The position numbers and the translations under genes were made by a program. From NCBI RefSeq assembly GCF_011044975.1, contig NZ_JAAKZV010000020.1, positions 1 through 64,000 on the forward strand: a DNA stretch of 64,000 bases, written 5' to 3'. The notes under the pieces are model-generated. The model had not been told where the DNA came from. It saw only the letters and a list, made by a program, of their open reading frames with translations, and ran no database searches. Positions 1 through 64,000 of the stretch are shown piece after piece. Within the stretch, counting starts at the first letter, position 1. Each line of letters starts with the position of its first letter. Source of the DNA: Streptomyces coryli (GTDB lineage Bacteria > Actinomycetota > Actinomycetes > Streptomycetales > Streptomycetaceae).

Positions 1-45
1 CCCTCCGCCCGCAGGGAAACCGCCGCCCGGCCGCGGGAACCGGCC

Positions 46-253
46 CCGCCCCCTCTCCCTTCCGTAGCCAGCCTCCCCAACGGCACCGGGACCGGACGTA
101 ACCCGGCAGCGCTGCCGTCACCATCCGATGCCAAGCCGTCCGCCCCCGGGCTGGAGACGGGGGACTTGGCATCGGATGGTGACGGCCGCGTCGCCGTCTC
201 CCGGCAGTCCCGGTGCCAGTGGGTTGGCTGGCTACGGAAGGGAGAGGGGGCGG
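46..253. repeat. Large interrupted inverted repeat (foldback)
   Basis: Three perfectly complementary blocks nest around one centre: 46-73 with 226-253 (28 bp), 82-92 with 207-217 (11 bp) and 114-135 with 165-186 (22 bp). A further 5 bp (136-140 with 156-160) close the apical loop. The blocks between them do not match, so this is an eroded or bulged foldback of about 208 bp rather than a simple rho-independent terminator. No open reading frame lies inside it. It could be a MITE-like remnant, a structured RNA or a compound terminator of the gene to the left of the window; the sequence alone does not decide. Confidence 0.85.
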
Positions 254-676
254 GGGGCCAGGGCACCCGGGCGGCGGTTGGTCCGCGGAGAGAAGAGGGG
301 CGGGCCGAGGTGCCCGTGGAGAGGAGGGCCTTGGTCGTCTCGTGGACGGGAGGTAGCGGTTGGCCTTGCGGAGGGGAGGGCCGGTTGGACCCGTGGAGGA
401 GAGGGCCGAGGTGCCCGTGGAGAGGAGGGCCTGGGTCGTCTCGTGGACGGGAGGTAGCGGTTGGCCCTGTGGAGCGGAGGGCGGGTTGGACCCGCTGAGG
501 GGAGACCCGAGGGAGGCCATGGAGAGGAGGGCCGGGGTGCCCCTCTGGGGAGAGGGCCGGGATGGCGCGTGGAGTGGAGGTCCGAGTTGGTCCGTAGAGC
601 GGAGGGCCGGGACGGTCCATGAAGCGGAGACCGACTGGCCCGCCAAGCGGAAGCACGACAGAGATGGAGTCAGCGT
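254..676. repeat. Gene-free purine-rich direct-repeat tract
   Basis: No credible gene is visible here. The + strand is strongly G/A-rich. Positions 302-393 recur almost unchanged at 403-494, a period of 101 bp. Throughout 280-640 a looser unit built on GGAGNGGAGGGCC is repeated at roughly 20-50 bp spacing. The short ORFs on the + strand simply translate the repeat. The tract fades into unique sequence just before the esterase gene, whose ribosome-binding site (GGAG, 666-669) ends it. Confidence 0.75.
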
Positions 677-1660
677 ATGGACACAGGACACAAGAGATCG
701 ACGCCCAGCCCTGGAGCGGCGGTCGCCATGAGCGCGCCCGGGGCGGGCCGACTGGCGTCCCACGCTCAGCCGTTGGTGCGTGCGCTGAGTGCCGCCTTTC
801 CCGATCTCGGTGGCGGCGTCACCGATGCCCACGAGGCCCGCCGTATCCTCGCCTCCGCCGGCGCGCGGCCGAAGGACGCCGTCGATGTCGCGTCCGTCGC
901 CGACGACGTGATCCCCGGCCCGGAAGGCGCGCCCGCAATCCCCGTACGCGTTTATCGCCCTACGGGCCCCGGCAGCCATGGCAGGCCCATCGTCTATCTC
1001 CACGGCGGCGGCTTCGTCCTCGGTGATCTCGAGCTCTACGACGCCACCGCCCGCGCCCTCTCCGCCGGCAGCGGCCGGACGCTCATCTCCGTGGGCTATC
1101 GGCTCGCGCCCGAGCACCCCTTCCCCGCCGCCGCCGAAGACGCGTACGCCGCCCTCCGCTGGGCCGCCGAACACTTCGGCGGAGCGCCCGCCGTCGCCGG
1201 GGACTCCGCCGGGGGCAATCTCGCCGCCGTCTGCTGTCTCATGGCCCGTGATCGTGGCGGTCCCACCATCAGCCGCCAGGTGCTGATCTATCCGCAGCTC
1301 GACCCCGCCCAGGACACCCCCTCCTACCGCCGCAACGCCACCGGCTGCTTCCTCACCGCCGCTCATCTGCGGTGGTTCTGGCGGCAGTACGCGCCCCGCG
1401 CCCGTGACGCCGACCACCCCTACGCGGCGCCCCTCCGCGCCCGCAGCCACGCCCGCCTGCCGCCCGCCTACATCGTCACCGCCGGCTGCGACCCGCTCTG
1501 CGACGAGGGCGAGGCCTACGCCTGGGCGCTCAGTGAAGCCGGGGTGCCGGTGACGCACCGGCGCTACGACGGGATGTTCCACGGCTTCCTCGGCTTCGCC
1601 GACCGGCTGCCGGAGGGGGCCGAGGCGCGGGAGGGTGTGTGCCGGTTCCTGCGGGCGTGA
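677..1660 (+). CDS. Alpha/beta hydrolase-3 family esterase (HSL-like)
   Basis: Predicted cytoplasmic carboxylesterase/lipase of the hormone-sensitive-lipase-like group; the substrate cannot be read from sequence. An HGGG oxyanion motif lies at residues 109-112 and the nucleophile elbow GDSAGG has its Ser near residue 177. A likely catalytic Asp sits in the stretch CDPLCDEG and the His in MFHGF near the C-terminus, the family order. At 327 aa it is of usual length. The ATG at 677 has GGAG 7 nt upstream; an in-frame ATG at 728 (310 aa, GGAG 11 nt upstream) is a credible alternative. It has no signal peptide and runs directly into birA. Confidence 0.88.
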   Translation: MDTGHKRSTPSPGAAVAMSAPGAGRLASHAQPLVRALSAAFPDLGGGVTDAHEARRILASAGARPKDAVDVASVADDVIPGPEGAPAIPVRVYRPTGPGSHGRPIVYLHGGGFVLGDLELYDATARALSAGSGRTLISVGYRLAPEHPFPAAAEDAYAALRWAAEHFGGAPAVAGDSAGGNLAAVCCLMARDRGGPTISRQVLIYPQLDPAQDTPSYRRNATGCFLTAAHLRWFWRQYAPRARDADHPYAAPLRARSHARLPPAYIVTAGCDPLCDEGEAYAWALSEAGVPVTHRRYDGMFHGFLGFADRLPEGAEAREGVCRFLRA

Positions 1661-1670
1661 GGCTCGGGCC

Positions 1671-1686
1671 TAGGCTGGGGCGTATG
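1671..1686 (+). promoter_or_regulatory. Candidate -10 box giving a leaderless birA mRNA
   Basis: TAGGCT (1671-1676) lies 7 nt before the birA ATG (1684). This is the geometry of actinobacterial leaderless promoters. No Shine-Dalgarno sequence precedes the ATG and no clear -35 box was found. Confidence 0.45.
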
Positions 1687-2520
1687 ACCGCAAACCGTTG
1701 GTCCGACCTGGAACGCCCGCCTCTCAATGTCGACGGCCTGCGGCAGGCGCTGCTCCGGCCCGGCTCGCTGTGGACCGCCATCGATGTCGTCGATGTCACC
1801 GGCTCCACCAACACCGACCTCGCCGAACGAGCCGCCGCCGGCGAGCCGGAGGGGGCCGTCCTCGTGGCCGAGGAGCAGGCGAAGGGGCGCGGGCGGCTGG
1901 AGCGTACGTGGAGTGCGCCGGCCCGCTCCGGGCTGTTCTTCTCGGTGCTGCTGCGGCCCGGCGTGCCGGTCGAGCGGTGGGGCTGGCTGCCGCTGCTCGC
2001 CGGGGTGGCCACGGCGACCGCGCTGTCGCGGTCGGCCGGGGTCGACACCGCGCTGAAGTGGCCGAACGATCTTCTCGTCACCGTCGAGGGCGAGGAGCGC
2101 AAGACCGGTGGCATCCTCGCCGAGCGGGTGGGGGACGACGCGCTCGTCCTCGGCATCGGCATCAATGTTTCCCTCGGTCCCGACGAACTCCCCGTCCCCG
2201 CCGCCGGTTCCCTCGCCCTCGCCGGCGCCAAGGGCACCGACCGCGACCCGCTGCTCCGCTCCGTGCTGCGCTCGCTCGAGCGCTGGTACCGCGACTGGAA
2301 GCAGGCGGGCGGCGACGCCGCCGCGAGCGGGCTGATGGAGGCGTACGCGGCCGGCTGCGCCACGCTCGGGCGCGATGTGCGCGCGGAGCTGCCCGGCGGC
2401 GAGGAGCTGACCGGCGAGGCGGTGGCGATCGACGGGGACGGGCGGCTGGTGCTGGCCACGGCCGACGGCGTGCAGCGGCCCGTGGGGGCGGGCGACATTG
2501 TGCATGTGCGCGGGGTCTGA
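1684..2520 (+). CDS. birA: Biotin--[acetyl-CoA carboxylase] ligase
   Basis: Attaches biotin to the carrier Lys of acyl-CoA carboxylases through biotinyl-AMP. The 278-aa protein shows the family signatures: STNTDL near the N-terminus, the GRGR biotinyl-AMP loop (EEQAKGRGRLERTW), KWPNDLLV and KTGGILAE, then a C-terminal SH3-like region. It lacks an N-terminal winged-helix DNA-binding domain, so it is probably a monofunctional ligase and not a repressor. The start at MTANRW is chosen over an upstream in-frame codon (1639) that overlaps the esterase. Acyl-CoA carboxylase genes commonly sit beside birA in Streptomyces; here none is inside the window. Confidence 0.93.
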   Translation: MTANRWSDLERPPLNVDGLRQALLRPGSLWTAIDVVDVTGSTNTDLAERAAAGEPEGAVLVAEEQAKGRGRLERTWSAPARSGLFFSVLLRPGVPVERWGWLPLLAGVATATALSRSAGVDTALKWPNDLLVTVEGEERKTGGILAERVGDDALVLGIGINVSLGPDELPVPAAGSLALAGAKGTDRDPLLRSVLRSLERWYRDWKQAGGDAAASGLMEAYAAGCATLGRDVRAELPGGEELTGEAVAIDGDGRLVLATADGVQRPVGAGDIVHVRGV

Positions 2521-2701
2521 CGGTTCGTACCGGAGGTATGGGGACCGGATGAGTGAGCTGGGCCACATTTCCCGTATCGTGGGGGTCGCTGTTCGCCCGC
2601 GGGCGGAGTGCGCCGGCGGGTACGTGCCGGAGCCCTCGGGCGGAGCCCGCTATCGGATATTTCGGAAGGGCAGTGAGTAAGCACGTGACAGGGGTGGGGC
2701 G
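2521..2701. other. birA-cya intergenic region
   Basis: 181 bp without a convincing gene. It contains a 12-bp perfect palindrome CGCCCGCGGGCG (2594-2605) and a short GGGC/GCCC hairpin further on. A 60-codon ORF (2498-2680) overlaps birA and shows no protein-like features. No defined riboswitch was recognised. Confidence 0.5.
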
Positions 2702-3796
2702 GTGAGCGGCACCGAGCCGTCGGGCGATATGCCCGCCGACGGGCCTGCCGAGGACGGCGGGCTCGACGACGACCCCGTTGCGCTCAAGCTCGAGCAGCTC
2801 ATCCTCGGCGCCCCGCGGCGCTACACCGCCTTCCAGGCGGCCCGTACCGCAGGCGTGCCGATGGATCTGGCGGCCCGGTTCTGGCGCGCGATGGGCTTCG
2901 CCGACATCGGGCAGGCCAAGGCGCTGACCGAGGCGGATGTGCTGGCCCTGCGGCGGCTCGCGGGTCTCGTAGAGGCCGGGCTGCTCAGCGAGGGCATGGC
3001 GGTGCAGGTGGCGCGGTCCACCGGGCAGACCACGGCGCGGCTCGCGGACTGGCAGATCGACTCCTTCCTGGAGGGACTCACCGAGCCCCAGGAGCCCGGG
3101 ATGACCCGGATGGAGATGACGTATCCGCTGGTCGAGCTGCTGCTGCCGGAGCTCGAGGAGTTCCTCGTCTACGTGTGGCGACGGCAGCTGGCCGCGGCCA
3201 CCGGGCGGGTCATCGGGGCCGCCGATGACGAGGAGATGGGCGAGCGGCGGCTCGTCGTCGGCTTCGCGGACCTCGTCGGCTTCACCCGGCTGACCCGGCG
3301 GATGGAGGAGGAGGAGCTCGGCGAGCTGGTCGAGGCCTTCGAGACCACGGCCGCCGATCTGGTGGCCGCGCATGGTGGCCGGCTGATCAAGACACTCGGC
3401 GATGAGGTTCTCTACTCCGCCGACGACGCCGGGACCGCCGCCGAGATCGGGCTGCGGCTGATCGAGACGATGGCGAACGACGAGACGATGCCGGAGCTGC
3501 GCGTCGGCATGGCCTTCGGCACTGTGACGACCCGTATGGGAGACGTCTTCGGTACGACCGTGAACCTCGCGGCCCGGCTCACCTCGATAGCGCCCCGGGA
3601 CGCGGTCCTCGTCGATGGCGCCTTCGCGGAGGAGCTGAAGCGCGAGGGGGCGGCGCCGGAGTCGGAGGCGCAGGCAGCCAAGGAGGCGGAGGCGGGCGTC
3701 GAGGAGAAGTACCGCTTCGCGCTGCAGCCGATGTGGCAGCGGCCGGTGCGTGGGCTCGGCGTGGTCGAGCCGTGGATGCTGTCGCGGCGGGAGTGA
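2702..3796 (+). CDS. cya: Class III adenylate cyclase
   Basis: Makes cAMP from ATP. The C-terminal cyclase homology domain (about residues 180-330 of 364) has both metal Asp residues (D190 in VGFADLVGFT and the Asp in KTLGDEV near 234). It also has the ATP-selecting Lys just before TLGDE and Asp in GDVFG, and the transition-state Asn and Arg in TVNLAAR, so it should be active on ATP. The N-terminal half is helical and carries a regulatory-type domain, an arrangement like mycobacterial Rv1264, where it is pH-responsive; that role here is inference. No membrane segment is visible. The GTG start follows a G-rich SD-like run. In Streptomyces cAMP from the single Cya is linked to germination and development. 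Confidence 0.9.
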   Translation: MSGTEPSGDMPADGPAEDGGLDDDPVALKLEQLILGAPRRYTAFQAARTAGVPMDLAARFWRAMGFADIGQAKALTEADVLALRRLAGLVEAGLLSEGMAVQVARSTGQTTARLADWQIDSFLEGLTEPQEPGMTRMEMTYPLVELLLPELEEFLVYVWRRQLAAATGRVIGAADDEEMGERRLVVGFADLVGFTRLTRRMEEEELGELVEAFETTAADLVAAHGGRLIKTLGDEVLYSADDAGTAAEIGLRLIETMANDETMPELRVGMAFGTVTTRMGDVFGTTVNLAARLTSIAPRDAVLVDGAFAEELKREGAAPESEAQAAKEAEAGVEEKYRFALQPMWQRPVRGLGVVEPWMLSRRE

Positions 3797-3865
3797 CCCT
3801 CGCGGGGTGGGCGCGGCGCCGGTAGGTTAGCCGGCGTTAACCCATGTCGGCTTCAGGAGGTCCCC

Positions 3866-4654
3866 ATGAGCGAGCAGCGATACGGCGAGCATGTGGTCGT
3901 ACGGCGCCACGGACACATCGCCGAGCTGGTGCTGGACCGGCCCAAGGCGATGAACGCGGTCTCGACGCAGATGGCGGCCTCACTGGCGGAAGCCACCGGC
4001 GCGCTGGCCGAGGACGCGAGCGCCCGCGTCGTCGTCATCACCTCCTCGCACGACCGCGCCTTCTGCGTCGGCGCGGATCTCAAGGAGCGCAATTCCTTTA
4101 CGGACGACGACCTCCGCCGCTCGCGTCCGGGGTCCCGGGCCGCGTACGGCGGGGTGCTGGAGCTGCCGATGCCGGCGATCGCGGCGGTGCACGGCTTCGC
4201 GCTCGGCGGTGGCTACGAGATCGCGCTGTCCTGCGATGTCATCGTCGCCGACGCCACCGCCGTCGTCGGGCTGCCGGAGGTGTCCGTCGGCGTCATCCCC
4301 GGCGGCGGCGGCACCCAGCTGCTGCCGCGCCGGGTGGGCGCGGCCCGCGCCGCCGAACTCGTCTTCTCCGCGCGGCGGGTGGAGGCCGCGGAGGCGCTCC
4401 GGCTCGGGATGGTCGACGAGCTGGTGGAGGACGCCCGTACCGGAGCACTGGCGCTGGCCGAGCGGATGGCGGGCAACTCGCCGGTGGGGCTGCGGGCCGC
4501 CAAGCGGGCGCTGCGGCTGGGCTGGGGGCAGGGGTTTGCGGCCGGTCTCGAGCTGGAGGACGCGGCGTGGCGGACGACGGCCTTCTCTGGCGACCGGGCG
4601 GAGGGCGTGGCGGCCTTCAACGAGAAGCGCACGCCGGAGTGGCCGGGCGTCTGA
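3866..4654 (+). CDS. Enoyl-CoA hydratase/isomerase family protein
   Basis: Crotonase-fold enzyme of 262 aa, probably hydrating 2-enoyl-CoA in fatty-acid or amino-acid degradation. The oxyanion-hole segments CVGADLKER and HGFALGGGYE are present. Both catalytic glutamates of the hydratase type are visible, one in GGGYEIALSCD and one in GLPEVSVGVIPGGGG, so hydration is more likely than pure isomerase or hydrolase activity. A strong SD (AGGAGGT) sits a few bases before the ATG, and a TAGGTT element lies in the leader. It converges on the secreted peptidoglycan-binding gene. The acyl-CoA substrate cannot be inferred. Confidence 0.9.
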   Translation: MSEQRYGEHVVVRRHGHIAELVLDRPKAMNAVSTQMAASLAEATGALAEDASARVVVITSSHDRAFCVGADLKERNSFTDDDLRRSRPGSRAAYGGVLELPMPAIAAVHGFALGGGYEIALSCDVIVADATAVVGLPEVSVGVIPGGGGTQLLPRRVGAARAAELVFSARRVEAAEALRLGMVDELVEDARTGALALAERMAGNSPVGLRAAKRALRLGWGQGFAAGLELEDAAWRTTAFSGDRAEGVAAFNEKRTPEWPGV

Positions 4655-4709
4655 GCGGCGCGATCGAGGCCCCGCGCGCTGTAGTCCGCGACGTGACGTC
4701 TGCCGGGTG

Positions 4710-5270
4710 TCAGTCGCAGGTGTTGTACGTATAGCTGCCGTACTTCAGCTCCATGTCCTCGTAGAAGCTCCACCGGCCGGTGTTCGATCGGTAGAAGCCG
4801 CTCGACTGACTCTTCTCGCCCACGTACCTGAACTGGTAGCGGCGCTGCAGCTGGTCGCTCTGGGTGGAGACGTAGCGGAGATTCTTGTCCGCGCGGCCGA
4901 ACGTCTCCTTGCCGACCTTGCCATCGGCGGTCAGGCCCCAGCGCTTCTGGAGGTCGATGGTGGCGGTCCTGGTCAGGGCGCCGAACTGACCGTCCATGTC
5001 GGTCTCCTTGAAGTTGCCGCCGGAGCTGGTCACGTTGGCCCCCTCGGCGACCAGGATCCGCTGCCACAGGCAGGTGGCGTTGGAGTTGTTGTACGACGTG
5101 GTCGACAGTGTCCCCTCGTCACCGAAGTCGTCGAAGAAGTAGTCCGCTCCACTGATGTAGCCGTCGGAGGCGGCAGCCGACACGGGCGATGCCCCCAGGC
5201 CGAGGCCCGCCGCGGTGATGAGCGCGACGGTTGCGGCTCCCCAACAGGTGCCTGCGGTACGGAGTTTCAT
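4710..5270 (-). CDS. Secreted peptidoglycan-binding domain protein
   Basis: A 186-aa exported protein. The N-terminus MKLRTAGTCWGAA... is a typical Sec signal peptide ending near SPVSAAAS. The central part (DGQFGALTRTATIDLQKRW followed by LTADGKVGKETF) is a peptidoglycan-binding-type-1 repeat. No catalytic domain is recognised after it; the tail is rich in Tyr, Ser and Asn with two Cys residues that may pair. Probably a cell-wall-associated protein. The start is set at MKLRTAG because GGGGGAT precedes it at good spacing; an upstream in-frame start at 5342 would spoil the signal peptide. Divergent from the AfsR-like regulator, so the 152-bp spacer probably holds both promoters. Confidence 0.82.
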   Translation of the reverse strand: MKLRTAGTCWGAATVALITAAGLGLGASPVSAAASDGYISGADYFFDDFGDEGTLSTTSYNNSNATCLWQRILVAEGANVTSSGGNFKETDMDGQFGALTRTATIDLQKRWGLTADGKVGKETFGRADKNLRYVSTQSDQLQRRYQFRYVGEKSQSSGFYRSNTGRWSFYEDMELKYGSYTYNTCD

Positions 5271-5422
5271 GATCGTATCCCCCTTGATTTCCTGCCCGAA
5301 GCTGTGGCGGTCACCGCCCCCGTGCGGTGACCGCGGTTCCACGATGCGGGCGGGGCCGTGCAGAAACCTTGCGGGAATCTAGAATCCGCGCAGGGGAGTC
5401 GGCCTCAGCGGGGCGGGGACAA

Positions 5423-8400
5423 GTGACGGTAGCGTTTCGGCTGTTCGGCGGCATTCACGCGCAGACCGCTGCCGGGCCGGTGGACCTGGGGTCCGGCCGG
5501 CAGCGCACGGTGCTGGCGGCCCTGCTCGCCGACGTGGGCCGGGTGGTGTCCATGGACCAGTTGGTGCACCGGGTATGGGGGGACGCTCCCCCGCGGCGGG
5601 CCAAGGACACGCTCTACAGCTACATTTCCCGGCTGCGCCGGGTGCTGCCGGAAGGGGCCGCGAGCGTCGCCCGCGGCCACGGCGGCTATCTGTGCACCGC
5701 GGAGCCGGCGACCGTGGATGTGCACCGGTTCCGGCAGCTGATCGACCAGGCCGGCACGGCCGCCGCCGACGAGCAGGCGGTGGCGCTGCTGAAGGAGGCG
5801 CTCGCGCTGTGGCGGGGCGAGCCGTTCGCCGGGGTGGACACCCCCTGGTTCAACGCCGCCCGGGACGCTCTCGGCAAAGAGCGGCTGGCCGCGGAACTTG
5901 CCTGCACCGACGGCAGGCTGCGGCTCGGCGAGCACGCCGCGCTGCTGACTCCACTGTCCGGGCGCAGTGCCGACCATCCGCTGGATGAGCGGCTGGCGGC
6001 CCAGTACATGCTCGCTCTCTACCGCTGCGGCCGGCAGGTCGACGCCCTCGCCCACTACCGGAAGATGCGCGACACGCTCGCCGAGGAGCTGGGCGTCGAG
6101 CCGGGAGCGGAACTGCAGCGGCTGCACCAGGCGATTCTCGGCGGCGACGAGAATCTGACCCGGTCCGCTCCACCCGCGGAGGCCTCCTGGAGCGTCCAGA
6201 GCCAGCTGCCGTGGTCGGTGCCGGACTTCGTCGGGCGTGGTGAACTGCTCCAGCACCTGGAGGAGTTGCTGACCGCTCCCGGGGCGGCGCCCGTAGTCGT
6301 GTCCGGCACTCCCGGGGTGGGCAAGAGCGCCCTGGCCGTACACCTCGGCCACCGGCTGCGGCCCGCCTTCCCCGACGGCCAGTGGTACGTACGGCTGCAG
6401 GGCACCAGCGGGCGGCCGCGCGATCCGTCCGAAGTGCTGGCCGCGCTGCTGCGTGCCTCCGGACTCGACGCGGGCCGCGTCCCGCAGTCCGCGGAGGACC
6501 GGGCGGCGGCCTTCCGCAGCCGGGTGGCCGACCGCCGGATCCTGCTGGTCCTCGACGACGCCGCGAGCGCCGAGCAGGTGCGGCCGCTGCTGCCGGGCAG
6601 TGCCGGTGTCGCGGTGCTGATCACCAGCAGGCCGGATCTGCGCGGCCTGATCGCCAGCCATGCCGCCCGCACCGTACGGCTCGGGGTGCTCGAGCCGGCC
6701 GAGGCGGATGCCCTGCTGGCGGCCGTCCTCGGTGAGCGGCAGGTACGGGCCGAGCCCGGGGCGGCCGGGCGGCTGGGCGAGCTGTGCGCTCGCCTGCCTC
6801 TGGCGCTGCGTATCGCCGCCGCCAATCTCGCCGCCCGCCCGGGGCATTCGCTTGCGGCGTACGCGACCGAGCTGGCCGGCGCCGGACGGCTGGCCAAGCT
6901 GTCCATCGCCGGGGACCGCGAGGCCGCTGTCCGCACCGCCTTCGACCACTCCCACGCCGCGCTGGAGCCCGCCACGGCTCACCTGTTCGGCCTGCTCGGA
7001 CTGCACCCGGGACCGGACTTCACCGTCGAGGTGGCCGCGGCCCTGCTGGATGCTCAGCAGCACGCCGCCGAGCTGCTGCTCGACCGGCTCGCCACGGCCG
7101 GACTCGTCCAGCGCACCGCCGCCGACCGGTATCAGTTCCACGATCTGCTGCGCCTGTACGCGGCCGAGCGCGCGGAGGCCGACCCGGACCGCGAGGCGGC
7201 ATGGCAGCGGCTGTGCGCCTGGTATCTCGCCGCCGCGGACGCCGCCACCGCCTTCGACTTCGCCGGGATGATGCGGCTGCCGCGGCCGCGTGGTGAGTCG
7301 GACCGGTTCGCCGATCGCCACCAGGCGCTCGCCTGGCTGGAGGGAGAACGCGTCAACCTGGTCGCCGTCATCCGCAGGGCCGCCGCGGCGGGCCCACGCC
7401 ACGTCGCCTGGCAGCTGGCCGACCAGCTGCGCATGTACCTCTACTACCGGCAGCACAGTGCCGAGTGGGAGGCGGCGACGACGGCCGGACTGAGCGCGGC
7501 AGAAGGCGAGGGCGACGTGCTGGCCCAGGCCGCGATGCGGCATCACCTCGCGGTTCTGTACGACCACATCGGCGACGGCCGCCAGGCACTGGAGTACAAA
7601 CACCGGGCACTGGCCGGCTTCCGGCAGACCGGCTTCGCCCCCGGCGAGGCCGCCACCTTGTCCAATCTTGCGATCCACCATGGGCGGGGTGGTGAGATGC
7701 GCCGGGCATTCGAGTATCAGGAACGCGCCGTCGACCTGCTCCGGACCATCGGCCAGCCCGTGCAGCTTGCCAACGGACTCAACACGATGGGTCTGCTCCG
7801 CGCCTATCTCGGCGGGCTGGAGTCGGCGCTCGACAGCACCACGGAGGCGATCGACCTCTGCCATCAGCACGGCCGCCCGATCGGTGCGATCAGTCCCTTG
7901 ATCAATCGAGCCCTCGCCCAGCACTGCCTCGGGCGCTACGAAGCGGCGCTTGCCGACGGCACCGAGGCACTGCGCCTGTGCCAGGAGCACCAGAAGCGGC
8001 ACAACGAAACCGGCGCCAACGAGATCCTTGCGCGCATCCACCGCGACACCGGCCACACCGACCTCGCCCGCACCCACGCCGAACGCGCGCTGGCTGCCGC
8101 GCGTGCCATCAACGACCCGTCCGCACAGGTGGACTGCCTGATCAACCTGGCCGAACAGCACGCCCTGCGCGGCGACCCGGAACGCGCCACCGAGCACCTG
8201 GCGGAAGCCCTCGCCCTCGCCCGCCGCCACGGCTTCCGCCACCAGGAAGCCGACGCTCGCGCCGCGCTGGCCCGCATCCGCCTCACGGCGGGCGACGCGA
8301 CCAGGGCGGCTGAAGACGCCCGGGCGGCACTGGCCACGGCTCGCGACCTGCAGCTGCTGCTGTCCGAGTACCGCGCGCTGACCGCCCTTGCCGCCCACGC

Positions 8401-8509
8401 CCACACCACCGGCGACCGGACGGCGGCAGCCCAGCACACCTCCGCCGCCCAGCGCATCCGCGAACAAACCGGCTATGCCCCGTCGCGCTGGGAACGCGGC
8501 GGACCCTGA
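5423..8509 (+). CDS. AfsR/SARP-family regulator with NB-ARC and TPR
   Basis: Transcriptional regulator of 1028 aa. Order: OmpR-like winged helix (about 1-95), bacterial transcriptional activator domain (about 96-245), NB-ARC/AP-ATPase with P-loop GTPGVGKS (Lys near 301), Walker B RILLVLDDA and an LPLALRIA motif, then tetratricopeptide repeats to about residue 1010. This is the AfsR architecture: the N-terminus activates target promoters and the ATPase/TPR part gates it. The GTG at 5423 is preferred over an upstream in-frame codon because the winged helix begins immediately (VTVAFRLFGG) and GGGGCGGGGA lies just upstream. No obvious pathway-specific target is adjacent except the divergent peptidoglycan-binding gene. 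Confidence 0.88.
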   Translation: MTVAFRLFGGIHAQTAAGPVDLGSGRQRTVLAALLADVGRVVSMDQLVHRVWGDAPPRRAKDTLYSYISRLRRVLPEGAASVARGHGGYLCTAEPATVDVHRFRQLIDQAGTAAADEQAVALLKEALALWRGEPFAGVDTPWFNAARDALGKERLAAELACTDGRLRLGEHAALLTPLSGRSADHPLDERLAAQYMLALYRCGRQVDALAHYRKMRDTLAEELGVEPGAELQRLHQAILGGDENLTRSAPPAEASWSVQSQLPWSVPDFVGRGELLQHLEELLTAPGAAPVVVSGTPGVGKSALAVHLGHRLRPAFPDGQWYVRLQGTSGRPRDPSEVLAALLRASGLDAGRVPQSAEDRAAAFRSRVADRRILLVLDDAASAEQVRPLLPGSAGVAVLITSRPDLRGLIASHAARTVRLGVLEPAEADALLAAVLGERQVRAEPGAAGRLGELCARLPLALRIAAANLAARPGHSLAAYATELAGAGRLAKLSIAGDREAAVRTAFDHSHAALEPATAHLFGLLGLHPGPDFTVEVAAALLDAQQHAAELLLDRLATAGLVQRTAADRYQFHDLLRLYAAERAEADPDREAAWQRLCAWYLAAADAATAFDFAGMMRLPRPRGESDRFADRHQALAWLEGERVNLVAVIRRAAAAGPRHVAWQLADQLRMYLYYRQHSAEWEAATTAGLSAAEGEGDVLAQAAMRHHLAVLYDHIGDGRQALEYKHRALAGFRQTGFAPGEAATLSNLAIHHGRGGEMRRAFEYQERAVDLLRTIGQPVQLANGLNTMGLLRAYLGGLESALDSTTEAIDLCHQHGRPIGAISPLINRALAQHCLGRYEAALADGTEALRLCQEHQKRHNETGANEILARIHRDTGHTDLARTHAERALAAARAINDPSAQVDCLINLAEQHALRGDPERATEHLAEALALARRHGFRHQEADARAALARIRLTAGDATRAAEDARAALATARDLQLLLSEYRALTALAAHAHTTGDRTAAAQHTSAAQRIREQTGYAPSRWERGGP

Positions 8510-8615
8510 GGAGCACCACCGGTACGGCGTCGGCGCGGCGCATCCGGCCCGCCTTGACCCGGCCCGCAGGGTGTCCGGTGTCCGAAACGCGGCAATCGTT
8601 CCTAGGCTGTGGAGT

Positions 8616-9734
8616 GTGGAACCCCAAAGCGCCCATGGCGCCGGAGCCGAGCAGCTGCGCTGCGTCGTGGAGCTCGCCCGGGTCATGGCCGCCGCCGTCA
8701 CCCACCGCGACGCCCTGCGGGCCGCCGCTGAAGCCGCCCGGGGCGCGCTCGGCGGGAGCTTCGCCGCGATCTGCGTATGGGAGCGGGAGCGGGGGCGGCT
8801 GCGGGTGCTGGTCAATGCCGGGGAGCGGGCGCCGGGGGAGGAGGAGTTCCCCGAGGACGAGTCGTACGCGGTGCACGACTTCCCGGAGATCGCCGGGCCT
8901 GACGGCGGCGCGCAGCCGCGCCCCTGGGTCGTCACCGCCGACGGGGACTCGCCGCGCGCGGCCGCCCTCGCGCGGCGTCGGCGCGGCAGCTGCGTGATCG
9001 CGCCCGTCATCGCGCACGGGCGGGCCTGGGGAGAGTTGTACGTGGCCCGGCCCGTCGGTGCCCGGATCTTCACCGCCGCCGAGGCGGACTTCGCGGGCGG
9101 GCTCGCGGCCGTCGTGGCCGCGGGCGTCGCCCAGACCGAGCGGCTCGAGGAGGCCCGCCGGCTGGCCTTCACCGACCCGCTCACCGGCCTCGCCAACCGC
9201 CGCGCGGTGGACGCGACGCTGCAGGACGCGATCCGCCGGCACCGCGGTGAGGGCACGGTCGTCACCCTCGCCGTCTGCGATCTCAACGGCCTCAAGCAGG
9301 TCAACGACTCCCTCGGCCACGCCAGCGGTGACCGCCTCCTGGAGCGCTTCGGCTCGCTGCTCTCCCTCTACGGCGCCAGCCTCCCCGGCACCCTCGCCGC
9401 CCGGCTCGGCGGCGACGAGTTCTGCCTGCTCGCGGTCGGCCCGTCGGCGGACGAGGTGGTACGGGCCGCCGAGGAGCTGTGTGTACGGGCCGCGGAGCTG
9501 GAACTCGGTGAGGGAGTGGCGTGCGGGATCGCCTCCACCGGGGACCCGATCGGCCCGGTACGCAGCGCCCGGCGGCTGTTCCGGCTCGCCGACGCCGCGC
9601 AGTACCAGGCCAAAGCGGCCCGGGCGGCGAAGCCCGTAGTGGCGGGGCGGGACGAGAAGGTGGTGCACCTCGCCGACACCGCACCCGACTACGGAGAGGA
9701 CGGTGAGCGGCGCTCGTTCCGGGGGCGGTGCTGA
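8616..9734 (+). CDS. cdgE: GAF-GGDEF diguanylate cyclase (CdgE-like)
   Basis: Predicted cytoplasmic c-di-GMP synthase, 372 aa. A GAF-like sensory domain (about 15-170) is followed by a GGDEF domain (about 185-350) beginning with FTDPLTGLANRRA. The active-site loop is intact (ARLGGDEFCLL). The inhibitory I-site RxxD usually found a few residues before GGDEF is absent, so product feedback inhibition may be missing. The GAF-GGDEF layout matches Streptomyces CdgE, a diguanylate cyclase of the BldD/c-di-GMP developmental network; the symbol rests on that resemblance only. Start VEPQSAHG is chosen: TAGGCT (8603-8608) lies 7 nt upstream and there is no SD, suggesting a leaderless message. Confidence 0.82.
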   Translation: MEPQSAHGAGAEQLRCVVELARVMAAAVTHRDALRAAAEAARGALGGSFAAICVWERERGRLRVLVNAGERAPGEEEFPEDESYAVHDFPEIAGPDGGAQPRPWVVTADGDSPRAAALARRRRGSCVIAPVIAHGRAWGELYVARPVGARIFTAAEADFAGGLAAVVAAGVAQTERLEEARRLAFTDPLTGLANRRAVDATLQDAIRRHRGEGTVVTLAVCDLNGLKQVNDSLGHASGDRLLERFGSLLSLYGASLPGTLAARLGGDEFCLLAVGPSADEVVRAAEELCVRAAELELGEGVACGIASTGDPIGPVRSARRLFRLADAAQYQAKAARAAKPVVAGRDEKVVHLADTAPDYGEDGERRSFRGRC

Positions 9735-9767
9735 CGCATCGAAATTCATTCTCTAAGGTGCCTGAAT

Positions 9768-11312
9768 ATGAGTATGCACACTGTCGTCCTGGGGTCCGCA
9801 GGCGTCACCGCCGCCGACGTCGTCGCCGTTGCCCGGCACGGGGCACACATTGAGCTGTCCGACGATGCCCTGGCCGCCCTCAAGGCGGCCCGCCGCACCA
9901 TCGACGACCTCGCCGCCAAGCCCGAGCCGGTCTACGGCGTCTCCACCGGCTTCGGCGCCCTCGCCGTCCGCCACATCAGCCCGGAGCTGCGCGCCCAGCT
10001 GCAGCGCAACATCGTCCGCTCGCACGCCGCCGGCATGGGCCCGCGGGTCGAGCGCGAGGTGGTCCGGGCGCTGATGTTCCTGCGCCTGAAGACCGTCGCC
10101 TCGGGCCACACCGGCGTACGGCCCGAGGTCGCCCAGGCCATGGCCGGGATGCTGAACGCGGGCATCACCCCCGTCGTGCACGAGTACGGCTCGCTCGGCT
10201 GCTCCGGCGACCTGGCGCCGCTGTCGCACTGCGCGCTGGCGCTGATGGGCGAGGGCGACGCGGAGGGCCCGGACGGCGCCGTCAAGCCCGCCGGTGAGCT
10301 GCTCGCCGAGCACGGCCTCACGCCCGTGGAGCTGCGCGAGAAGGAGGGCCTGGCGCTGCTCAACGGCACCGACGGCATGCTCGGCATGCTGGTCATGGCC
10401 CTTTCCGACCTGGACCGGCTCTACACCGCCGCCGACATCACCGCCGCGCTGACGATGGAGGCGCTGCTCGGCACCGACAAGGTCCTCGCCCCCGAGCTGC
10501 ACGCCATCCGCCCGCACCCGGGCCAGGCCGCCTCCGCCGCCAACATGCTGAAGGTGCTTCAGGGTTCGGGCCTGACCGGGCACCACCAGGACGACGCCCC
10601 CCGCGTCCAGGACGCCTATTCCGTACGCTGCGCCCCGCAGGTCGCCGGCGCCGGGCGCGACACCCTCGCGCACGCCCGCCTGGTCGCGGACCGCGAGCTG
10701 GCCGCCGCCGTCGACAACCCCGTCGTGCTCGCGGACGGCCGGGTCGAGTCCAACGGCAACTTCCACGGCGCCCCGGTCGGGTACGTCCTGGACTTCCTCG
10801 CCATCGCCGCCGCCGACCTGGCCTCCATCGCCGAGCGCCGCACCGACCGGCTGCTGGACAAGAACCGCAGCCACGGCCTGCCCGCCTTCCTGGCCGGCGA
10901 CCCGGGTGTGGACTCGGGCCTGATGATCGCGCAGTACACGCAGGCCGCCCTGGTCAGCGAGTTGAAGCGGCTGGCCGTACCGGCGTCCGCGGACTCCATC
11001 CCGTCCTCGGCGATGCAGGAGGACCACGTCTCGATGGGCTGGTCCGCGGCCCGCAAGCTGCGTACCGCCGTGGAGAATCTGGCCCGCGTGATCGCGGTCG
11101 AGCTCTACGCGGCCACCCGCGCCGTCGAGCTGCGCGAGGGCCTCACCCCGGCGCCCGCCACCACGGCGATCCTGCGCGCGGTGCGCGACGCGGGCGTCCA
11201 GGGCCCGGGCGAGGACCGCTTCCTGTCGCCGGACCTGGCGGCCGCGGAGGGTTTCGTACGGTCGGGCCGGCTTGCCGAGGCGGCCGAGGGCGTTACTGGC
11301 CCGCTGGCCTGA
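9768..11312 (+). CDS. hutH: Histidine ammonia-lyase
   Basis: Deaminates L-histidine to urocanate, the first step of histidine degradation. The 514-aa protein matches the aromatic-ammonia-lyase fold along its whole length, including YGVSTGFG near the N-terminus and the QEDHVSMG region. The MIO prosthetic group forms from three residues in GSLGCSGDLAP (146 is the Ser); the first of the triad is Cys instead of the more common Ala, which I recall as normal in streptomycete HutH. No other hut genes are adjacent. TAAGGT (9754-9759) sits 8 nt before the ATG with no SD; a second ATG two codons later is possible. Confidence 0.95.
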   Translation: MSMHTVVLGSAGVTAADVVAVARHGAHIELSDDALAALKAARRTIDDLAAKPEPVYGVSTGFGALAVRHISPELRAQLQRNIVRSHAAGMGPRVEREVVRALMFLRLKTVASGHTGVRPEVAQAMAGMLNAGITPVVHEYGSLGCSGDLAPLSHCALALMGEGDAEGPDGAVKPAGELLAEHGLTPVELREKEGLALLNGTDGMLGMLVMALSDLDRLYTAADITAALTMEALLGTDKVLAPELHAIRPHPGQAASAANMLKVLQGSGLTGHHQDDAPRVQDAYSVRCAPQVAGAGRDTLAHARLVADRELAAAVDNPVVLADGRVESNGNFHGAPVGYVLDFLAIAAADLASIAERRTDRLLDKNRSHGLPAFLAGDPGVDSGLMIAQYTQAALVSELKRLAVPASADSIPSSAMQEDHVSMGWSAARKLRTAVENLARVIAVELYAATRAVELREGLTPAPATTAILRAVRDAGVQGPGEDRFLSPDLAAAEGFVRSGRLAEAAEGVTGPLA

Positions 11313-11655
11313 GCCCGGAATCCGGGGCCGTGCCCGCGCGGTTGCGGCGCAGCACGTAGACGGCCATCCCGGACCCGACGACCAGGCAGGTCGCCCCGCC
11401 GGCCAGATACGAGCCCGTGTCCAGGCCGGCGCGCGGCCCCGCCGAGTACGGGTGCCGGGCGGCCTCCCGGACGCCGTCGCCCGCCTTCTGCTGCGCGGCG
11501 GCGGCGCTGCGGGCCGGGCCGCTGTCGGGCCCCGCGGTCGCGGAGGGGATGAAGAACAGACCGGTCAGCAGCGCCGCGGCGGCCCCGGCGGGGATGAGCA
11601 GCGGCCGGCGGCTGCGGCGGTGCGAGGGGGACTGGGGGACGGAACTAGCGGACAC
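11293..11655 (-). CDS. Small membrane protein of unknown function
   Basis: A 120-aa protein with an N-terminal hydrophobic segment (LLIPAGAAAALLTGLFFIP) after a basic stretch and a second hydrophobic segment near the C-terminus (YLAGGATCLVVGSGMAVYV) followed by RRNR. It could be a double-spanning protein or a secreted protein with a C-terminal membrane anchor; LDTG before the second segment loosely resembles a sortase motif but is not LPXTG or LAXTG. The GTG start has AAGGAG upstream at 11-nt spacing. Its last codons overlap the 3' end of hutH by 20 bp on the opposite strand. Function not recognised. Confidence 0.7.
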   Translation of the reverse strand: MSASSVPQSPSHRRSRRPLLIPAGAAAALLTGLFFIPSATAGPDSGPARSAAAAQQKAGDGVREAARHPYSAGPRAGLDTGSYLAGGATCLVVGSGMAVYVLRRNRAGTAPDSGLRPAGQ

Positions 11656-11860
11656 GTGGCAGGCGTCTCCTTGTGCGACAGCAGTCGGGCCGATGGTAGT
11701 GACCTCGAATTCCCGCGTCGATACGTGGCCTGGACCACAGTTTCCCCGGCGGTGGAACGGCAAGGAGTACTTTCGGCGTTTATGCGGTACGAGCCGGGCA
11801 TTGCGACCGGAAGGCTCATTGCGTACCGATGGTGGTCGAGTGGTGACGGAGAGCGTGTTG
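11656..11860. promoter_or_regulatory. Divergent promoter region
   Basis: 205 bp between the small membrane-protein gene and the L,D-transpeptidase gene. It is clearly lower in G+C than its surroundings, as expected for two divergent promoters. No unambiguous -35/-10 pair could be assigned. GCGGTACG and GCGTACCG flank a 30-bp stretch around 11780-11830. Confidence 0.4.
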
Positions 11861-13117
11861 ATGGCGATAAAGCTTCCCCGTAGGCGTCGTACCGCACTGG
11901 GCAGCACTGCTGTCCTGGCGGCAGCGGCGATCGCGTTGACGGCGTGCGGCGGGGGCGGCGATGCCGGCGCGCAGGGGAAGGACACGTCCGATGTGGACGA
12001 TGCCGCCAAGAAGAACGCCTCCGAAGCGCAGATATCCATATCCCCGAAAGAGGGAGCCGACAACGTCGGCATCAACCGCGACACCAAGGTGAGTGTCAAG
12101 GGCGGCAAGCTGACCGAGGTGGTCCTGAAGGACACCGAGACCGGCAAGCAGATCGAGGGCACGATCTCCGCCGGCGGCAAGAGCTGGAAGCCGGACGGCC
12201 AGCTGGAGCGGGCGACCGACTACGAGATCACCGCGAAGGCGAAGGACTCCGAGGGCCGCAGCAGCACCGATCATGCCGCCTTCACCACGGTCTCGCCGAA
12301 GAACAGCTTCATCGGCTCCTTCCAGAACAACATGGAGGGCGAGACGGTCGGCGTCGGTATGTATCCGTCGATCCAGTTCGACAAGCCGATCAAGAACAAG
12401 GCCGACGTCGAGAAGAAGATCTCGGTCAACACCAGCTCCGGCGACGAGGTCGTCGGCCACTGGTTCGGCGACCAGCGCCTCGACCTGCGGCCGCAGAACT
12501 ACTTCAAGTCCGGCACCAAGGTCACCCTGAAGCTGAACCTCGACGGCGTCGAGGGCTCCGACGGCGTGTACGGCGTGCAGGACCGTACGGTCACCTACAC
12601 GATCGGCTCGGCGATGGTCTCCACCGTCGACGTGAAGACCAAGAAGATGACCGTCACCGAGAACGGCAAGGTCATCAAGACCGTCCCGATCTCCGCCGGC
12701 TCGCCCGAGAACCCCACGTACAACGGGCAGATGGTGGTCTCCGAGATGTACAAGGAGACCCGGATGGACGGCTCCACCGTCGGCTTCACCGACGACGACG
12801 GCAAGGGCGAGTACGACATCCCCGACGTCCCGCACGCGATGCGGCTGTCCCAGTCGGGCACCTTCATCCACGGCAACTACTGGGGCAAGGGCATCTTCGG
12901 CTCCGCCAACACCAGCCACGGCTGCGTCGGCCTGTCGGACGTGAAGGGCGCGAACGACTCGTCCACGCCGGGCGCCTGGTTCTACGGCAAGTCCAAGATC
13001 GGCGACATCGTCGAGGTCAAGAACTCGCCGGACAAGGACATCCAGGCGGACAACGGCCTCAGCGGCTGGAACATGAGCTGGTCGGAGTGGACCGCGGGCA
13101 GCGCGCTGAACGGCTGA
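11861..13117 (+). CDS. L,D-transpeptidase lipoprotein (YkuD family)
   Basis: Forms 3-3 cross-links in peptidoglycan outside the membrane. The signal peptide ends in the lipobox LTAC with the Cys followed by GGGG, so the protein is lipid-anchored. Two Ig-like beta domains (about 50-160 and 160-250) precede a YkuD catalytic domain with FIHGNYWG and SHGCVGLSD; the nucleophile Cys is near residue 355 of 418. This is the actinobacterial Ldt architecture. The start at MAIKLPRRRR has GGAG 9 nt upstream; an in-frame GTG six codons earlier is an alternative. A hairpin terminator follows the stop codon. Confidence 0.92.
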   Translation: MAIKLPRRRRTALGSTAVLAAAAIALTACGGGGDAGAQGKDTSDVDDAAKKNASEAQISISPKEGADNVGINRDTKVSVKGGKLTEVVLKDTETGKQIEGTISAGGKSWKPDGQLERATDYEITAKAKDSEGRSSTDHAAFTTVSPKNSFIGSFQNNMEGETVGVGMYPSIQFDKPIKNKADVEKKISVNTSSGDEVVGHWFGDQRLDLRPQNYFKSGTKVTLKLNLDGVEGSDGVYGVQDRTVTYTIGSAMVSTVDVKTKKMTVTENGKVIKTVPISAGSPENPTYNGQMVVSEMYKETRMDGSTVGFTDDDGKGEYDIPDVPHAMRLSQSGTFIHGNYWGKGIFGSANTSHGCVGLSDVKGANDSSTPGAWFYGKSKIGDIVEVKNSPDKDIQADNGLSGWNMSWSEWTAGSALNG

Positions 13118-13142
13118 CCGCCACGCACATCGCTTCACCGAG

Positions 13143-13169
13143 AAGGGCCCCGCAGCGGCGGGGCCCTTT
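13143..13169 (+). terminator. Rho-independent terminator of the L,D-transpeptidase gene
   Basis: Perfect 11-bp stem AAGGGCCCCGC / GCGGGGCCCTT (13143-13153 with 13158-13168), loop AGCG, followed by TTCTCAT. Confidence 0.8.
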
Positions 13170-13230
13170 CTCATGTCCCTTTCAGGGCGGCCTAAGGGTT
13201 CCGTAAAGCTGCCTCCGTAGCTTCCACGGC

Positions 13231-14679
13231 ATGTTCTTCACCTACCTACGGCGCGAGTTGCGCCGCCGCCGGAAGGCGGCCCTGGTCGTCGCCCTGGGTC
13301 TGGCCCTCGGCATCGGCCTCGTCATCACCGTCTCGTCCGTGTCCACCGGGATGCGCGACGCCCAGGACGAGGTGCTGCACTCGCTGTACGGCGTGGGCAC
13401 CGACCTCACCGTCGCCAAGGAAGCCAAGGCCGAGGAGGGCGGCTCCGCGCCGCAGCGCTTCAAGATCGAGGGGCGTGAGGACGGCGAGAAGGCCTCGGAG
13501 ACCGACGACCGGCTGATGCCGCTGGGCGGCTTCGACAACCTCGACGACTCGGTCGTCGACAAGGTCGCCGCCCAGGACGGCGTGGCGACGGCGGTGGGGG
13601 CGCTGGCCCTCAACGACATCAAGTTCACCGGGGACTTCAAGCCCGGCGAGATGAAGAAGGAGGAGGGCAAGCCCGGTTCCGGCGGCGGGCCGCGGGTCGG
13701 GGGCGGCGGCGCCGACATCGAGACCGAGACCTTCACCGTGATGGGCGTCGACGTCAGCGCGCTGAGCGTCGGCCCGCTGTCCTCCTCGAAGATCAGCAAG
13801 GGCGCGAACTTCGCGGCCACGGACACCGAAGCCCTCAAGGCCGTGGTGGACAGCGCGTACGCGAAGGACAAGGACCTCGCGGTCGGCGACAAGGTCACCA
13901 TCAAGGGCAAGAAGTTCGAGGTCGCGGGCATCGCCACGGCGGACACCGGCGCCTCGACCTCCAACGTCTACATCCCCCTCGCCCAGGCCCAAAAGCTCGC
14001 CGATGCCGATATGAAGGGCAAGGTCTCGAAGGTCTACGTCAAGGCCGACAGCTCCGACGCCATCCCGGCGGTCAAGAAGGCGATCTCCGAGAACGTCGAC
14101 GGGGCCACGGTCACCAGCGCCGCCGACCTCGCCGAGCAGGTCTCCGGCAATCTCTCCACCGCCTCCAACCTCGCCACCAACATCGGCAAGTGGCTCTCCA
14201 TCGCGGTCCTGGTCGCCGCCTTCCTGCTCGCCGGACTGCTGACGATGTCGGCGGTGTCGCGGCGGGTACGGGAGTTCGGCACCCTCAAGGCCGTCGGCTG
14301 GCGCAGCGGCCGGGTGGTGCGGCAGGTGATGGGCGAGGCCTTCGCCAACGGCGTCCTCGGCGGTGCCCTGGGCATCGGCCTGGGCCTCGCGGGGGCGTGG
14401 ATCGTATCGACGGTGGCGCCGACGCTGACCGCGACGACCGGTGGCGAGCAGCCGGGCGGTCCCGGTCAGGGCGGCGGTCCCGGCGGCGGTGGCATCGCGC
14501 AGCAGCTCGGGGAGGGCGCGCAGCAGTCGGTGGACATCGCGCTGAAGGCGCCGGTCACGCTCTCGGTGATCGTGCTGGCGGTGGTGCTGGCCGCGGCCGG
14601 CGGGATCATCGCGGGCTGCTTCGGCGGCTGGCGGGCGGCAAGGCTGCGTCCTGCGGACGCGCTTCGGCGGGTTGAGTAA
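13231..14679 (+). CDS. FtsX/MacB-type ABC transporter permease
   Basis: Membrane subunit (482 aa) of an ABC exporter. One transmembrane helix near the N-terminus (about 17-38) is followed by a large extracytoplasmic domain (about 40-310, Lys/Asp-rich) and three C-terminal helices with a Gly/Gln-rich loop (GGPGQGGGPGGGG) between the second and third. This is the MacB/FtsX topology, used for mechanotransmission or export of lipoproteins and peptides rather than bulk transport. The ATPase gene follows after 17 bp. TAGCTT (13218-13223) lies 7 nt before the ATG with no SD, suggesting a leaderless message. Confidence 0.85.
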   Translation: MFFTYLRRELRRRRKAALVVALGLALGIGLVITVSSVSTGMRDAQDEVLHSLYGVGTDLTVAKEAKAEEGGSAPQRFKIEGREDGEKASETDDRLMPLGGFDNLDDSVVDKVAAQDGVATAVGALALNDIKFTGDFKPGEMKKEEGKPGSGGGPRVGGGGADIETETFTVMGVDVSALSVGPLSSSKISKGANFAATDTEALKAVVDSAYAKDKDLAVGDKVTIKGKKFEVAGIATADTGASTSNVYIPLAQAQKLADADMKGKVSKVYVKADSSDAIPAVKKAISENVDGATVTSAADLAEQVSGNLSTASNLATNIGKWLSIAVLVAAFLLAGLLTMSAVSRRVREFGTLKAVGWRSGRVVRQVMGEAFANGVLGGALGIGLGLAGAWIVSTVAPTLTATTGGEQPGGPGQGGGPGGGGIAQQLGEGAQQSVDIALKAPVTLSVIVLAVVLAAAGGIIAGCFGGWRAARLRPADALRRVE

Positions 14680-14696
14680 AGGGAGTTACGGAATCC

Positions 14697-15377
14697 ATGT
14701 ATCAGCTGACCACTGTCACCAAGCGCTACCAGCGCGGCAAGCAGACCATCAACGCCCTCGAAGGCGTCGACCTCACCATCGCCACGGGCGACCAGCTCGT
14801 CGTCCAGGGCCCCACCGGAGGCGGCAAGTCCACGCTGCTGCAGATGCTCGGCGCCCTGGACCGGCCCACCGCGGGCTCTGTCTCCATCGACGGCACCGAC
14901 CTGGCCCGCCTCAGCGAGGCGAAGCTGACGAAGGTACGGGCCGCCACCATCGGCTTCGTCTTCCAGAGCTTCAACCTCATCCCCACCCTCAGCGCCCAGG
15001 AGAACGTGGAGACCGCGCTCGTCCCCCTGGGCGTCAAGCCCGCCGCCCGGCGGAAGCGCGCCGCCGAGGCCCTGCAGCTGGTCGGGCTCGGCGACCGCCT
15101 CAGGCATCTGCCGTCGGAGCTGTCCGGCGGCCAGCAGCAGCGCGTCGCCATCGCCCGCGCGCTGGTCAAGGAGCCGAAGGTGCTCCTGGCCGACGAGCCG
15201 ACCGGCAATCTCGACGAGGACACCCGCGACGAGATCATGGGCCTGCTCGCCGGCCTGTGGAAGGACCGCGGCCTCACCTTCGTCCTGGTCACGCACGACA
15301 GCTCGATCGCCCGGCGGGCACCGCGGCTGGCGGTCATCAACAACGGACGGCTGAAGGTGACAGAACGGACGCCATAG
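14697..15377 (+). CDS. ABC transporter ATP-binding protein (MacB type)
   Basis: ATPase partner of the preceding FtsX-type permease, 226 aa. Walker A is [10 protein letters not shown], the signature is [15 protein letters not shown], Walker B is [14 protein letters not shown] and the switch His lies in LVTHDSS, so all catalytic motifs are intact. GGGAG stands before the ATG. The two genes form an operon, and the next gene is the first S8 protease. Whether the exporter serves that protease is unknown; proximity is the only link. Confidence 0.92.
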
Positions 15378-15379
15378 GT

Positions 15380-15497
15380 CAGGACCATGCCAATCTCCCC
15401 AACTGGACGGAACTGTTCCCCGAGTTCCGGGTGAATACTCGTGAGAACCGTGTCGCCCGCCGCTGACCACGGCGGGCCAGCGACCAGGAGGGGATCC
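15380..15497 (+). promoter_or_regulatory. Leader/promoter region of subtilase 1 (copy A)
   Basis: About 118 bp that is repeated, with scattered substitutions, before the second protease gene (18946-19063). Shared blocks include ATCTCCCCAA, GAACTGTTCC, GAGAACCGTGT and CTGACCACGGCGGGCC, and both end in CCAGGAGGGG before the GTG. In this copy GGAACTGTTCC (15409-15419) is a perfect odd palindrome that could bind a regulator. Confidence 0.6.
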
Positions 15498-18400
15498 GTG
15501 AAAAGACGGGCACGAGTAAAGAGAACCTGGGCCGCCACAATCGCCGCAACAGCGGCGGTGGCGGTCACCGCGGGGCTCACGTCGGCAGACGTGGGCCCCG
15601 CTTTTGCTGCGGGGAAGGATGCGCCCGCTGCCGGACGGGGCGGCCAGGTGAAGCAGTGGGTCACGCTGATCACCGGCGACCGAATAGGCGTGGACGCCAA
15701 GGGCAACGCCGTCGCCGTACGCCCGGGGGAGGGGCGTGCGAAGATCCCGGTGCAGATCCAGAAGGCCAAGGGCCACAGCTACGCGATCCCGCTGGACGCG
15801 AGCCGGCTGGTCGCGGGCGGCACCGTGGACCGGCGGCTGTTCGACGTCACCACGCTCAGCAGGCCCGAATACGTCCGCGCCCAGGCCAAGAGCCTCGGTG
15901 TCATCGTCGGCTACAAGGGCGAAGCCCCGGCCGCCGAGGCCGACTTGAAGAAGGCGCCCGGCACGACGACGAAGCGCGAGCTGCCGGCCATCGACGCCCA
16001 GGCCGTACGGGTGCGGAAGGCCGACGCCGGCGCCTCCTGGGCGGCCCTGACCCGCGGCCCCGCCGATTCGCCCGCGCCCAAGGCCGCGGCCTCCGGCGTC
16101 AAGCGGGTCTGGCTGGACGGCGTACGCAAGGCGAGCCTCGACAAGAGCGTCCCGCAGATCGGCGCCCCGGCCGCCTGGAAGGCCGGTTACGACGGCAAGG
16201 GCATCACGATCGGCGTGCTGGACACCGGCGTCGACGCCACCCACCCGGACCTGGCGGGCCAGGTCGTCGCCGAGAAGAACTTCTCCGACGCCCCGGACGC
16301 CAAGGACCGCTACGGCCACGGCACCCACGTCGCCTCCATCGCCGCCGGTACGGGCGCCAAGGGGGGCGGCACGTACAAGGGCGTCGCTCCCGGCGCGAAG
16401 CTGATCGCGGGGAAGGTGCTCAACGACGACGGCTACGGGGAGGACTCCGGCATCATCGCGGCGGCCGAATGGGCCGTCGCCGAGGGCGCCGACATCATCA
16501 ACTTCAGCCTCGGCGGCGGGGACACCCCCGAGCTCGACCCGCTCGAAGCGGCGGTCAACGAGATCTCCAAGGACAAGGGCGTGCTCTTCGCCGTGGCGGC
16601 GGGCAATTCCGGCTATGGGGGCGCCGGCACCATCGACTCCCCGGGCAGCGCCGACGCCGCGCTCACGGTCGGCGCCGTGGACGACGCCGACAAGCTCGCC
16701 CCCTTCTCCTCCCGCGGCCCGCGGATCGGCGACGGCGGCGTGAAGCCCGACCTCACCGCGCCCGGCGTGAACACCACGGCCGCCGCGGCCCCGGGCAGCG
16801 TCATCGAGCAGGAGGTCGGCCAGAAGCCGGACGGCTACCTGACCATCTCCGGTACGTCGATGGCCACCCCGCATGTCGCGGGCGCCGCGGCGCTGCTGAA
16901 GCAGCAGCACCCGGACTGGAAGGGCGATCAGCTCAAGGGCGTGCTGACCGGCTCCACCAAGGCCGGCAAGTACTCCGCGTTCCAGCAGGGTTCGGGCCGC
17001 GTCGACGTCGCGAAGGCGATCACCCAGTCCGTGTACGCCGACCCGGTGTCGTTCAACTTCGGCAAGCAGGAGTGGCCGCACACGGACGACAAGCCGGTCT
17101 CGAAGAAGGTCACGTACCGCAACACCGGCGCCAAGGACGTCACCCTGAAGCTGGCCGTGACCGGCCTCGACCCGAAGGGCAAGGCGGCCCCCGCCGGCTT
17201 CTTCAAGCTGGACAAGAAGGAGGTCACCGTCCCCGCGGGCGACACCGCCGACGTCACCGCCACGGCCGACACCCGGCTCGGCGGCTCGGTCAACGGCGCC
17301 TACAGCGCGTATGTGACGGGGACCGGCGGCGGCCAGACCGTGCGCGTCGCGGGCGGTGTGGAGCGCGAGGTCGAGTCGTACGAGGTGACCTTCAAGAACC
17401 TCGACCGCGACGGCAAGCCGACGGCCGCCTTCGAGAGCACGCTCTTCGGCTACGAGGGTCCTGGCGCGGGCGACTTCATGGAGCTGCCGCTCAAGGAGAC
17501 CGTTACCGTCCGGCTCCCGAAGGGCCGGTACGCGATGTCCTCGATCCTGCCCGTGGCCAGGGGCGAGGAAGCCAAGTGGGACGGCGGCGACTGGCTGGGG
17601 GTGCCGCACCTCAACGTCAGCAAGAAGCAGACGCTGACGCTGGACGCCCGCACGGCCAAGCCCGTCGACATCACGGTGCCGGACAAGAAGGCCGAATCGA
17701 CCTTCGCCGCCCCCGAGTTCAGTGTGGACGGGGCCGACGGGGGCATCTCTTTCGGCATCTGGATGAATGACTACGACGGCTTCCGCAGCGCGCACGCGGG
17801 CGCGGCGCCCCTCAAGGGCAGCCTGTACCAGGCGTTCCCGGCGTACTTCCGGAGCGGCGAGGACGGACCCGAGTACCACCTCGTGTACGGCGGCAAGGTC
17901 AGCCGGCTGGCCGACGGGTTCGTCCGGCACGCGGGCAAGCGCGACCTGGCGAAGGTGACGGCCGTGCTCGGCGCGTCGATGGCGGGCAAGTCCGGCCATC
18001 TGATGGCGATGGCGTACGTGCCGGGCTCGTCCGGCGGCACCGCGATCTCGTACGACCGCAAGCTGCCGTACGAGAGCACGCTCTACCTGGGCGGCTCGCA
18101 GACGGCCGAGTGGATGCTGGAACTCAACCAGACCGGAGAGCTGGACGAGGACGGCTGGCCGATCACCGAAGCCTGGTACTTCATCCCAGGCAAGCGCTAC
18201 GCCGCGGGCAAGAGCTACGCGAAGGTCTTCAACACCGGGGTCTTCGGCCCGAAGCTCAACAGCAGCCAGGGTCTGTTCCGCAAGGGCAACACCCTCACCG
18301 CGCTGGTGCCGCTCTTCGCGGACGGCAAGAACCACAGCGGCAACTCGCTGTACGACTCGGCGACCACGACGCTCTACCGCAATGGCAAGAAGCTGGCCTC

Positions 18401-18872
18401 CAGCAAGAAGCCGCCGTTCGGTGACCTGTCCTTCAAGCTGCCCGCGGGCAAGGCGAAGTACAAGCTGACGGCGACGGTCGACCGGAAGGCGAAGAAGGTC
18501 GCGGCGGTGTCCCCGAAGGTGACCGCGAGCTGGTCCTTCACCTCGGCGAAGACGGCCAAGAAGACGAAGCTGTCCGCCTCGGCGGTCCGCTTCTCGCCGG
18601 AGCTGGCGCCGGACAGCACCGCCAAGGCGGGCAAGACGCTCACCGTGCCGGTCACGGTCCAGGGCACGGCGGCCGGCAAGCAGCTCAAGTCGCTGACGGT
18701 GTACGCCTCGTACGACGGCGGCAAGAAGTGGTCGAAGCTCACCGTGAAGAAGGGCGCGGTGAAGGTGAAGACCCCGGCGGCGGGGCAGACCGTGTCCTTC
18801 AAGGCGTCGGCGGTGGCCAAGAACGGCAGCTCGCTGAGCCAGACGATCTATGACGCCTACGTGGCGAAGTAG
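15498..18872 (+). CDS. Secreted S8 subtilisin-like protease (copy A)
   Basis: Extracellular serine protease of 1124 aa. Order: Sec signal peptide (basic KRRARVKR then hydrophobic, about 1-37), propeptide (about 40-210), S8 catalytic domain (about 225-525) with Asp242 in [13 protein letters not shown], His274 in GHGTHVAS and Ser454 in SGTSMATPH, then a 600-residue C-terminal beta-rich region probably for substrate or wall interaction. The GTG start follows AGGAGGGG at ideal spacing. A long paralogue lies immediately downstream with catalytic residues at the same numbers. A strong hairpin terminator ends the unit. Confidence 0.92.
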
Positions 18873-18892
18873 CAGTACCTGTCAGTAAGACC

Positions 18893-18930
18893 CGCGGCCC
18901 CGGCGACGTGCTAGCGACGCCGGGGCCGCG
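18893..18930 (+). terminator. Terminator of subtilase copy A
   Basis: Perfect 13-bp stem CGCGGCCCCGGCG / CGCCGGGGCCGCG (18893-18905 with 18918-18930) with a 12-nt loop containing GCTAGC. The whole hairpin, loop included, is identical to the one after copy B (22462-22499). Confidence 0.8.
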
Positions 18931-18945
18931 CGTGTTGGCTATTAG

Positions 18946-19063
18946 TCCAGATCATGCGTATCTCCCCAATTGGATCGAACTGTTCCATGAGTTTCTGACA
19001 AATACTCATGAGAACCGTGTTGTCCGCCACTGACCACGGCGGGCCGGACCAGGAGGGGAATCC
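18946..19063 (+). promoter_or_regulatory. Leader/promoter region of subtilase 2 (copy B)
   Basis: Counterpart of 15380-15497. It keeps ATCTCCCCAA, CGAACTGTTCC (18975-18985, one outer mismatch from the palindrome), GAGAACCGTGT, CTGACCACGGCGGGCC and CCAGGAGGGG. The shared blocks suggest both proteases answer to the same regulator. Confidence 0.6.
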
Positions 19064-22000
19064 GTGAACAGACAGGCAAAAGTGAAGAGAGCCTCGGCGG
19101 CCGCCACCGCCGCCGCGGCCGCGATAGCACTCACCGCGGGGCTCACATCTGCGGCCGGCCAGGGGAGGCCGGCGGATGTGAGCCCCGCTTCGTCGTTGTC
19201 GGGCAAGGGCGCGCTGAAGCAGTGGGTCACGCTGCTCACCGGCGACCGGATAGGCGTCGACGCCAAGGGCAAGGCCGTCGCCGTACGCCCGGGGAAGGGG
19301 CGCGACGGCATCCCGGTGCAGCTGCACCGGACGAAGGGCCACAGCTATGCGATCCCGCTGGACGCGAGCGGCCTGGTCGCGGACGGCACCGTGGACCGGC
19401 GGCTGTTCGACGTCACCGCGCTCAGCAAGCCGGAGTACGTCAAGCGGCAGGCCACGAGCCTCGACGTCATCGTCGGATACAAGGGGAAGGGCTCGGCCGC
19501 CGAAGCGGACCTGAAGAGCGCCCCCGGCACCGACGTCAAGCACGAGCTGCCCGCCATCGGAGCCGAGGCCGTCACGGTCAAGAAGGCCGACGCGGGCGCC
19601 TCCTGGGCTGCCCTGACCCGCGGCCCCGCCAACTCGCCCGCGCCCAAGGCCGCCGCCTCCGGCGTCAAGCACGTCTGGCTCGACAGTATCCGCAAGGCCA
19701 GCCTCGACAAGAGCGTCCCGCAGATCGGCGCCCCGGCCGCCTGGCAGGCCGGTTACGACGGTAAGGGCATCAAGATCGCGGTGCTGGACACCGGGGTGGA
19801 CGCCACCCACCCGGACCTCGCCGGACAGGTCGTCGCCGAGAAGAACTTCTCGGAGTCCCCGGACGCCAAGGACCACTACGGCCACGGCACTCACGTCGCC
19901 TCCATCGCCGCCGGTACGGGCGCGAAGTCCGGCGGCACGCACAAGGGCGTCGCCCCCGGGGCGAAGATCATCGCGGGCAAGGTGCTCGACGACAAGAGCT
20001 CCGGCGAGGCCTCCGGCGTCATCGCCGGCGCCGAATGGGCCATTGGCGAGGGCGCCGACATCATCAACCTCAGCCTCAGCGGCGGGGACACCCCCGAGCT
20101 GGACCCGCTGGAGGCGGCCGTCAACGCGCTCTCCAAGGACAAGGGCGTGCTCTTCGCCGTCGCCGCGGGCAATTCCGGCTACGGCGGCAACGGCACCATC
20201 GGCTCCCCGGGCAGCGCCGACGCCGCCCTCACCGTCGGCGCCGTGGACGACGCGGACAAGCTCGCGGTGTTCTCCTCGCGCGGCCCGCGCGTCGGCGACT
20301 TCGCCGTCAAGCCGGACCTCACCGCCCCCGGCGTGGACACCACCGCCGCCGCGGCACCCGGCAGCGTCCTCGAGCAGGAAGTCGGCCAGATGCCGCCGGG
20401 CTATATGACGATCTCCGGTACGTCCATGGCCACCCCGCATGTCGCCGGCGCCGCCGCGCTGCTGGCGCAGCAGCACCCCGACTGGACCGGTCAGGAGCTC
20501 AAGGGCGCGCTGACCGCCTCCACCAAGGCCGGCGAGCACACCGCCGTCCAGCAGGGTTGCGGCCGTCTCGACGTAGCCCAGGCGATCAAGCAGACGGTGT
20601 ACGCCGGCCCGGTGTCGATCAGCTTCGGCCAGCAGAAGTGGCCGCACGCTGACGCCGAGCCGGTGTCGAAGCCCGTCACGTACCGCAACACCGGCACAAA
20701 GGACGTCACGCTGAAGCTCGCGGTCAGCGGCCTCGACCCCGAGAGCAAGCCGGCCCCGGCCGGCATGTTCAAGCTGAACAAGGAGGAGGTCACGGTCCCC
20801 GCCGGCGGCACCGCCGAGGTGACCGCGACGGCCGACACCCGCTCCGGCGGCAGCCTGCACGGCTTTTACAGCGCCTACGTCACCGCCACCGGCGACGGCC
20901 AGTCCGTAGGTACCGCGGGCGGCGTGGAGCTCGAGGTGGAGTCGTACGACGTGACCTTCAAGAACCTCGACCGCGAGGGGAAGCCGACGGCCGGCTTCAA
21001 GACCACGCTCTTCGCGTACGAGGGCGGGCCCCCGGGCGGCAGGGCGATCAATCTGCCCCAGAAGGAGACCGTCACCGTCCGGCTGCCGAAGGCCCGGTAC
21101 GCGATGTCCGCGTTCCTGCCCTCCGCCACCGGAGAGGACGCCCTCCCGAAGGGCGGCGACTGGCTCGGCGCCCCGAACCTCAACGTCACCAGGACACAGA
21201 CGGTGACGCTGGACGCCAGGACGGCCAAGCCGGTGGACATCACCGTCCCCGACAAGAAGGCCGAAGGCACCTTCGCACCCGCGGGCTTCGCGGTGGAGAG
21301 CGAGAACGGCGGCATCGGCTTCAACATGTGGGTGCAGAGCTATGCGGACTTCCGCACCGCGCACATCGGCGCGGAGGCGCTCGAGGGCTCGCTGACCCAG
21401 TCCTTCCCGGCGTACTTCAGGAGCGGCGCGGACGGTCCCGAGTATCACCTCGTGTACAGCTCCAAGGTGAGCCGGCTGGCCACCGGGTTCGTCCGGCACC
21501 CGGGGGTCGAGGATCTGGCGAAGGTGTCGGTGCGGCTCGGCGCCTCGCTGCCGGGCAAGATCGGCTGGGTGACTCCGATGGGCCGGATCGGGGCCATCGG
21601 ACCCCCCGCCACGCAGTACACGCGCGAGCTGCCGCACGACAGCACGCTCTATCTGGGCGGTGAGACGGGCCTGGTGTGGGACATCGACTTCGCGCAGGCA
21701 CTGCCCTCCGAGGATCCGGAAGAGGAGCCGGAGCCGGAGGTCACGTATGCCCTCACGCCGGGCCAGGCTTACACCCCGGGCAAGAGCTACTCGAAGACCT
21801 TCAACGTGGGCGTCTTCGGGCCCAAGCTGAACAGCGGCTTCGGCATCTCCCGCAAGGGCAACACGCTCACCCCGAAGGTGCCGCTGCTCGCGGACGGCAA
21901 GAACCACACGGGCAGCTCGCTGTACGACAAGGCGACGACCACGCTGTACCGCAACGGCAAGAAGTACGCCACCAGCACCATGCCGCCGTCCGGTTTCCTG

Positions 22001-22444
22001 ACCTTCAAGCTCCCTTCGGGGGAGGCGAAGTACAGGCTGACGGCGACGATCGACCGGGCCGCGAAGAAGGTCGCGTCCGTGTCGCCGAAGGTGACGGCGA
22101 GCTGGTCCTTCACGTCGGCCAAGACGTCGAAGAAGACGAAGCTGCCGGCCTCGGCCGTCCGTTTCTCACCGGGCCTGGCGGCGGACAGCACGGCGAAGGC
22201 GAACAGCACGCTCACCGTGCCGGTCACCGTTCAGGGTGCTGTGGCGGGTTCCGGCCTTGAGTCGCTGGCCGTGTACGGCTCGTACGACGGCGGCAAGACC
22301 TGGTCGAAGCTCACCGTGAAGAAGGGCGCGGTGAAGGTGAAGACCCCGGCGGCGGGCAAGACCGTCTCGTTCAAGGCGAAGGCCGTGGACAAGAAGGGCG
22401 GCTCGCTGACCCAGACGATCTATGACGCCTATCTGGCGAAGTAA
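19064..22444 (+). CDS. Secreted S8 subtilisin-like protease (copy B)
   Basis: Tandem paralogue of the preceding gene, 1126 aa with the same layout: signal peptide, propeptide, catalytic domain with Asp242, His274 and Ser454, and a long C-terminal region. The two proteins align almost without gaps through the catalytic core. They differ most just after the signal peptide and in the region around 750-900, where this copy has an acidic insert (EDPEEEPEPE). Expected extracellular; the divergent C-terminal part suggests a different substrate or binding partner. The GTG start follows AGGAGGGGAAT. Confidence 0.92.
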   Translation: MNRQAKVKRASAAATAAAAAIALTAGLTSAAGQGRPADVSPASSLSGKGALKQWVTLLTGDRIGVDAKGKAVAVRPGKGRDGIPVQLHRTKGHSYAIPLDASGLVADGTVDRRLFDVTALSKPEYVKRQATSLDVIVGYKGKGSAAEADLKSAPGTDVKHELPAIGAEAVTVKKADAGASWAALTRGPANSPAPKAAASGVKHVWLDSIRKASLDKSVPQIGAPAAWQAGYDGKGIKIAVLDTGVDATHPDLAGQVVAEKNFSESPDAKDHYGHGTHVASIAAGTGAKSGGTHKGVAPGAKIIAGKVLDDKSSGEASGVIAGAEWAIGEGADIINLSLSGGDTPELDPLEAAVNALSKDKGVLFAVAAGNSGYGGNGTIGSPGSADAALTVGAVDDADKLAVFSSRGPRVGDFAVKPDLTAPGVDTTAAAAPGSVLEQEVGQMPPGYMTISGTSMATPHVAGAAALLAQQHPDWTGQELKGALTASTKAGEHTAVQQGCGRLDVAQAIKQTVYAGPVSISFGQQKWPHADAEPVSKPVTYRNTGTKDVTLKLAVSGLDPESKPAPAGMFKLNKEEVTVPAGGTAEVTATADTRSGGSLHGFYSAYVTATGDGQSVGTAGGVELEVESYDVTFKNLDREGKPTAGFKTTLFAYEGGPPGGRAINLPQKETVTVRLPKARYAMSAFLPSATGEDALPKGGDWLGAPNLNVTRTQTVTLDARTAKPVDITVPDKKAEGTFAPAGFAVESENGGIGFNMWVQSYADFRTAHIGAEALEGSLTQSFPAYFRSGADGPEYHLVYSSKVSRLATGFVRHPGVEDLAKVSVRLGASLPGKIGWVTPMGRIGAIGPPATQYTRELPHDSTLYLGGETGLVWDIDFAQALPSEDPEEEPEPEVTYALTPGQAYTPGKSYSKTFNVGVFGPKLNSGFGISRKGNTLTPKVPLLADGKNHTGSSLYDKATTTLYRNGKKYATSTMPPSGFLTFKLPSGEAKYRLTATIDRAAKKVASVSPKVTASWSFTSAKTSKKTKLPASAVRFSPGLAADSTAKANSTLTVPVTVQGAVAGSGLESLAVYGSYDGGKTWSKLTVKKGAVKVKTPAAGKTVSFKAKAVDKKGGSLTQTIYDAYLAK

Positions 22445-22461
22445 TCGTCGATGACAAGACC

Positions 22462-22499
22462 CGCGGCCCCGGCGACGTGCTAGCGACGCCGGGGCCGCG
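22462..22499 (+). terminator. Terminator of subtilase copy B
   Basis: Stem CGCGGCCCCGGCG / CGCCGGGGCCGCG (22462-22474 with 22487-22499), loop identical to that of copy A. Confidence 0.8.
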
Positions 22500-22573
22500 G
22501 TGTTAGCTTCGCCCTTCAAGATCCTTGTGCGGCACAGCTATTAGTGCCACGTTCCGTTTAAAGGATGTACAGC

Positions 22574-24904
22574 ATGGGCGAGATCCGGCGTCGCACTCTG
22601 CTCGCGGCACTCGGCGGCACGGCCGGCACGGCCGCCGCATCCGGCATGACGGCCGGGCGGGCGGCGGCCGCGCCCGCACCCGCGGCCGAGGGCGCCGTGC
22701 CCGCCGCGCGCAGCCCGTACGAGTCCCGGATCCGCGCGCTCCTCGGCCGCATGACCACCGAGGAGAAGCTGGGCCAGCTGCAGCAGCTGACCTGGACGAA
22801 CGACACCGGCCCTGGCGAGGGCCAGAACGCCCGCGCCACCGAGCTCGCCCGCACCGGCCGACTCGGCTCCGTGCTCAACGTCTTCGGCGTGAAGAACACC
22901 AACGCGCTGCAGAAGATCGCGGTCGAGGAGTCGCGGCTCGGCATCCCGCTGGTCTTCGGCCTGGATGTGATCCACGGCTACTGGACCACCTTCCCGATTC
23001 CGCTTGCGCAGGCGGCGGCCTTCGACCCGAAGGTCTCCGTGAGCGATGCCGAGGTGTCGGCGGGCGAGGCGCGGTCGAACGGGGTGCACTGGACGTTCGC
23101 GCCGATGATGGACGTCGCCCGCGATCCGCGCTGGGGACGGATCGCGGAGGGCGCGGGCGAGGACCCGTATCTCACCGCCGTCCTCGCGGCCGCCAAGACC
23201 CGCGGCTACCAGGGCCGGAGCAAGGACGCGGACCTGAAGGCGAAGGACCGGCTGGCGGCCTGTGCGAAGCACTTCGTGGCCTACGGGGGCGCCGAGGGCG
23301 GCCGCGACTACAACACCGTGGACGTATCGGAGTCCCGGCTGCGGAATCTGTATCTGCCGCCCTTCAAGGCGTCGGTGGACGCGGGCGCGGCGACGGTGAT
23401 GGCATCCTTCAACGCCCTCAACGGCGTCCCGCAGCACGGCAATTCCCACACCCTGACCGGCATCCTGAAGCGCGAGTGGGGCTTCGACGGCGTCGTGGTC
23501 ACGGACTACAACGGCGTCCAGGAGATGCTGTTGCACGGCTTCGCGGCCGATCCGGCGGAGGCGGGGGCGAAGGGGCTTTCCGCCGGGCTCGACATGGAGA
23601 TGGTGTCCACCGCGCTGGCCGACCACGGCGCGGATCTGCTGGCCGAGGGCCGGATCGACGCGCGGCGTCTCGACGACGCGGTGGCGCGGGTGCTGCGGCT
23701 GAAGTTCCGGCTGGGGCTCTTCGACGAGCCGTACGCGGATGTGGACGGCGAGGTGACGAAGCCGTCTGCGAAGGCGCGCAAGGCGGCCCGGGAGGCGGCC
23801 GCCCGCTCGATGGTGCTGCTGCGGAACGAGAGCGGGGTGCTGCCGCTGGCGGCTTCGGCCGGGTCGGTGGCGGTGGTGGGGCCGTTCGCGGACTCGGAGG
23901 ATCTGCTGGGTACGTGGGTGGGTCCTGGTGGGGCGAAGGGGCCCGACGGGGTGAAGTTCCCGCCGGTGACGGTGGTCGACGGCATCCGGGCCGCGACCGG
24001 GGCGAAGGTCACGTACGAGAAGGGCGTGGCGGCGGAAGGCTCGGATACCGGCGGGCTGGCGAAGGCTGTGGCGGCGGCGAAGGCGGCGGACGTGACCGTC
24101 GTGGTCGTCGGCGAACCGGCCGCGCTGAGCGGCGAGGCCGCGTCGCGCAGCGAGATCGGGCTGCCGGGGGCGCAGGAGCGGCTGATCGCGGCGGTGGCGG
24201 AGACGGGCAAGCCGTTCGCGGTGGTGCTGGTGTGCGGGCGGCCGCTGACGATCGGCGGGTGGCTGGAGGACGCGCCCGCCGTGCTGCTGGCCTGGCACCC
24301 GGGGATCGAGGCGGGCCACGCGATCGCGGACGTGCTCTTCGGTGAGGTGAACCCGGGCGGGAAGCTGCCGGTGTCCTTCCCGCGGTCGGTGGGGCAGATC
24401 CCGGTCCACTACAACCACGAGAGCACGGGGCGGCCGTACGACCCGGACGAGCCGAACGAGAAGTACGTCTCGAAGTATCTGGATCTGCCGCCGGGTCCGC
24501 AGTTCCCCTTCGGGCACGGGCTGTCGTACACGACCTTCGAGGTGGGCGCGCCGCGCCCGGCGGTGCGGACCATCGCGGCGTCGGCCCTGCGCGCCGGCAG
24601 GTCGGTCGAGGTCGCGGTGGAGGTCCGTAACACCGGCAAGCGCGCCGGCGACGAGGTCGTCCAGCTCTACGTCCGCGACCTGGTCGCGTCCGTCGTCCAG
24701 CCGGTCCGCAGCCTGCGCGGCTTCGAGCGGGTCACGCTGAAGCAGGGTGAGTCGAAGACCGTCCGCTTCGAGCTGGGGGCCGAGGAGCTCGGCTTCTGGA
24801 CGAACGACACCCGCGGTGAATTCGTCGTCGAGCCGGGTGAGATGGAGCTCTACGCGGGCAACAGCTCGACCGCAAAGGCGATGGCGCGGCTCACGATCAC
24901 GTGA
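22574..24904 (+). CDS. GH3 beta-glucosidase, Tat-exported (BglX-like)
   Basis: Predicted to release glucose or xylose from beta-linked oligosaccharides outside the membrane. The 776-aa protein begins with a twin-arginine signal (RRRTLLAALGG). It continues with the GH3 N-terminal barrel (about 55-370), where the nucleophile is Asp311 in VVVTDYNG and KHFVAYG is conserved. The GH3 C-terminal domain (about 405-620) and a fibronectin-III-like domain (about 690-770) follow. This is the BglX/BoGH3B order. The start at MGEIRRR is preferred because AAGGA lies 8 nt upstream and the Tat motif is then near the terminus; an ATG three codons earlier is possible. Confidence 0.92.
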   Translation: MGEIRRRTLLAALGGTAGTAAASGMTAGRAAAAPAPAAEGAVPAARSPYESRIRALLGRMTTEEKLGQLQQLTWTNDTGPGEGQNARATELARTGRLGSVLNVFGVKNTNALQKIAVEESRLGIPLVFGLDVIHGYWTTFPIPLAQAAAFDPKVSVSDAEVSAGEARSNGVHWTFAPMMDVARDPRWGRIAEGAGEDPYLTAVLAAAKTRGYQGRSKDADLKAKDRLAACAKHFVAYGGAEGGRDYNTVDVSESRLRNLYLPPFKASVDAGAATVMASFNALNGVPQHGNSHTLTGILKREWGFDGVVVTDYNGVQEMLLHGFAADPAEAGAKGLSAGLDMEMVSTALADHGADLLAEGRIDARRLDDAVARVLRLKFRLGLFDEPYADVDGEVTKPSAKARKAAREAAARSMVLLRNESGVLPLAASAGSVAVVGPFADSEDLLGTWVGPGGAKGPDGVKFPPVTVVDGIRAATGAKVTYEKGVAAEGSDTGGLAKAVAAAKAADVTVVVVGEPAALSGEAASRSEIGLPGAQERLIAAVAETGKPFAVVLVCGRPLTIGGWLEDAPAVLLAWHPGIEAGHAIADVLFGEVNPGGKLPVSFPRSVGQIPVHYNHESTGRPYDPDEPNEKYVSKYLDLPPGPQFPFGHGLSYTTFEVGAPRPAVRTIAASALRAGRSVEVAVEVRNTGKRAGDEVVQLYVRDLVASVVQPVRSLRGFERVTLKQGESKTVRFELGAEELGFWTNDTRGEFVVEPGEMELYAGNSSTAKAMARLTIT

Positions 24905-24914
24905 GCCGCGCCAT
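24881..24914. terminator. Bidirectional terminator spanning the GH3 stop codon
   Basis: Perfect 15-bp stem ATGGCGCGGCTCACG / CGTGAGCCGCGCCAT (24881-24895 with 24900-24914), loop ATCA. The left arm encodes the last GH3 codons and the stop codon lies in the right arm. It separates two converging units (GH3 and the ABC exporter). A CTGGTC triplet repeat follows at 24919-24936. Confidence 0.75.
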
Positions 24915-24940
24915 GGGGCCTGGTCCTGGTCCTGGTCCGG

Positions 24941-25810
24941 TCAGGCGGTCGCGTTGCGGTACTTGCGCACCGCCAGCGTCCGGAAGACGACGATGATCAG
25001 CACCGACCAGATCACCGAAGCCAGGATCGGGTGCTCCATCGGCCAGGCGCCGGTCACCGACTTCGGGACGCCGTCGATCGTGTTGCCGAACAGCTCGCGG
25101 GCCGCCGCGACCGTGGCGCTGAACGGGTTCCATTCGGCGACGTGCTGAAGGAACGTCGGCATACCGTTGACCGGCACGAACGCGTTCGAGATGAAGGTCA
25201 GCGGGAACAGCCAGATCAGGCCGCCCGAGGTCGCCGCCTCCGGGGTGCGGACCGAGAGGCCGATCAGGGCGCCGATCCAGGTGAACGCGTAACCGAGCAG
25301 CAGAAGCAGGCCGAAGCCCGCCAGCACCTTGCCGATGTTCTCGTGCGTGCGCCAGCCGACGAGCAGGGCGACGAGCGCCAGCACCGCCAGCGTCACCGCC
25401 GTCTGCACGAGGTCGGCGAGCGTACGCCCGGTGAGCACGGCGCCGCGGGCCATCGGCAGCGACCGGAACCGGTCGATGAGGCCCTTGTGCATGTCGTCCG
25501 CGATGCCCGCGCCCGCACCCGCCGTGGCGAAGGTGACGGTCTGGGCGAAGATGCCGGCCATCAGGAATTCCTTGTAGGCGGCGGCACTTCCCTCGGGGGC
25601 GCCCGGGATGTTGATCGAGCCGCCGAAGACGTACGTGAACAGCACCACGAACATGATCGGCTGGATCAGCCCGAAGATGACCATCTCCGGGATCCGGGTC
25701 ATCCGGATCAGATTGCGCTTGCCGACGACCAGCGAGTCGCGGATCGACCCGGAAATCCCGCCCCGGGGAGCGGGGGCGAGCGTCGGCGCCTGAGTGGTGG
25801 GGGCGCTCAC
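24941..25810 (-). CDS. ABC-2 type transporter permease (DrrB-like)
   Basis: Membrane subunit of a drug/lipid-type exporter, 289 aa, with six predicted hydrophobic helices starting near MVIFGLIQPIMFVVLFTYV and ending with ILASVIWSVLIIVVF. The conserved cytoplasmic segment DRFRSLPMARGAVLTGR is characteristic of the DrrB/ABC-2 family. The GTG start overlaps the stop of the upstream ATPase gene (GTGA), so the two are translationally coupled. Substrate unknown; DrrAB homologues export antibiotics or glycolipids. Confidence 0.9.
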   Translation of the reverse strand: MSAPTTQAPTLAPAPRGGISGSIRDSLVVGKRNLIRMTRIPEMVIFGLIQPIMFVVLFTYVFGGSINIPGAPEGSAAAYKEFLMAGIFAQTVTFATAGAGAGIADDMHKGLIDRFRSLPMARGAVLTGRTLADLVQTAVTLAVLALVALLVGWRTHENIGKVLAGFGLLLLLGYAFTWIGALIGLSVRTPEAATSGGLIWLFPLTFISNAFVPVNGMPTFLQHVAEWNPFSATVAAARELFGNTIDGVPKSVTGAWPMEHPILASVIWSVLIIVVFRTLAVRKYRNATA

Positions 25811-26811
25811 TTGGCGGTCTCCTTCTTGCCGGCCGCGGCAGCGGCGGCGGCTTCGTCCTCGGGCTCCGAGACCTCGGCCTCATGCCCCGTAAGGGAGATG
25901 AACACGTCGTCCAGCGTCGGGCGGCGCAGCCCGATGTCGTCGATCTCCACGCCGCGCTCGTCCAGGTCGCGGATGACGTCGGCGAGCAGCTTGGCGCCGC
26001 CGAGCACCGGGACGGTGAGCTTGCGGGTGTGGTCGTCGACGGCCACCTCGCCCTTGCCGAGCACGGCGAGGACGTCGCGGGCTGACTCGATCTGGTCGCG
26101 CTGGTGCACCACGACCTCCACCCGCTCGCCGCCGGTCTGGGCCTTGAGCTGGTCGGCGGTGCCGCGGGCGATGACCCGGCCGTGGTCGATGACGCAGATG
26201 TCATGCGCCAGGTGGTCGGCCTCCTCCAGATACTGCGTGGTCAGCAGCAGCGTGGTGCCGCCCTTGACCAGGTCCTGGATGACCTCCCACAACGCCTGCC
26301 GGTTGCGCGGGTCGAGCCCGGTCGTCGGCTCGTCCATGAACATCACCGGCGGCTTGACGATCAGCGCGGCTGCGAGGTCGAGGCGGCGGCGCATGCCGCC
26401 GGAGTACGTCTTGGCGGGGCGGTCGGCGGCGTCGGCGAGATTGAACTGCTCCAGCAGCTCGCCCGCCCGCTGCTTCGCCGCGGCCTTCGGCATCTGGTAG
26501 AGCTGGCCGACCATCTGCAGGTTCTCGCGGCCGGTCAAGTACTCGTCGACGGCCGCGAACTGGCCGGAGAGGCCGATGGAGCGGCGCACCTCGTTCGGGT
26601 GCTTGGCGACATCGATGCCCGCGACCTCCGCATAGCCGGAGTCCGCCTGCAGCAGGGTCGTCAGCACGCGCACGGAGGTCGTCTTGCCGGCGCCGTTGGG
26701 GCCGAGGAGGCCGAGGACGGTGCCTTCGGGGACATCGAGGTCTACGCCGTCCAGTGCCCGCACGTCGCCGAAGTTCTTCACCAGACCTTCGGCGTAGATG
26801 GCGCCTGGCAT
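25807..26811 (-). CDS. Daunorubicin-resistance-type ABC ATPase (DrrA-like)
   Basis: ATP-binding subunit, 334 aa. Walker A GPNGAGKTT, signature YSGGMRRRLDLAAAL, Walker B VMFMDEPTTGLDPRNR and the DrrA-type C-terminal extension ending in PTLDDVFISLTGHEAE are all present. An Ala/Glu-rich tail follows. Start MPGAIYAEGL is chosen with GGGAG 5 nt upstream; an upstream in-frame codon (26874) would place the start inside the AT-rich leader. The promoter at 26879-26908 contains an 18-bp palindrome, so the operon is probably repressed by a local or distant ligand-responsive regulator. Confidence 0.92.
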   Translation of the reverse strand: MPGAIYAEGLVKNFGDVRALDGVDLDVPEGTVLGLLGPNGAGKTTSVRVLTTLLQADSGYAEVAGIDVAKHPNEVRRSIGLSGQFAAVDEYLTGRENLQMVGQLYQMPKAAAKQRAGELLEQFNLADAADRPAKTYSGGMRRRLDLAAALIVKPPVMFMDEPTTGLDPRNRQALWEVIQDLVKGGTTLLLTTQYLEEADHLAHDICVIDHGRVIARGTADQLKAQTGGERVEVVVHQRDQIESARDVLAVLGKGEVAVDDHTRKLTVPVLGGAKLLADVIRDLDERGVEIDDIGLRRPTLDDVFISLTGHEAEVSEPEDEAAAAAAAGKKETAK

Positions 26812-26878
26812 GAGGTCTCCCAGTTGTTGTGGTTTCTTTACAAATGTCCGCATAAGGGCGGGATAAGGCAACACGAAG

Positions 26879-26908
26879 AGGCTAGCCCGACGCGATATAT
26901 CGCGTCAA
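26879..26908 (-). promoter_or_regulatory. Promoter with embedded operator for the DrrAB-like operon
   Basis: Read on the minus strand: -35 TTGACG (26908-26903), an 18-bp spacer, then -10 TAGCCT (26884-26879). The perfect 18-bp palindrome GACGCGATATATCGCGTC (26889-26906) begins inside the -35 box and fills most of the spacer, so a bound dimer would block RNA polymerase. No PadR- or TetR-like gene is adjacent; the nearest regulator is the MarR gene at 28318. Confidence 0.75.
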
Positions 26909-26935
26909 GTCTCGAGTCGTGCGTGGAGTCGGCCG

Positions 26936-28174
26936 TCAGCCGATGACGCGATACCCGGCTTCCCCCAGGGCGGTCAGCACCGCCGCGCAGTGTTCGGGTC
27001 CCTTCGTCTCCAGCTGCAGCTCCACCTCGGCCTCGGTGAGCCCCAGGCGGGGATCCGTCCGCACGTGGCTCACATCCAGGACGTTAGCGTCCGCCACTGA
27101 CAACACCTCGAGCATGGTCGCCAGCGCCCCCGGCCGGTCCTGCAGCCGCAGCCGCAGCGACAGATACCGCCCCGCCGCCGCCATGCCGTGCCGCAGGATC
27201 CGCTGCAGCAGCAGCGGGTCCACATTGCCCCCGGACAGCACCGCGACCACCGGACCCTCGAAGGCCTCCGGCTCGCTCAGCAGCGCGGCCACCGGCGAGG
27301 CCCCCGCGGGCTCGACGACCATCTTCGCCCGCTCCAGGCACAGCAGCACCGCGCTGGAGAGCGCGTCCTCGGAGACCGTACGGACCTCGTCGACCAGATC
27401 GCCAATGATTTTGAACGGGACGTCGCCAGGGCGTCCCACCTGGATGCCGTCCGCCATCGTCGCCACCGCGTCCAGGCTCACCGGCCGCCCGGCGGCCAGC
27501 GACGGCGGATACGCCGCCGCCCCCTCCGCCTGCACCCCGATCACCTTCACGTCGGGCCGCAGCGCCTTCACCGCCACCGCGATGCCCGCGGCCACCCCGC
27601 CGCCGCCGATGCCGACCACGACCGTGGCCACCTCGGGGCACTGCTCGAGGATCTCCAGCCCGACCGTGCCCTGCCCGGCGACCACATCCGGGTGGTCGAA
27701 GGGGTGGATGAAGACCGCGCCGGTCTCCTCGGCGTACTCCTGCGCGGCGCGCAGCGTCTCGTCGACGACCTGGCCGGTGAGCTTCACCTCGGCGCCGTAG
27801 TCCACGGTGGCGGCGACCTTTGGCAGCGGGGCGCCCACGGGCATGAAGACCGTCGACCGCACCCCGAGGAGCGAGGCGGCCAGCGCCACGCCCTGGGCGT
27901 GATTCCCCGCGCTGGCGGCGACCACGCCGCGGGCGCGCTCGTCCGCGCTCAGTCCGGCGATCCGCGTATAGGCGCCGCGCAGCTTGAAGGAGCCGGTGCG
28001 CTGGAGGTTCTCGCACTTGAAGTGGACCGGCGCCCCGACCAGGGACGACAGATGCCGGCTGCCCTCCAGGGCGGTGACGCGGGCCACACCGGAGAGGGTC
28101 TTCTGGGCGGTCTTGACGTCGTCCAGGGTGACGGTGTGCGGGGCAGGGCTTGCCTCGGCGGGCGGGTGGTTCAT
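26936..28174 (-). CDS. ilvA: Threonine ammonia-lyase with C-terminal ACT domain
   Basis: PLP enzyme converting threonine to 2-oxobutyrate, the entry to isoleucine. The PLP Lys is K64 in RTGSFKLRGAY; the phosphate-binding Gly-rich loop VVGIGGGGVAAG and the SGGN motif are present. At 412 aa it has one ACT domain (about 335-410: LRLQDRPGALATMLEVL), as in the shorter catabolic or ACT-only forms, unlike the two-domain E. coli IlvA. The ATG (28174) lies 143 bp from the divergent MarR gene; no strong SD is visible. Confidence 0.93.
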   Translation of the reverse strand: MNHPPAEASPAPHTVTLDDVKTAQKTLSGVARVTALEGSRHLSSLVGAPVHFKCENLQRTGSFKLRGAYTRIAGLSADERARGVVAASAGNHAQGVALAASLLGVRSTVFMPVGAPLPKVAATVDYGAEVKLTGQVVDETLRAAQEYAEETGAVFIHPFDHPDVVAGQGTVGLEILEQCPEVATVVVGIGGGGVAAGIAVAVKALRPDVKVIGVQAEGAAAYPPSLAAGRPVSLDAVATMADGIQVGRPGDVPFKIIGDLVDEVRTVSEDALSSAVLLCLERAKMVVEPAGASPVAALLSEPEAFEGPVVAVLSGGNVDPLLLQRILRHGMAAAGRYLSLRLRLQDRPGALATMLEVLSVADANVLDVSHVRTDPRLGLTEAEVELQLETKGPEHCAAVLTALGEAGYRVIG

Positions 28175-28317
28175 ATCGCCAGTTTTGCATCCCGCGGTTG
28201 CGCGGCACCCGGGGGCGGACGGCCCGTAAGACTCTTTGAGCAGGACAGGTACGGTCCGGGGCCCGGCCGCGTACTCTGTGCGACACACTGCGAACACTCA
28301 CGAAGAGAGCACCGGCC

Positions 28318-28827
28318 ATGCCCTCGCCCACTGACACCACATCCGACGAGTCGACCCTGCTGGACGCCCTCCAGCATCAGGTCGCGATCTTCGCCCGGCG
28401 GGCGGAGCAGACCCGGCTCGGCGGTCTCGGACAGGTCCGTAATTCCATGGACCGCGCCGCCTATCTGCTGCTGAACCGCCTGGACCAGGAGGGCCCCATG
28501 GGGGTGAAGGCCCTCGCCGCCGGCATGGGCATCGACTCCTCGACGGTGACCCGTCAGGTCGCCCCGCTCGTCGACACCGGCCTGGTCAAGCGCACCTCGC
28601 ACCCGGAGGACGGGCGCGCGGTGGTGCTGCAGCTCTCCCCGCGCGGGCTCGCCCGGCTGCGGGAGGTGCGGGAGTCGCGGCGCGAGCTGATGGCGCAGAT
28701 CACCGATGACTGGAGCGCGGAGGAGCGCGAGATGTTCACCGCGCTCCTGACCCGCTTCAACGCGACCATCACGACCCGGACGTCCGATCGCGCCCCGGCC
28801 GCCCCGCAGGTGCCTACCGAGTCGTAA
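28318..28827 (+). CDS. MarR-family transcriptional regulator
   Basis: Winged-helix repressor of 169 aa. The MarR core is clear: GPMGVKALAAGMGIDSSTVTRQVAPLVDTGLVKRTSHPEDGRA contains the recognition helix and the DxR wing. A Thr/Ser-rich N-terminus and a Pro-rich tail lie outside the fold. GAAGAGAG precedes the ATG. Divergent from ilvA and 1.4 kb from the DrrAB-like operator; it could control either, but the palindrome at 26889 is not near its own start and no such site was seen in its upstream region. Confidence 0.88.
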   Translation: MPSPTDTTSDESTLLDALQHQVAIFARRAEQTRLGGLGQVRNSMDRAAYLLLNRLDQEGPMGVKALAAGMGIDSSTVTRQVAPLVDTGLVKRTSHPEDGRAVVLQLSPRGLARLREVRESRRELMAQITDDWSAEEREMFTALLTRFNATITTRTSDRAPAAPQVPTES

Positions 28828-28869
28828 CGGACTCTTGACCCGGGCCCGCCGCTGCCGTCAGATGGTGGC

Positions 28870-29370
28870 GTGACGGCCAGACGGCGGGTGGCCCAAGAGC
28901 GCCGTCGCGCCCGGGAGTTCGAGTCCTTCGTGGCGGGCGCGGCCGGTCGGCTGCTGCACGCCGCCAGGTTGCTGACCGGGGAGGACGGCGCCCCCGAGAC
29001 GCCCGCCGCCGAGCAGCTGCTGACCATCGCGCTGGCGGGCACGTATGCGCGCTGGGGCCGGTTACGCGGCGAGGATCCGTACGAGGTCGCCCGGTCGGAG
29101 CTGATCGGCCGGTACGCGCGCACCGCCTGGCGCCGCCGCACCCGGACCGCAGGGGTGCTCGCCCGGCTCACCCCGCAGGAGCGGATGGTGCTGGTCTTAC
29201 GGCTCTACGAGGGCGTCGCCGAGGAGCAGACCGCCGCCGCCCTCGGGCTGCCCCCGGAGCGGGTCGGCGCCATCCTGTGGCGCGCCTGCGCCACCGTCCT
29301 GGCGCCGCCGCCCCCGGACAGCTCCGCCGGCTCCGACTCCCCGCAGCAACCGGAACCGGCGACGCCATGA
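28870..29370 (+). CDS. Sigma-70-like (ECF-type) regulatory protein
   Basis: A 166-aa protein whose C-terminal half looks like sigma region 4: LTPQERMVLVLRLYEGVAEEQTAAALGLPPERVGAILWRAC. The N-terminal part (EFESFVAGAAGRLLHAARLLTG...AEQLLTIALAGTYARWGRL) follows the SigE-family region-2 pattern but is short on the acidic/aromatic core-binding residues. It may be a divergent ECF sigma factor or a sigma-derived regulator. Its stop overlaps the start of the next small membrane protein (ATGA), a typical coupling for a sigma/anti-sigma pair. Confidence 0.72.
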   Translation: MTARRRVAQERRRAREFESFVAGAAGRLLHAARLLTGEDGAPETPAAEQLLTIALAGTYARWGRLRGEDPYEVARSELIGRYARTAWRRRTRTAGVLARLTPQERMVLVLRLYEGVAEEQTAAALGLPPERVGAILWRACATVLAPPPPDSSAGSDSPQQPEPATP

Positions 29371-29618
29371 CCAGGGCCGACCAGACCGAGGCACAGGTCC
29401 GCCGGCTGCTGCACGACCCGTACGCCCCGATCCCGCCCTATCTCGCCGAGCGCGCGATGGCGCGCGGCCGCCGGGTGCTGCGCCGCCGCCGGGTGGCGCG
29501 CCTGGTGGTGTGGGTGCTGGCGGCGGCGGTGCTGATCGGCTTCGCGGTGTGGGTGCAGATCGCGGACCCGTTCGCGGAGCCGCCGTCGACGACGACGCCG
29601 GACTTCGACAGCTGGTAG
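29367..29618 (+). CDS. Small single-pass membrane protein
   Basis: An 83-aa protein with a basic stretch (ARGRRVLRRRRVAR), one membrane helix (LVVWVLAAAVLIGFAVWV) and a short acidic extracytoplasmic tail. It is coupled to the sigma-like gene by a 4-bp overlap. Position and topology would suit an anti-sigma partner, but the zinc-binding HxxxCxxC signature is absent and the cytoplasmic part is only about 40 residues. Function not recognised. Confidence 0.7.
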   Translation: MTRADQTEAQVRRLLHDPYAPIPPYLAERAMARGRRVLRRRRVARLVVWVLAAAVLIGFAVWVQIADPFAEPPSTTTPDFDSW

Positions 29619-29630
29619 CCGATCGTTTGG

Positions 29631-30806
29631 TCAGCCCAGGGCCTGCCGCAGGTCCGCCAGCAGGTCGTCCACCGACTCGATCCCCACCGACAGCCGCACC
29701 AGATCCGCCGGCACCTCCAGCGCGGACCCGGCCGCCGACGCGTGCGTCATCCGCCCCGGGTGCTCGATCAGCGACTCGACGCCGCCGAGCGACTCGCCGA
29801 GCGTGAACAGCTTCGCCCGGTCGCACACCGCGACCGCCGCCTCCTCGCCGTCCGCGACCTGGAACGACACCATCCCGCCGAAGTCGCGCATCTGCTTCGC
29901 CGCGACCTCGTGCCCCGGGTGCCCGGGGAGTCCCGGGTAGTGGACCTTGCTGACCCGCGGGTGGCTGCTCAGCATCTCGGCGATCCGGGCGGCATTCGCC
30001 GAGTGCCGGTCCATCCGTACGGCCAGGGTTTTGATGCCGCGGAGCACCAGCCAGGAGTCGAAGGGTCCGGCGATGGCGCCCATCGCGTTCTGGTGGAAGG
30101 CGAGTTCCTCGGCGAGCGCCTCGTCGTTGACCACCAGCGCGCCGCCGACGACGTCGGAGTGGCCGCCCATGTACTTGGTGGTGGAGTGCACGACGACGTC
30201 CGCGCCGAGCGCGAGCGGCTGCTGCAGATACGGGCTGGCGAAGGTGTTGTCGACGACCAGCAGAGCCTCGGTGCCGTACGCGATCCCGGACAGGGCCGCG
30301 ATGTCGGTGATGCCCAGCAGCGGATTGCTGGGCGTCTCCACCCAGACCACCTTCGTACGGTCGGTGAGCGCGGCGCGCACCGCGGCCGGGTCGGAGGTGT
30401 CGGCGACGGAGAACTTCACGCCCCACTTGACCGCGACCTTCGCGAACAGCCGGAAGGTGCCGCCGTACGCGTCATTGGGGATGACCACGTGGTCACCGGG
30501 GCTCAGGACCGTACGCAGCAGGCAGTCCTCGGCCGCGAGGCCGGAGGCGAAGGCGAGGCCGCGCCTGCCGCCCTCCAGCGCGGCGAGGTTCTCCTCCAGG
30601 GCGGTGCGGGTGGGGTTGGCGGAGCGGCTGTACTCGTAGCCGCCGCGCAGGCCGCCGACGCCGTCCTGCTTGAACGTGGACACCTGGTGGATGGGCGGCA
30701 CGACGGCGCCGGTGGCGGCGTCCGGCTCCTGCCCGGCGTGGATGGCGAGGGTTTCGAAGGCTGTTCCGTAGCGGGGAGCCTCGAATGGTGCGTGCTGGTC
30801 GGTCAT
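29631..30806 (-). CDS. metB: Cystathionine gamma-synthase
   Basis: PLP enzyme of the trans-sulfuration family, 391 aa, expected to join an O-acylated homoserine with cysteine. The PLP Lys is near 211 in [34 protein letters not shown] and the C-terminal [12 protein letters not shown] match the family. SLGGVESL followed by EHP is also seen in gamma-lyases, so lyase activity cannot be excluded. MTDQHAPF is taken as the start; a GTG two codons upstream is in frame. TACCCT (30820-30815) is 8 nt before the ATG with no SD, another leaderless candidate. Confidence 0.9.
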
Positions 30807-30886
30807 GCGCACCGAGGGTAGTCCGCCGGTACGGGCAAACGTCTGGTTTGCTGGAGGGAGAACCCAATGGAGTCGGAGCCCTCCCC

Positions 30887-32002
30887 ATGGAAATCCTGTT
30901 CGTGCTGATGGCCGTCGCGATGTTCGGCTGGGTGGCGGCGACGCTGGTGCGCAGCCGTGGCGGCGGCGGCCTGGGAGTGGGGCGCGGCCGCGGCGGCGCT
31001 CCGATCGATCCCGCGGGCGCGTACGGCTTCGTCCCCGTCGAGCAGCTCGACATCCGCCTTCCCGGCCCCGACCCGCAGCTGGCCGAGGTGCTGGACGAGG
31101 TGATGAGCGACCACGACTGGCACCCGGCGGCCCGGCTGCTGGCGCTGACCGGCTCCGGCGAGTGGGAGCTGCGCTGGCAGCGGGTGCAGACGCTGGCGGG
31201 CGCGGCGGCGTACGAGCTGGCGCAGAAGCCGGGCGAGGGCGGCGGATGGCTGCGCGCCTGGCGCGCGGAGGCGCCGAAGGACGCGGGCGGGGCCGAGGTG
31301 TTCGCGGAGTTCCTGATCCGCCAGGCGTGGATGTCGGGCCCGGAGGCCGCCGACTACCGCATCATCCTGGAGGAGGCCCGCAAGGTCGCGGACGAGGCGA
31401 AGCTGCTGTCGCCCGGCAGCCCCATTCCGTACATCATCGAGCTGGCCGTCGCCCGCGGACTCCCGTACCGGCAGGCGGACTTCGAGGAGCTGTGGGCGCA
31501 GACGGAGTCGCGCGCGCCGCAGCACATGGGCGCGCACCTGGCCGCGCTGCTGTACGCCTGCGAGAAGTGGCACGGCTCGCGGGACGCGGCGTACGACTTC
31601 GCGGAGCGCTCGGCGGGCTCGGCGCCGGAGGGCAGCCTGCTGCCGGCGCTGCCTTTGTTCGCGGTCTACGAGCACCTGCCCGAGGCCAACATGGTGCAGG
31701 GCCTCTACCAGAGCGCCGTGGTCGAGCAGGCCATCGCCGGCGCCCTGTACGCGGTCTCGCACGCCCCCGCCGACCATCCGATGCTGCCGCACGTCCGCCA
31801 CCTGCTGGTGTGGTTCCTGGTCCGGGCCGAGCGCTACGGCGAGGCGCTGGAGCAGATCCGCCACGTCGACGGCCACGTCGGCGCCGTGCCCTGGTCGTAC
31901 GGCGAGAACCCGGCCGGCGAGTACGCCGCGTACCGGGCCCTGGCCATCGCGGGCCGCGAGGGCGGCCGCGGAATGCCGACGACCCGGGATTCGTTGCCGT
32001 AG
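30887..32002 (+). CDS. Membrane-anchored helical protein of unknown function
   Basis: A 371-aa protein with one N-terminal membrane helix ([21 protein letters not shown]), a Gly/Arg linker ([15 protein letters not shown]) and a long all-helical cytoplasmic part with TPR-like spacing of aromatic and Leu/Ala residues. Conserved-looking patches include [11 protein letters not shown] and [22 protein letters not shown]. No enzymatic motif was recognised. GGAG lies 8 nt before the ATG. It is followed after 26 bp by msrA and may be cotranscribed with it. Confidence 0.75.
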
Positions 32003-32028
32003 AGCCGTCTGTTTCATTGAGGAGAGGC

Positions 32029-32703
32029 ATGTTCGCTTCGTACCGCCGCCCCGCCCGGCTCACCACGCCCGAGGAGTCCCTCCCCGGCCGCTCGGAGCGC
32101 GCCTACGCCGTCCCCGACCGCCACACCGTGCTGGGCAACGCGCTGCTGGGCCCGTATCCGGAGGGGCTTGAGGTGGCCGACTTCGGCCTGGGCTGCTTCT
32201 GGGGCGCCGAGCGCGTCTTCTGGCAGACCCCGGGCGTCTGGACGACGCTGGCCGGCTACCAGGGCGGCCACACGCCGCACCCGACGTACGAGGAGGTGTG
32301 CTCCGGCATGACGGCGCACACGGAGGCGGTGCGGGTGGTCTACGACCCGTCGGCCGTCTCGTACGACACCCTCCTGAAGCTCTTCTGGGAATCCCACGAC
32401 CCCACCCAGGGCCACCGCCAGGGCAACGACGTCGGCACCCAGTACCGCTCCGCGATCTACACCCACTCACCGGACCAGGCAGCCGCGGCGGCGGCATCGC
32501 GGGAGTCGTACCAGAAGGTCCTGACGGCGTCGGGCTACGGCGAGATCACGACAGAGCTGGAGCCCGCGGAGGGCCGCGAGTTCTACCCGGCCGAGGCGTA
32601 CCACCAGCAGTACCTCTCAGACACAAAAAACCCGGACGGGTACTGCGGGTTGGGCGGGACAGGGATCTCTTGCCCAGTGGGCGTCGCTCCTGTTGAGGAC
32701 TGA
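32029..32703 (+). CDS. msrA: Peptide methionine sulfoxide reductase with replaced 3' end
   Basis: Reduces S-methionine sulfoxide in proteins and free form. The 224-aa protein has the catalytic motif GCFWGAE (Cys in the middle), [18 protein letters not shown], and recycling Cys residues in the tail [22 protein letters not shown] precedes the ATG. From residue 192 the tail ([10 protein letters not shown]...) comes from an inserted cassette. The displaced native tail lies at 33354-33446 with the same 15-bp sequence at its start. The enzyme should still work because the Cys pair is kept. Confidence 0.92.
32602..32616 (+). repeat. Left boundary repeat of the msrA cassette
   Basis: CACCAGCAGTACCTC at 32602-32616, identical to 33354-33368. 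It marks where the cassette replaced the msrA tail. Beyond it the two copies share about 90 bp of similar but not identical sequence. Confidence 0.7.
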
Positions 32704-32771
32704 GCGGTAGCGCGCTGCAGAGCCCGTTCTCCGGCGTACGCTTCCTTGCCTCTGACTTCCGGGGAGGGGCG

Positions 32772-33353
32772 ATGGGCGGTTTCTGGCGGCGTCGGCGGAG
32801 CCTGCCAACTGATGATGGTGCCAGTGGGCGTCTGGCGGTCTGGCCGGAGCGCTGGGGTGAGCTAGGCCCGGATGAGCGGATCGCTGCTGTGGCATCAGCG
32901 ATCGTGGATGGCATCACGGCGATCCCGGGCCAGGTGCGGGGCCTCTCCGAGGAGACCATCCGCGAGATCGAGCGCGACCAGCCTGCCCCACTGTGCGAGG
33001 CCTACCGCTGCTTCCTCAGCCTCCTCGGCGGCGGCGCCGGCCGTCTCTTCCAAGGAACTGACGTCTTCTACCCAGACGTCATGGGCCTCAGAGAGGGCGC
33101 GCTGGAACTCCTGGAGGAGAACGGCTTCCCGTTCGAGCTCCAGGAGACGGATCGCGTGTTCTACATGCACCAGGGCTATCTGTTCTGGTTTCTGAGAGGG
33201 ACTGGGCCCGATCCGGAAGTGTGGGGCTACGGGGAGGGTCAGCACGAGAACCAGCCGATCCTCGACTCCGACCGCTTCACCGACTGGGTCCGGGCGATGG
33301 CCGAGCAAGAAAAGGCGGCGTGGGCACGACTGAGTGTCACCGACGAGCTTTGA
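32772..33353 (+). CDS. SMI1/KNR4 (SUKH) domain protein in the msrA cassette
   Basis: A 193-aa cytoplasmic protein. The stretch APLCEAYRCFLSLLGGGAGR followed by FQGTDVFYPDVMGLREGALELLEENG, and later DRVFYMHQGYLFWFLRG and EVWGYGEGQHENQPI, is typical of the SUKH fold. SUKH proteins are frequent immunity proteins for contact-dependent and polymorphic toxins; here no toxin gene is beside it, so an orphan immunity role is inference. SD GGGGAGG stands just before the ATG and a TACGCT element is upstream. Base composition is visibly less G+C-rich than the neighbours, in keeping with recent arrival. Confidence 0.85.
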   Translation: MGGFWRRRRSLPTDDGASGRLAVWPERWGELGPDERIAAVASAIVDGITAIPGQVRGLSEETIREIERDQPAPLCEAYRCFLSLLGGGAGRLFQGTDVFYPDVMGLREGALELLEENGFPFELQETDRVFYMHQGYLFWFLRGTGPDPEVWGYGEGQHENQPILDSDRFTDWVRAMAEQEKAAWARLSVTDEL

Positions 33354-33446
33354 CACCAGCAGTACCTCGACAAGAATCCGGCGGGCTACTGCGGGCTGGG
33401 CGGGACCGGGGTCTCGTGCCCGGTCGGCATCACTCCCGCACTCTGA
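33354..33446 (+). pseudogene. Displaced native 3' end of msrA
   Basis: Thirty codons plus stop reading [19 protein letters not shown] and then [11 protein letters not shown], clearly an MsrA C-terminus without the rest of the gene. It begins right after the SUKH stop codon. Its stop overlaps the convergent LytR-CpsA-Psr gene by 17 bp, which indicates that this copy, and not the one now fused to msrA, is the original neighbour. It has no start codon of its own and is not expected to be translated. Confidence 0.85.
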
Positions 33447-34524
33447 CCTGACGGTCCTCGCGGAGGTCTGAGAAGAGCTGGGTCGACTTCTTCTTGTCCC
33501 AGGCGATGGCGCTGCCCTTGGAGGTTGTCAGGCCGGTGGTGGAGACCGGGACGGTTAGTTGTTTGCCATTGCCTGAGGTGATCTTGCGCATGGCGGTGAA
33601 GAGGCGGGTCAGTTGGGGGAGGCCGGTGGACTTGTCGACTATGAGGGTGTCCAGGCCGGCGCCGGCTGTGTTGTAGGCGGTGGAGGGGTTGAGGAGGACG
33701 TTCTTCGATGCGGCCTTCGCGGCCAGTGCCGCCAGGAATTTCTGCTGATTGCGGGAGCGGCCCAGGTCGCCTTCCTTTTCCTGGTGGCGTTGGCGTACGA
33801 AGCCGAGTGCCTCGCGGCCGTTCAGGTTGTGGCAGCCCTTGGTGAGGTCGAGGCCGGACTTTTCGTCGACGATGTGACGGTCCACGCACATGCGCACGCC
33901 GCCGACCGCGTCCACGATGCCGACGAAGCCGGCGAAGCCGATCTCGGTGTAGTGGCCGATGCGCAGGCCGGTGTTGGACTCGACGGTGCGGACGAGGAGT
34001 TCGGGGCCGCCGAGCGAGAACGCCGCGTTGAGCTTGTTCTTCGCCCGCTTGTGGTGGATGCCGGTCTTCGGGTCGACGTAGGCGGGGATGGTGACCCACG
34101 AGTCGCGCGGCAGGCTGGTCAGGGTGGCGCCGTGGGCGCCGGTGTGCAGCACCATCATCGAGTCGGTGCGGCGGCCCTCGGAGTCGAGGGAGGAGCCGGT
34201 GTGCAGGTCCTTCGTCTGCCGGTCGGTGAGGCCCTCGCGGCTGTCGGAGCCCACGATCAGGTAGTTGGTGCCCCGGCCGGGGGCGGGCCGGTCCTGCAGC
34301 CCGGACAGATCGGCCTGGCTGTCGAGGCGGGAACCCGCCCAGACATAGGTGCCCGCGCCGCCGAGCAGGGACAGCAGGACCAGGACGCAGACCGCGCGCA
34401 GCGCGCGCCGGGCCCGGGAGCGGCGGCGCCGGCTCGGCTTGCGCACGATCCGCCTGGGCCGTTCGCCGGGCGAAGTCGGGTGCGGCGGGCGGGAGTTCAA
34501 GCGGGAGTTCAAGCGGGAGTTCAA
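33430..34524 (-). CDS. LytR-CpsA-Psr family wall-polymer ligase
   Basis: Membrane-anchored phosphotransferase attaching teichoic acids or capsular polymers to peptidoglycan, 364 aa. After a basic cytoplasmic N-terminus a single helix (about 42-62, [20 protein letters not shown]) leads to the LCP domain. The conserved residues are visible: [44 protein letters not shown] and [18 protein letters not shown]. The start is a TTG 7 nt after GAGGTGA, directly after the stop of the upstream NodB/GT2 gene, so the two are coupled and probably act on the same polymer. Three 12-bp repeats encode the [11 protein letters not shown] start. Confidence 0.9.
34488..34524. repeat. 12-bp tandem repeat at the LCP start
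   Basis: The unit GCGGGAGTTCAA occurs three times and encodes (Leu/Met)-Asn-Ser-Arg repeats; every copy supplies an in-frame TTG, so copy-number change would move or multiply potential start codons without breaking the frame. Confidence 0.7.
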
Positions 34525-34531
34525 GAGTTCG

Positions 34532-36640
34532 TCACCTCGTCGCCGACAGCCGGCGCCGGCCGTCGGCCGTCCTGTCGATGTGCGTGGCCGCCGCGGCGGC
34601 CGTACCGGAACGGTGCATGCGCTGCCACTTCAGCCGGCTGCCGCCGACGAAGGCGACCAGCGACTGGATGACCACGAGGTACATCAGCTGCCGGTACACC
34701 AGCAGCTGGAAGGGCAGCGACCACAGCGTGCGCCGGCGCTCTCCGTCGAGTCGCAGCGCGTAAGCGGCAACGGCCGTCTGTGCGGCCAGGAAGCCGACCC
34801 AGGTCACGATGGACTTCACCGGCGAGTCGGTGAAGAGGGCGCTGTAGAGCATGAAGACGTCGATGACCGGGGCGAGCAGCGGCAGCAGCACCTGGAAGAG
34901 AAGGAGGTACGACAGGCCGCGCCGCCCGAAGCGCCCGGCGTGCCCGACTTCCACGGCGGCCCTGCGGTGCTTCCACATCGCCTGCAGGGTCCCGTAGCAC
35001 CAGCGATAGCGCTGCCGCCACAACTGCCGTAGCGACGTGGGGACTTCGGTCCAGGCGATGGCGGTCTCCTCGTATACGACCTTCCAGCCCGCCCGCCACA
35101 GCGCCATGGTGAGGTCGGTGTCCTCGGCGAGGGTGTCCTCGCTGAGTCCGCCCACGCCCCTGAGCGCGTCGAGCCGGAACGCGCCGATGGCGCCCGGCAC
35201 GGTCGTCATGCACTCCAGGACCTCGAACATCCGGCGGTCGAGGTTGAAGCCGAAGACGTACTCCAGGTGCTGCCACCGGCCGAGGAGCCGCTTGCGGTTG
35301 CCCACCTTGGTGTTGCCGCTGACGGCGCCGATCGCCGGGTGGGCGAGCGGCTGGATGAGGCGCTCGATGGCGTCGGCCTCGAAGACGGTGTCCGAGTCGA
35401 CCATCACGACGTACGGGCACCGGGTGTACCGCAGGCCGTGGTTGAGGGCCGCGGCCTTGCCCGCGTTGGCCTGGCGCAGCACCTGTACGCGCCGGTCGCG
35501 GCGGGCGTACTCGGTCGCGATCTCCACGGTGCGGTCCGAGGAGCCGTCGTCGATGACGATGATCTGCAGCTCACGGTGGGTGGAGGCGAGCAGCGAGCGC
35601 AGGGTGCCGCCGATCCCGGCCTCCTCGTTGTACGCGGGCACGAGGACCGTCACCGGGTCCTTGATCCGGCGCAGCCAGGGTGCCGCGGGGCGCTGCCGTT
35701 CCAGTCGTCTGACGTGCGCCCGGGCGTACAGGACGAGGATCAGCAGCCGCAGCAGCCCGAGCCCGGCGGCGATGGTCAGCACCCAGGACAGGGCGCTGAC
35801 GAAGCTGCGGCCCAGGTCCTGGAACCAGATGAGGCCGGTGCCCGCCCACCGCTGGGGAGCGGATACGTCCTTCATGGCCGGCGCGGGGGAGTCGGCGCTC
35901 TCGGAGATCGTGGTGAACCGCTTGGCGTGCGGGTCGGAGAGCAGCTGCCCGGTCTCGCGATAGGCGAGGGAGGTCTGGCTGAACTGGCGGACGACGCCGT
36001 CGGCGGGCTTCTTCCCGGCGTGGTCCGCGGCCACCAGGAGGTAACCGTCGTCCGACGCCCTGCCCGCGGCCGGCCACTCGGCGCCGCACATGGTGGGGAC
36101 GGTGGTGGTCAGCGGCATCCGCAGCAGCGAGGTCCGGAAGCCGTCGGCGCCCGCGAACGCGCTCTGGGTGAGGCCGAGCTCGAGTTTGCCGCGGGCCGTG
36201 GAGGCGGTGCCGAGGTCGGCGCCGGTGTATGTGTTGGAGCCGATCTCGTGCCCGGCCGCCCTGATCTGCCGGACCAGCTCGGGGTGCTCGGCGGCCTTGG
36301 CGCCGCTGAGGAAGAAGGTGGCGTGCGCGTGGTGCTTCTTCAGCAGCGCCAGCAGCCGCGGGGTCCAGGTCGGGTCGGGGCCGCCGTCGTACGTGAGGGC
36401 GACGGTGCCGGCGGGCATCGAGGCCGACTCGACCCGGTCGCCGTGCACCGAGAGCAGTGGGCCTGCCTTGGCCGCGTCCTGGGGGACCGGCTCGGTGCAG
36501 TCCTGCTTGGCGGGGGAGCCGTCGACCTCGTTCTGCGTCCAGCCCTGGAAGAGCAGGGCGCCGAAGAGGACGGGCAGCGTGAGGAAGAGGAGCAGCCAGT
36601 GCGCCCGCGGGTCCCGCGCCTGCTTGTGCCGGGCCACCAT
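34532..36640 (-). CDS. NodB-like/GT2 membrane polysaccharide synthase, deacetylase part degenerate
   Basis: A 702-aa fusion. An N-terminal helix (16-34) is followed by a NodB-like domain (about 70-260), a membrane helix, a GT2 glycosyltransferase (about 335-570) and C-terminal helices. The GT2 part is intact for a processive beta-synthase: VIDDGSSDRT, DSDTVF, EDTDLT and QRYRW. In the NodB part TYDGGPD (83-89) lacks the second Asp and HEIGSNTYTG (131-140) lacks both His of HxxxH, so deacetylation is unlikely. MatB of S. lividans, needed for an aggregation glycan, has the same two-part design. Start M640 is chosen by exact alignment with the paralogue at 60340; a GTG ten codons earlier is possible. 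Confidence 0.88.
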   Translation of the reverse strand: MVARHKQARDPRAHWLLLFLTLPVLFGALLFQGWTQNEVDGSPAKQDCTEPVPQDAAKAGPLLSVHGDRVESASMPAGTVALTYDGGPDPTWTPRLLALLKKHHAHATFFLSGAKAAEHPELVRQIRAAGHEIGSNTYTGADLGTASTARGKLELGLTQSAFAGADGFRTSLLRMPLTTTVPTMCGAEWPAAGRASDDGYLLVAADHAGKKPADGVVRQFSQTSLAYRETGQLLSDPHAKRFTTISESADSPAPAMKDVSAPQRWAGTGLIWFQDLGRSFVSALSWVLTIAAGLGLLRLLILVLYARAHVRRLERQRPAAPWLRRIKDPVTVLVPAYNEEAGIGGTLRSLLASTHRELQIIVIDDGSSDRTVEIATEYARRDRRVQVLRQANAGKAAALNHGLRYTRCPYVVMVDSDTVFEADAIERLIQPLAHPAIGAVSGNTKVGNRKRLLGRWQHLEYVFGFNLDRRMFEVLECMTTVPGAIGAFRLDALRGVGGLSEDTLAEDTDLTMALWRAGWKVVYEETAIAWTEVPTSLRQLWRQRYRWCYGTLQAMWKHRRAAVEVGHAGRFGRRGLSYLLLFQVLLPLLAPVIDVFMLYSALFTDSPVKSIVTWVGFLAAQTAVAAYALRLDGERRRTLWSLPFQLLVYRQLMYLVVIQSLVAFVGGSRLKWQRMHRSGTAAAAATHIDRTADGRRRLSATR

Positions 36641-36803
36641 CAGGTGGCGCGCTCCGACCGTATCGGCCACCTTTTCTTCACGTTCCAGTCACACATGGGA
36701 GGCGAGTGTATTGATCTCGGCTTCTGCAATTTGTGGCATTGCCTAAGAAAACGGACGTAAGGGGCGTCGGTGTGAGGTACGCCTCGGCCGGTACCGTCCA
36801 GGA
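36641..36803. promoter_or_regulatory. Divergent promoter region, AT-rich
   Basis: About 160 bp between the NodB/GT2 start and the GNAT gene, noticeably AT-rich for this genome. It contains an inverted repeat GCAAT-N7-ATTGC (36726-36742). TACCGT (36792-36797) is 6 nt before the GNAT ATG. Confidence 0.5.
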
Positions 36804-37510
36804 ATGGACAGCATGCCGGCCGACGACGCCGCTCTCGACGACCCGGTGGGCGCCTCGCTACGGGGCCGCCACGCGCACCTCGCCCGCCGGGCCGGCCGGG
36901 CCGCCACCTACCTCCCGGACGTCGCGACCTTCTCCGCGGTGCCCGTAGCACCGAATCCCGCGGACTGGGCCGATCTGGCCCGGCTGCTCGGCGGCCGGGA
37001 CGCATTCGCCGACATGTTCAGCTGCCCGGCGGCGCCGCCCGCGGACTGGACGCCGGTCTTCACCCTGGAGGGCCGCCAGCTGATCCGTCCCGACGGCGCC
37101 GCCCCGCCTGCCGCGACCTCCGACGACGTGCTCGAGCTGGGCGCGGCCGACGTGCCCGAGATGCTCGACCTGGCGGCGCGGACCAAGCCGGGCCGTTCTG
37201 GCCGCGCACCCGCGAGCTCGGTACGTACCTCGGCATCCGCGACGCGGACGGCACCCTGGTGGCGATGGCGGGTGAACGCCTGCGGCCCCCGGGCTGGACG
37301 GAGCTCAGCGCCGTCTGCACCGCCCCCGAGGCCCGCGGCCGCGGCCACGCCGCCCGCCTGGTCGGCGCGCTCGTCGCGGTCGTCCTGGCCCGCGGTGACC
37401 GGCCCTTTCTGCACGTGGCCGAGGCGAACACCGCGGCCATCGCCCTGTACGAGCGGCTCGGCTTCAAGACCCGTAAGCCGGTGACCTTCCGCGGCTTCCG
37501 CACGCCGTAG
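36804..37510 (+). pseudogene. GNAT N-acetyltransferase with a single-base frameshift
   Basis: The first frame (from MDSMPADDAALDD) gives a coherent N-terminal half up to DLAARTKPG, then turns into low-information sequence. The protein continues in the next frame with PFWPRTRELGTYLGIRDADG, followed by GERLRPPGWTELSAVCTAPEARGRGHAARLV and ALYERLGFKTRKP, including the acetyl-CoA loop RGRGHAA. One missing base in the G/C run at 37189-37194 explains the break; restoring it gives an intact FR47-type GNAT of about 235 aa. Either a real recent mutation or a sequencing slip in a GC-rich run. Confidence 0.85.
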
Positions 37511-37525
37511 CCGGGCAGCCGGGGC

Positions 37526-38176
37526 TCAGAGCTCCAGCCCCCGCTCCAGCACCTCCAGCGCGCGGTCGACCGTCTCCGACAGGTCGTCCGTGCCGCCGCG
37601 GTCGACCCAGTCGAACAGCGCCTGCATCAGCGCGCCCATCACCGCGCCGACCACCACGCGCAGCTCGAAGTCGTCCACCGGGCGTCCGCTCCGCTCCGCG
37701 AGGACGGGCAGCAGCGTCTCGGTGCTGGTGTCCATCCCCTCGAGCATCCGCGCCCGCAGCTGCGGCACGGCGCGGATCAGCCGCAGCCGCACCCCCACCT
37801 CCTCGGTGACCTGCTCCCACAGCAGCCGCATCACATCGGTCATCGCCCGCCGCAGCGCCACCAGCGGCGGCTCGTCGGCGGGGCGGGCGCGGATGGCGTC
37901 GGCGAGCAGCGGGTCGTACTCGTCGGAGAGGATGATGTCCTCTTTGGTGGGGAAGTAGCGGAAGACCGTGCTCGGCGACACCTCCGCGGCCTCGGCGATC
38001 TGCTCGACCGTGGTGGCGTCGTAGCCCTGCTCCTGGACCAGCCGGTACGTGGCCTGCCTGATGGCCTCGCGGGTACGGATCTTCTTCCGCTCGCGCAGCC
38101 CGAGGCCCGCCTCGAGCGGGGCCGGGACTGCGGGGAGCGAGGAGCGGGGAGCGGCCATGGGGTCATTGTCTTGCAT
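37526..38176 (-). CDS. TetR-family transcriptional repressor
   Basis: DNA-binding N-terminal domain (about 30-80: REAIRQATYRLVQEQGYDATTVEQIAEAAEVSPSTVFRYF) and a helical ligand-binding C-terminal domain, 216 aa. It follows the MFS gene on the same strand; its ATG lies 14 bp inside the MFS coding end, so the two are translationally coupled. It probably represses its own operon at the 30-bp inverted repeat over the MFS start (39744-39773). A second in-frame Met is six codons in. Confidence 0.9.
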   Translation of the reverse strand: MQDNDPMAAPRSSLPAVPAPLEAGLGLRERKKIRTREAIRQATYRLVQEQGYDATTVEQIAEAAEVSPSTVFRYFPTKEDIILSDEYDPLLADAIRARPADEPPLVALRRAMTDVMRLLWEQVTEEVGVRLRLIRAVPQLRARMLEGMDTSTETLLPVLAERSGRPVDDFELRVVVGAVMGALMQALFDWVDRGGTDDLSETVDRALEVLERGLEL

Positions 38177-39752
38177 CGGCGGGCCGTTCCGCCTCCTCCT
38201 CCGCCTCCTCCTCCGCCTCCTCCTCCGCCTCCTCCTCCTGCTGCCGCCCCGTCCCCGGCAGGAACATCGCGGCGGCCGCCGCCGTGACCAGCGCCGCCAC
38301 GCCGCACACCAGAAGCGACAGGCCCATGCCCCGTACGAACGCGGCGTCGGCGGACCGCGCCAGGCTCTCCGCGCCGAGCCGCTCGGCGACCGCGTGCGCC
38401 GCGACCACCGAGTCCTCGGCGGCGCGGGCCGCGGCGGGCGGCAGCCCTGAGGTGTCGATACGGCTGGTGTAGACGCTGTTCAGCAGGGAGCCGAGCAGCG
38501 CCACCCCGATCGCGCCGCCGACCTGGCGGAGCGTGGTGAGCAGCCCGGTGCCGCTGCCCGCCCGGTCCTTCGGCAGGGCGCCGAGGGCGGCGTCCATCGT
38601 CGGCACCATCGCGAAGCCGAGGCCGAAGCCGGTGAAGGACAGCCAGAGCGCGGTGGAGCCGTATCCGTCGGAGGCCTCGGTGCGGCTGCCGAGGAGCAGC
38701 GCGAAGGCGAAGACGGCCATGCCGCCGCCGACCACCACCCGGTTCCCGAACCGCCGCAGCAGCGGCGTCGCGGCGCGGGCTGCCACCAGCAGCCCGGCCA
38801 TCAGCGGGATCAGCCGCAGCCCGGTCCCGAACGCGTCATTGCCGAGCACCGCCTGCAGATACTGCGGCAGCACGAACAGCATCCCCGCCATGACGAAGGT
38901 GGCGAGCACGGCGACGACGGCGTTCCAGCGGAAGCCGGGGTTGGCGAGCAGCGCCAGGTCCAGCATCGGCCGCGCCGCCCGCCGCTCCCGTACGACCAGA
39001 AGCGCCAGCAGCACGGCGGAACCCGCGAGCGTGCCGACGACCAGCGGGTCGCCCCAGCCCTCCGCGGGCGCCTCGATGACGCCGAAGATGAGCGCCCCGA
39101 GGCCGAGCACGCTGAGCGCCGTGGAGACCGGGTCCACGCGGGGCGTGGCCGGGTCGCGGGTCTCCGGGATCAGCAGCAGGCAGGCGGTGAGGCCGATGGC
39201 GACGAGCGGGACGTTGAGCACGAAGATCGAGCCCCACCAGAAGTGGTCGAGCAGCCAGCCGCCGAGCAGCGGCCCGAGCGGCATGCCGAGCGCCATGCCG
39301 GCGGTGACGGCGCCGACCGCCTTCGTCCGCTCCTCGCCCTCGAAGAGGGAGGGGATGACGGACAGGGCGAGCGGCATGATCAGCGCGCCGCCGAGCCCCA
39401 TCACGGCGCGGGCGGCGATCACTGGGCCAGGGCTGTCCGCGAACGGCCCGATGAGGGTGCCGACGAGGAAGATCAGCAGCCCGGCGGCGAGCATCCGGCG
39501 CCGCCCGAACCGGTCGCCGAGCATCCCGGCGGGGAGCATGCAGGCGGCGAAGAGCACCGCGTAGGAGTCGACGATCCACTGCAGGTCGCCGGTGTCCGCG
39601 CCGATCTCGGCGGCCATGGTCGGCAGCGCCACATTGAGGATGGTCAGGTCGAATCCGAGCACCAGCACGCTCGTGACCAGGGCCGCGAGGGCCCACCAGC
39701 GCTTGCGGTCGGCCTTGCGGGCGGCCGCGTCCGATGAAAAAGTGGAAGTCAC
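38163..39752 (-). CDS. MFS multidrug efflux transporter (DHA2, 14-TMS type)
   Basis: Proton-driven exporter of 529 aa with fourteen predicted helices. Motif A-like GDRFGRRRMLAAG follows helix 2, and LDLTILNVALP-like sequence (GFDLTILNVALPTM) starts helix 1, typical of the EmrB/QacA group. The C-terminus ends in a (EEEA) repeat coded by four copies of a 12-bp unit (38189-38236). Start GTG 39752 is chosen because it lies 6 nt after a TATCTT box; longer in-frame starts upstream run through the operator and a terminator. Operon with the TetR gene. Substrate unknown. Confidence 0.9.
   Translation of the reverse strand: MTSTFSSDAAARKADRKRWWALAALVTSVLVLGFDLTILNVALPTMAAEIGADTGDLQWIVDSYAVLFAACMLPAGMLGDRFGRRRMLAAGLLIFLVGTLIGPFADSPGPVIAARAVMGLGGALIMPLALSVIPSLFEGEERTKAVGAVTAGMALGMPLGPLLGGWLLDHFWWGSIFVLNVPLVAIGLTACLLLIPETRDPATPRVDPVSTALSVLGLGALIFGVIEAPAEGWGDPLVVGTLAGSAVLLALLVVRERRAARPMLDLALLANPGFRWNAVVAVLATFVMAGMLFVLPQYLQAVLGNDAFGTGLRLIPLMAGLLVAARAATPLLRRFGNRVVVGGGMAVFAFALLLGSRTEASDGYGSTALWLSFTGFGLGFAMVPTMDAALGALPKDRAGSGTGLLTTLRQVGGAIGVALLGSLLNSVYTSRIDTSGLPPAAARAAEDSVVAAHAVAERLGAESLARSADAAFVRGMGLSLLVCGVAALVTAAAAAMFLPGTGRQQEEEAEEEAEEEAEEEAERPADARQ
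38189..38236. repeat. 12-bp tandem repeat coding the Glu-rich MFS tail
   Basis: CCGCCTCCTCCT repeated exactly four times on the + strand, encoding EEEA units on the minus strand. The unit is in frame, so copy-number changes alter tail length only. Confidence 0.85.
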
Positions 39753-39773
39753 TCTCAAAAGATAGCGACTTCC
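39744..39773 (-). promoter_or_regulatory. Palindromic operator over the MFS/TetR promoter and start
   Basis: Arms GGAAGTCACTCTC (39744-39756) and GATAGCGACTTCC (39761-39773) match at 11 of 13 positions around AAAA. The repeat covers the -10-like TATCTT (39764-39759) and the GTG start (39752-39750). Size and symmetry suit a TetR dimer pair; the downstream TetR is the obvious ligand. Confidence 0.72.
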
Positions 39774-39832
39774 GCGAGTGAGGGAAAGTGCGACGGCGCG
39801 ACGGTGCGGCGGCGTCTGGGCGGCCGGACATG

Positions 39833-39869
39833 CGAAAGCCCCCGGCCGGGCGGCGGCCGGGGGCTTTCG
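39833..39869 (-). terminator. Terminator of the hemolysin III-like gene
   Basis: Perfect 15-bp stem CGAAAGCCCCCGGCC / GGCCGGGGGCTTTCG (39833-39847 with 39855-39869), 7-nt loop, just after the stop of the minus-strand gene and before the MFS operator. Confidence 0.82.
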
Positions 39870-39882
39870 GTCTGCGGCGGGC

Positions 39883-40569
39883 TTACGGGTGGGTGTACGC
39901 CACCAGCGACACACCCACGTAATGCACGACGAAGGCGGCCAGCGTGAAGCCGTGGAAGACCTCGTGGAAGCCGAAGTACCGCGGGCTCGGGTTCGGGCGC
40001 TTCAGTCCGTAGATGACGCCGCCGGCGCTGTAGAGCAGCCCGCCGACGACCACCAGGACCAGCACCGCGATGCCGCCGGCCCGCATGAAGTCGGGCAGGA
40101 AGAACACCGCCGCCCAGCCCATCGCGATGTAGCACGGGGTGTACAGCCAGCGCGGCGCCCCGACCCAGAAGACCCGGAACGCGATCCCGGCGGCCGCGGC
40201 CGCCCAGATGAACCACAGCAGCGCCTGCTGCCGGCCGCCGTCCAGGAGCAGGATCGTGAAGGGCGTGTAGGTGCCCGCGATGATCAGGAAGATGTTCGCG
40301 TGGTCCAGGCGGCGGAACACGGCATTGACCCGCGGGGACCAATTGCCGCGGTGGTACAGCGCGCTCACGCCGAACAGCAGGCAGGCGCTGAGTGTGTAGA
40401 TGGCGCAGGCCACACGGCCGCGCGGGCTCTCGGCGAGGGCGGTGAGCAGCACGCCGGAGAACAGCACGGCAGGGAACATCCCCGCGTGCAGCCATCCCCG
40501 CAGCTTGGGTTTGACGGCGGCGCCGGCCGCCCGGACGTCGTCAATCACCTGGCTAGTCACCCTGCTCAT
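39883..40569 (-). CDS. Hemolysin III / PAQR family membrane protein
   Basis: Seven-helix membrane protein of about 228 aa. The family's metal-site residues are visible: SALYHRGNWSP, the Asp in RRLDHANIF with AGTYTPF, and HEVFHGFTLAAFVVHY at the last helix. PAQR members include metal-dependent hydrolases and bacterial proteins of uncertain role; haemolysis is historic naming. Start MSRVTSQV is used; an ATG ten codons earlier (40599) is in frame. A hairpin ACCTACG-GTCG-CGTAGGT lies between the two and would sequester the region just before the shorter start. Confidence 0.87.
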   Translation of the reverse strand: MSRVTSQVIDDVRAAGAAVKPKLRGWLHAGMFPAVLFSGVLLTALAESPRGRVACAIYTLSACLLFGVSALYHRGNWSPRVNAVFRRLDHANIFLIIAGTYTPFTILLLDGGRQQALLWFIWAAAAAGIAFRVFWVGAPRWLYTPCYIAMGWAAVFFLPDFMRAGGIAVLVLVVVGGLLYSAGGVIYGLKRPNPSPRYFGFHEVFHGFTLAAFVVHYVGVSLVAYTHP

Positions 40570-40599
40570 GGTACCTACGCGACCGTAGGTAGCCCCCAT

Positions 40600-40806
40600 C
40601 GCTCGCGTGGTCCTGCTCACGCCGCTGCCCCCTGGACATAACGTCTGAGCTGTCTCATCATCAAATGAGCGCACGGTCGGCACCGGTCGAGCTCAGATGA
40701 GCACTAACTGAGCAGCGACCGGGTCGCAGCCCCCAAGGGGCGGCGGTTAACAAAAGCGGATACAACGGCACGTATCCCTCAAACCCTCAACACCCCTGGA
40801 GCGATC
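40600..40806. promoter_or_regulatory. Divergent regulatory region hlyIII-like / pckG
   Basis: About 207 bp. Contains inverted repeats CTCAT-N6-ATGAG (40654-40669) and GGATAC-N8-GTATCC (40758-40777), and TGAGC repeated several times. The second repeat lies about 30 bp before the pckG start and could be an operator or a leader hairpin. No known regulator site was recognised. Confidence 0.5.
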
Positions 40807-42681
40807 GTGGCTCGCAGCGATGCGACTCTCATGACCCAGCCCACCTCTTCGTCCGCCCCCGACGCCGGCACGCTTTCCGTTGTAGATGCGCCGACCAAGC
40901 ACCAGGGCCTGCTCACCTGGGTGCAGGAGATCGCGGATCTCACCCAGCCGGACCGGATCGTCTGGTGCGACGGTTCCGAGGCCGAGTACGAGCGCCTGGC
41001 GGAAGAGCTCGTCGAGCAGGGCACGTTCAAGAAACTGGACCCGGTCAAGCGCCCGAACTCCTACTACGCCGCCTCCGATCCGTCCGACGTCGCCCGCGTC
41101 GAGAGCCGGACGTACATCTGCTCCGAAAAGGAGGAGGACGCAGGCCCCACCAACAACTGGATGGACCCGCAGGAGATGCGCGACATCTTCGCGGGCGCCG
41201 AGGGCGTCTTCCGCGGCTCGATGCGCGGCCGGACCATGTACGTCGTGCCGTTCTGCATGGGCCCGCTCGGCTCGCCGCTGTCCGCGATCGGTGTGGAGAT
41301 CACCGACTCGGCCTACGTGGCCGCGTCGATGCGCATCATGACCCGGATGGGCCGCCCGGTCCTGGACGAGCTCGGTGACGACGGCTTCTTCGTGAAGGCC
41401 GTGCACTCCGTGGGCGCGCCGCTCGCCGAGGGCGAGGCGGATGTCGCCTGGCCGTGCAATGAGACCAAGTACATCTCGCACTTCCCGGAGACCCGCGAGA
41501 TCTGGTCGTTCGGCTCCGGCTACGGCGGCAACGCGCTGCTCGGCAAGAAGTGCTACGCGCTGCGTATCGCCTCGGTGATGGCGCGCGACGAGGGCTGGCT
41601 CGCCGAGCACATGCTGATCCTGAAGCTGACGCCGCCGCGCGGTGAGTCGAAGTACGTGGCCGCCGCCTTCCCTTCGGCCTGCGGCAAGACCAACCTCGCC
41701 ATGCTGGAGCCGACCATCCCGGGCTGGACGGTCGAGACCATCGGCGACGACATCGCCTGGATGCGCTTCGGCGAGGACGGCCGGCTGTACGCGATCAACC
41801 CCGAGGCGGGCTTCTTCGGCGTCGCGCCGGGCACCGGTGAGCACACCAACGCCAACGCGATGAAGACGCTGTGGGGCAACACGGTCTTCACGAACGTGGC
41901 GCTGACCGACGACGGCGACATCTGGTGGGAGGGCATGACGGAGGAGACTCCGGCCCACCTGACGGACTGGAAGGGCAACGACTGGACGCCGGAGTCGGGC
42001 GTGCCCGCCGCCCACCCGAACGCCCGCTTCGCCGTCCCGGCCGCGCAGTGCCCGACCATCGCGCCGGAGTGGGAGGACCCGAAGGGCGTGCCGATCTCGG
42101 CGATCCTCTTCGGCGGCCGCCGGGCGACCGCGGTGCCGCTGGTGACGGAGTCGTTCTCCTGGCAGCACGGTGTCTTCATGGGCGCGAATGTGGCCTCGGA
42201 GAAGACCGCGGCGGCCGAGGGCAAGGTCGGCGAGCTGCGCCGGGACCCGTTCGCGATGCTGCCGTTCTGCGGCTACAACATGGGCGACTACATGGCGCAC
42301 TGGGTGCGCGTGGGCGCCAACGCCGACGCGGCGAAGCTGCCGAAGATCTACTACGTCAACTGGTTCCGGAAGAACGACGCGGGCAAGTTCGTGTGGCCGG
42401 GCTTCGGCGAGAACAGCCGGGTGCTGGAGTGGATCGTCGGCCGGCTGAACGGCGCGGCCGAGGGCGTCGAGACGCCGATCGGCGTGCTGCCGGCGAAGGG
42501 CGCGCTGAACGTGAAGGGCCTGGACCTGTCGGAGGAGGAGCTGGACTTCCTGCTCTCCGTCGACACCGAGGCCTGGCGCGAGGAGGCGGCGCTGGTGCCG
42601 GAGCACTTCAACACCTTCGGTGATCACACGCCGAAGGAGCTGTGGGACGAGTACCGGGCGCTGGTCGAGCGTTTGGGCTGA
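40807..42681 (+). CDS. pckG: Phosphoenolpyruvate carboxykinase (GTP)
   Basis: Converts oxaloacetate and GTP to PEP, the main gluconeogenic step from TCA intermediates; cytoplasmic. At 624 aa it fits the GTP-dependent family, which is distinct from the shorter ATP form. The P-loop [12 protein letters not shown] carries the hyper-reactive Cys (C292), and the PEPCK signature and metal-site segments ([29 protein letters not shown]) are present. The GTG start has GGAG 5 nt upstream; an in-frame ATG at 40831 is weaker. Three 13-bp repeats run across its stop codon. Confidence 0.95.
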
Positions 42682-42880
42682 GCGCCTGGGCTGAGAGCCT
42701 GGGCTGATCTTTTACGGATCTTTCCGCACGTACCACCCGTACCACCCGCGTGGCGGGTCACGACAATGGCGTCGTGGCCCGCCACGTCGGCTTTTGCGGG
42801 TTATCCACAGGGGGATGTCGGAAAGGCATCGAAGGCGGAAGACTGGGCCGCGAACCGGTGAACTGCCCGAGGGGGATGCC
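42682..42880. other. Intergenic region with tandem repeats, hairpin and DnaA box
   Basis: 199 bp with no gene. TGGGCTGAGCGCC-like 13-bp units start at 42674, 42687 and 42700. GTACCACCC occurs twice in a row (42730-42747). A 16-bp stem hairpin follows (42749-42786) and then TTATCCACA (42801-42809), an exact match to the E. coli DnaA-box consensus. A single box does not make an origin. Confidence 0.7.
42749..42786 (+). terminator. Strong hairpin downstream of pckG
   Basis: 16-bp stem with one G-T pair (42749-42764 with 42771-42786), loop AATGGC, followed within 10 nt by TTTT. Likely terminator of pckG, or a leader structure of the NB-ARC gene. Confidence 0.65.
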
Positions 42881-45800
42881 ATGTTGCGCGAGAGTCACCG
42901 GGGGGAAGCCGAGCTTCTCCTCGCCCGTGCGGTCGACGAAGAGGTGCGCCGCTCCGCCGGCCGCACGGACGGCGTCGTGCTGCTCGGCCGCGCCCGGCAG
43001 GCCCTGGACGAGATAGCGCTGAGCTCCGCCGATGAGTACGAGGCGTATGTGCGCGCCCTCGACGAGGCGGAGTCAGGCCGCCGCGCGCTCGGCGAGCGGT
43101 TCCGCGGCGAGGTGCTGGCGCCGGCCGGAGCGGGCGTCGCCGCGGCGGCCGTGGTGGCGATGGTGATGGCGGCGGGCGCGGGGGAGTCGGCGGGCCGGGC
43201 GGTGCAGACCGCGGCGGCCGTGGCGGTGGCGGGGGCGTTAACGGTCCTGCTGGTGCAGACGGCGGCGCACTGGTTGTCGGGCCACTGGCGGGCGGGCGCC
43301 GGCGGGCAGCCGGGCGGGCCCGAGCAGCTGCGGCTGCAGTGGCTGACCGCGCTCGAGGTGCGCGGGGTGCGGCCGTTCTTCGACCGTCAGCGGATGCTCG
43401 CCGCGTCCACCCGCGGTGGTTCGTCGGGCGGCGGGCGCGGCTCCGTCCCCTCGGCGCGCCCGGCCGTGGACCGCGAGCCGCAGCTGCGCGGCGCGGACCG
43501 CAGCCAGGCGGCGAAGCAGCGGGCGGCCCTGGAGCAGTCGTTCAAGCAGCTCCCGGCTCCGGAGGGCCCGTTCGCCGGCCGCAAGGAGGAGCTGACCCAG
43601 ATCACCAAGTGGGTGCACCATGCCCGGGCGTCCACCGAGACCAAGCCCACCATCGTGGTGCTGCACGGCTCGCCGGGTGCGGGGCGGTCCACCCTCGCCA
43701 TACGGGCCGCGCACCATCTGAAGGACCAGTTCCGCGGCGCCTGCGTGGTGGACCTGCGCGGGCACAGCCCCGGCGAGCAGCCGCTGCCCACCAGGGACGC
43801 GCTGCTGCATCTGCTCAACCGGCTCGGCGCGCCCCGCGACCAGCTGCTCTTCCGCGAGCGGCCGGCGCCGGACGCCCACCTCAAGCGGCTCGTGGAGCTC
43901 TACCACCAGCACCTCACCGGCATCCCGGTGGTGATAGTCCTCGATGACGCCATCGACCCCGAGCAGATCGCCATGCTGATCCCGGACCGCTCGGAGTCCC
44001 TCGTGCTGGTCACCGCGCGGGAGCCGCTGGAGCTCGGCCCGCTGCACGCGTGGCTGCGCGAGCTGGAGGTCATGCCGCTGGAGGCGCCGGCCGCGGAGGA
44101 GCTGCTGCGGGACGCGGCCCGGGAGGCGGGCGAGGCGTCCGGCGCGGCTGCCGGCCCGGCCGACGGCGGCCCCGGCCCGTACGACGCCCAGGCGGGGGAG
44201 CGGGTGGCCGAGCTGTGCGGCGGGCTGCCGCTGGCGCTGCGCATCGCGGGCACCTCGCTCGGCGTGCGCAGCATGGCCGCCCTCGCCGACGAGCTGGCGG
44301 CCTACGGCCCGGTCTATCCGGTCGAGCGCGCGCTGTGGCTGCGCTATACCGACCAGGCCGAGCCGGCCCGGCGGCTGCTGCGCCGGCTGGCGCTGGCCGG
44401 GCGGGCCAGCCTCGGCGCCGCCGCGGCGGCCGCGCTGCTCGGCACCGACGAGCAGGAGGCGGACAAGCAGCTCACCGCGCTCGCCCGCATGGGCTTCATC
44501 CAGCATGTCCGCAGCGGGCGTTACCGGCTGCACGACCTCACCCGCCGGTTCGCCCAGTCCCGGCTGCTGGACGAGGAGGCGCCGGCCGAGCGGGCAGCCG
44601 CACAGGAGCGGCTGATGCGGTCGTACGGCGAGCTGGCCGACTCGGTGATCCGGCTGGTCGACGGGCGCACCTCCACCCGCGCCGACCAGTTCGGGCACCA
44701 CGGCTTCACCTCCCTGGACGCCGCGCTGCGCTGGCTGGACGACGAGACCAGCTTCATCACCGCCGCGCTGCGCCACTCCGAGGACGTCGACCAGTCCGTC
44801 GTGCTGAACCTGCTCGGCGCCCTCGCGGACTACTGCCTGCTGCGCGGCGACCTGTACCGGCTCGGCGAGCTGAACGAGCTGACCAAGGCGGCCACGGCGT
44901 CCAGCAAGGACTCGGGCCTGCTGGTGCGCTCCGTCCAGTGGCGTACGGGCGTCGCCGCCCGGCAGCTCGGCGAGCTGGACAAGGCCCGCTCCACCCTCTC
45001 CTCCGTCGTCGACCTCTACCGCGAGGCGCAGCACTCCGCGGGCGCCGCCCGGGCCCTGCGCGACCTCGGCATCACGCTGCAGCAGCAGGGCAATCTGCCC
45101 GAGGCGCGGGCCCGGCTGCGGGAAGCCCTCGACATGCAGCAGGGCGAGGGGATGGGCGGCGACCGGGCCTGGACGCTGCATGCCCTGGCCGCCGTGGAAC
45201 GGGACCGCGCGGACCTCGCCGAGGCCCGCCGGCTGCTGCTGGAGTCGCTGGAGCTGCACGAGCGGAGCGAGAGTGTGCACGGCATGGCCTGGGCGCACTT
45301 CCAGCTCGGCCAGGTGCTGCTGCGCATGGGAGAGGTGGCGCAGGCCGAGGCGGAGCTGCGGGACGCCCTCGACAAGTACCACCGCACCCGCGACGCGCGC
45401 GGCGAGGCCTGGGCGCTCACCCAGCTCGCCCGCGCCCGGCTGGTCGACGGCGACGCCGGCGCGGCTGTCGAGCAGTTGCAGGGCGCGCTCTCCAGGCACC
45501 GGGACAACGAGGACGCGCGCGGCGAGGCCTGGACGCTGTACTACCTGGGCCAGGCCCGCGAGGAGCGGAACGACTACGACGGCGCGGTCCGGGCGCTGGA
45601 GAAGGCGCGGAACATGTTCAGCCGCATGCGCGATGTCTACGGCCTCGCCTGCGCCCGGCACCACTCCGCCCGGGTCACCCGCGATCTGCGGGCGCAGCAG
45701 ACCGGGTCGCTGCGGAACAGCGGCTTTGCCCGGCAGCTGCTGCAGGACGCGCGCAATGACTTCCACCGGGTCGGGGTGCGCCACGGCGAGGCCTGGTCCT

Positions 45801-46192
45801 GCCTGGAGCTCGCGGTGATCGACGCCGGGAACGGCCGCTCGGCGCAGGCCCTGCAGCTGGTCGACGAGGCGGTGGAGCTCTTCACCGACTACGAGGACCG
45901 GCGCGGCGCCGCCTGGGCCCGCTTCCTGCGCTGCACCCTGCTGCCCTTCGCCTCGCCCGGCGGCTCCGTGGTGGGCACGGCGGTCGCCCAGGAGGAGCTG
46001 GCCGAGCTGCTGCGCGAGCAGCAGGCCGGCGCGGGCACCGGCGACGGGGCGCTGGAGGACCACGCCGAGGCGTTCCAGCTGGTGCTGGACCGCGGCGTGG
46101 AGCCGGAGACCGGCTGGCAGGCATGGCGGCTCGGCATGGTCCCGAGCCGCCACTCCCGGGAGGTGATGGGGGTGCCGGTGCTGCTCGGCTAG
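42881..46192 (+). CDS. Membrane NB-ARC/TPR protein with Arg in Walker A
   Basis: A 1103-aa STAND-type ATPase without a DNA-binding domain. Two adjacent hydrophobic segments (about 74-98 and 108-128) tether it to the membrane. The NB-ARC domain (about 230-560) has GSPGAGRST where Walker A should end GKS/T, with Arg at 269 in place of Lys. Walker B is VVIVLDDAID, and LVTARE and GGLPLALRIAG are kept. About ten TPRs fill 690-1040. The Lys-to-Arg change may weaken ATP hydrolysis while keeping binding. Start MLRESHRG is preceded by GAGGGGG; in-frame upstream codons lack SD support. The last base pairs overlap the convergent small membrane gene. Signalling output unknown. Confidence 0.85.
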   Translation: MLRESHRGEAELLLARAVDEEVRRSAGRTDGVVLLGRARQALDEIALSSADEYEAYVRALDEAESGRRALGERFRGEVLAPAGAGVAAAAVVAMVMAAGAGESAGRAVQTAAAVAVAGALTVLLVQTAAHWLSGHWRAGAGGQPGGPEQLRLQWLTALEVRGVRPFFDRQRMLAASTRGGSSGGGRGSVPSARPAVDREPQLRGADRSQAAKQRAALEQSFKQLPAPEGPFAGRKEELTQITKWVHHARASTETKPTIVVLHGSPGAGRSTLAIRAAHHLKDQFRGACVVDLRGHSPGEQPLPTRDALLHLLNRLGAPRDQLLFRERPAPDAHLKRLVELYHQHLTGIPVVIVLDDAIDPEQIAMLIPDRSESLVLVTAREPLELGPLHAWLRELEVMPLEAPAAEELLRDAAREAGEASGAAAGPADGGPGPYDAQAGERVAELCGGLPLALRIAGTSLGVRSMAALADELAAYGPVYPVERALWLRYTDQAEPARRLLRRLALAGRASLGAAAAAALLGTDEQEADKQLTALARMGFIQHVRSGRYRLHDLTRRFAQSRLLDEEAPAERAAAQERLMRSYGELADSVIRLVDGRTSTRADQFGHHGFTSLDAALRWLDDETSFITAALRHSEDVDQSVVLNLLGALADYCLLRGDLYRLGELNELTKAATASSKDSGLLVRSVQWRTGVAARQLGELDKARSTLSSVVDLYREAQHSAGAARALRDLGITLQQQGNLPEARARLREALDMQQGEGMGGDRAWTLHALAAVERDRADLAEARRLLLESLELHERSESVHGMAWAHFQLGQVLLRMGEVAQAEAELRDALDKYHRTRDARGEAWALTQLARARLVDGDAGAAVEQLQGALSRHRDNEDARGEAWTLYYLGQAREERNDYDGAVRALEKARNMFSRMRDVYGLACARHHSARVTRDLRAQQTGSLRNSGFARQLLQDARNDFHRVGVRHGEAWSCLELAVIDAGNGRSAQALQLVDEAVELFTDYEDRRGAAWARFLRCTLLPFASPGGSVVGTAVAQEELAELLREQQAGAGTGDGALEDHAEAFQLVLDRGVEPETGWQAWRLGMVPSRHSREVMGVPVLLG

Positions 46193-46545
46193 TCCTGCTT
46201 GCGGCCCTTTTCGGCGGCGGCGCTGGTGCCGGACGCGGCACCGGTGCCGGAGGCCGCGCTCGCGCCGGACGCGGCGCTGGTGCTGGACGCGCTCGCGGTC
46301 GCGGTCGCGTTCGTGCCGGAGGCCTCGCTCGTAGTGGCGGGCTCCTCCGTCTCGCCCGGCGCCGGCTGCTCCTTGAAGTCGACCCTGCCCATGTGGCGGT
46401 TCATGGACTTCATCAGCCGCCACACGGCCAGCGCGAGCAGGGCGAAGACCACGAAGCCGAGGAGGCCGGGCGTCACCTTGTCCTCGTCGACTTCCTTCGC
46501 GAGCGGCACGAGCTCGGCTGCCAGATAACTCTTCACGGGAATCAC
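46189..46545 (-). CDS. Small membrane protein downstream of mca
   Basis: A 118-aa protein with one membrane helix (GLLGFVVFALLALAVWRLM) followed by a basic patch (KSMNRHMGRVDFKEQ) and a long Ala/Ser/Thr/Gly tail that looks disordered. The GTG start lies 4 bp after the mca stop codon, so it is probably cotranscribed with mca. A second GTG (46536) is in frame. Its stop TAG shares the palindrome CTAG with the stop of the convergent NB-ARC gene. Function unknown. Confidence 0.75.
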   Translation of the reverse strand: MIPVKSYLAAELVPLAKEVDEDKVTPGLLGFVVFALLALAVWRLMKSMNRHMGRVDFKEQPAPGETEEPATTSEASGTNATATASASSTSAASGASAASGTGAASGTSAAAEKGRKQD

Positions 46546-46549
46546 GCCA

Positions 46550-47422
46550 TCAATTGTCGCGGATGCCTGCGAAGAGGTCGTCCTCGGGGAGGGAAGTGTC
46601 GACGAGCGACTTCGCCAGCTCGTATTCCTCCGTCGGCCAGACCTCCGCCTGGATCTCCAGCGGCACCCGGAACCAGGGCCCGTCCGGGTCGATCTGCGTG
46701 GCATGCGCGATCAGGGCCTTGTCCCGGGTCGCGAAGAAGTCGGCGCAGGGCACATACGTGGTGAGCGGCCGCTCCTTGCGCTCGAACTCCTTCCAGCGCT
46801 CCAGCCACTCCCCGTACGGCGACTCGATGCCGCGGTCGAGCAGCGCCTGGTGCAGCGCCTCGGTGCGCGGCCGGTTGAAGCCCTGGTTGTAGTAGATCTT
46901 CAGCGGCTGCCAGGGCTCGCCGGCCTCCGGATACTTCGCCGCGTCGCCCGCGGCCTCGAAGGCGGCCATCGAGATCTTGTGGGTCATGATGTGGTCGGGG
47001 TGCGGATAGCCGCCGTTCTCGTCGTACGTGGTGATCACATGCGGCTTGAACTCGCGGATCAGCTTCACCAGCGTCCCCGCCGCCACGTCCACGTCCTGCA
47101 GCGCGAAGCAGCCCTCCGGCAGCGGCGGCAGCGGGTCGCCCTCCGGCAGCCCCGAATCCACATAGCCCAGCCACGCCTGCTTCACACCCAGGATCTGGCG
47201 CGCCTCGTCCATCTCCTTGCGGCGCACCTCGTGGATGTTCTTCTCGATATAGGTATCGCCCTGGAGCTTCGGATTGAGGATCGAACCTCGCTCGCCCCCC
47301 GTGCAGGTGGCGACCAGCACGTCCACTCCATCGGACACGTACTTGGCCATGGTGGCGGCGCCCTTGCTCGACTCATCGTCGGGGTGGGCGTGCACGGCCA
47401 TCAGTCGCAGTTGCTCGCTCAA
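46550..47422 (-). CDS. mca: Mycothiol S-conjugate amidase
   Basis: Zinc amidase cleaving mycothiol conjugates of toxic electrophiles to a mercapturic acid for export, releasing GlcN-Ins for mycothiol recycling. At 290 aa it matches Mca. The zinc ligands are in HAHPDDE near the N-terminus and HPDH in the middle (GGYPHPDHIMTH). MshB, the deacetylase paralogue, has a similar fold, but length and the EVRRKEMDEARQILGV segment fit Mca better. The TTG start has GAGG 8 nt upstream. Divergent from the DUF4307 gene over 91 bp. Confidence 0.92.
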   Translation of the reverse strand: MSEQLRLMAVHAHPDDESSKGAATMAKYVSDGVDVLVATCTGGERGSILNPKLQGDTYIEKNIHEVRRKEMDEARQILGVKQAWLGYVDSGLPEGDPLPPLPEGCFALQDVDVAAGTLVKLIREFKPHVITTYDENGGYPHPDHIMTHKISMAAFEAAGDAAKYPEAGEPWQPLKIYYNQGFNRPRTEALHQALLDRGIESPYGEWLERWKEFERKERPLTTYVPCADFFATRDKALIAHATQIDPDGPWFRVPLEIQAEVWPTEEYELAKSLVDTSLPEDDLFAGIRDN

Positions 47423-47513
47423 GATCTGATCCTCGGTCGCTGGTCGGAAACCACGGCTTCTATAGTGACGGAAAGGACTGACAACAAATTCCGCACACCC
47501 CCAGGAGCCCGCG

Positions 47514-47933
47514 ATGACCGCCGTGCGCCAGCAGCTGCCCGAAGGGCGCTACGGCCGTGCCGCCGGCTCGTCCGACGCCCGCGCCGACCATCGCCTCAAG
47601 ATCATCGGCCTCGTGGTGGGCGTCCTCGCCGCCGTCGGCATCGGCTGGCTCGGCTATTCGTACATCTCCAGCCAGGACGTCTCCGGCCAGCTGGTCGGCT
47701 TCGACCCGGTCTCGGACACCAAGGTCACCGCCCGCGTCGAGGTGCACAAGGACGCCGACGCCACCGGCGTCTGCACGCTGCGCGCCCTGTCCTCCGACAA
47801 GGGCGAGGTCAGCCGCAAGGACGTTACCGTCGCCGCCGACCGGGGCAGCAGTGCTGTAGTGACCGTCCCCATGCGCACGACAGAGCGCGCGGCCAGCGTG
47901 GAGCTGATCGGCTGCAAGGCCGCCGGTCAGTGA
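47514..47933 (+). CDS. DUF4307 membrane protein
   Basis: A 139-aa protein with a cytoplasmic basic N-terminus, one membrane helix (about 30-50, IIGLVVGVLAAVGIGWLGYSY) and an extracytoplasmic beta-rich domain containing two Cys residues (GVCTLRAL and LIGCKAAG) that may form a disulfide. Typical of DUF4307 proteins of Actinobacteria, whose function is unknown. AGGAG lies before the ATG and a TATAGT box at 47461-47466. It is followed by greA. Confidence 0.85.
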   Translation: MTAVRQQLPEGRYGRAAGSSDARADHRLKIIGLVVGVLAAVGIGWLGYSYISSQDVSGQLVGFDPVSDTKVTARVEVHKDADATGVCTLRALSSDKGEVSRKDVTVAADRGSSAVVTVPMRTTERAASVELIGCKAAGQ

Positions 47934-48019
47934 TCCCCCGGCCCGCTGCCGGAATTGTTACGATCGTGGTTTCGCCCCACCGCTGAAGGCGCAGACCTTC
48001 TGGGTAGGGCGATCCGTGT

Positions 48020-48066
48020 TATCGAGCACGGCAGGCTGGTATCGAGCCCGGCCGCCCGTATTGAGC
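48020..48066 (+). repeat. Three phased repeats upstream of greA
   Basis: TATCGAGC at 48020-48027 and 48040-48047 and TATTGAGC at 48059-48066 lie 20 and 19 bp apart, close to two helical turns, ending about 35 bp before the greA start. They look like an iterated protein site. Confidence 0.5.
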
Positions 48067-48100
48067 AAAGACCAGAACCATCCACCGACGAGGAGCACCT

Positions 48101-48598
48101 GTGACCCAGACCAGCGACAACGTCACCTGGCTGACCCAGGAGGCGTATGACCAGCTCAAGGCCGAGCTGGATTACCTGTCGGGTCCCGCACGCGCCGAGA
48201 TCTCCGCCAAGATCGCGGCCGCCCGCGAAGAGGGTGACCTGCGGGAGAACGGCGGCTACCACGCGGCCAAGGAAGAGCAGGGCAAGCAGGAGCTGCGGGT
48301 CCGCCAGCTCACTCAGCTGCTCGAGAACGCGCAGGTCGGCGAGGCTCCCGCCGAGACCGGCGTGGTCGCCCCCGGCATGGTCGTGACGATCGCCTTCGAC
48401 GGCGACCCCGACGACACCCTTGAGTTCCTGCTGGCCTCCCGCGAGTACGCGAGCTCGGCCTTCGAGACGTATTCGCCGCAGTCGCCGCTGGGCTCGGGTG
48501 TGAACGGCAAGAAGGTCGGCGAGGACGCCGCGTACGAGCTGCCGAACGGCAAGCAGGCCAAGGTGAAGATCATCGAGGCGAAGCCGTTCTCGGGCTGA
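48101..48598 (+). CDS. greA: Transcription elongation factor GreA
   Basis: Stimulates transcript cleavage by RNA polymerase at backtracked sites. The 165-aa protein has the N-terminal coiled-coil hairpin with the acidic tip (EEGDLRENGGYHAAKEEQGK) and the C-terminal FKBP-like domain ending with NGKQAKVKIIEAKPFSG. GTG start after GAGGAGCACCT. A strong bidirectional terminator separates it from the convergent DUF255 gene. Confidence 0.95.
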   Translation: MTQTSDNVTWLTQEAYDQLKAELDYLSGPARAEISAKIAAAREEGDLRENGGYHAAKEEQGKQELRVRQLTQLLENAQVGEAPAETGVVAPGMVVTIAFDGDPDDTLEFLLASREYASSAFETYSPQSPLGSGVNGKKVGEDAAYELPNGKQAKVKIIEAKPFSG

Positions 48599-48678
48599 CG
48601 ACGCAGCTCCGCTGTGGTCCGGTACAGCAGCATTCCCGGGGGCTTCGCCCCTGGACCCCCCAAAGCCCCCGGACCCCC

Positions 48679-48708
48679 AAAGCCCCCGGCCGCCCGGCCG
48701 GGGGCTTT
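48679..48708. terminator. Bidirectional terminator between greA and the DUF255 gene
   Basis: Perfect 13-bp stem AAAGCCCCCGGCC / GGCCGGGGGCTTT (48679-48691 with 48696-48708), loop GCCC, with A and T runs serving both directions. CCCCCAAAGCCCCCGG is repeated just upstream. Confidence 0.85.
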
Positions 48709-48721
48709 GCGCTGTGCGGGC

Positions 48722-50767
48722 TCAGCCCCGCAGCTGCTCCTCCAGCTGCTTTACGTCCGTGACCGGCGCCGCACACACGAACCGGCGGCAGACGTACGCG
48801 GCAGGTGACCCGTCCACGAGCGGCCGGTCCGCCAGCAGCGGGACGCCCTCGTCCCCCGGCTCGCCCCGCACCACCACCGCGCCCGGCGCCGTGCTGGTCA
48901 GCGCCGCCCGGTGCAGCTCGTCCGTCGCCTGATCCCCGTCGGGACCGACGACCGCCACCTCCCGCGGCCCGTCCAGCGCCGCCTCCGCCGCGGCCAGCCC
49001 CCAGCCGATGAACCGCGGCGCCTTCGGCCCCAGCGCGGTGACGATCCCCAGCCCCCGCTCGGCCGCCTCGCGGTGCCGCTCGGAGCCGGTGTACGCGGCG
49101 TACGACAGCAGCGCCGCCGCCGCGGCCGTCCAGCCCGACGGGGTCGCGGAGTCGGTCGGGTCCTGCGGCCGCCGGATGAGCGCCTCGGCGTCGTCCGCGG
49201 TGTCGTAGAAGGAACCACCCTCCACCGAACCGTCGCCCCCGCTGAAGTGCCGCAGCACCGTGTCCAGCTGCAGCCCGGCGAGCTCCAGCCACGACGACTC
49301 CCCGGTGACGGCCGTCAGCGCGAGGAAGCCCTCGGCCACATCGGCGTAGTCCTCCAGCACCCCCTGCGACGGGCCCGCGGCCCCGTCCCGTGAGGTCCGT
49401 ACCAGCCGCCCCGCCGGGTCCATGTGCACCCGTACCAGCAGATCCGCGGCCGCCGTCGCCGCCTCGATCAGGTCCGGCCGCTCGAAGTACGCGCCGATCT
49501 CGGCGAGCGCCGCGATGGCGAGGCCGTTCCAGGCGGCGACCACCTTGTCGTCGCGCCCGGGCCGCGGCCGCCCGGCGCGCGCCGCCAGCAGCCGCTCCCG
49601 TACGGACGAGATCCGCATCGCGTCGGCGAGCACCTCGCCGTCGGGGAGCTGCAGCACGGAGGCGCCCTCCTCGAAGGTCCCCTCCTCCGTCACTCCGAAG
49701 TACGCGGCCGCGAGCGCCGCATCCTCCTCGCCGAGCACCGCCCGCAGCTCCTCGGGCGTCCACACGTAGTACGCGCCCTCGGCATGCGTGCCGTCGACCC
49801 GGTCGGAGTCGGCGTCCAGCGCGGACGCGAACCCGCCCTCCTCCGTGCGCAGTTCCCGCACGAGGAAGTCCGCCGTCTGCAGCGCGACCCTTCGGGCGAG
49901 ACCGCTCCCGGTGGCCCGCCACAGATGCGCGTACACCCGCGCCAGCAGGGCGTTGTCGTAGAGCATCTTCTCGAAGTGCGGCACCACCCACTCCGCGTCC
50001 ACGCTGTACCGCGCGAACCCGCCGCCGAGCTGGTCGTAGATCCCCCCGCGGGCCATCGCCTCGCAGGTGGCGCGCACCATTTCGAGCGCGCCCTCGGATC
50101 CGGTACGGGCCTGGTGCCGCAGCAGGAACTCCAGCGCCATCGCCGGCGGGAACTTCGGCGCCCCGCCGAACCCGCCCCGCACCGCGTCGAATTCCCGGGT
50201 CAGCCCCATCAGCGCCGCGTGCAGCTCCGCCTCGGCGGGCGGCCCGCCACCGTCCCCGGCGACCCGCAACTCCCGCGCCGACAGCTGCTCGACGACCTTC
50301 GAGGCCACCTCGCCGACCTCGTCGCGGCGCTCGTCCCACGCCGCCCGTACGCCGTCCAGCACCTGCCGGAAGCCGGGCATGCCGTGCCGCGGCGCGGGCG
50401 GGAAGTAGGTCCCGAAGTAGAACGGCTCGGCCGACGGCGTAAGGAACACCGTCATCGGCCACCCGCCCTGCCCGGTGGCGGCCTGCACCGCCTCCATATA
50501 GACGGCGTCGACGTCGGGCCGCTCCTCGCGGTCCACCTTGATGTTGACGAAGCCCTCGTTCATGACGGCGGCCGTATCGCCGTCGGCGAAGGACTCGCGG
50601 GCCATCACATGGCACCAGTGGCACGAGGCGTATCCGACGCTGAGCAGCACCGGGACGTCCCGCCGTCTGGCCTCGGCGAAGGCCTCGTCGGACCAGGGCC
50701 ACCAGTCGACGGGATTGTCCGCGTGCTGTTGCAGATACGGGGAGGTCTCGTTCGCCAGGCGGTTCAT
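48722..50767 (-). CDS. DUF255 thioredoxin-like / glycan-epimerase-like protein (YyaL/SSP411)
   Basis: A 681-aa cytoplasmic protein. The N-terminal 170 residues form the DUF255 thioredoxin-like domain with the CxxC pair C49 and C52 in [15 protein letters not shown]. The remainder resembles an alpha/alpha-barrel of the N-acylglucosamine 2-epimerase type, as in the YyaL/SSP411 family. Role unresolved; redox or nutrient-related. Start [15 protein letters not shown] is the conserved family N-terminus. It follows the ECF sigma factor gene on the same strand at 38 bp. Confidence 0.9.
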
Positions 50768-50805
50768 ATCGCCATCCTGCCTGAAGCGAGCTGCGGGCGG
50801 GTGTC

Positions 50806-51369
50806 TCACCCAGCCGTGTGCCCGGCCACCTCCGCCCGCAATCTGCGCCGGGCGCGGTGCAGCCGCGACATCACGGTCCCGCGCGGCACGCCGGTCGCTT
50901 CGGCGATCTCGGAGTAGCTGCGCCCCTCGACGAAGGCGAGATAGGCGGTGCGGCGGAACTCGGGGCGCAGCGCGGCGAACGCCTCCCGGAGCGGCTGGTC
51001 CAGCATGCCCGCCAGGGCCTCCTCCTCGGCGGACCTGACCGTCGCGGTGCCGGGGCCCGCGGTCCGCCCGCCGCCGACGCCGCTGCCGGGAGCGCCAGGA
51101 CTCCCGGGCGCGAAGTCGCTGGGCACCGCGGGGCGCCGCTGCCTGCGCTGGTACTCGCCGAAGTGCGCGTTGCGCAGGATCCGGTACAGCCAGCCCCCCA
51201 GATTCCCCGGTACGTAGCGGGGAAAGGCGCAATAGGCGCGCAACAGCGTCTCCTGCACCAGATCGTCGGCATCGGCCTGGTGCCCCCGGGTCAGCACCAG
51301 GGCGTGCCGCCGCAGCGTGGGCAACTGCGGCGCCACCTCCGTCGCGAAGGCGTCGGCGGGCAAGGTCAT
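50806..51369 (-). CDS. ECF-type RNA polymerase sigma factor
   Basis: A 187-aa sigma-70 factor with region 2 ([22 protein letters not shown]-like) and region 4 ([51 protein letters not shown]), joined by a Gly/Ser linker. GGGGGAG lies 6 nt before the ATG. No anti-sigma or zinc-binding partner gene is adjacent; the downstream DUF255 protein with its CxxC pair is an unlikely substitute. Divergent from the LysR gene over 160 bp. Targets unknown. Confidence 0.9.
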
Positions 51370-51529
51370 GGATTGCTCCCCCTTTATGAAAACCCGTGAA
51401 CTGGGCCGGTTTTGAGCATCACTTGGGCTCCGGGTCGGGAACAATGCCGACATTTGGATCGGGCTATACTGCCGATCCATTGATTTCCCGGATCGATCGA
51501 TCCGCGGGGCTCATCGATCAGGGGGAGAC

Positions 51530-52426
51530 GTGGAGCGGCACGAGATCGAGGTGTTCCTGACGCTCGCCGAGGAATTGCACTTCGGTCGCACCGGTGAGCG
51601 TCTTGGCATTTCGCAGGGGCGGGTGAGCCAGACCGTGCAGCGGCTGGAGCGCCGCTTCGGTCTGCTGCTGTTCCAGCGCACCAGCCGCCGAGTGGCGCTC
51701 ACGCCGGCCGGCGCCCGCTTCCGCGACGAACTGCTGCCCGCGCACCGGCAGCTGGAGCGGGCGGTCTCCCGGGCGATGGCGGCGGGGCATGGCGTCACCG
51801 GGGTGCTGGACGTCGGCTATTCCAGCCCGATGGCGGCCGACGTCGTGCTCGCCGCCTCCCGGGTGTTCGAGGCCGGCCATCAGGACTGCCAGGTCCGCAT
51901 CCGCGAGATCCAGCTCCACGATCCGCTCGGTCCGCTGCGGGAGGGCGTGGTCGATCTCCAGGTGACGGAATTCCCCGTCGACGAGCCCGACATCACGCTG
52001 GGCCCGGTGGCGCTGTCCCAGCAGCGTGGGCTGCTCGTCCCGACCGGGCATCCGTTCGCGAAGTGCGACTCGCTGAGCGTGGAGGATTACGCGGACGCGG
52101 TCATGATCCCGCTGATCGGCGACGCCATTCCGCCGGCGTGGCTCGACCACCACTACCCGCGCAGCACGCCCTCGGGCCGCCCGATCCCGCGGGCCCGGCC
52201 GGCCACCTTCTGGGCGGAGGTGCTGGCGCGCGTCGCGGCCGGGGAGGGGGTGTCCCTGGTGAGCATGGGCGCCGAGCCGTATGTCTCCCGGCCCGGCCTC
52301 ACCTTCGTCCCCTTCCGGGACGCGGCGCCGATGGAATACGGGCTGATGTGGCTCACCGCGGCCGAGAGCGCGCTGGTCCGGGCCTTCGCGGACGCGGTGT
52401 GCGATACGGCGCAGTCCCTGCCCTGA
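51530..52426 (+). CDS. LysR-family transcriptional regulator
   Basis: A 298-aa LTTR with the winged helix at the N-terminus (IEVFLTLAEELHFGRTGERLGISQGRVSQTVQRLERRFG) and a periplasmic-binding-protein-like effector domain (about 90-295). Most LTTRs control a divergent gene; here that is the ECF sigma gene 160 bp away, a plausible target. The GTG start follows AGGGGGAGACG. A perfect hairpin spans its stop codon. Confidence 0.92.
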   Translation: MERHEIEVFLTLAEELHFGRTGERLGISQGRVSQTVQRLERRFGLLLFQRTSRRVALTPAGARFRDELLPAHRQLERAVSRAMAAGHGVTGVLDVGYSSPMAADVVLAASRVFEAGHQDCQVRIREIQLHDPLGPLREGVVDLQVTEFPVDEPDITLGPVALSQQRGLLVPTGHPFAKCDSLSVEDYADAVMIPLIGDAIPPAWLDHHYPRSTPSGRPIPRARPATFWAEVLARVAAGEGVSLVSMGAEPYVSRPGLTFVPFRDAAPMEYGLMWLTAAESALVRAFADAVCDTAQSLP

Positions 52427-52441
52427 CCACAGGGCAGGGAC
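52414..52441. terminator. Bidirectional terminator spanning the LysR stop codon
   Basis: Perfect 12-bp stem GTCCCTGCCCTG / CAGGGCAGGGAC (52414-52425 with 52430-52441), loop ACCA. The left arm codes the last LysR residues and overlaps its TGA. Confidence 0.78.
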
Positions 52442-52451
52442 CTCGCGGGTC

Positions 52452-52931
52452 TCACGGCTGCCAGATCTTGCTCTGCAGATCCCGCCCGCGGACGACCTGC
52501 ACCCGGAACGGATCCATGCGCAGCAGCTCGTACCCGGCGTCCGTCGGCCCCTCGGGCCAGTACCGCCGCGGGTCGTAACCGACGCCGGCCGGGCTGCCCT
52601 CGCGGTACAGCTCCCACGCCTGCCGCTTGACCTCCTGGTCCTCGACCCACTCCGCCTCGCAGTCGAGGAACACGCAGTTCTGCCGGGGGTTCCAGTAGGA
52701 GCAGGTGACGTGCGGATTGTTCTTGATGTGCGCCATCTTCACCGGCGTACTGAAGGCGGCGAGCCAGCCGACGGGCCTCCCGTCCACGACCTCCCAGACG
52801 GGAAGCAGGACCCGGGCCCGCGGCCGTCCCTTCCGGTCGACGGTGATCAGCGAGCAGTAGACGATGTCGCTGATATACCGGTTGAACTCCGCCTCGATGT
52901 CGGCGAACGACTGGACTTGGGTGGCAGCCAC
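52452..52931 (-). CDS. PNPOx/FMN-binding split-barrel protein
   Basis: A 159-aa protein of the pyridoxamine-5'-phosphate-oxidase-like family, probably an FMN- or F420-dependent reductase. The pattern YCSLITVDRKGRPRARVLLPVW with WLAAFSTPVKMAHIKNNPHVTC fits the split barrel; there is no PLP-specific signature. Start GTG 52931 is chosen because GGAG lies 6 nt upstream; a GTG four codons earlier is in frame. It converges on the LysR gene across a shared terminator. Confidence 0.8.
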   Translation of the reverse strand: MAATQVQSFADIEAEFNRYISDIVYCSLITVDRKGRPRARVLLPVWEVVDGRPVGWLAAFSTPVKMAHIKNNPHVTCSYWNPRQNCVFLDCEAEWVEDQEVKRQAWELYREGSPAGVGYDPRRYWPEGPTDAGYELLRMDPFRVQVVRGRDLQSKIWQP

Positions 52932-53024
52932 GGCTTTCTCCACTCTGCTGGTACGGGTTGCCTTGCCGGTCCAATCGATCCCCCGGGCCGCCGATTCCCC
53001 GGACGGCGGCCCGGTCCCCGCGGT

Positions 53025-54392
53025 TCAGGCCGTGACCTCCGCCGCTTCCACGGACGGGGTGCGCAGACTCCGCCGGGCCGTGCCCAGCAGGGCGGCGAAG
53101 GTCACCGCGGCGGCGACCGCGGCGGTGCCGAGCCAGATGGCCGGTTCCGCGTCGGGCAGCCAGCTGCCGGTCTTCGCGTAGCTGATCGGCAGCACGGTGG
53201 TCAGCGCGGCGACCGAGCCGAAGACCAGCCCGGCGACGGTCAGCACCACGCCCTCGAGCGCGACCATGCCGAGCACCTGGCCGCGGGTGGCGCCGGCGAG
53301 GCGCTGCTGGCCGAATTCCCGGCGGCGGTGCGCGGTCGCCGCGATCAGGGTGTTGACCAGCATGATGCAGGCGAACAGCACGACCATCCCGGTCACCACG
53401 AGGTTCAGTGTCTCGACGGCTTCGTCGTCCGCGGCGATCGTCGCACCGGCCGCGGTGGCGTCGTTCTGGATGACCTGCATCCACAGCGTGCCCGCGGAGA
53501 TCCCGACGAACAGCATCACCGGGGTCAGCCCGGCCGCCAGCTGCGCCCTGCGCTGCCGCAGGTTGAGCGCGGCCAGATAGCCGCTCACGCCGCCGAACCG
53601 CTCCAGCGGACCGGCCAGCAGCGCGGTCGCCCAGCCCACCAGCACCGGCGCGAAGAACGCCATCCCGATGCCGAACAGAATGTCCGCGGAGCCCGCGAAC
53701 TGCATCGACTCCAGGCCGTCCGCGCCGGCCACCGCGCCCATCACGCTCATCTGCAGGCCGCCGAGAAGGAACAGCACGCCGGCGGCGATCCTGATGCGGC
53801 CCAGCCGGCCGCCGGCCGCGCTCGACTCGTCCGCGTTGCTCAGCGCCTCCACCACGCGCATCTTCGCGACCCGCCGTGCCGTCAGCAGCGCCGCGGCCGT
53901 GGCGGCCAGCGCCGTGACGCCGAGGCCGGTGAGCAGTGCCACCGGGCCGATGGTGAAGGGCACGTCGGCGGCCACCTGGTCGGTGGACTTCAGCATCGCC
54001 AGCAGCCCGCGCCCGGCCTGGAATCCGACGGGCACCGCCAGCACGGCGCCGGCCAGCGCCAGGATTCCCGCCTCGCCCAGGATCATCCGGCGCAGCTGGG
54101 CGGGGGTGGCGCCGACGCTCTTCAGCAGTGCCATTTCGGTCGCCCGCTGCCGTACGGACAGGGCCAGCGTGGAGGTGACCGCGAAGGCGACCAGGCACAG
54201 GCTCCAGCCGCCCACCACCGCCGACATGGAGATCAGCGTCTCCTGGTCGCGGTCCGACACACCCGCGGCGGCTCCGGTGTCCGCCAGCGTGCCGAACGCC
54301 GATACCAGCACGGCGCCGAGGAACACCGCGAGGAAGCTCGCGGCGAAGGCGCTCATCCGTCGCCGAAGCGACTGCAGGGCCAGACTGAACAT
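53025..54392 (-). CDS. FtsX-like ABC transporter permease
   Basis: A 455-aa membrane subunit with the DUF214/FtsX layout of eight hydrophobic helices in two sets of four; LALSVRQRATEMALLKSVGATPAQLRRMILGE and HRRREFGQQRLAGATRGQVLGMVALEG are the two conserved cytoplasmic signatures. This symmetric eight-helix form lacks a large extracellular domain, unlike the permease at 13231. It follows the ATPase gene by 2 bp. Confidence 0.9.
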   Translation of the reverse strand: MFSLALQSLRRRMSAFAASFLAVFLGAVLVSAFGTLADTGAAAGVSDRDQETLISMSAVVGGWSLCLVAFAVTSTLALSVRQRATEMALLKSVGATPAQLRRMILGEAGILALAGAVLAVPVGFQAGRGLLAMLKSTDQVAADVPFTIGPVALLTGLGVTALAATAAALLTARRVAKMRVVEALSNADESSAAGGRLGRIRIAAGVLFLLGGLQMSVMGAVAGADGLESMQFAGSADILFGIGMAFFAPVLVGWATALLAGPLERFGGVSGYLAALNLRQRRAQLAAGLTPVMLFVGISAGTLWMQVIQNDATAAGATIAADDEAVETLNLVVTGMVVLFACIMLVNTLIAATAHRRREFGQQRLAGATRGQVLGMVALEGVVLTVAGLVFGSVAALTTVLPISYAKTGSWLPDAEPAIWLGTAAVAAAVTFAALLGTARRSLRTPSVEAAEVTA

Positions 54393-54394
54393 GA

Positions 54395-55234
54395 TCAGAA
54401 CCCCCCGTTCCCGTAGCCGCTGCCCGCGCCGCCGCCGACGAGCCCGGAATGGCTGTCGTGCTGCCGCTGCCGCGCCACCTCGTCGCCGAGGTGGGTCAGC
54501 CGCTCCGCGACCGCCTGCGCGGTCGGGTTCGACATCTGCCCGGCGATCCGGCCGTCGGCCAGGAACACCACCGCGTCCGCGTACGAGGCGGCCACCGGGT
54601 CGTGCGTCACCATGACCACGGTCCGCCCGTAGTCGCGGACCGATTCCTGCAGCAGGCCAAGTACCTCGCGGGCGCTGTGGCTGTCCAGCGCGCCGGTCGG
54701 CTCGTCGGCGAACACCACGCTGGGCTCGGCGACCAGCGCGCGGGCGATGGCGACGCGCTGCTGCTGGCCGCCGGAGAGCTGGCTGGGCAGGTGGCCGAGC
54801 CGCTGCCCGAGACCGACCCGCTCCAGTACGGCGCGGGCCCGCGCGGTGTCGATGCGCTGGCCGGTCAGCTTCAGCGGCAGCGTGGTGTTCTGTATGACGG
54901 TGAGCGTCGGCAGCAGGTTGAACCGCTGGAAGACGAAGCCGACCCGCTCCCTGCGGAACTTCGTCAGCGCCGTCTCGCTCTTGCCGCTCAGCTCGAGGCC
55001 GTCGACGAACACGGTGCCGCCGTCCGGCTCGTCGAGGCCGGCCGCGCAGTGCAGCAGCGTGCTCTTGCCGGAGCCGGACGGGCCCATCACGGCGGTGAAG
55101 GTGCCGCCCGGCAGCGCCAGTGAGACGCCGTCCAGGGCGGTCACGCCGGTGCCGTCGGAGCCGTAGACCTTGCGCACGTCGACCAGCCGCAGGGCCTCGG
55201 CGCTCTCGTGGATGGTGCTCGGTGAAGTCGTCAT
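54395..55234 (-). CDS. ABC transporter ATP-binding protein (LolD/MacB type)
   Basis: A 279-aa ATPase with Walker [12 protein letters not shown], signature [15 protein letters not shown], Walker [17 protein letters not shown] and switch His in [10 protein letters not shown], all intact. The C-terminus has an extra tail rich in His, Gln and Gly. It lies between the SARP gene (46 bp upstream) and the permease gene, forming a three-gene unit. Bacteriocin/peptide export or antimicrobial resistance is the usual role of this type. Confidence 0.92.
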
Positions 55235-55280
55235 GCCGACGACTCTCGGGGGCGGCGCCTACCGTCGGCTGACCATCCGC

Positions 55281-58200
55281 CTACCGCCGCGCGCCCAGTT
55301 CGGTCAGCGCCGCCTCCACCGTCATCGACGCGCCCCGCCCCAGGGCCCGTTCGAAGCGCTGCGCCCCGATCAGATCCCGCGCTCCGGCCGCCGTCCGCGC
55401 ACCGTCGGGCAGCCCCGGCGGGGCTCCGGCCCGCAGCGCCTCGCCCAACCCGAGCAGCAGCGCGGCCCGTTCGCCGTCACCCGCCAGCAGGGCCGCCTCC
55501 GCCAGGCCCTCCACCGCACCGGCGGCCTCGCTGTGGTCGCTCCTGTGCAGCGCCAGGTCCAGCGCCTCCCGGTGCCGGGCAAGGGCACGTTCCAGGCCGC
55601 CTTCGGTGGCGGCCAGCCGGCCCAGGCCCACCAGCGCCCGCACCCGGCTCGGCTCGCCGGTCGCGCACTCCGCCACCACCTCGCTCAGGACCTGCTCGTA
55701 GAGCCGGCGGGCCGTCACCGGATCGCCCTCCAGCCGGGCGACCTCGGCGAGGCCGCAGCGCGCCGAGCCCAGCTCCGCCCGCAGCCCGTCCCCCCGGGTC
55801 ACCGACTCGGCCCAGGCGAACTCGGCCCGCGCCGCCTCGAGGTCTCCGGTACGCAGTAACTCGCCGCCCCGGTTGCACCGCATGGTCACCGCACTGGCGA
55901 CGGCACCCAGCTCCTCGGCGGCCGCGACGCCCTCGGCCCACAGCTCCAGCGACCGCGCATGCTGCCCGCGCCGGGACGCCAGCGTCGCCAGCGCGTCCAG
56001 CGTCTCGGCGGCACCCAGCCGGTCGCCCAGATCGCGGAACCCGCGCAGGGCAGCGGCGAATTCCTCCTCCACGGCATCCCCGGAATCCCCGGCGTACAGG
56101 GCCCAGTAGCCCTTCCCCATCCGCAGCAGCGCCTGCGACCAGGGGTCGGTGCCGACGTACACCTCCGGGCGCTCCCGGTCGGCGTCGGTCGGTCCCGCGG
56201 CGACCGCCCACAGCAGGCTGAGATACGGATAGCGCGGCGGCGCCGTCCGCGTCTCCATCTTCGCCTCGGCGCGCTCCCACCAGTCGCGCCGCTCGGAACC
56301 GTCCGGGCCGCCGGCGATCGCGTTCAGCACGCACAGGACGTACTCGTCCGACCGCCCCGCCGGTATCCGCCGGCCCACCCTGCGCAGCAACTCGGCGGCC
56401 AGCGGCGCGGCCTCGCCGCGGAGCCCGCGCAGGAACCAGTACCCGCTGAGCACGGCGGTCAGCCGCAGCGCCAGCTCGGGCGCCGCGGAGATGGAATGCC
56501 GCAGCGCCGCCAGCAGATTGGGATGCTCCGCGTCCAGCCGCCGCAGCCATTGCAGTTGCCCGGCCTGCCGCAGCTGCGGGTCGGCCTCGATGGCCAGGTG
56601 CAGAAACCACTGCGCGTGCGCCACGCGCAGCCGTGCCTCCTCCCCGGATGCCGCGAGCCGCTCGGCGCAGAACTCCCGCACCGTCTCCAGCATCCGGTAC
56701 CGGCCGTCCGTGTCCACCTCGACCAGCGACTTGTCCACCAGCCCCACCGCCACGTCGGCCGGCTCCGCGACGTCCTCGCCGGCGCAGACCGCCTCCACCG
56801 CGGCCAGCGGCGCGCCTCCCGTAAAGACCGTGAGCCGGCGGGCGAGCGCCTGCTCCTGCTCGTCGAGGAGCTCCCAGCTCCACTCCACGACCGCGCGCAG
56901 CGTGCGGTGCCGGGGCGCCGCCGTCCGCTCGCCGCGGGCCAGCAGCCGGAACCGGTCGTCCAGCCGCGACTCCACCTCGTCCAGCGGCATCGAGCGCAGC
57001 CGCGCCGCGGCCAGTTCGAGGGCCAGCGGCAACCCGTCGAGCGTGGCGCAGATCCGTTGCACCGGGCCTGCCTCGGCCTGCCCCAGGACGAAGCCGGGCC
57101 GCACGGCCGCGGCCCGCTCCGCGAACAGCCGCACGGCCGGGAAGCCGAGCGCCTCCTCGGGAGCGACCGGCTGCCGCGGGCTCGCCAGCGGGGCGAGCGG
57201 CCACAGCAGCTCGCCGGTGATCCCCAGCGCCTCCCGGCTGGTGGCCAGCACCCGTACCCGCGGGCACGCGGCGAGCAGCCGCTGCACCAGCTCCGCTGCC
57301 TCCGCCACCACGTGCTCGCAGTTGTCCAGGACCAGCAGCGCCTCCCGCTCGGCGAGCGCGGCGAGCAGCCGGTCGAGCGGGTCAGGGCGCGGCTGCCCGC
57401 CACCGGCCAGCGGCACGGTGTCGTGCAGTCCGAGCGCTCCGGTCACGGCCTCGGCGACGGCGGCGCCGGTCGCGTCGGAGGCGACCGCGGTCAGGTCGAT
57501 GAACCGGCCCTCGGCGCCCACGCGTTCCGCCGTCCGCCGGGCGACCTCCACCGCCAGCCGGGTCTTGCCCACCCCGCCGGGTCCCACCAAGGTCACCAGC
57601 CGCCCCGCGGCCAGCAGCTCGCCGGCCTCGGTCAGCTCCTCCGTACGGCCCACGAAACTGCTCACCGGGGCGGGCAGCCCGATCCCGGCTCCCGGCCGTC
57701 CCCGGCGCGGCTCCGGCACCGGGCGGCGCTCCTCGCCGCGCAGCACCGCCAGGTGGATGGCGCCCAGTTCGGCCGAGGCGTCGGCGCCCAGCTCCTCGGC
57801 GAGCATCCGGCGGGTCTCCTCGAATACGGCGAGCGCCTCCGCCTGGCCGCCGGATCCGGCCAGCGCCCGCATCAAGAGGCCGGCGAGCCGTTCCCGCAGC
57901 GGATGGCCGGCGGCGGCCTCCCGTAGCTCCTCGATCACCGCCGCATGCCGGCCCAGGGCCAGCTCGGCCTCCGCCAGGTCCTCCACGGCGGCGATGCGCT
58001 GCTCCGCCAGCCGCGCCGCCTGCCCGGCGGCGAAGGGCGCGTCCGCCACGTCGGCGAGCGCGGGCCCCTGCCACAGCCCGACCGCCTCGCGCAGCAGAGC
58101 CGCCGCGTGCGTGTGTTCCCCCTCTTCCAGCGACCGCCGCCCCTCGCGTACGAGGCGCGCGAAGCGGTGCACGTCCACCTGCTCGGGGTCGGCCGCGAGC

Positions 58201-58472
58201 AGATACCCGGCGGGGCGCATCTCGATCGGCACCGCCACCCCCGCCGCCCGCAGCCCGCGGCGCAGCCGCGACACCTGCGACTGGAGGGCGTTGCCGGCCT
58301 GCTCGGGTGGCTCCTCGCCGTACAGCCCGTCGATCAGCTGGTCCGTGCCGACCACCCGGCCGGCGTTCAGCGCGAGCAGGGCGAGCAGGGAACGCGGCCG
58401 CGGCCCGCCGACGTTCACCACGGCCCCTTCGGCGGATCGCACCGTCAGGGGCCCTAAGAGGCTTATTCGCAT
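55281..58472 (-). CDS. SARP/AfsR-like regulator with AAA (NB-ARC-like) ATPase
   Basis: A 1063-aa regulator: winged helix (about 1-95, MRISLLGPLTVRSAEG), BTAD domain (about 96-245), AAA/NB-ARC ATPase (about 270-560) with P-loop GPGGVGKTRL, Walker B ALLVLDNCEHV and LDGLPLALELAAARL, and a TPR-like C-terminal half. This is the large-SARP layout. It heads the unit that continues with the ABC ATPase and permease, suggesting that the transporter is part of its regulon or that it senses the exported compound. Confidence 0.9.
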   Translation of the reverse strand: MRISLLGPLTVRSAEGAVVNVGGPRPRSLLALLALNAGRVVGTDQLIDGLYGEEPPEQAGNALQSQVSRLRRGLRAAGVAVPIEMRPAGYLLAADPEQVDVHRFARLVREGRRSLEEGEHTHAAALLREAVGLWQGPALADVADAPFAAGQAARLAEQRIAAVEDLAEAELALGRHAAVIEELREAAAGHPLRERLAGLLMRALAGSGGQAEALAVFEETRRMLAEELGADASAELGAIHLAVLRGEERRPVPEPRRGRPGAGIGLPAPVSSFVGRTEELTEAGELLAAGRLVTLVGPGGVGKTRLAVEVARRTAERVGAEGRFIDLTAVASDATGAAVAEAVTGALGLHDTVPLAGGGQPRPDPLDRLLAALAEREALLVLDNCEHVVAEAAELVQRLLAACPRVRVLATSREALGITGELLWPLAPLASPRQPVAPEEALGFPAVRLFAERAAAVRPGFVLGQAEAGPVQRICATLDGLPLALELAAARLRSMPLDEVESRLDDRFRLLARGERTAAPRHRTLRAVVEWSWELLDEQEQALARRLTVFTGGAPLAAVEAVCAGEDVAEPADVAVGLVDKSLVEVDTDGRYRMLETVREFCAERLAASGEEARLRVAHAQWFLHLAIEADPQLRQAGQLQWLRRLDAEHPNLLAALRHSISAAPELALRLTAVLSGYWFLRGLRGEAAPLAAELLRRVGRRIPAGRSDEYVLCVLNAIAGGPDGSERRDWWERAEAKMETRTAPPRYPYLSLLWAVAAGPTDADRERPEVYVGTDPWSQALLRMGKGYWALYAGDSGDAVEEEFAAALRGFRDLGDRLGAAETLDALATLASRRGQHARSLELWAEGVAAAEELGAVASAVTMRCNRGGELLRTGDLEAARAEFAWAESVTRGDGLRAELGSARCGLAEVARLEGDPVTARRLYEQVLSEVVAECATGEPSRVRALVGLGRLAATEGGLERALARHREALDLALHRSDHSEAAGAVEGLAEAALLAGDGERAALLLGLGEALRAGAPPGLPDGARTAAGARDLIGAQRFERALGRGASMTVEAALTELGARR

Positions 58473-58518
58473 GGAGGGATTGTGGCGTACTGCCGGGAGG
58501 GGCTCCGCGATGCGCGCG

Positions 58519-59733
58519 TTACGGCTGGCTGTAGCCGTCCAGGAAGGTGGCGATGCGGGTGATCGCGTCGGTCAGGCCGTCCTTGTCGAGGAGGGTGACG
58601 ATGCGGAGGTGGTCCGGTTCCGGCCAGTTGAAGCCGGTGCCCTGGACCAGGAGGATGTTCTGTTCCCTGAGCAGGTCGAGGACGAGTTGGGCGTCGTCCT
58701 TGATCTTGTAGACCTTGGGGTCCAGGCGGGGGAACATGTACAGGGCGCCCTTGGGCTTGACGCAGGTCACGCCCGGGATCTGGGTCAGCAGGTCGTACGC
58801 CGTGTCGCGGGAGTCCTTCAGGCGGCCGCCCGGCAGGATCAGGTCCTTGATGGACTGGCGGCCGCCCAGGGCCGTGGCGACCACGTGCTGGGCGGGGACG
58901 TTCGCGCACAGGCGCATGTTGGCGAGGATCGTCAGGCCCTCGAGGTAGCTGCGGGCGTCCTGCTTCGGGCCGCAGACCGCGAGCCAGCCGCTGCGGTAGC
59001 CCGCCACCCGGTAGGCCTTGGACAGGCCGTTGAAGGTGAGGGTCAGCAGGTCGGGGGCGTAGGTCGCCGTCGGCTTGTGGGTGGCGTCGTCGTAGAGGAT
59101 CTTGTCGTAGATCTCGTCGGAGCAGAGGACGAGGTTGTGGCGGCGGGCGATGTTCGTCAGGCCGCGCAGCATCTCGTCGTCGTAGACGGCGCCGGTCGGG
59201 TTGTTCGGGTTGATGATCACCAGCGCCCGGGTGCGGTCGGTGATCTTGCGCTCGATGTCGTCCAGGTCCGGCATCCAGTCGGCCTGCTCGTCGCACCGGT
59301 AGTGCACCGCCGTGCCGCCGGCCAGCGAGACCGACGCCGTCCACAGGGGGTAGTCCGGGGCCGGGATCAGGACCTCGTCGCCGTCGTTGAGCAGCGCGTT
59401 CATCGACATCTGGATGAGCTCGGAGACGCCGTTGCCGAGGAAGATGTCCTCGACGTCCAGGTCGAAGATGCCCTGCGTCTGGTAATGCTGCATCACCGCG
59501 CGGCGGGCCGGGAGGATGCCCTTGGAGTCGCCGTAGCCGTGCGCCGTGCCGACGCTGCGCAGCATGTCCTCGAGGATCTCCGGCGGGGTCTCGAAGCCGA
59601 AGGGGGCAGGGTTGCCGATGTTGAGCTTGAGGATCTGGTGACCCGCCGCCTCCAGCCGCATCGCCTCCTCGAGCACCGGACCCCGGATGTCGTAGCAGAC
59701 GTTGGCGAGCTTCGTTGACTGGATCACCTGCAT
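58519..59733 (-). CDS. alaA: Alanine-type PLP aminotransferase (class I)
   Basis: A 404-aa fold-type I aminotransferase. The PLP Lys is in FNGLSKAYRVAGYRSGW; NPNNPTGAVY and the Arg near the C-terminus for substrate carboxylate (HLRIVTL) are kept. The sequence resembles AlaA-type alanine transaminases of Actinobacteria, making pyruvate and glutamate interconvert, but aspartate specificity cannot be excluded. ATG start with AAGGTGA just upstream; the same bases can be read as a -10 box (TAAGGT, 59745-59740), 6 nt from the start. Confidence 0.85.
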   Translation of the reverse strand: MQVIQSTKLANVCYDIRGPVLEEAMRLEAAGHQILKLNIGNPAPFGFETPPEILEDMLRSVGTAHGYGDSKGILPARRAVMQHYQTQGIFDLDVEDIFLGNGVSELIQMSMNALLNDGDEVLIPAPDYPLWTASVSLAGGTAVHYRCDEQADWMPDLDDIERKITDRTRALVIINPNNPTGAVYDDEMLRGLTNIARRHNLVLCSDEIYDKILYDDATHKPTATYAPDLLTLTFNGLSKAYRVAGYRSGWLAVCGPKQDARSYLEGLTILANMRLCANVPAQHVVATALGGRQSIKDLILPGGRLKDSRDTAYDLLTQIPGVTCVKPKGALYMFPRLDPKVYKIKDDAQLVLDLLREQNILLVQGTGFNWPEPDHLRIVTLLDKDGLTDAITRIATFLDGYSQP

Positions 59734-59837
59734 GCCGTCACCTTACGGGCGCGTAGGGCAGCGCGCTCGTCGGTATCGCCAGGTGTGAGCGACGGCTCAC
59801 CGGTCCGCGGCACCCGCCGCCGCTACACTCCCGCGCC

Positions 59838-60326
59838 ATGGGAAGCACAGGCCGCAGGAGACGCGGCAGACCCGGCGGTGGCGGGCACCGGGGCCGGCAG
59901 ATATTCGTCGACGCCTCCGGCCGCCGCCGCAAGGCCGTCCGTTACGGGATGGCCGCCGCCGGACTGGTCTTCGCCGGGTACGTCGTGGTCCTCATAGCCG
60001 GCTTCTTCGGCACCGGGCCCGCCGACGACCAGGTCCCGTGGGTGCAGGGCAAGCCGGAGCCGAAGGCCACGAGCGAGCGGCCGAAGGCCCCGAAGCCGAG
60101 CGCCACCCGGCCGCCGGCCGAGTCCGATCCGGCCCGTACTCCTTCCCCTTCCGTCACCCCCTCCGAGTCGAGCTCCGCTTCCCCCGAAGCCTCCCGCTCC
60201 TCGAGCAGGCCGCCCGCGGACGACACCGCCTCCGCCACCCCCGACGACCCTGCCCCCGGCGCCAGTCGCGGCTCCGGCCAAGGCAACGGCGGCAACGGCA
60301 CCGAGCCGCCCGGCCACGGCAGATGA
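59838..60326 (+). CDS. Pro/Ser-rich membrane-anchored protein
   Basis: A 162-aa protein with a basic cytoplasmic N-terminus (RRRRGRPGGGGHRG), one membrane helix (about 36-56, GMAAAGLVFAGYVVVLIAGFF) and an extracytoplasmic Pro/Ser/Glu-rich, low-complexity tail. It lies 13 bp before the NodB/GT2 gene and is likely cotranscribed, so it may be an accessory of the glycan synthase or its wall attachment. TACACT (59824-59829) is 8 nt before the ATG. No homologue was recognised. Confidence 0.78.
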   Translation: MGSTGRRRRGRPGGGGHRGRQIFVDASGRRRKAVRYGMAAAGLVFAGYVVVLIAGFFGTGPADDQVPWVQGKPEPKATSERPKAPKPSATRPPAESDPARTPSPSVTPSESSSASPEASRSSSRPPADDTASATPDDPAPGASRGSGQGNGGNGTEPPGHGR

Positions 60327-60339
60327 GCCGGCCGCCCGG

Positions 60340-62385
60340 ATGACCAGCCGCCACGCCCGCCGCCGCGACCCCCGCGCACACTGGATCCTGCTCCTGCTCA
60401 CCCTCACCGCCTGCGCCGCGGCGCTGCTCTTCGAGGGCTATACGCACCACCAGCTCGGGTCCGCCGCACCCCCCGACCGCCGCGACTGCGCCCCCGCCCC
60501 GCAGGCGGTCCGCGAGGGCGGCCCGGTGCTGCGCGTCGCCGGCGGTCCGGCGCAGGGCGTGGAGGCGGCCGCCCCGCGCACGGGCGCCACGGCGCTGACC
60601 TTCGACGGCGGCCCCGACCCCGTACAGACGCCGCGGCTGCTCGATCTCCTCAAGGCCCATGGCGCGCACGCCACCTTCTTCCTCACCGGCGCCCAGGCCG
60701 CCAAGCACCCGGAGCTCGCCGAGCGGATCCGCGCCGAGGGCCACGAGATCGGCTCGTACACCTATACCGGCGCCGACCTGGCCGCCGCCTCCGCGCCCCG
60801 TACGAAACTGGAGCTGTCCCTCACCCAGAACGTCCTCGCCGGTGCGGCCGGGGTCCGCCCGCACCTGCTGCGGCTGCCGTACGCCACCTCGGCCGCCAGG
60901 CTCTGCGAGAGCGAGTGGGCGGCCGCCCGGCGGGCGGCAGGGGACGGGTATCTGATCGTGGCGTCGGGACGCGGCATCAGGCAGTACGCCCAGACCTCCG
61001 CCGCGTACGACGAGGTGGCGGACCTCCTGAAGCAGCGCGGCCCGAAGCCGCAGACCGTCTCCGCCGCCGTCGGCCTCCCCGGCGCGAACCCTGGCGTGCC
61101 GACCATCGCCCGCTGGCAGGGCACGGGGCTGATCTGGGCGCAGGCGGTGGCGCACTGGTTCGCCGTCGCCATGACCTGGCTGCTCACCGCCGCCGGGGCG
61201 CTGACCGCGCTGCGGCTGCTCCTGCTGGTCTTCTTCGCCCGCCGCCACGTCCGCCAGGTGCGCCGGGGGAGGAGACGCCCCCGCGGCCCCGGCCTCAATG
61301 TCCCCGTCACCGTCATCGTCCCCGCGTACAACGAGGAGGCGGGCATCGCGGCCACCCTGCGCTCGCTGCTCGCCTCCACGCACGCGTACACGCAGATCAT
61401 CGTGGTCGACGACGGCTCCACCGACCGCACCTACCCGATCGCCCGCTCCTGCCCCGACCGCCGCGTCACCGTCATCCGGCAGCCGAACGCCGGCAAGGCC
61501 GCGGCGCTCAACACCGGCCTGCGCTGGGCGCACTTCGACATCGTCGTGATGATCGACGGCGATACGGTCTTCGAGCCCGAGGCCATCCAGCGCCTCATCC
61601 AGCCCTTCGCGGATCCGTACGTCGGCGCGGTCAGCGGCAATACGAAGGTCGGCAACCGCCGCGGCCTGCTGGGCAAGTGGCAGCACCTGGAGTACGTGAT
61701 CGGCTTCAACCTCGACCGCCGGATGTTCGACGTGCTCGAGTGCATGCCGACCGTCCCCGGCGCGATCGGCGCCTTCCGCCGCGAGGCGCTGCTCGGGGTG
61801 GGCGGCGTCAGCGAGGACACCCTCGCCGAGGACACCGACCTGACGATGGCGCTGTGCCGGGCCGGCTGGCGGGTGGTGTACGAGGAGAGCGCCATCGCCT
61901 GGACCGAGGCCCCCGCCTCGCTCAAGCAGCTGTGGCGGCAGCGCTACCGCTGGTGCTACGGCACCCTGCAGGCGATGTGGAAGCACCGCCGGGCGCTGAT
62001 CGAACGCGGCCCGGCCGGCCGCTTCGGCCGGCGCGGCCTGACCTACCTCGGCGTCTTCCAGACGCTGCTGCCGCTGCTCGCCCCGGTCGTCGACCTGTAC
62101 GCGGTCTACGGCCTGGCCTTCCAGGACGCGGGACAGGCGCTGCGTATCTGGCTCGGCTTCACGGCCGTGCAGCTCGTCGGCGCGCTCTATGCCCTGCGCC
62201 TGGACCGCGAGCGCTTCTCCCCGCTGTGGACGATGCCGCTGCAGCTGTTCGTCTACCGCCAGCTGATGTACCTGGTCGTCGTCCAGTCCGTCTTCACCGC
62301 GCTGCTGGGCAGCCGCCTCGGCTGGCACCGCATGCAGCGCACCGGCACGGCGACGCAGACGCTCCGCAGGGGCGCGCCCGTGTAG
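60340..62385 (+). CDS. NodB-like/GT2 membrane polysaccharide synthase (second copy), deacetylase part degenerate
   Basis: A 681-aa paralogue of the gene at 34532: N-terminal helix, NodB-like domain, helix, GT2 domain (about 320-560) and C-terminal helices. GT2 motifs are intact (VVDDGSTDRT, DGDTVF, EDTDLT, QRYRW). In the NodB domain TFDGGPD (87-93) lacks the second Asp and HEIGSYTYTG (135-144) lacks both HxxxH His residues, the same losses as in the other copy. An ATG start at MTSRHARRRDPRAHW aligns with the paralogue. Probably makes a beta-linked extracellular glycan without deacetylating it. Confidence 0.88.
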   Translation: MTSRHARRRDPRAHWILLLLTLTACAAALLFEGYTHHQLGSAAPPDRRDCAPAPQAVREGGPVLRVAGGPAQGVEAAAPRTGATALTFDGGPDPVQTPRLLDLLKAHGAHATFFLTGAQAAKHPELAERIRAEGHEIGSYTYTGADLAAASAPRTKLELSLTQNVLAGAAGVRPHLLRLPYATSAARLCESEWAAARRAAGDGYLIVASGRGIRQYAQTSAAYDEVADLLKQRGPKPQTVSAAVGLPGANPGVPTIARWQGTGLIWAQAVAHWFAVAMTWLLTAAGALTALRLLLLVFFARRHVRQVRRGRRRPRGPGLNVPVTVIVPAYNEEAGIAATLRSLLASTHAYTQIIVVDDGSTDRTYPIARSCPDRRVTVIRQPNAGKAAALNTGLRWAHFDIVVMIDGDTVFEPEAIQRLIQPFADPYVGAVSGNTKVGNRRGLLGKWQHLEYVIGFNLDRRMFDVLECMPTVPGAIGAFRREALLGVGGVSEDTLAEDTDLTMALCRAGWRVVYEESAIAWTEAPASLKQLWRQRYRWCYGTLQAMWKHRRALIERGPAGRFGRRGLTYLGVFQTLLPLLAPVVDLYAVYGLAFQDAGQALRIWLGFTAVQLVGALYALRLDRERFSPLWTMPLQLFVYRQLMYLVVVQSVFTALLGSRLGWHRMQRTGTATQTLRRGAPV

Positions 62386-62395
62386 TTTCCCTTTT

Positions 62396-63964
62396 GTGGC
62401 AGTTTTCTGGTTGGTCGCTTTTGTCGCCGTGGTCAGTACGGCCCTCGCCGTGCTCGTCTCGGTCTGGTGGTGGCTGCCCGCCGGCGTCTTTCTGGCGCTG
62501 ACGGGTCTGGGGCTGTGGGACCTCGTGCAGCGCACGCACTCGGTGCTGCGCAATTACCCCGTCGTCGGGCATCTGCGCTTTCTGCTGGAGCAGATCCGCC
62601 CGGAGCTGCAGCAGTACTTCATCGAGCGGAACTACGACGGCCGTCCCTACGACCGCGACACCCGCGACATCGTCTACGAGCGGGCCAAGGGCACGGCCGC
62701 CGAGGAGCCGTTCGGCACCGAGCTGGACCTGTACGCCGAGGGCCAGGAGTTCCTGGTGCACTCCATGGCTCCGGTGCCGGCCCCCGAGACCCCGCCCACC
62801 GTCCGGGTCGGCGGCCCGGACTGCACCCGCCCGTACGACATGGCGCTGCTCAATGTCTCCGCGATGAGCTTCGGCTCGCTCTCCGCGCACGCCATCGAGG
62901 CGCTCAACGCCGGCGCGGCCCGCGGCGGCTTCGCGCACGACACGGGCGAGGGCGGCATCTCCGACTACCACCGGCGGCCCGGCGGCGACCTGGTGTGGGA
63001 GATCGGCACCGGGTACTTCGGCTGCCGGACGGACGAGGGCGGCTTCGACGCCGGCGAGTTCGCCGAGAAGGCCGCGTACGACCAGGTGAAGTGCGTCTCG
63101 CTGAAGATCTCCCAGGGCGCCAAACCCGGCATCGGCGGGGTGCTCCCCGGCCGCAAGGTGACGGCCGAGATCGCCCGGGTACGGGACGTGCCCGAGGGCC
63201 TGACGGTGATCTCGCCGCCGTATCACCAGGTCTTCCACACCCCCCGCGAGCTGATCCGCTTCACCGCCCGGATGCGGGAGCTGGCGGGCGGCAAGCCGGC
63301 CGGGTTCAAGCTGTGCGTCGGCTCGCGGTCGCAGTTCCTCGCCGTCTGCAAGGCGATGCTCGACGAGGGCACCGCGCCCGACTTCATCCTGGTCGACGGC
63401 GCCGAGGGCGGTACGGGCGCGGCGCCGCTGGAGTTCTGCGACACCGTCGGCATGCCGCTCACCGACGGCCTCGTCACCGTCCACAACGCCCTGGTCGGCG
63501 CCGGGCTCCGGGACCGTATCCGGATCGGCGCCGCCGGAAAGATCGCGACCGGCGCCGACATCGTCAAGCGGCTGGCGGAGGGCGCGGACTACACCAACGC
63601 GGCCCGCGCGATGATGTTCGCGGTCGGCTGTATCCAGGCCCAGCGGTGCCACACCAACCACTGCCCGGTCGGCGTCGCCACCCAGGACCCGCGCCGGGTC
63701 CGCGGCCTGGACGTCGCGGTCAAGTCCGAGCGGGTGTACCGCTACCAGCAGGCGACGGTCCGCAGCGCGATGACGATCATGGCGGCGATGGGCGTACGCG
63801 AACCCCACGAACTGCAGCCCGGCCACCTCCGCCGCCGGACCGCCCCCGCGGTGCTGCAGTCCGGCGACCAGCTCTACAACTGGCTGCGCCCCGGCGAGCT
63901 GCTCGCCGACCCGCCGCAGGCCTGGGCGGCGGACTGGGCGGCGGCGGACCCGGACCGGTTCTAG
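62396..63964 (+). CDS. FMN-binding glutamate synthase family protein
   Basis: A 522-aa protein with two N-terminal membrane helices (about 3-20 and 24-40) and the FMN-binding barrel of glutamate synthase. RIGAAGKIATG, GAEGGTGAAPLEF and the Cys cluster CIQAQRCHTNHCPVGV for a 3Fe-4S centre are visible. The amidotransferase domain of true GltB is absent, so it is not a complete glutamate synthase; electron acceptor and substrate are unknown. The GTG start follows TAGTTT (62383-62388) by 7 nt, and that box overlaps the stop codon of the upstream gene. Confidence 0.9.
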   Translation: MAVFWLVAFVAVVSTALAVLVSVWWWLPAGVFLALTGLGLWDLVQRTHSVLRNYPVVGHLRFLLEQIRPELQQYFIERNYDGRPYDRDTRDIVYERAKGTAAEEPFGTELDLYAEGQEFLVHSMAPVPAPETPPTVRVGGPDCTRPYDMALLNVSAMSFGSLSAHAIEALNAGAARGGFAHDTGEGGISDYHRRPGGDLVWEIGTGYFGCRTDEGGFDAGEFAEKAAYDQVKCVSLKISQGAKPGIGGVLPGRKVTAEIARVRDVPEGLTVISPPYHQVFHTPRELIRFTARMRELAGGKPAGFKLCVGSRSQFLAVCKAMLDEGTAPDFILVDGAEGGTGAAPLEFCDTVGMPLTDGLVTVHNALVGAGLRDRIRIGAAGKIATGADIVKRLAEGADYTNAARAMMFAVGCIQAQRCHTNHCPVGVATQDPRRVRGLDVAVKSERVYRYQQATVRSAMTIMAAMGVREPHELQPGHLRRRTAPAVLQSGDQLYNWLRPGELLADPPQAWAADWAAADPDRF

Positions 63965-64000
63965 GCGGTCCCGGCCGGGGGCTTGCTGCCACAATTGCCC
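63965..64000. other. Window end
   Basis: 36 bp after the last gene; GC-rich with the left half of a possible hairpin. Nothing else can be said. Confidence 0.5.

Follow-up and report, generated by a model that had tools for sequence, protein, structure and literature searches.

The 3' end of msrA very probably serves as the attachment site (attB) of AICE-type elements that encode large serine recombinases (LSRs), and the duplicated msrA end in the window (the whole stretch of 64,000 nucleotides from Streptomyces coryli that was analysed) would go back to the integration of an element with a family A LSR, followed by gene loss. For the SUKH cassette of the window, the best interpretation is a relic or a non-autonomous cassette of this msrA LSR system. 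On either side the insert is bordered by a copy of the msrA 3' end, and the breakpoint falls at CCAGCAGTA. The cassette lies in the very part of msrA where the integrases of related species act, and the duplicated end is thus most likely the scar of a site-specific insertion.

Table 1. Features of the msrA locus, in positions of the window
Feature	Position	Strand	Pfam or remark
Hybrid msrA (native sequence as far as the core, followed by an element-type C-terminal tail)	32029..32703	+	PF01625
Shared core CACCAGCAGTACCTC, left junction (proposed attL)	32602..32616	+	
Fused msrA tail (P' arm side)	32602..32703	+	
SUKH-1 (SMI1/KNR4) gene, immunity-type cargo	32772..33353	+	PF09346
Expected place of the right (P) arm of the element, within the 3' end of SUKH	33314..33353	+	
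Shared core, right junction (proposed attR)	33354..33368	+	
Orphan msrA tail (B' arm), read as original, no gene before it	33354..33446	+	
LCP family gene	33430..34524	-	PF03816; 17-bp overlap with the orphan tail

With up to two mismatches allowed, CACCAGCAGTACCTC occurred exactly twice (0.08 occurrences expected from 100 shuffles). The original prediction, made from the letters alone, had described this 15-bp repeat in msrA and after the SUKH stop codon, a gene-less msrA tail behind SUKH, and an insertion of about 750 bp without an integrase at the msrA 3' end. All of this was recovered: the repeats start at 32602 and 33354, the SUKH TGA ends at 33353 with the second core copy beginning one base later, the distance from core to core is 752 bp, and no integrase was found. 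The tail behind SUKH would complete msrA in frame, and a script that joined the flanks at the core returned an in-frame msrA. SUKH is the sole gene called between the two junctions and has the orientation of msrA; its assignment to SUKH-1 rests on 30.7 bits for PF09346 (curated cut-off, 25.4), and its start is backed by the alignment of relatives from residue 4. No toxin gene was called inside the cassette, no LSR gene was present next to the proposed attR among the window ORFs of at least 100 aa, and queries for the AICE markers int, rep and tra and for LSRs had no match in the window. Relatives of the SUKH protein at E 1e-10 were limited to 3 of 392 Streptomyces genomes, and no clear msrA tail was seen near the two whose surroundings were read (L174 and L175).

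Properly aligned, the fused and the orphan tail proved similar rather than unrelated, with 75 of 93 aligned bases identical (81%) and the remainder made up of 18 differences, plus gaps. As had been predicted, the fused tail differs from the orphan tail and is less GC-rich (0.608 versus 0.688; window, 0.719). The orphan tail outscored the fused tail at 74 of the 80 msrA loci among the matches listed, the fused tail scoring higher at six (L004, L019, L055, L070, L072 and L080). The best DNA matches of the fused tail were L134, L147 and L152, all located within or next to DNA that is rearranged or inserted; it also matched L055, over 46 bp, and ordinary tails came next at about 75-80%. The comparison across msrA loci and these best matches point to a native orphan tail and an incoming fused tail, so that the downstream copy is very probably the original. 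The same conclusion had previously been drawn from the 17-bp overlap of the orphan tail with the convergent LCP gene. The overlap and the conclusion stand, but the argument itself is weak, since LCP (E 1e-20) was found at none of the other loci then compared and the nearest relative found, G114 (L187; 82% at the DNA level over LCP and glycosyltransferase genes), lacks msrA in the stretch from its TPR gene to LCP. No strain showed an empty site, and in the nearest relative seen msrA was missing at that place; uninterrupted msrA genes, with no second tail, are present in other species.

Among the 392 Streptomyces genomes, 284 matched the msrA tail query and 50 had more than one match (own table count), some of these being msrA paralogs. 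In the downstream DNA compared, at least one further tail (E 0.01 or better) was present at 10 of the 80 listed msrA loci; two of these tails are weak and may be due to chance (L021 and L057), and one locus is not from Streptomyces (L066). The orphan tails start at two places, namely site A, CCAGCAGTAC, as in the window, and site B, GGnACnGG, about 45 bp downstream within msrA. Some loci showed additional peculiarities. At L147 (G295:C110), only the C-terminal part of msrA is visible, and its tail is of the SDTKNP kind found in the window. In S. kebangsaanensis (L055/L139), the msrA tail is likewise of the SDTKNP type, with a frameshift after GYC; three more tail pieces lie downstream, and one of the intervals has an MsrA-like gene on the opposite strand.

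A search with PF00239 in 25 genomes placed serine recombinases at a distance of about 50-100 bp from orphan tails in several of them, and no tyrosine integrase (PF00589) lay within 20 kb of msrA tails among the matches listed for the 25 genomes. With the LSR of G294 as the family A query, 66 of the 392 Streptomyces genomes matched at E 1e-40, and 30 loci were examined. All 13 LSRs with at least 57% identity to the reference were accompanied by an orphan msrA tail 48-74 bp from the LSR start, measured match to match, and these tails have the same boundary as that in the window. None of the 17 more distant LSRs among the 30 loci listed (at most 44% identity to family A) had such a tail, one of them showing a weak tail match past the far end of the LSR. 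The family B query, taken from G057, matched 90 genomes, and 30 loci were again examined. A partial native tail was located 22-49 bp from the LSR start in 8 of the 9 cases with at least 75% identity, the ninth LSR lacking its N-terminal part; the 21 more distant relatives among the 30 loci listed had none, three weak scattered matches aside. Family B is predicted to recombine msrA about 45 bp beyond the family A site. An LSR from Nonomuraea gerenzanensis (L270:17580-21161), 53% identical to family A and adjoined by RepSA pieces, sits between two pieces of an aldo/keto reductase-like gene (judged by eye) and not of msrA, possibly reflecting a shift in specificity. According to the counts for both families and the site of the Nonomuraea LSR, the predicted specificity for msrA goes with the LSR clade.

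Several of the intervals bracketed by msrA and an orphan tail contain LSR, RepSA, FtsK-like Tra and GntR genes, both in family A (L151, L154, L155 and L259) and in family B (L131 and L133). At L154, the LSR comprises PF00239, PF07508 and PF13408, and RepSA (PF20199, E 3.2e-151), FtsK (PF01580) and GntR (PF00392) domains were also identified. Family A intervals form a size gradation between 16.8 and 2.2 kb, the remaining measured ones (2.2-10.4 kb) carrying the LSR and a few genes. In 19 of the 20 arrays with both msrA and an LSR (12 of family A and 8 of family B, L145 being counted with L158), the msrA tail keeps the GYC motif and the later cysteine; the exception, L250, has a stop within the tail. 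Both cysteines align in the solved MsrA structure 1fva, at positions that we take to be the recycling cysteines. The replaced msrA end of the window also looks complete, as the original prediction had held; that the hybrid MsrA has kept its function, as it had also held, we infer. What that prediction lacked was the cause, which fits a recognised type of event, the integration of AICE-type elements by LSRs, as relatives retain the integrase beside the same boundary. Integration would cut msrA at the HQQY codons, the element would bring a replacement tail with which MsrA stays complete, and the original tail would be left at the far end, beside the integrase gene. In the window, an element with a family A LSR would have integrated to give attL at 32602 and attR at 33354, and its integrase, replication and transfer genes would later have been lost, leaving SUKH. 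Decay of AICEs to cargo and two direct repeats, as well as accretion at one site, is described in passages of PMC9513070.

The left (P') arm of the window cassette is of the element type and resembles the arm common to the LSR-bearing L152 and L255. The right (P) arm had no match among five A1 arms (1939 of 2000 shuffles as good) or, by eye only, among the other P-arm subtypes; as it is unmatched in the LSR-bearing elements seen, the mobility of the window cassette is only putative. The right arms of two loci without an LSR, L012 and L137, gave 1637 and 1732 of 2000 shuffles as good against the same five A1 arms, and the P arm of L066 is of the family A type (6/2000); leave-one-out controls gave 0/2000 each. 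Dyad symmetry of the rebuilt attP was dropped as a test: 158 of 500 shuffles were as good for the window, and the symmetry was also non-significant in 11 of 11 LSR elements tested (best, L152, 41/500). Three genomes (L092/L139, L098/L138 and L135) have yet another type of right arm ahead of core A, ..GGTCAAGC..GAGC..; a CBS-domain-like gene (judged by eye) is close to it on the opposite strand in L138 and L139.

The original prediction had suggested looking for other SUKH genes flanked by msrA tails or by tails of other genes; genes between msrA tails were found in other species, also in short intervals without an LSR. Such intervals measure 735 bp (L038), 1004 bp (L149), 794 bp with a DUF4291-like gene (L063), 1656 bp with AlbA_2 and HATPase_c_4 (L137), 925 bp, bounded by two msrA tails, with a ParE-like toxin (L066), and about 0.8 kb with a DUF6247 gene and a 90-aa partner (several species); at the msrA site of L134 (G311), a WXG100/nuclease protein stands beside a SUKH-1 protein in 4.3 kb. 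The idea that immunity-type genes spread at gene ends held as regards insertion at a gene end, but the cargo is not specifically of the immunity type, since SUKH is one of many cargoes at msrA tails; the immunity role of the window SUKH is itself presumed. PADLOC returned no match for the SUKH proteins of the window and L134 or for the DUF6247 pair, and the L137 protein matched Argonaute-system models in part. At L066:4817-6114 ([Actinomadura] parvosata), a weak SUKH-like gene, convergent, follows the ParE-like toxin stretch.

A common P arm, akin to the arm of family B LSR elements, precedes the B core in most DUF4291 and DUF6247 cassettes; no P arm was seen after the gene in L101, L102, L137, L143, L144 and L267. 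GGGTCACnnG was followed by the B core at 18 of 30 distinct sites in 2.04 Mb of compared, partly redundant sequence, and three others look like truncated or varied forms of such sites (L114, L133 and L168). No LSR adjoined the site variant with ATGGCAGCACAGGC wherever it was seen, and the variant with ATAGGTACACCCTCG mostly had one beside it (exceptions, L044 and L159). DUF6247 distances track those of msrA (Mantel r = 0.72, 2/2000), which argues that DUF6247 is mostly inherited, perhaps with the exception of L055. The corresponding values were r = 0.41 (269/2000) for its 90-aa partner and r = 0.33 (242/2000), i.e., no tracking, for DUF4291. Some DUF4291 pairs are closer than their msrA genes (0.942 versus 0.836 for L102/L114), and the mean similarity of DUF4291 is no higher than that of msrA (0.837 versus 0.839). 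The distance comparisons are only suggestive of mobility of the recurring LSR-less cassettes. In L143 (G362), a second msrA copy lies about 12 kb downstream, followed by its own DUF6247 pair.

Integration of a family A element with later gene loss is supported by the LSR counts in both families, the AICE genes in relatives, the gradation in interval size, the left arm and the described decay of AICEs. Counted against it are the missing LSR in the window, the unmatched right arm, the non-significant attP dyad, the lack of an empty-site strain and the SUKH relatives (L174 and L175) without a clear msrA tail. Its main rival, which we regard as a serious but distinctly less likely possibility, is that the SUKH cassette has always been a small non-autonomous mini-cassette, inserted in trans by the LSR of another element. 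This would agree with the recurrence of LSR-less one- or two-gene cassettes between msrA tails of other species, with the homology between the P arm of the DUF4291 and DUF6247 cassettes and that of family B elements, with the 0.93-kb ParE-like toxin cassette of L066, which combines a P arm of the family A type with the absence of an LSR, and with the DUF4291 distances, which do not track msrA. It is harder to reconcile with the right arm of the window, which fits no LSR element seen, and with the tracking of msrA by DUF6247, as expected from inheritance; moreover, no cassette was seen to move.

The right arm of the window, not being LSR-like, would also suit a course of events without any recombinase, in which a foreign msrA end and SUKH were joined by homologous or illegitimate recombination at a short common stretch. 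The 15 identical bases at the junction could have provided such a stretch, and the right arms of the LSR-less L012 and L137 fit no A1 arm either. Such a joining is nevertheless improbable, given the element-type left arm and a breakpoint that recurs next to all 13 family A LSRs. Hardly any weight can be given to a duplication of the msrA end within the strain or to an assembly artefact: two similar tails do lie close together, but they differ at 18 of 93 aligned bases, plus gaps, the fused tail is closer to the insert tails of other species than to ordinary ends, and like arrangements occur in independent genomes. A viral origin was also considered and rejected, the two P-arm patterns, the family A LSR query and SUKH being unmatched in viral contigs. 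LSRs in phage records were all below 60% identity (about 30-36% among the matches listed), and the msrA tail peptide gave only weak matches or msrA of other bacteria in phages and plasmids.

Literature searches listed no relevant paper in which msrA, or methionine sulfoxide reductase, acts as such a site, and an earlier report may exist; in the main texts of PMC3218068, PMC9513070 and PMC10083194 the word 'sulfoxide' does not appear. As an attachment site for two LSR families, msrA may provide integration tools for Streptomyces, and the duplicated gene tail would become a readable integration scar. More speculatively, and with greater doubt than belongs to the integration itself, the msrA end could anchor a platform of serine-recombinase cassettes in actinomycetes, in which small non-autonomous cassettes, each closed by an msrA tail of its own, would line up in tandem after msrA, with AICE-borne LSRs mobilising them in trans. 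The proposed cargoes are SUKH, DUF4291, the DUF6247 pair, the ParE-like toxin, the AlbA_2 protein and the nuclease toxin with SUKH. Such a platform would be integron-like with another class of recombinase, and its site would be the end of a housekeeping gene, including the two C-terminal cysteines. The accessory genes that follow msrA (immunity, toxin-antitoxin and possibly defence) may make up a trafficked hot spot, and the LSR-less cassettes, if mobile, would represent a cassette system outside integrons.

Integron gene cassettes stand in tandem, hold one or two genes and each end in a copy of the recombination site, and the tandem one- or two-gene cassettes at msrA, each ending in a site copy, resemble them; the recombinases found at msrA are LSRs, and the end of a coding gene is the site. 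The replacement of the 3' end of the target gene has a counterpart in phage 21 and e14 of E. coli, where the element supplies a replacement 3' end for icd. SCC/ECC elements at rlmH are similar: according to passages of PMC6222049, LSRs insert them into the 3' region of a conserved gene, attL comes to lie within that gene, and both a remnant and multiple attR sites are reported. They differ in their CcrAB recombinases and their target gene, the autonomous relatives at the msrA site being AICEs. Serine integrases are recorded in only 19 of 144 AICEs in PMC3218068. The window cassette, in which no int, rep or tra was found, differs from AICEs in this respect, and it resembles them in its host group and in its site, the same msrA end being occupied in relatives by AICEs with RepSA, FtsK-like Tra, GntR and integrase genes.
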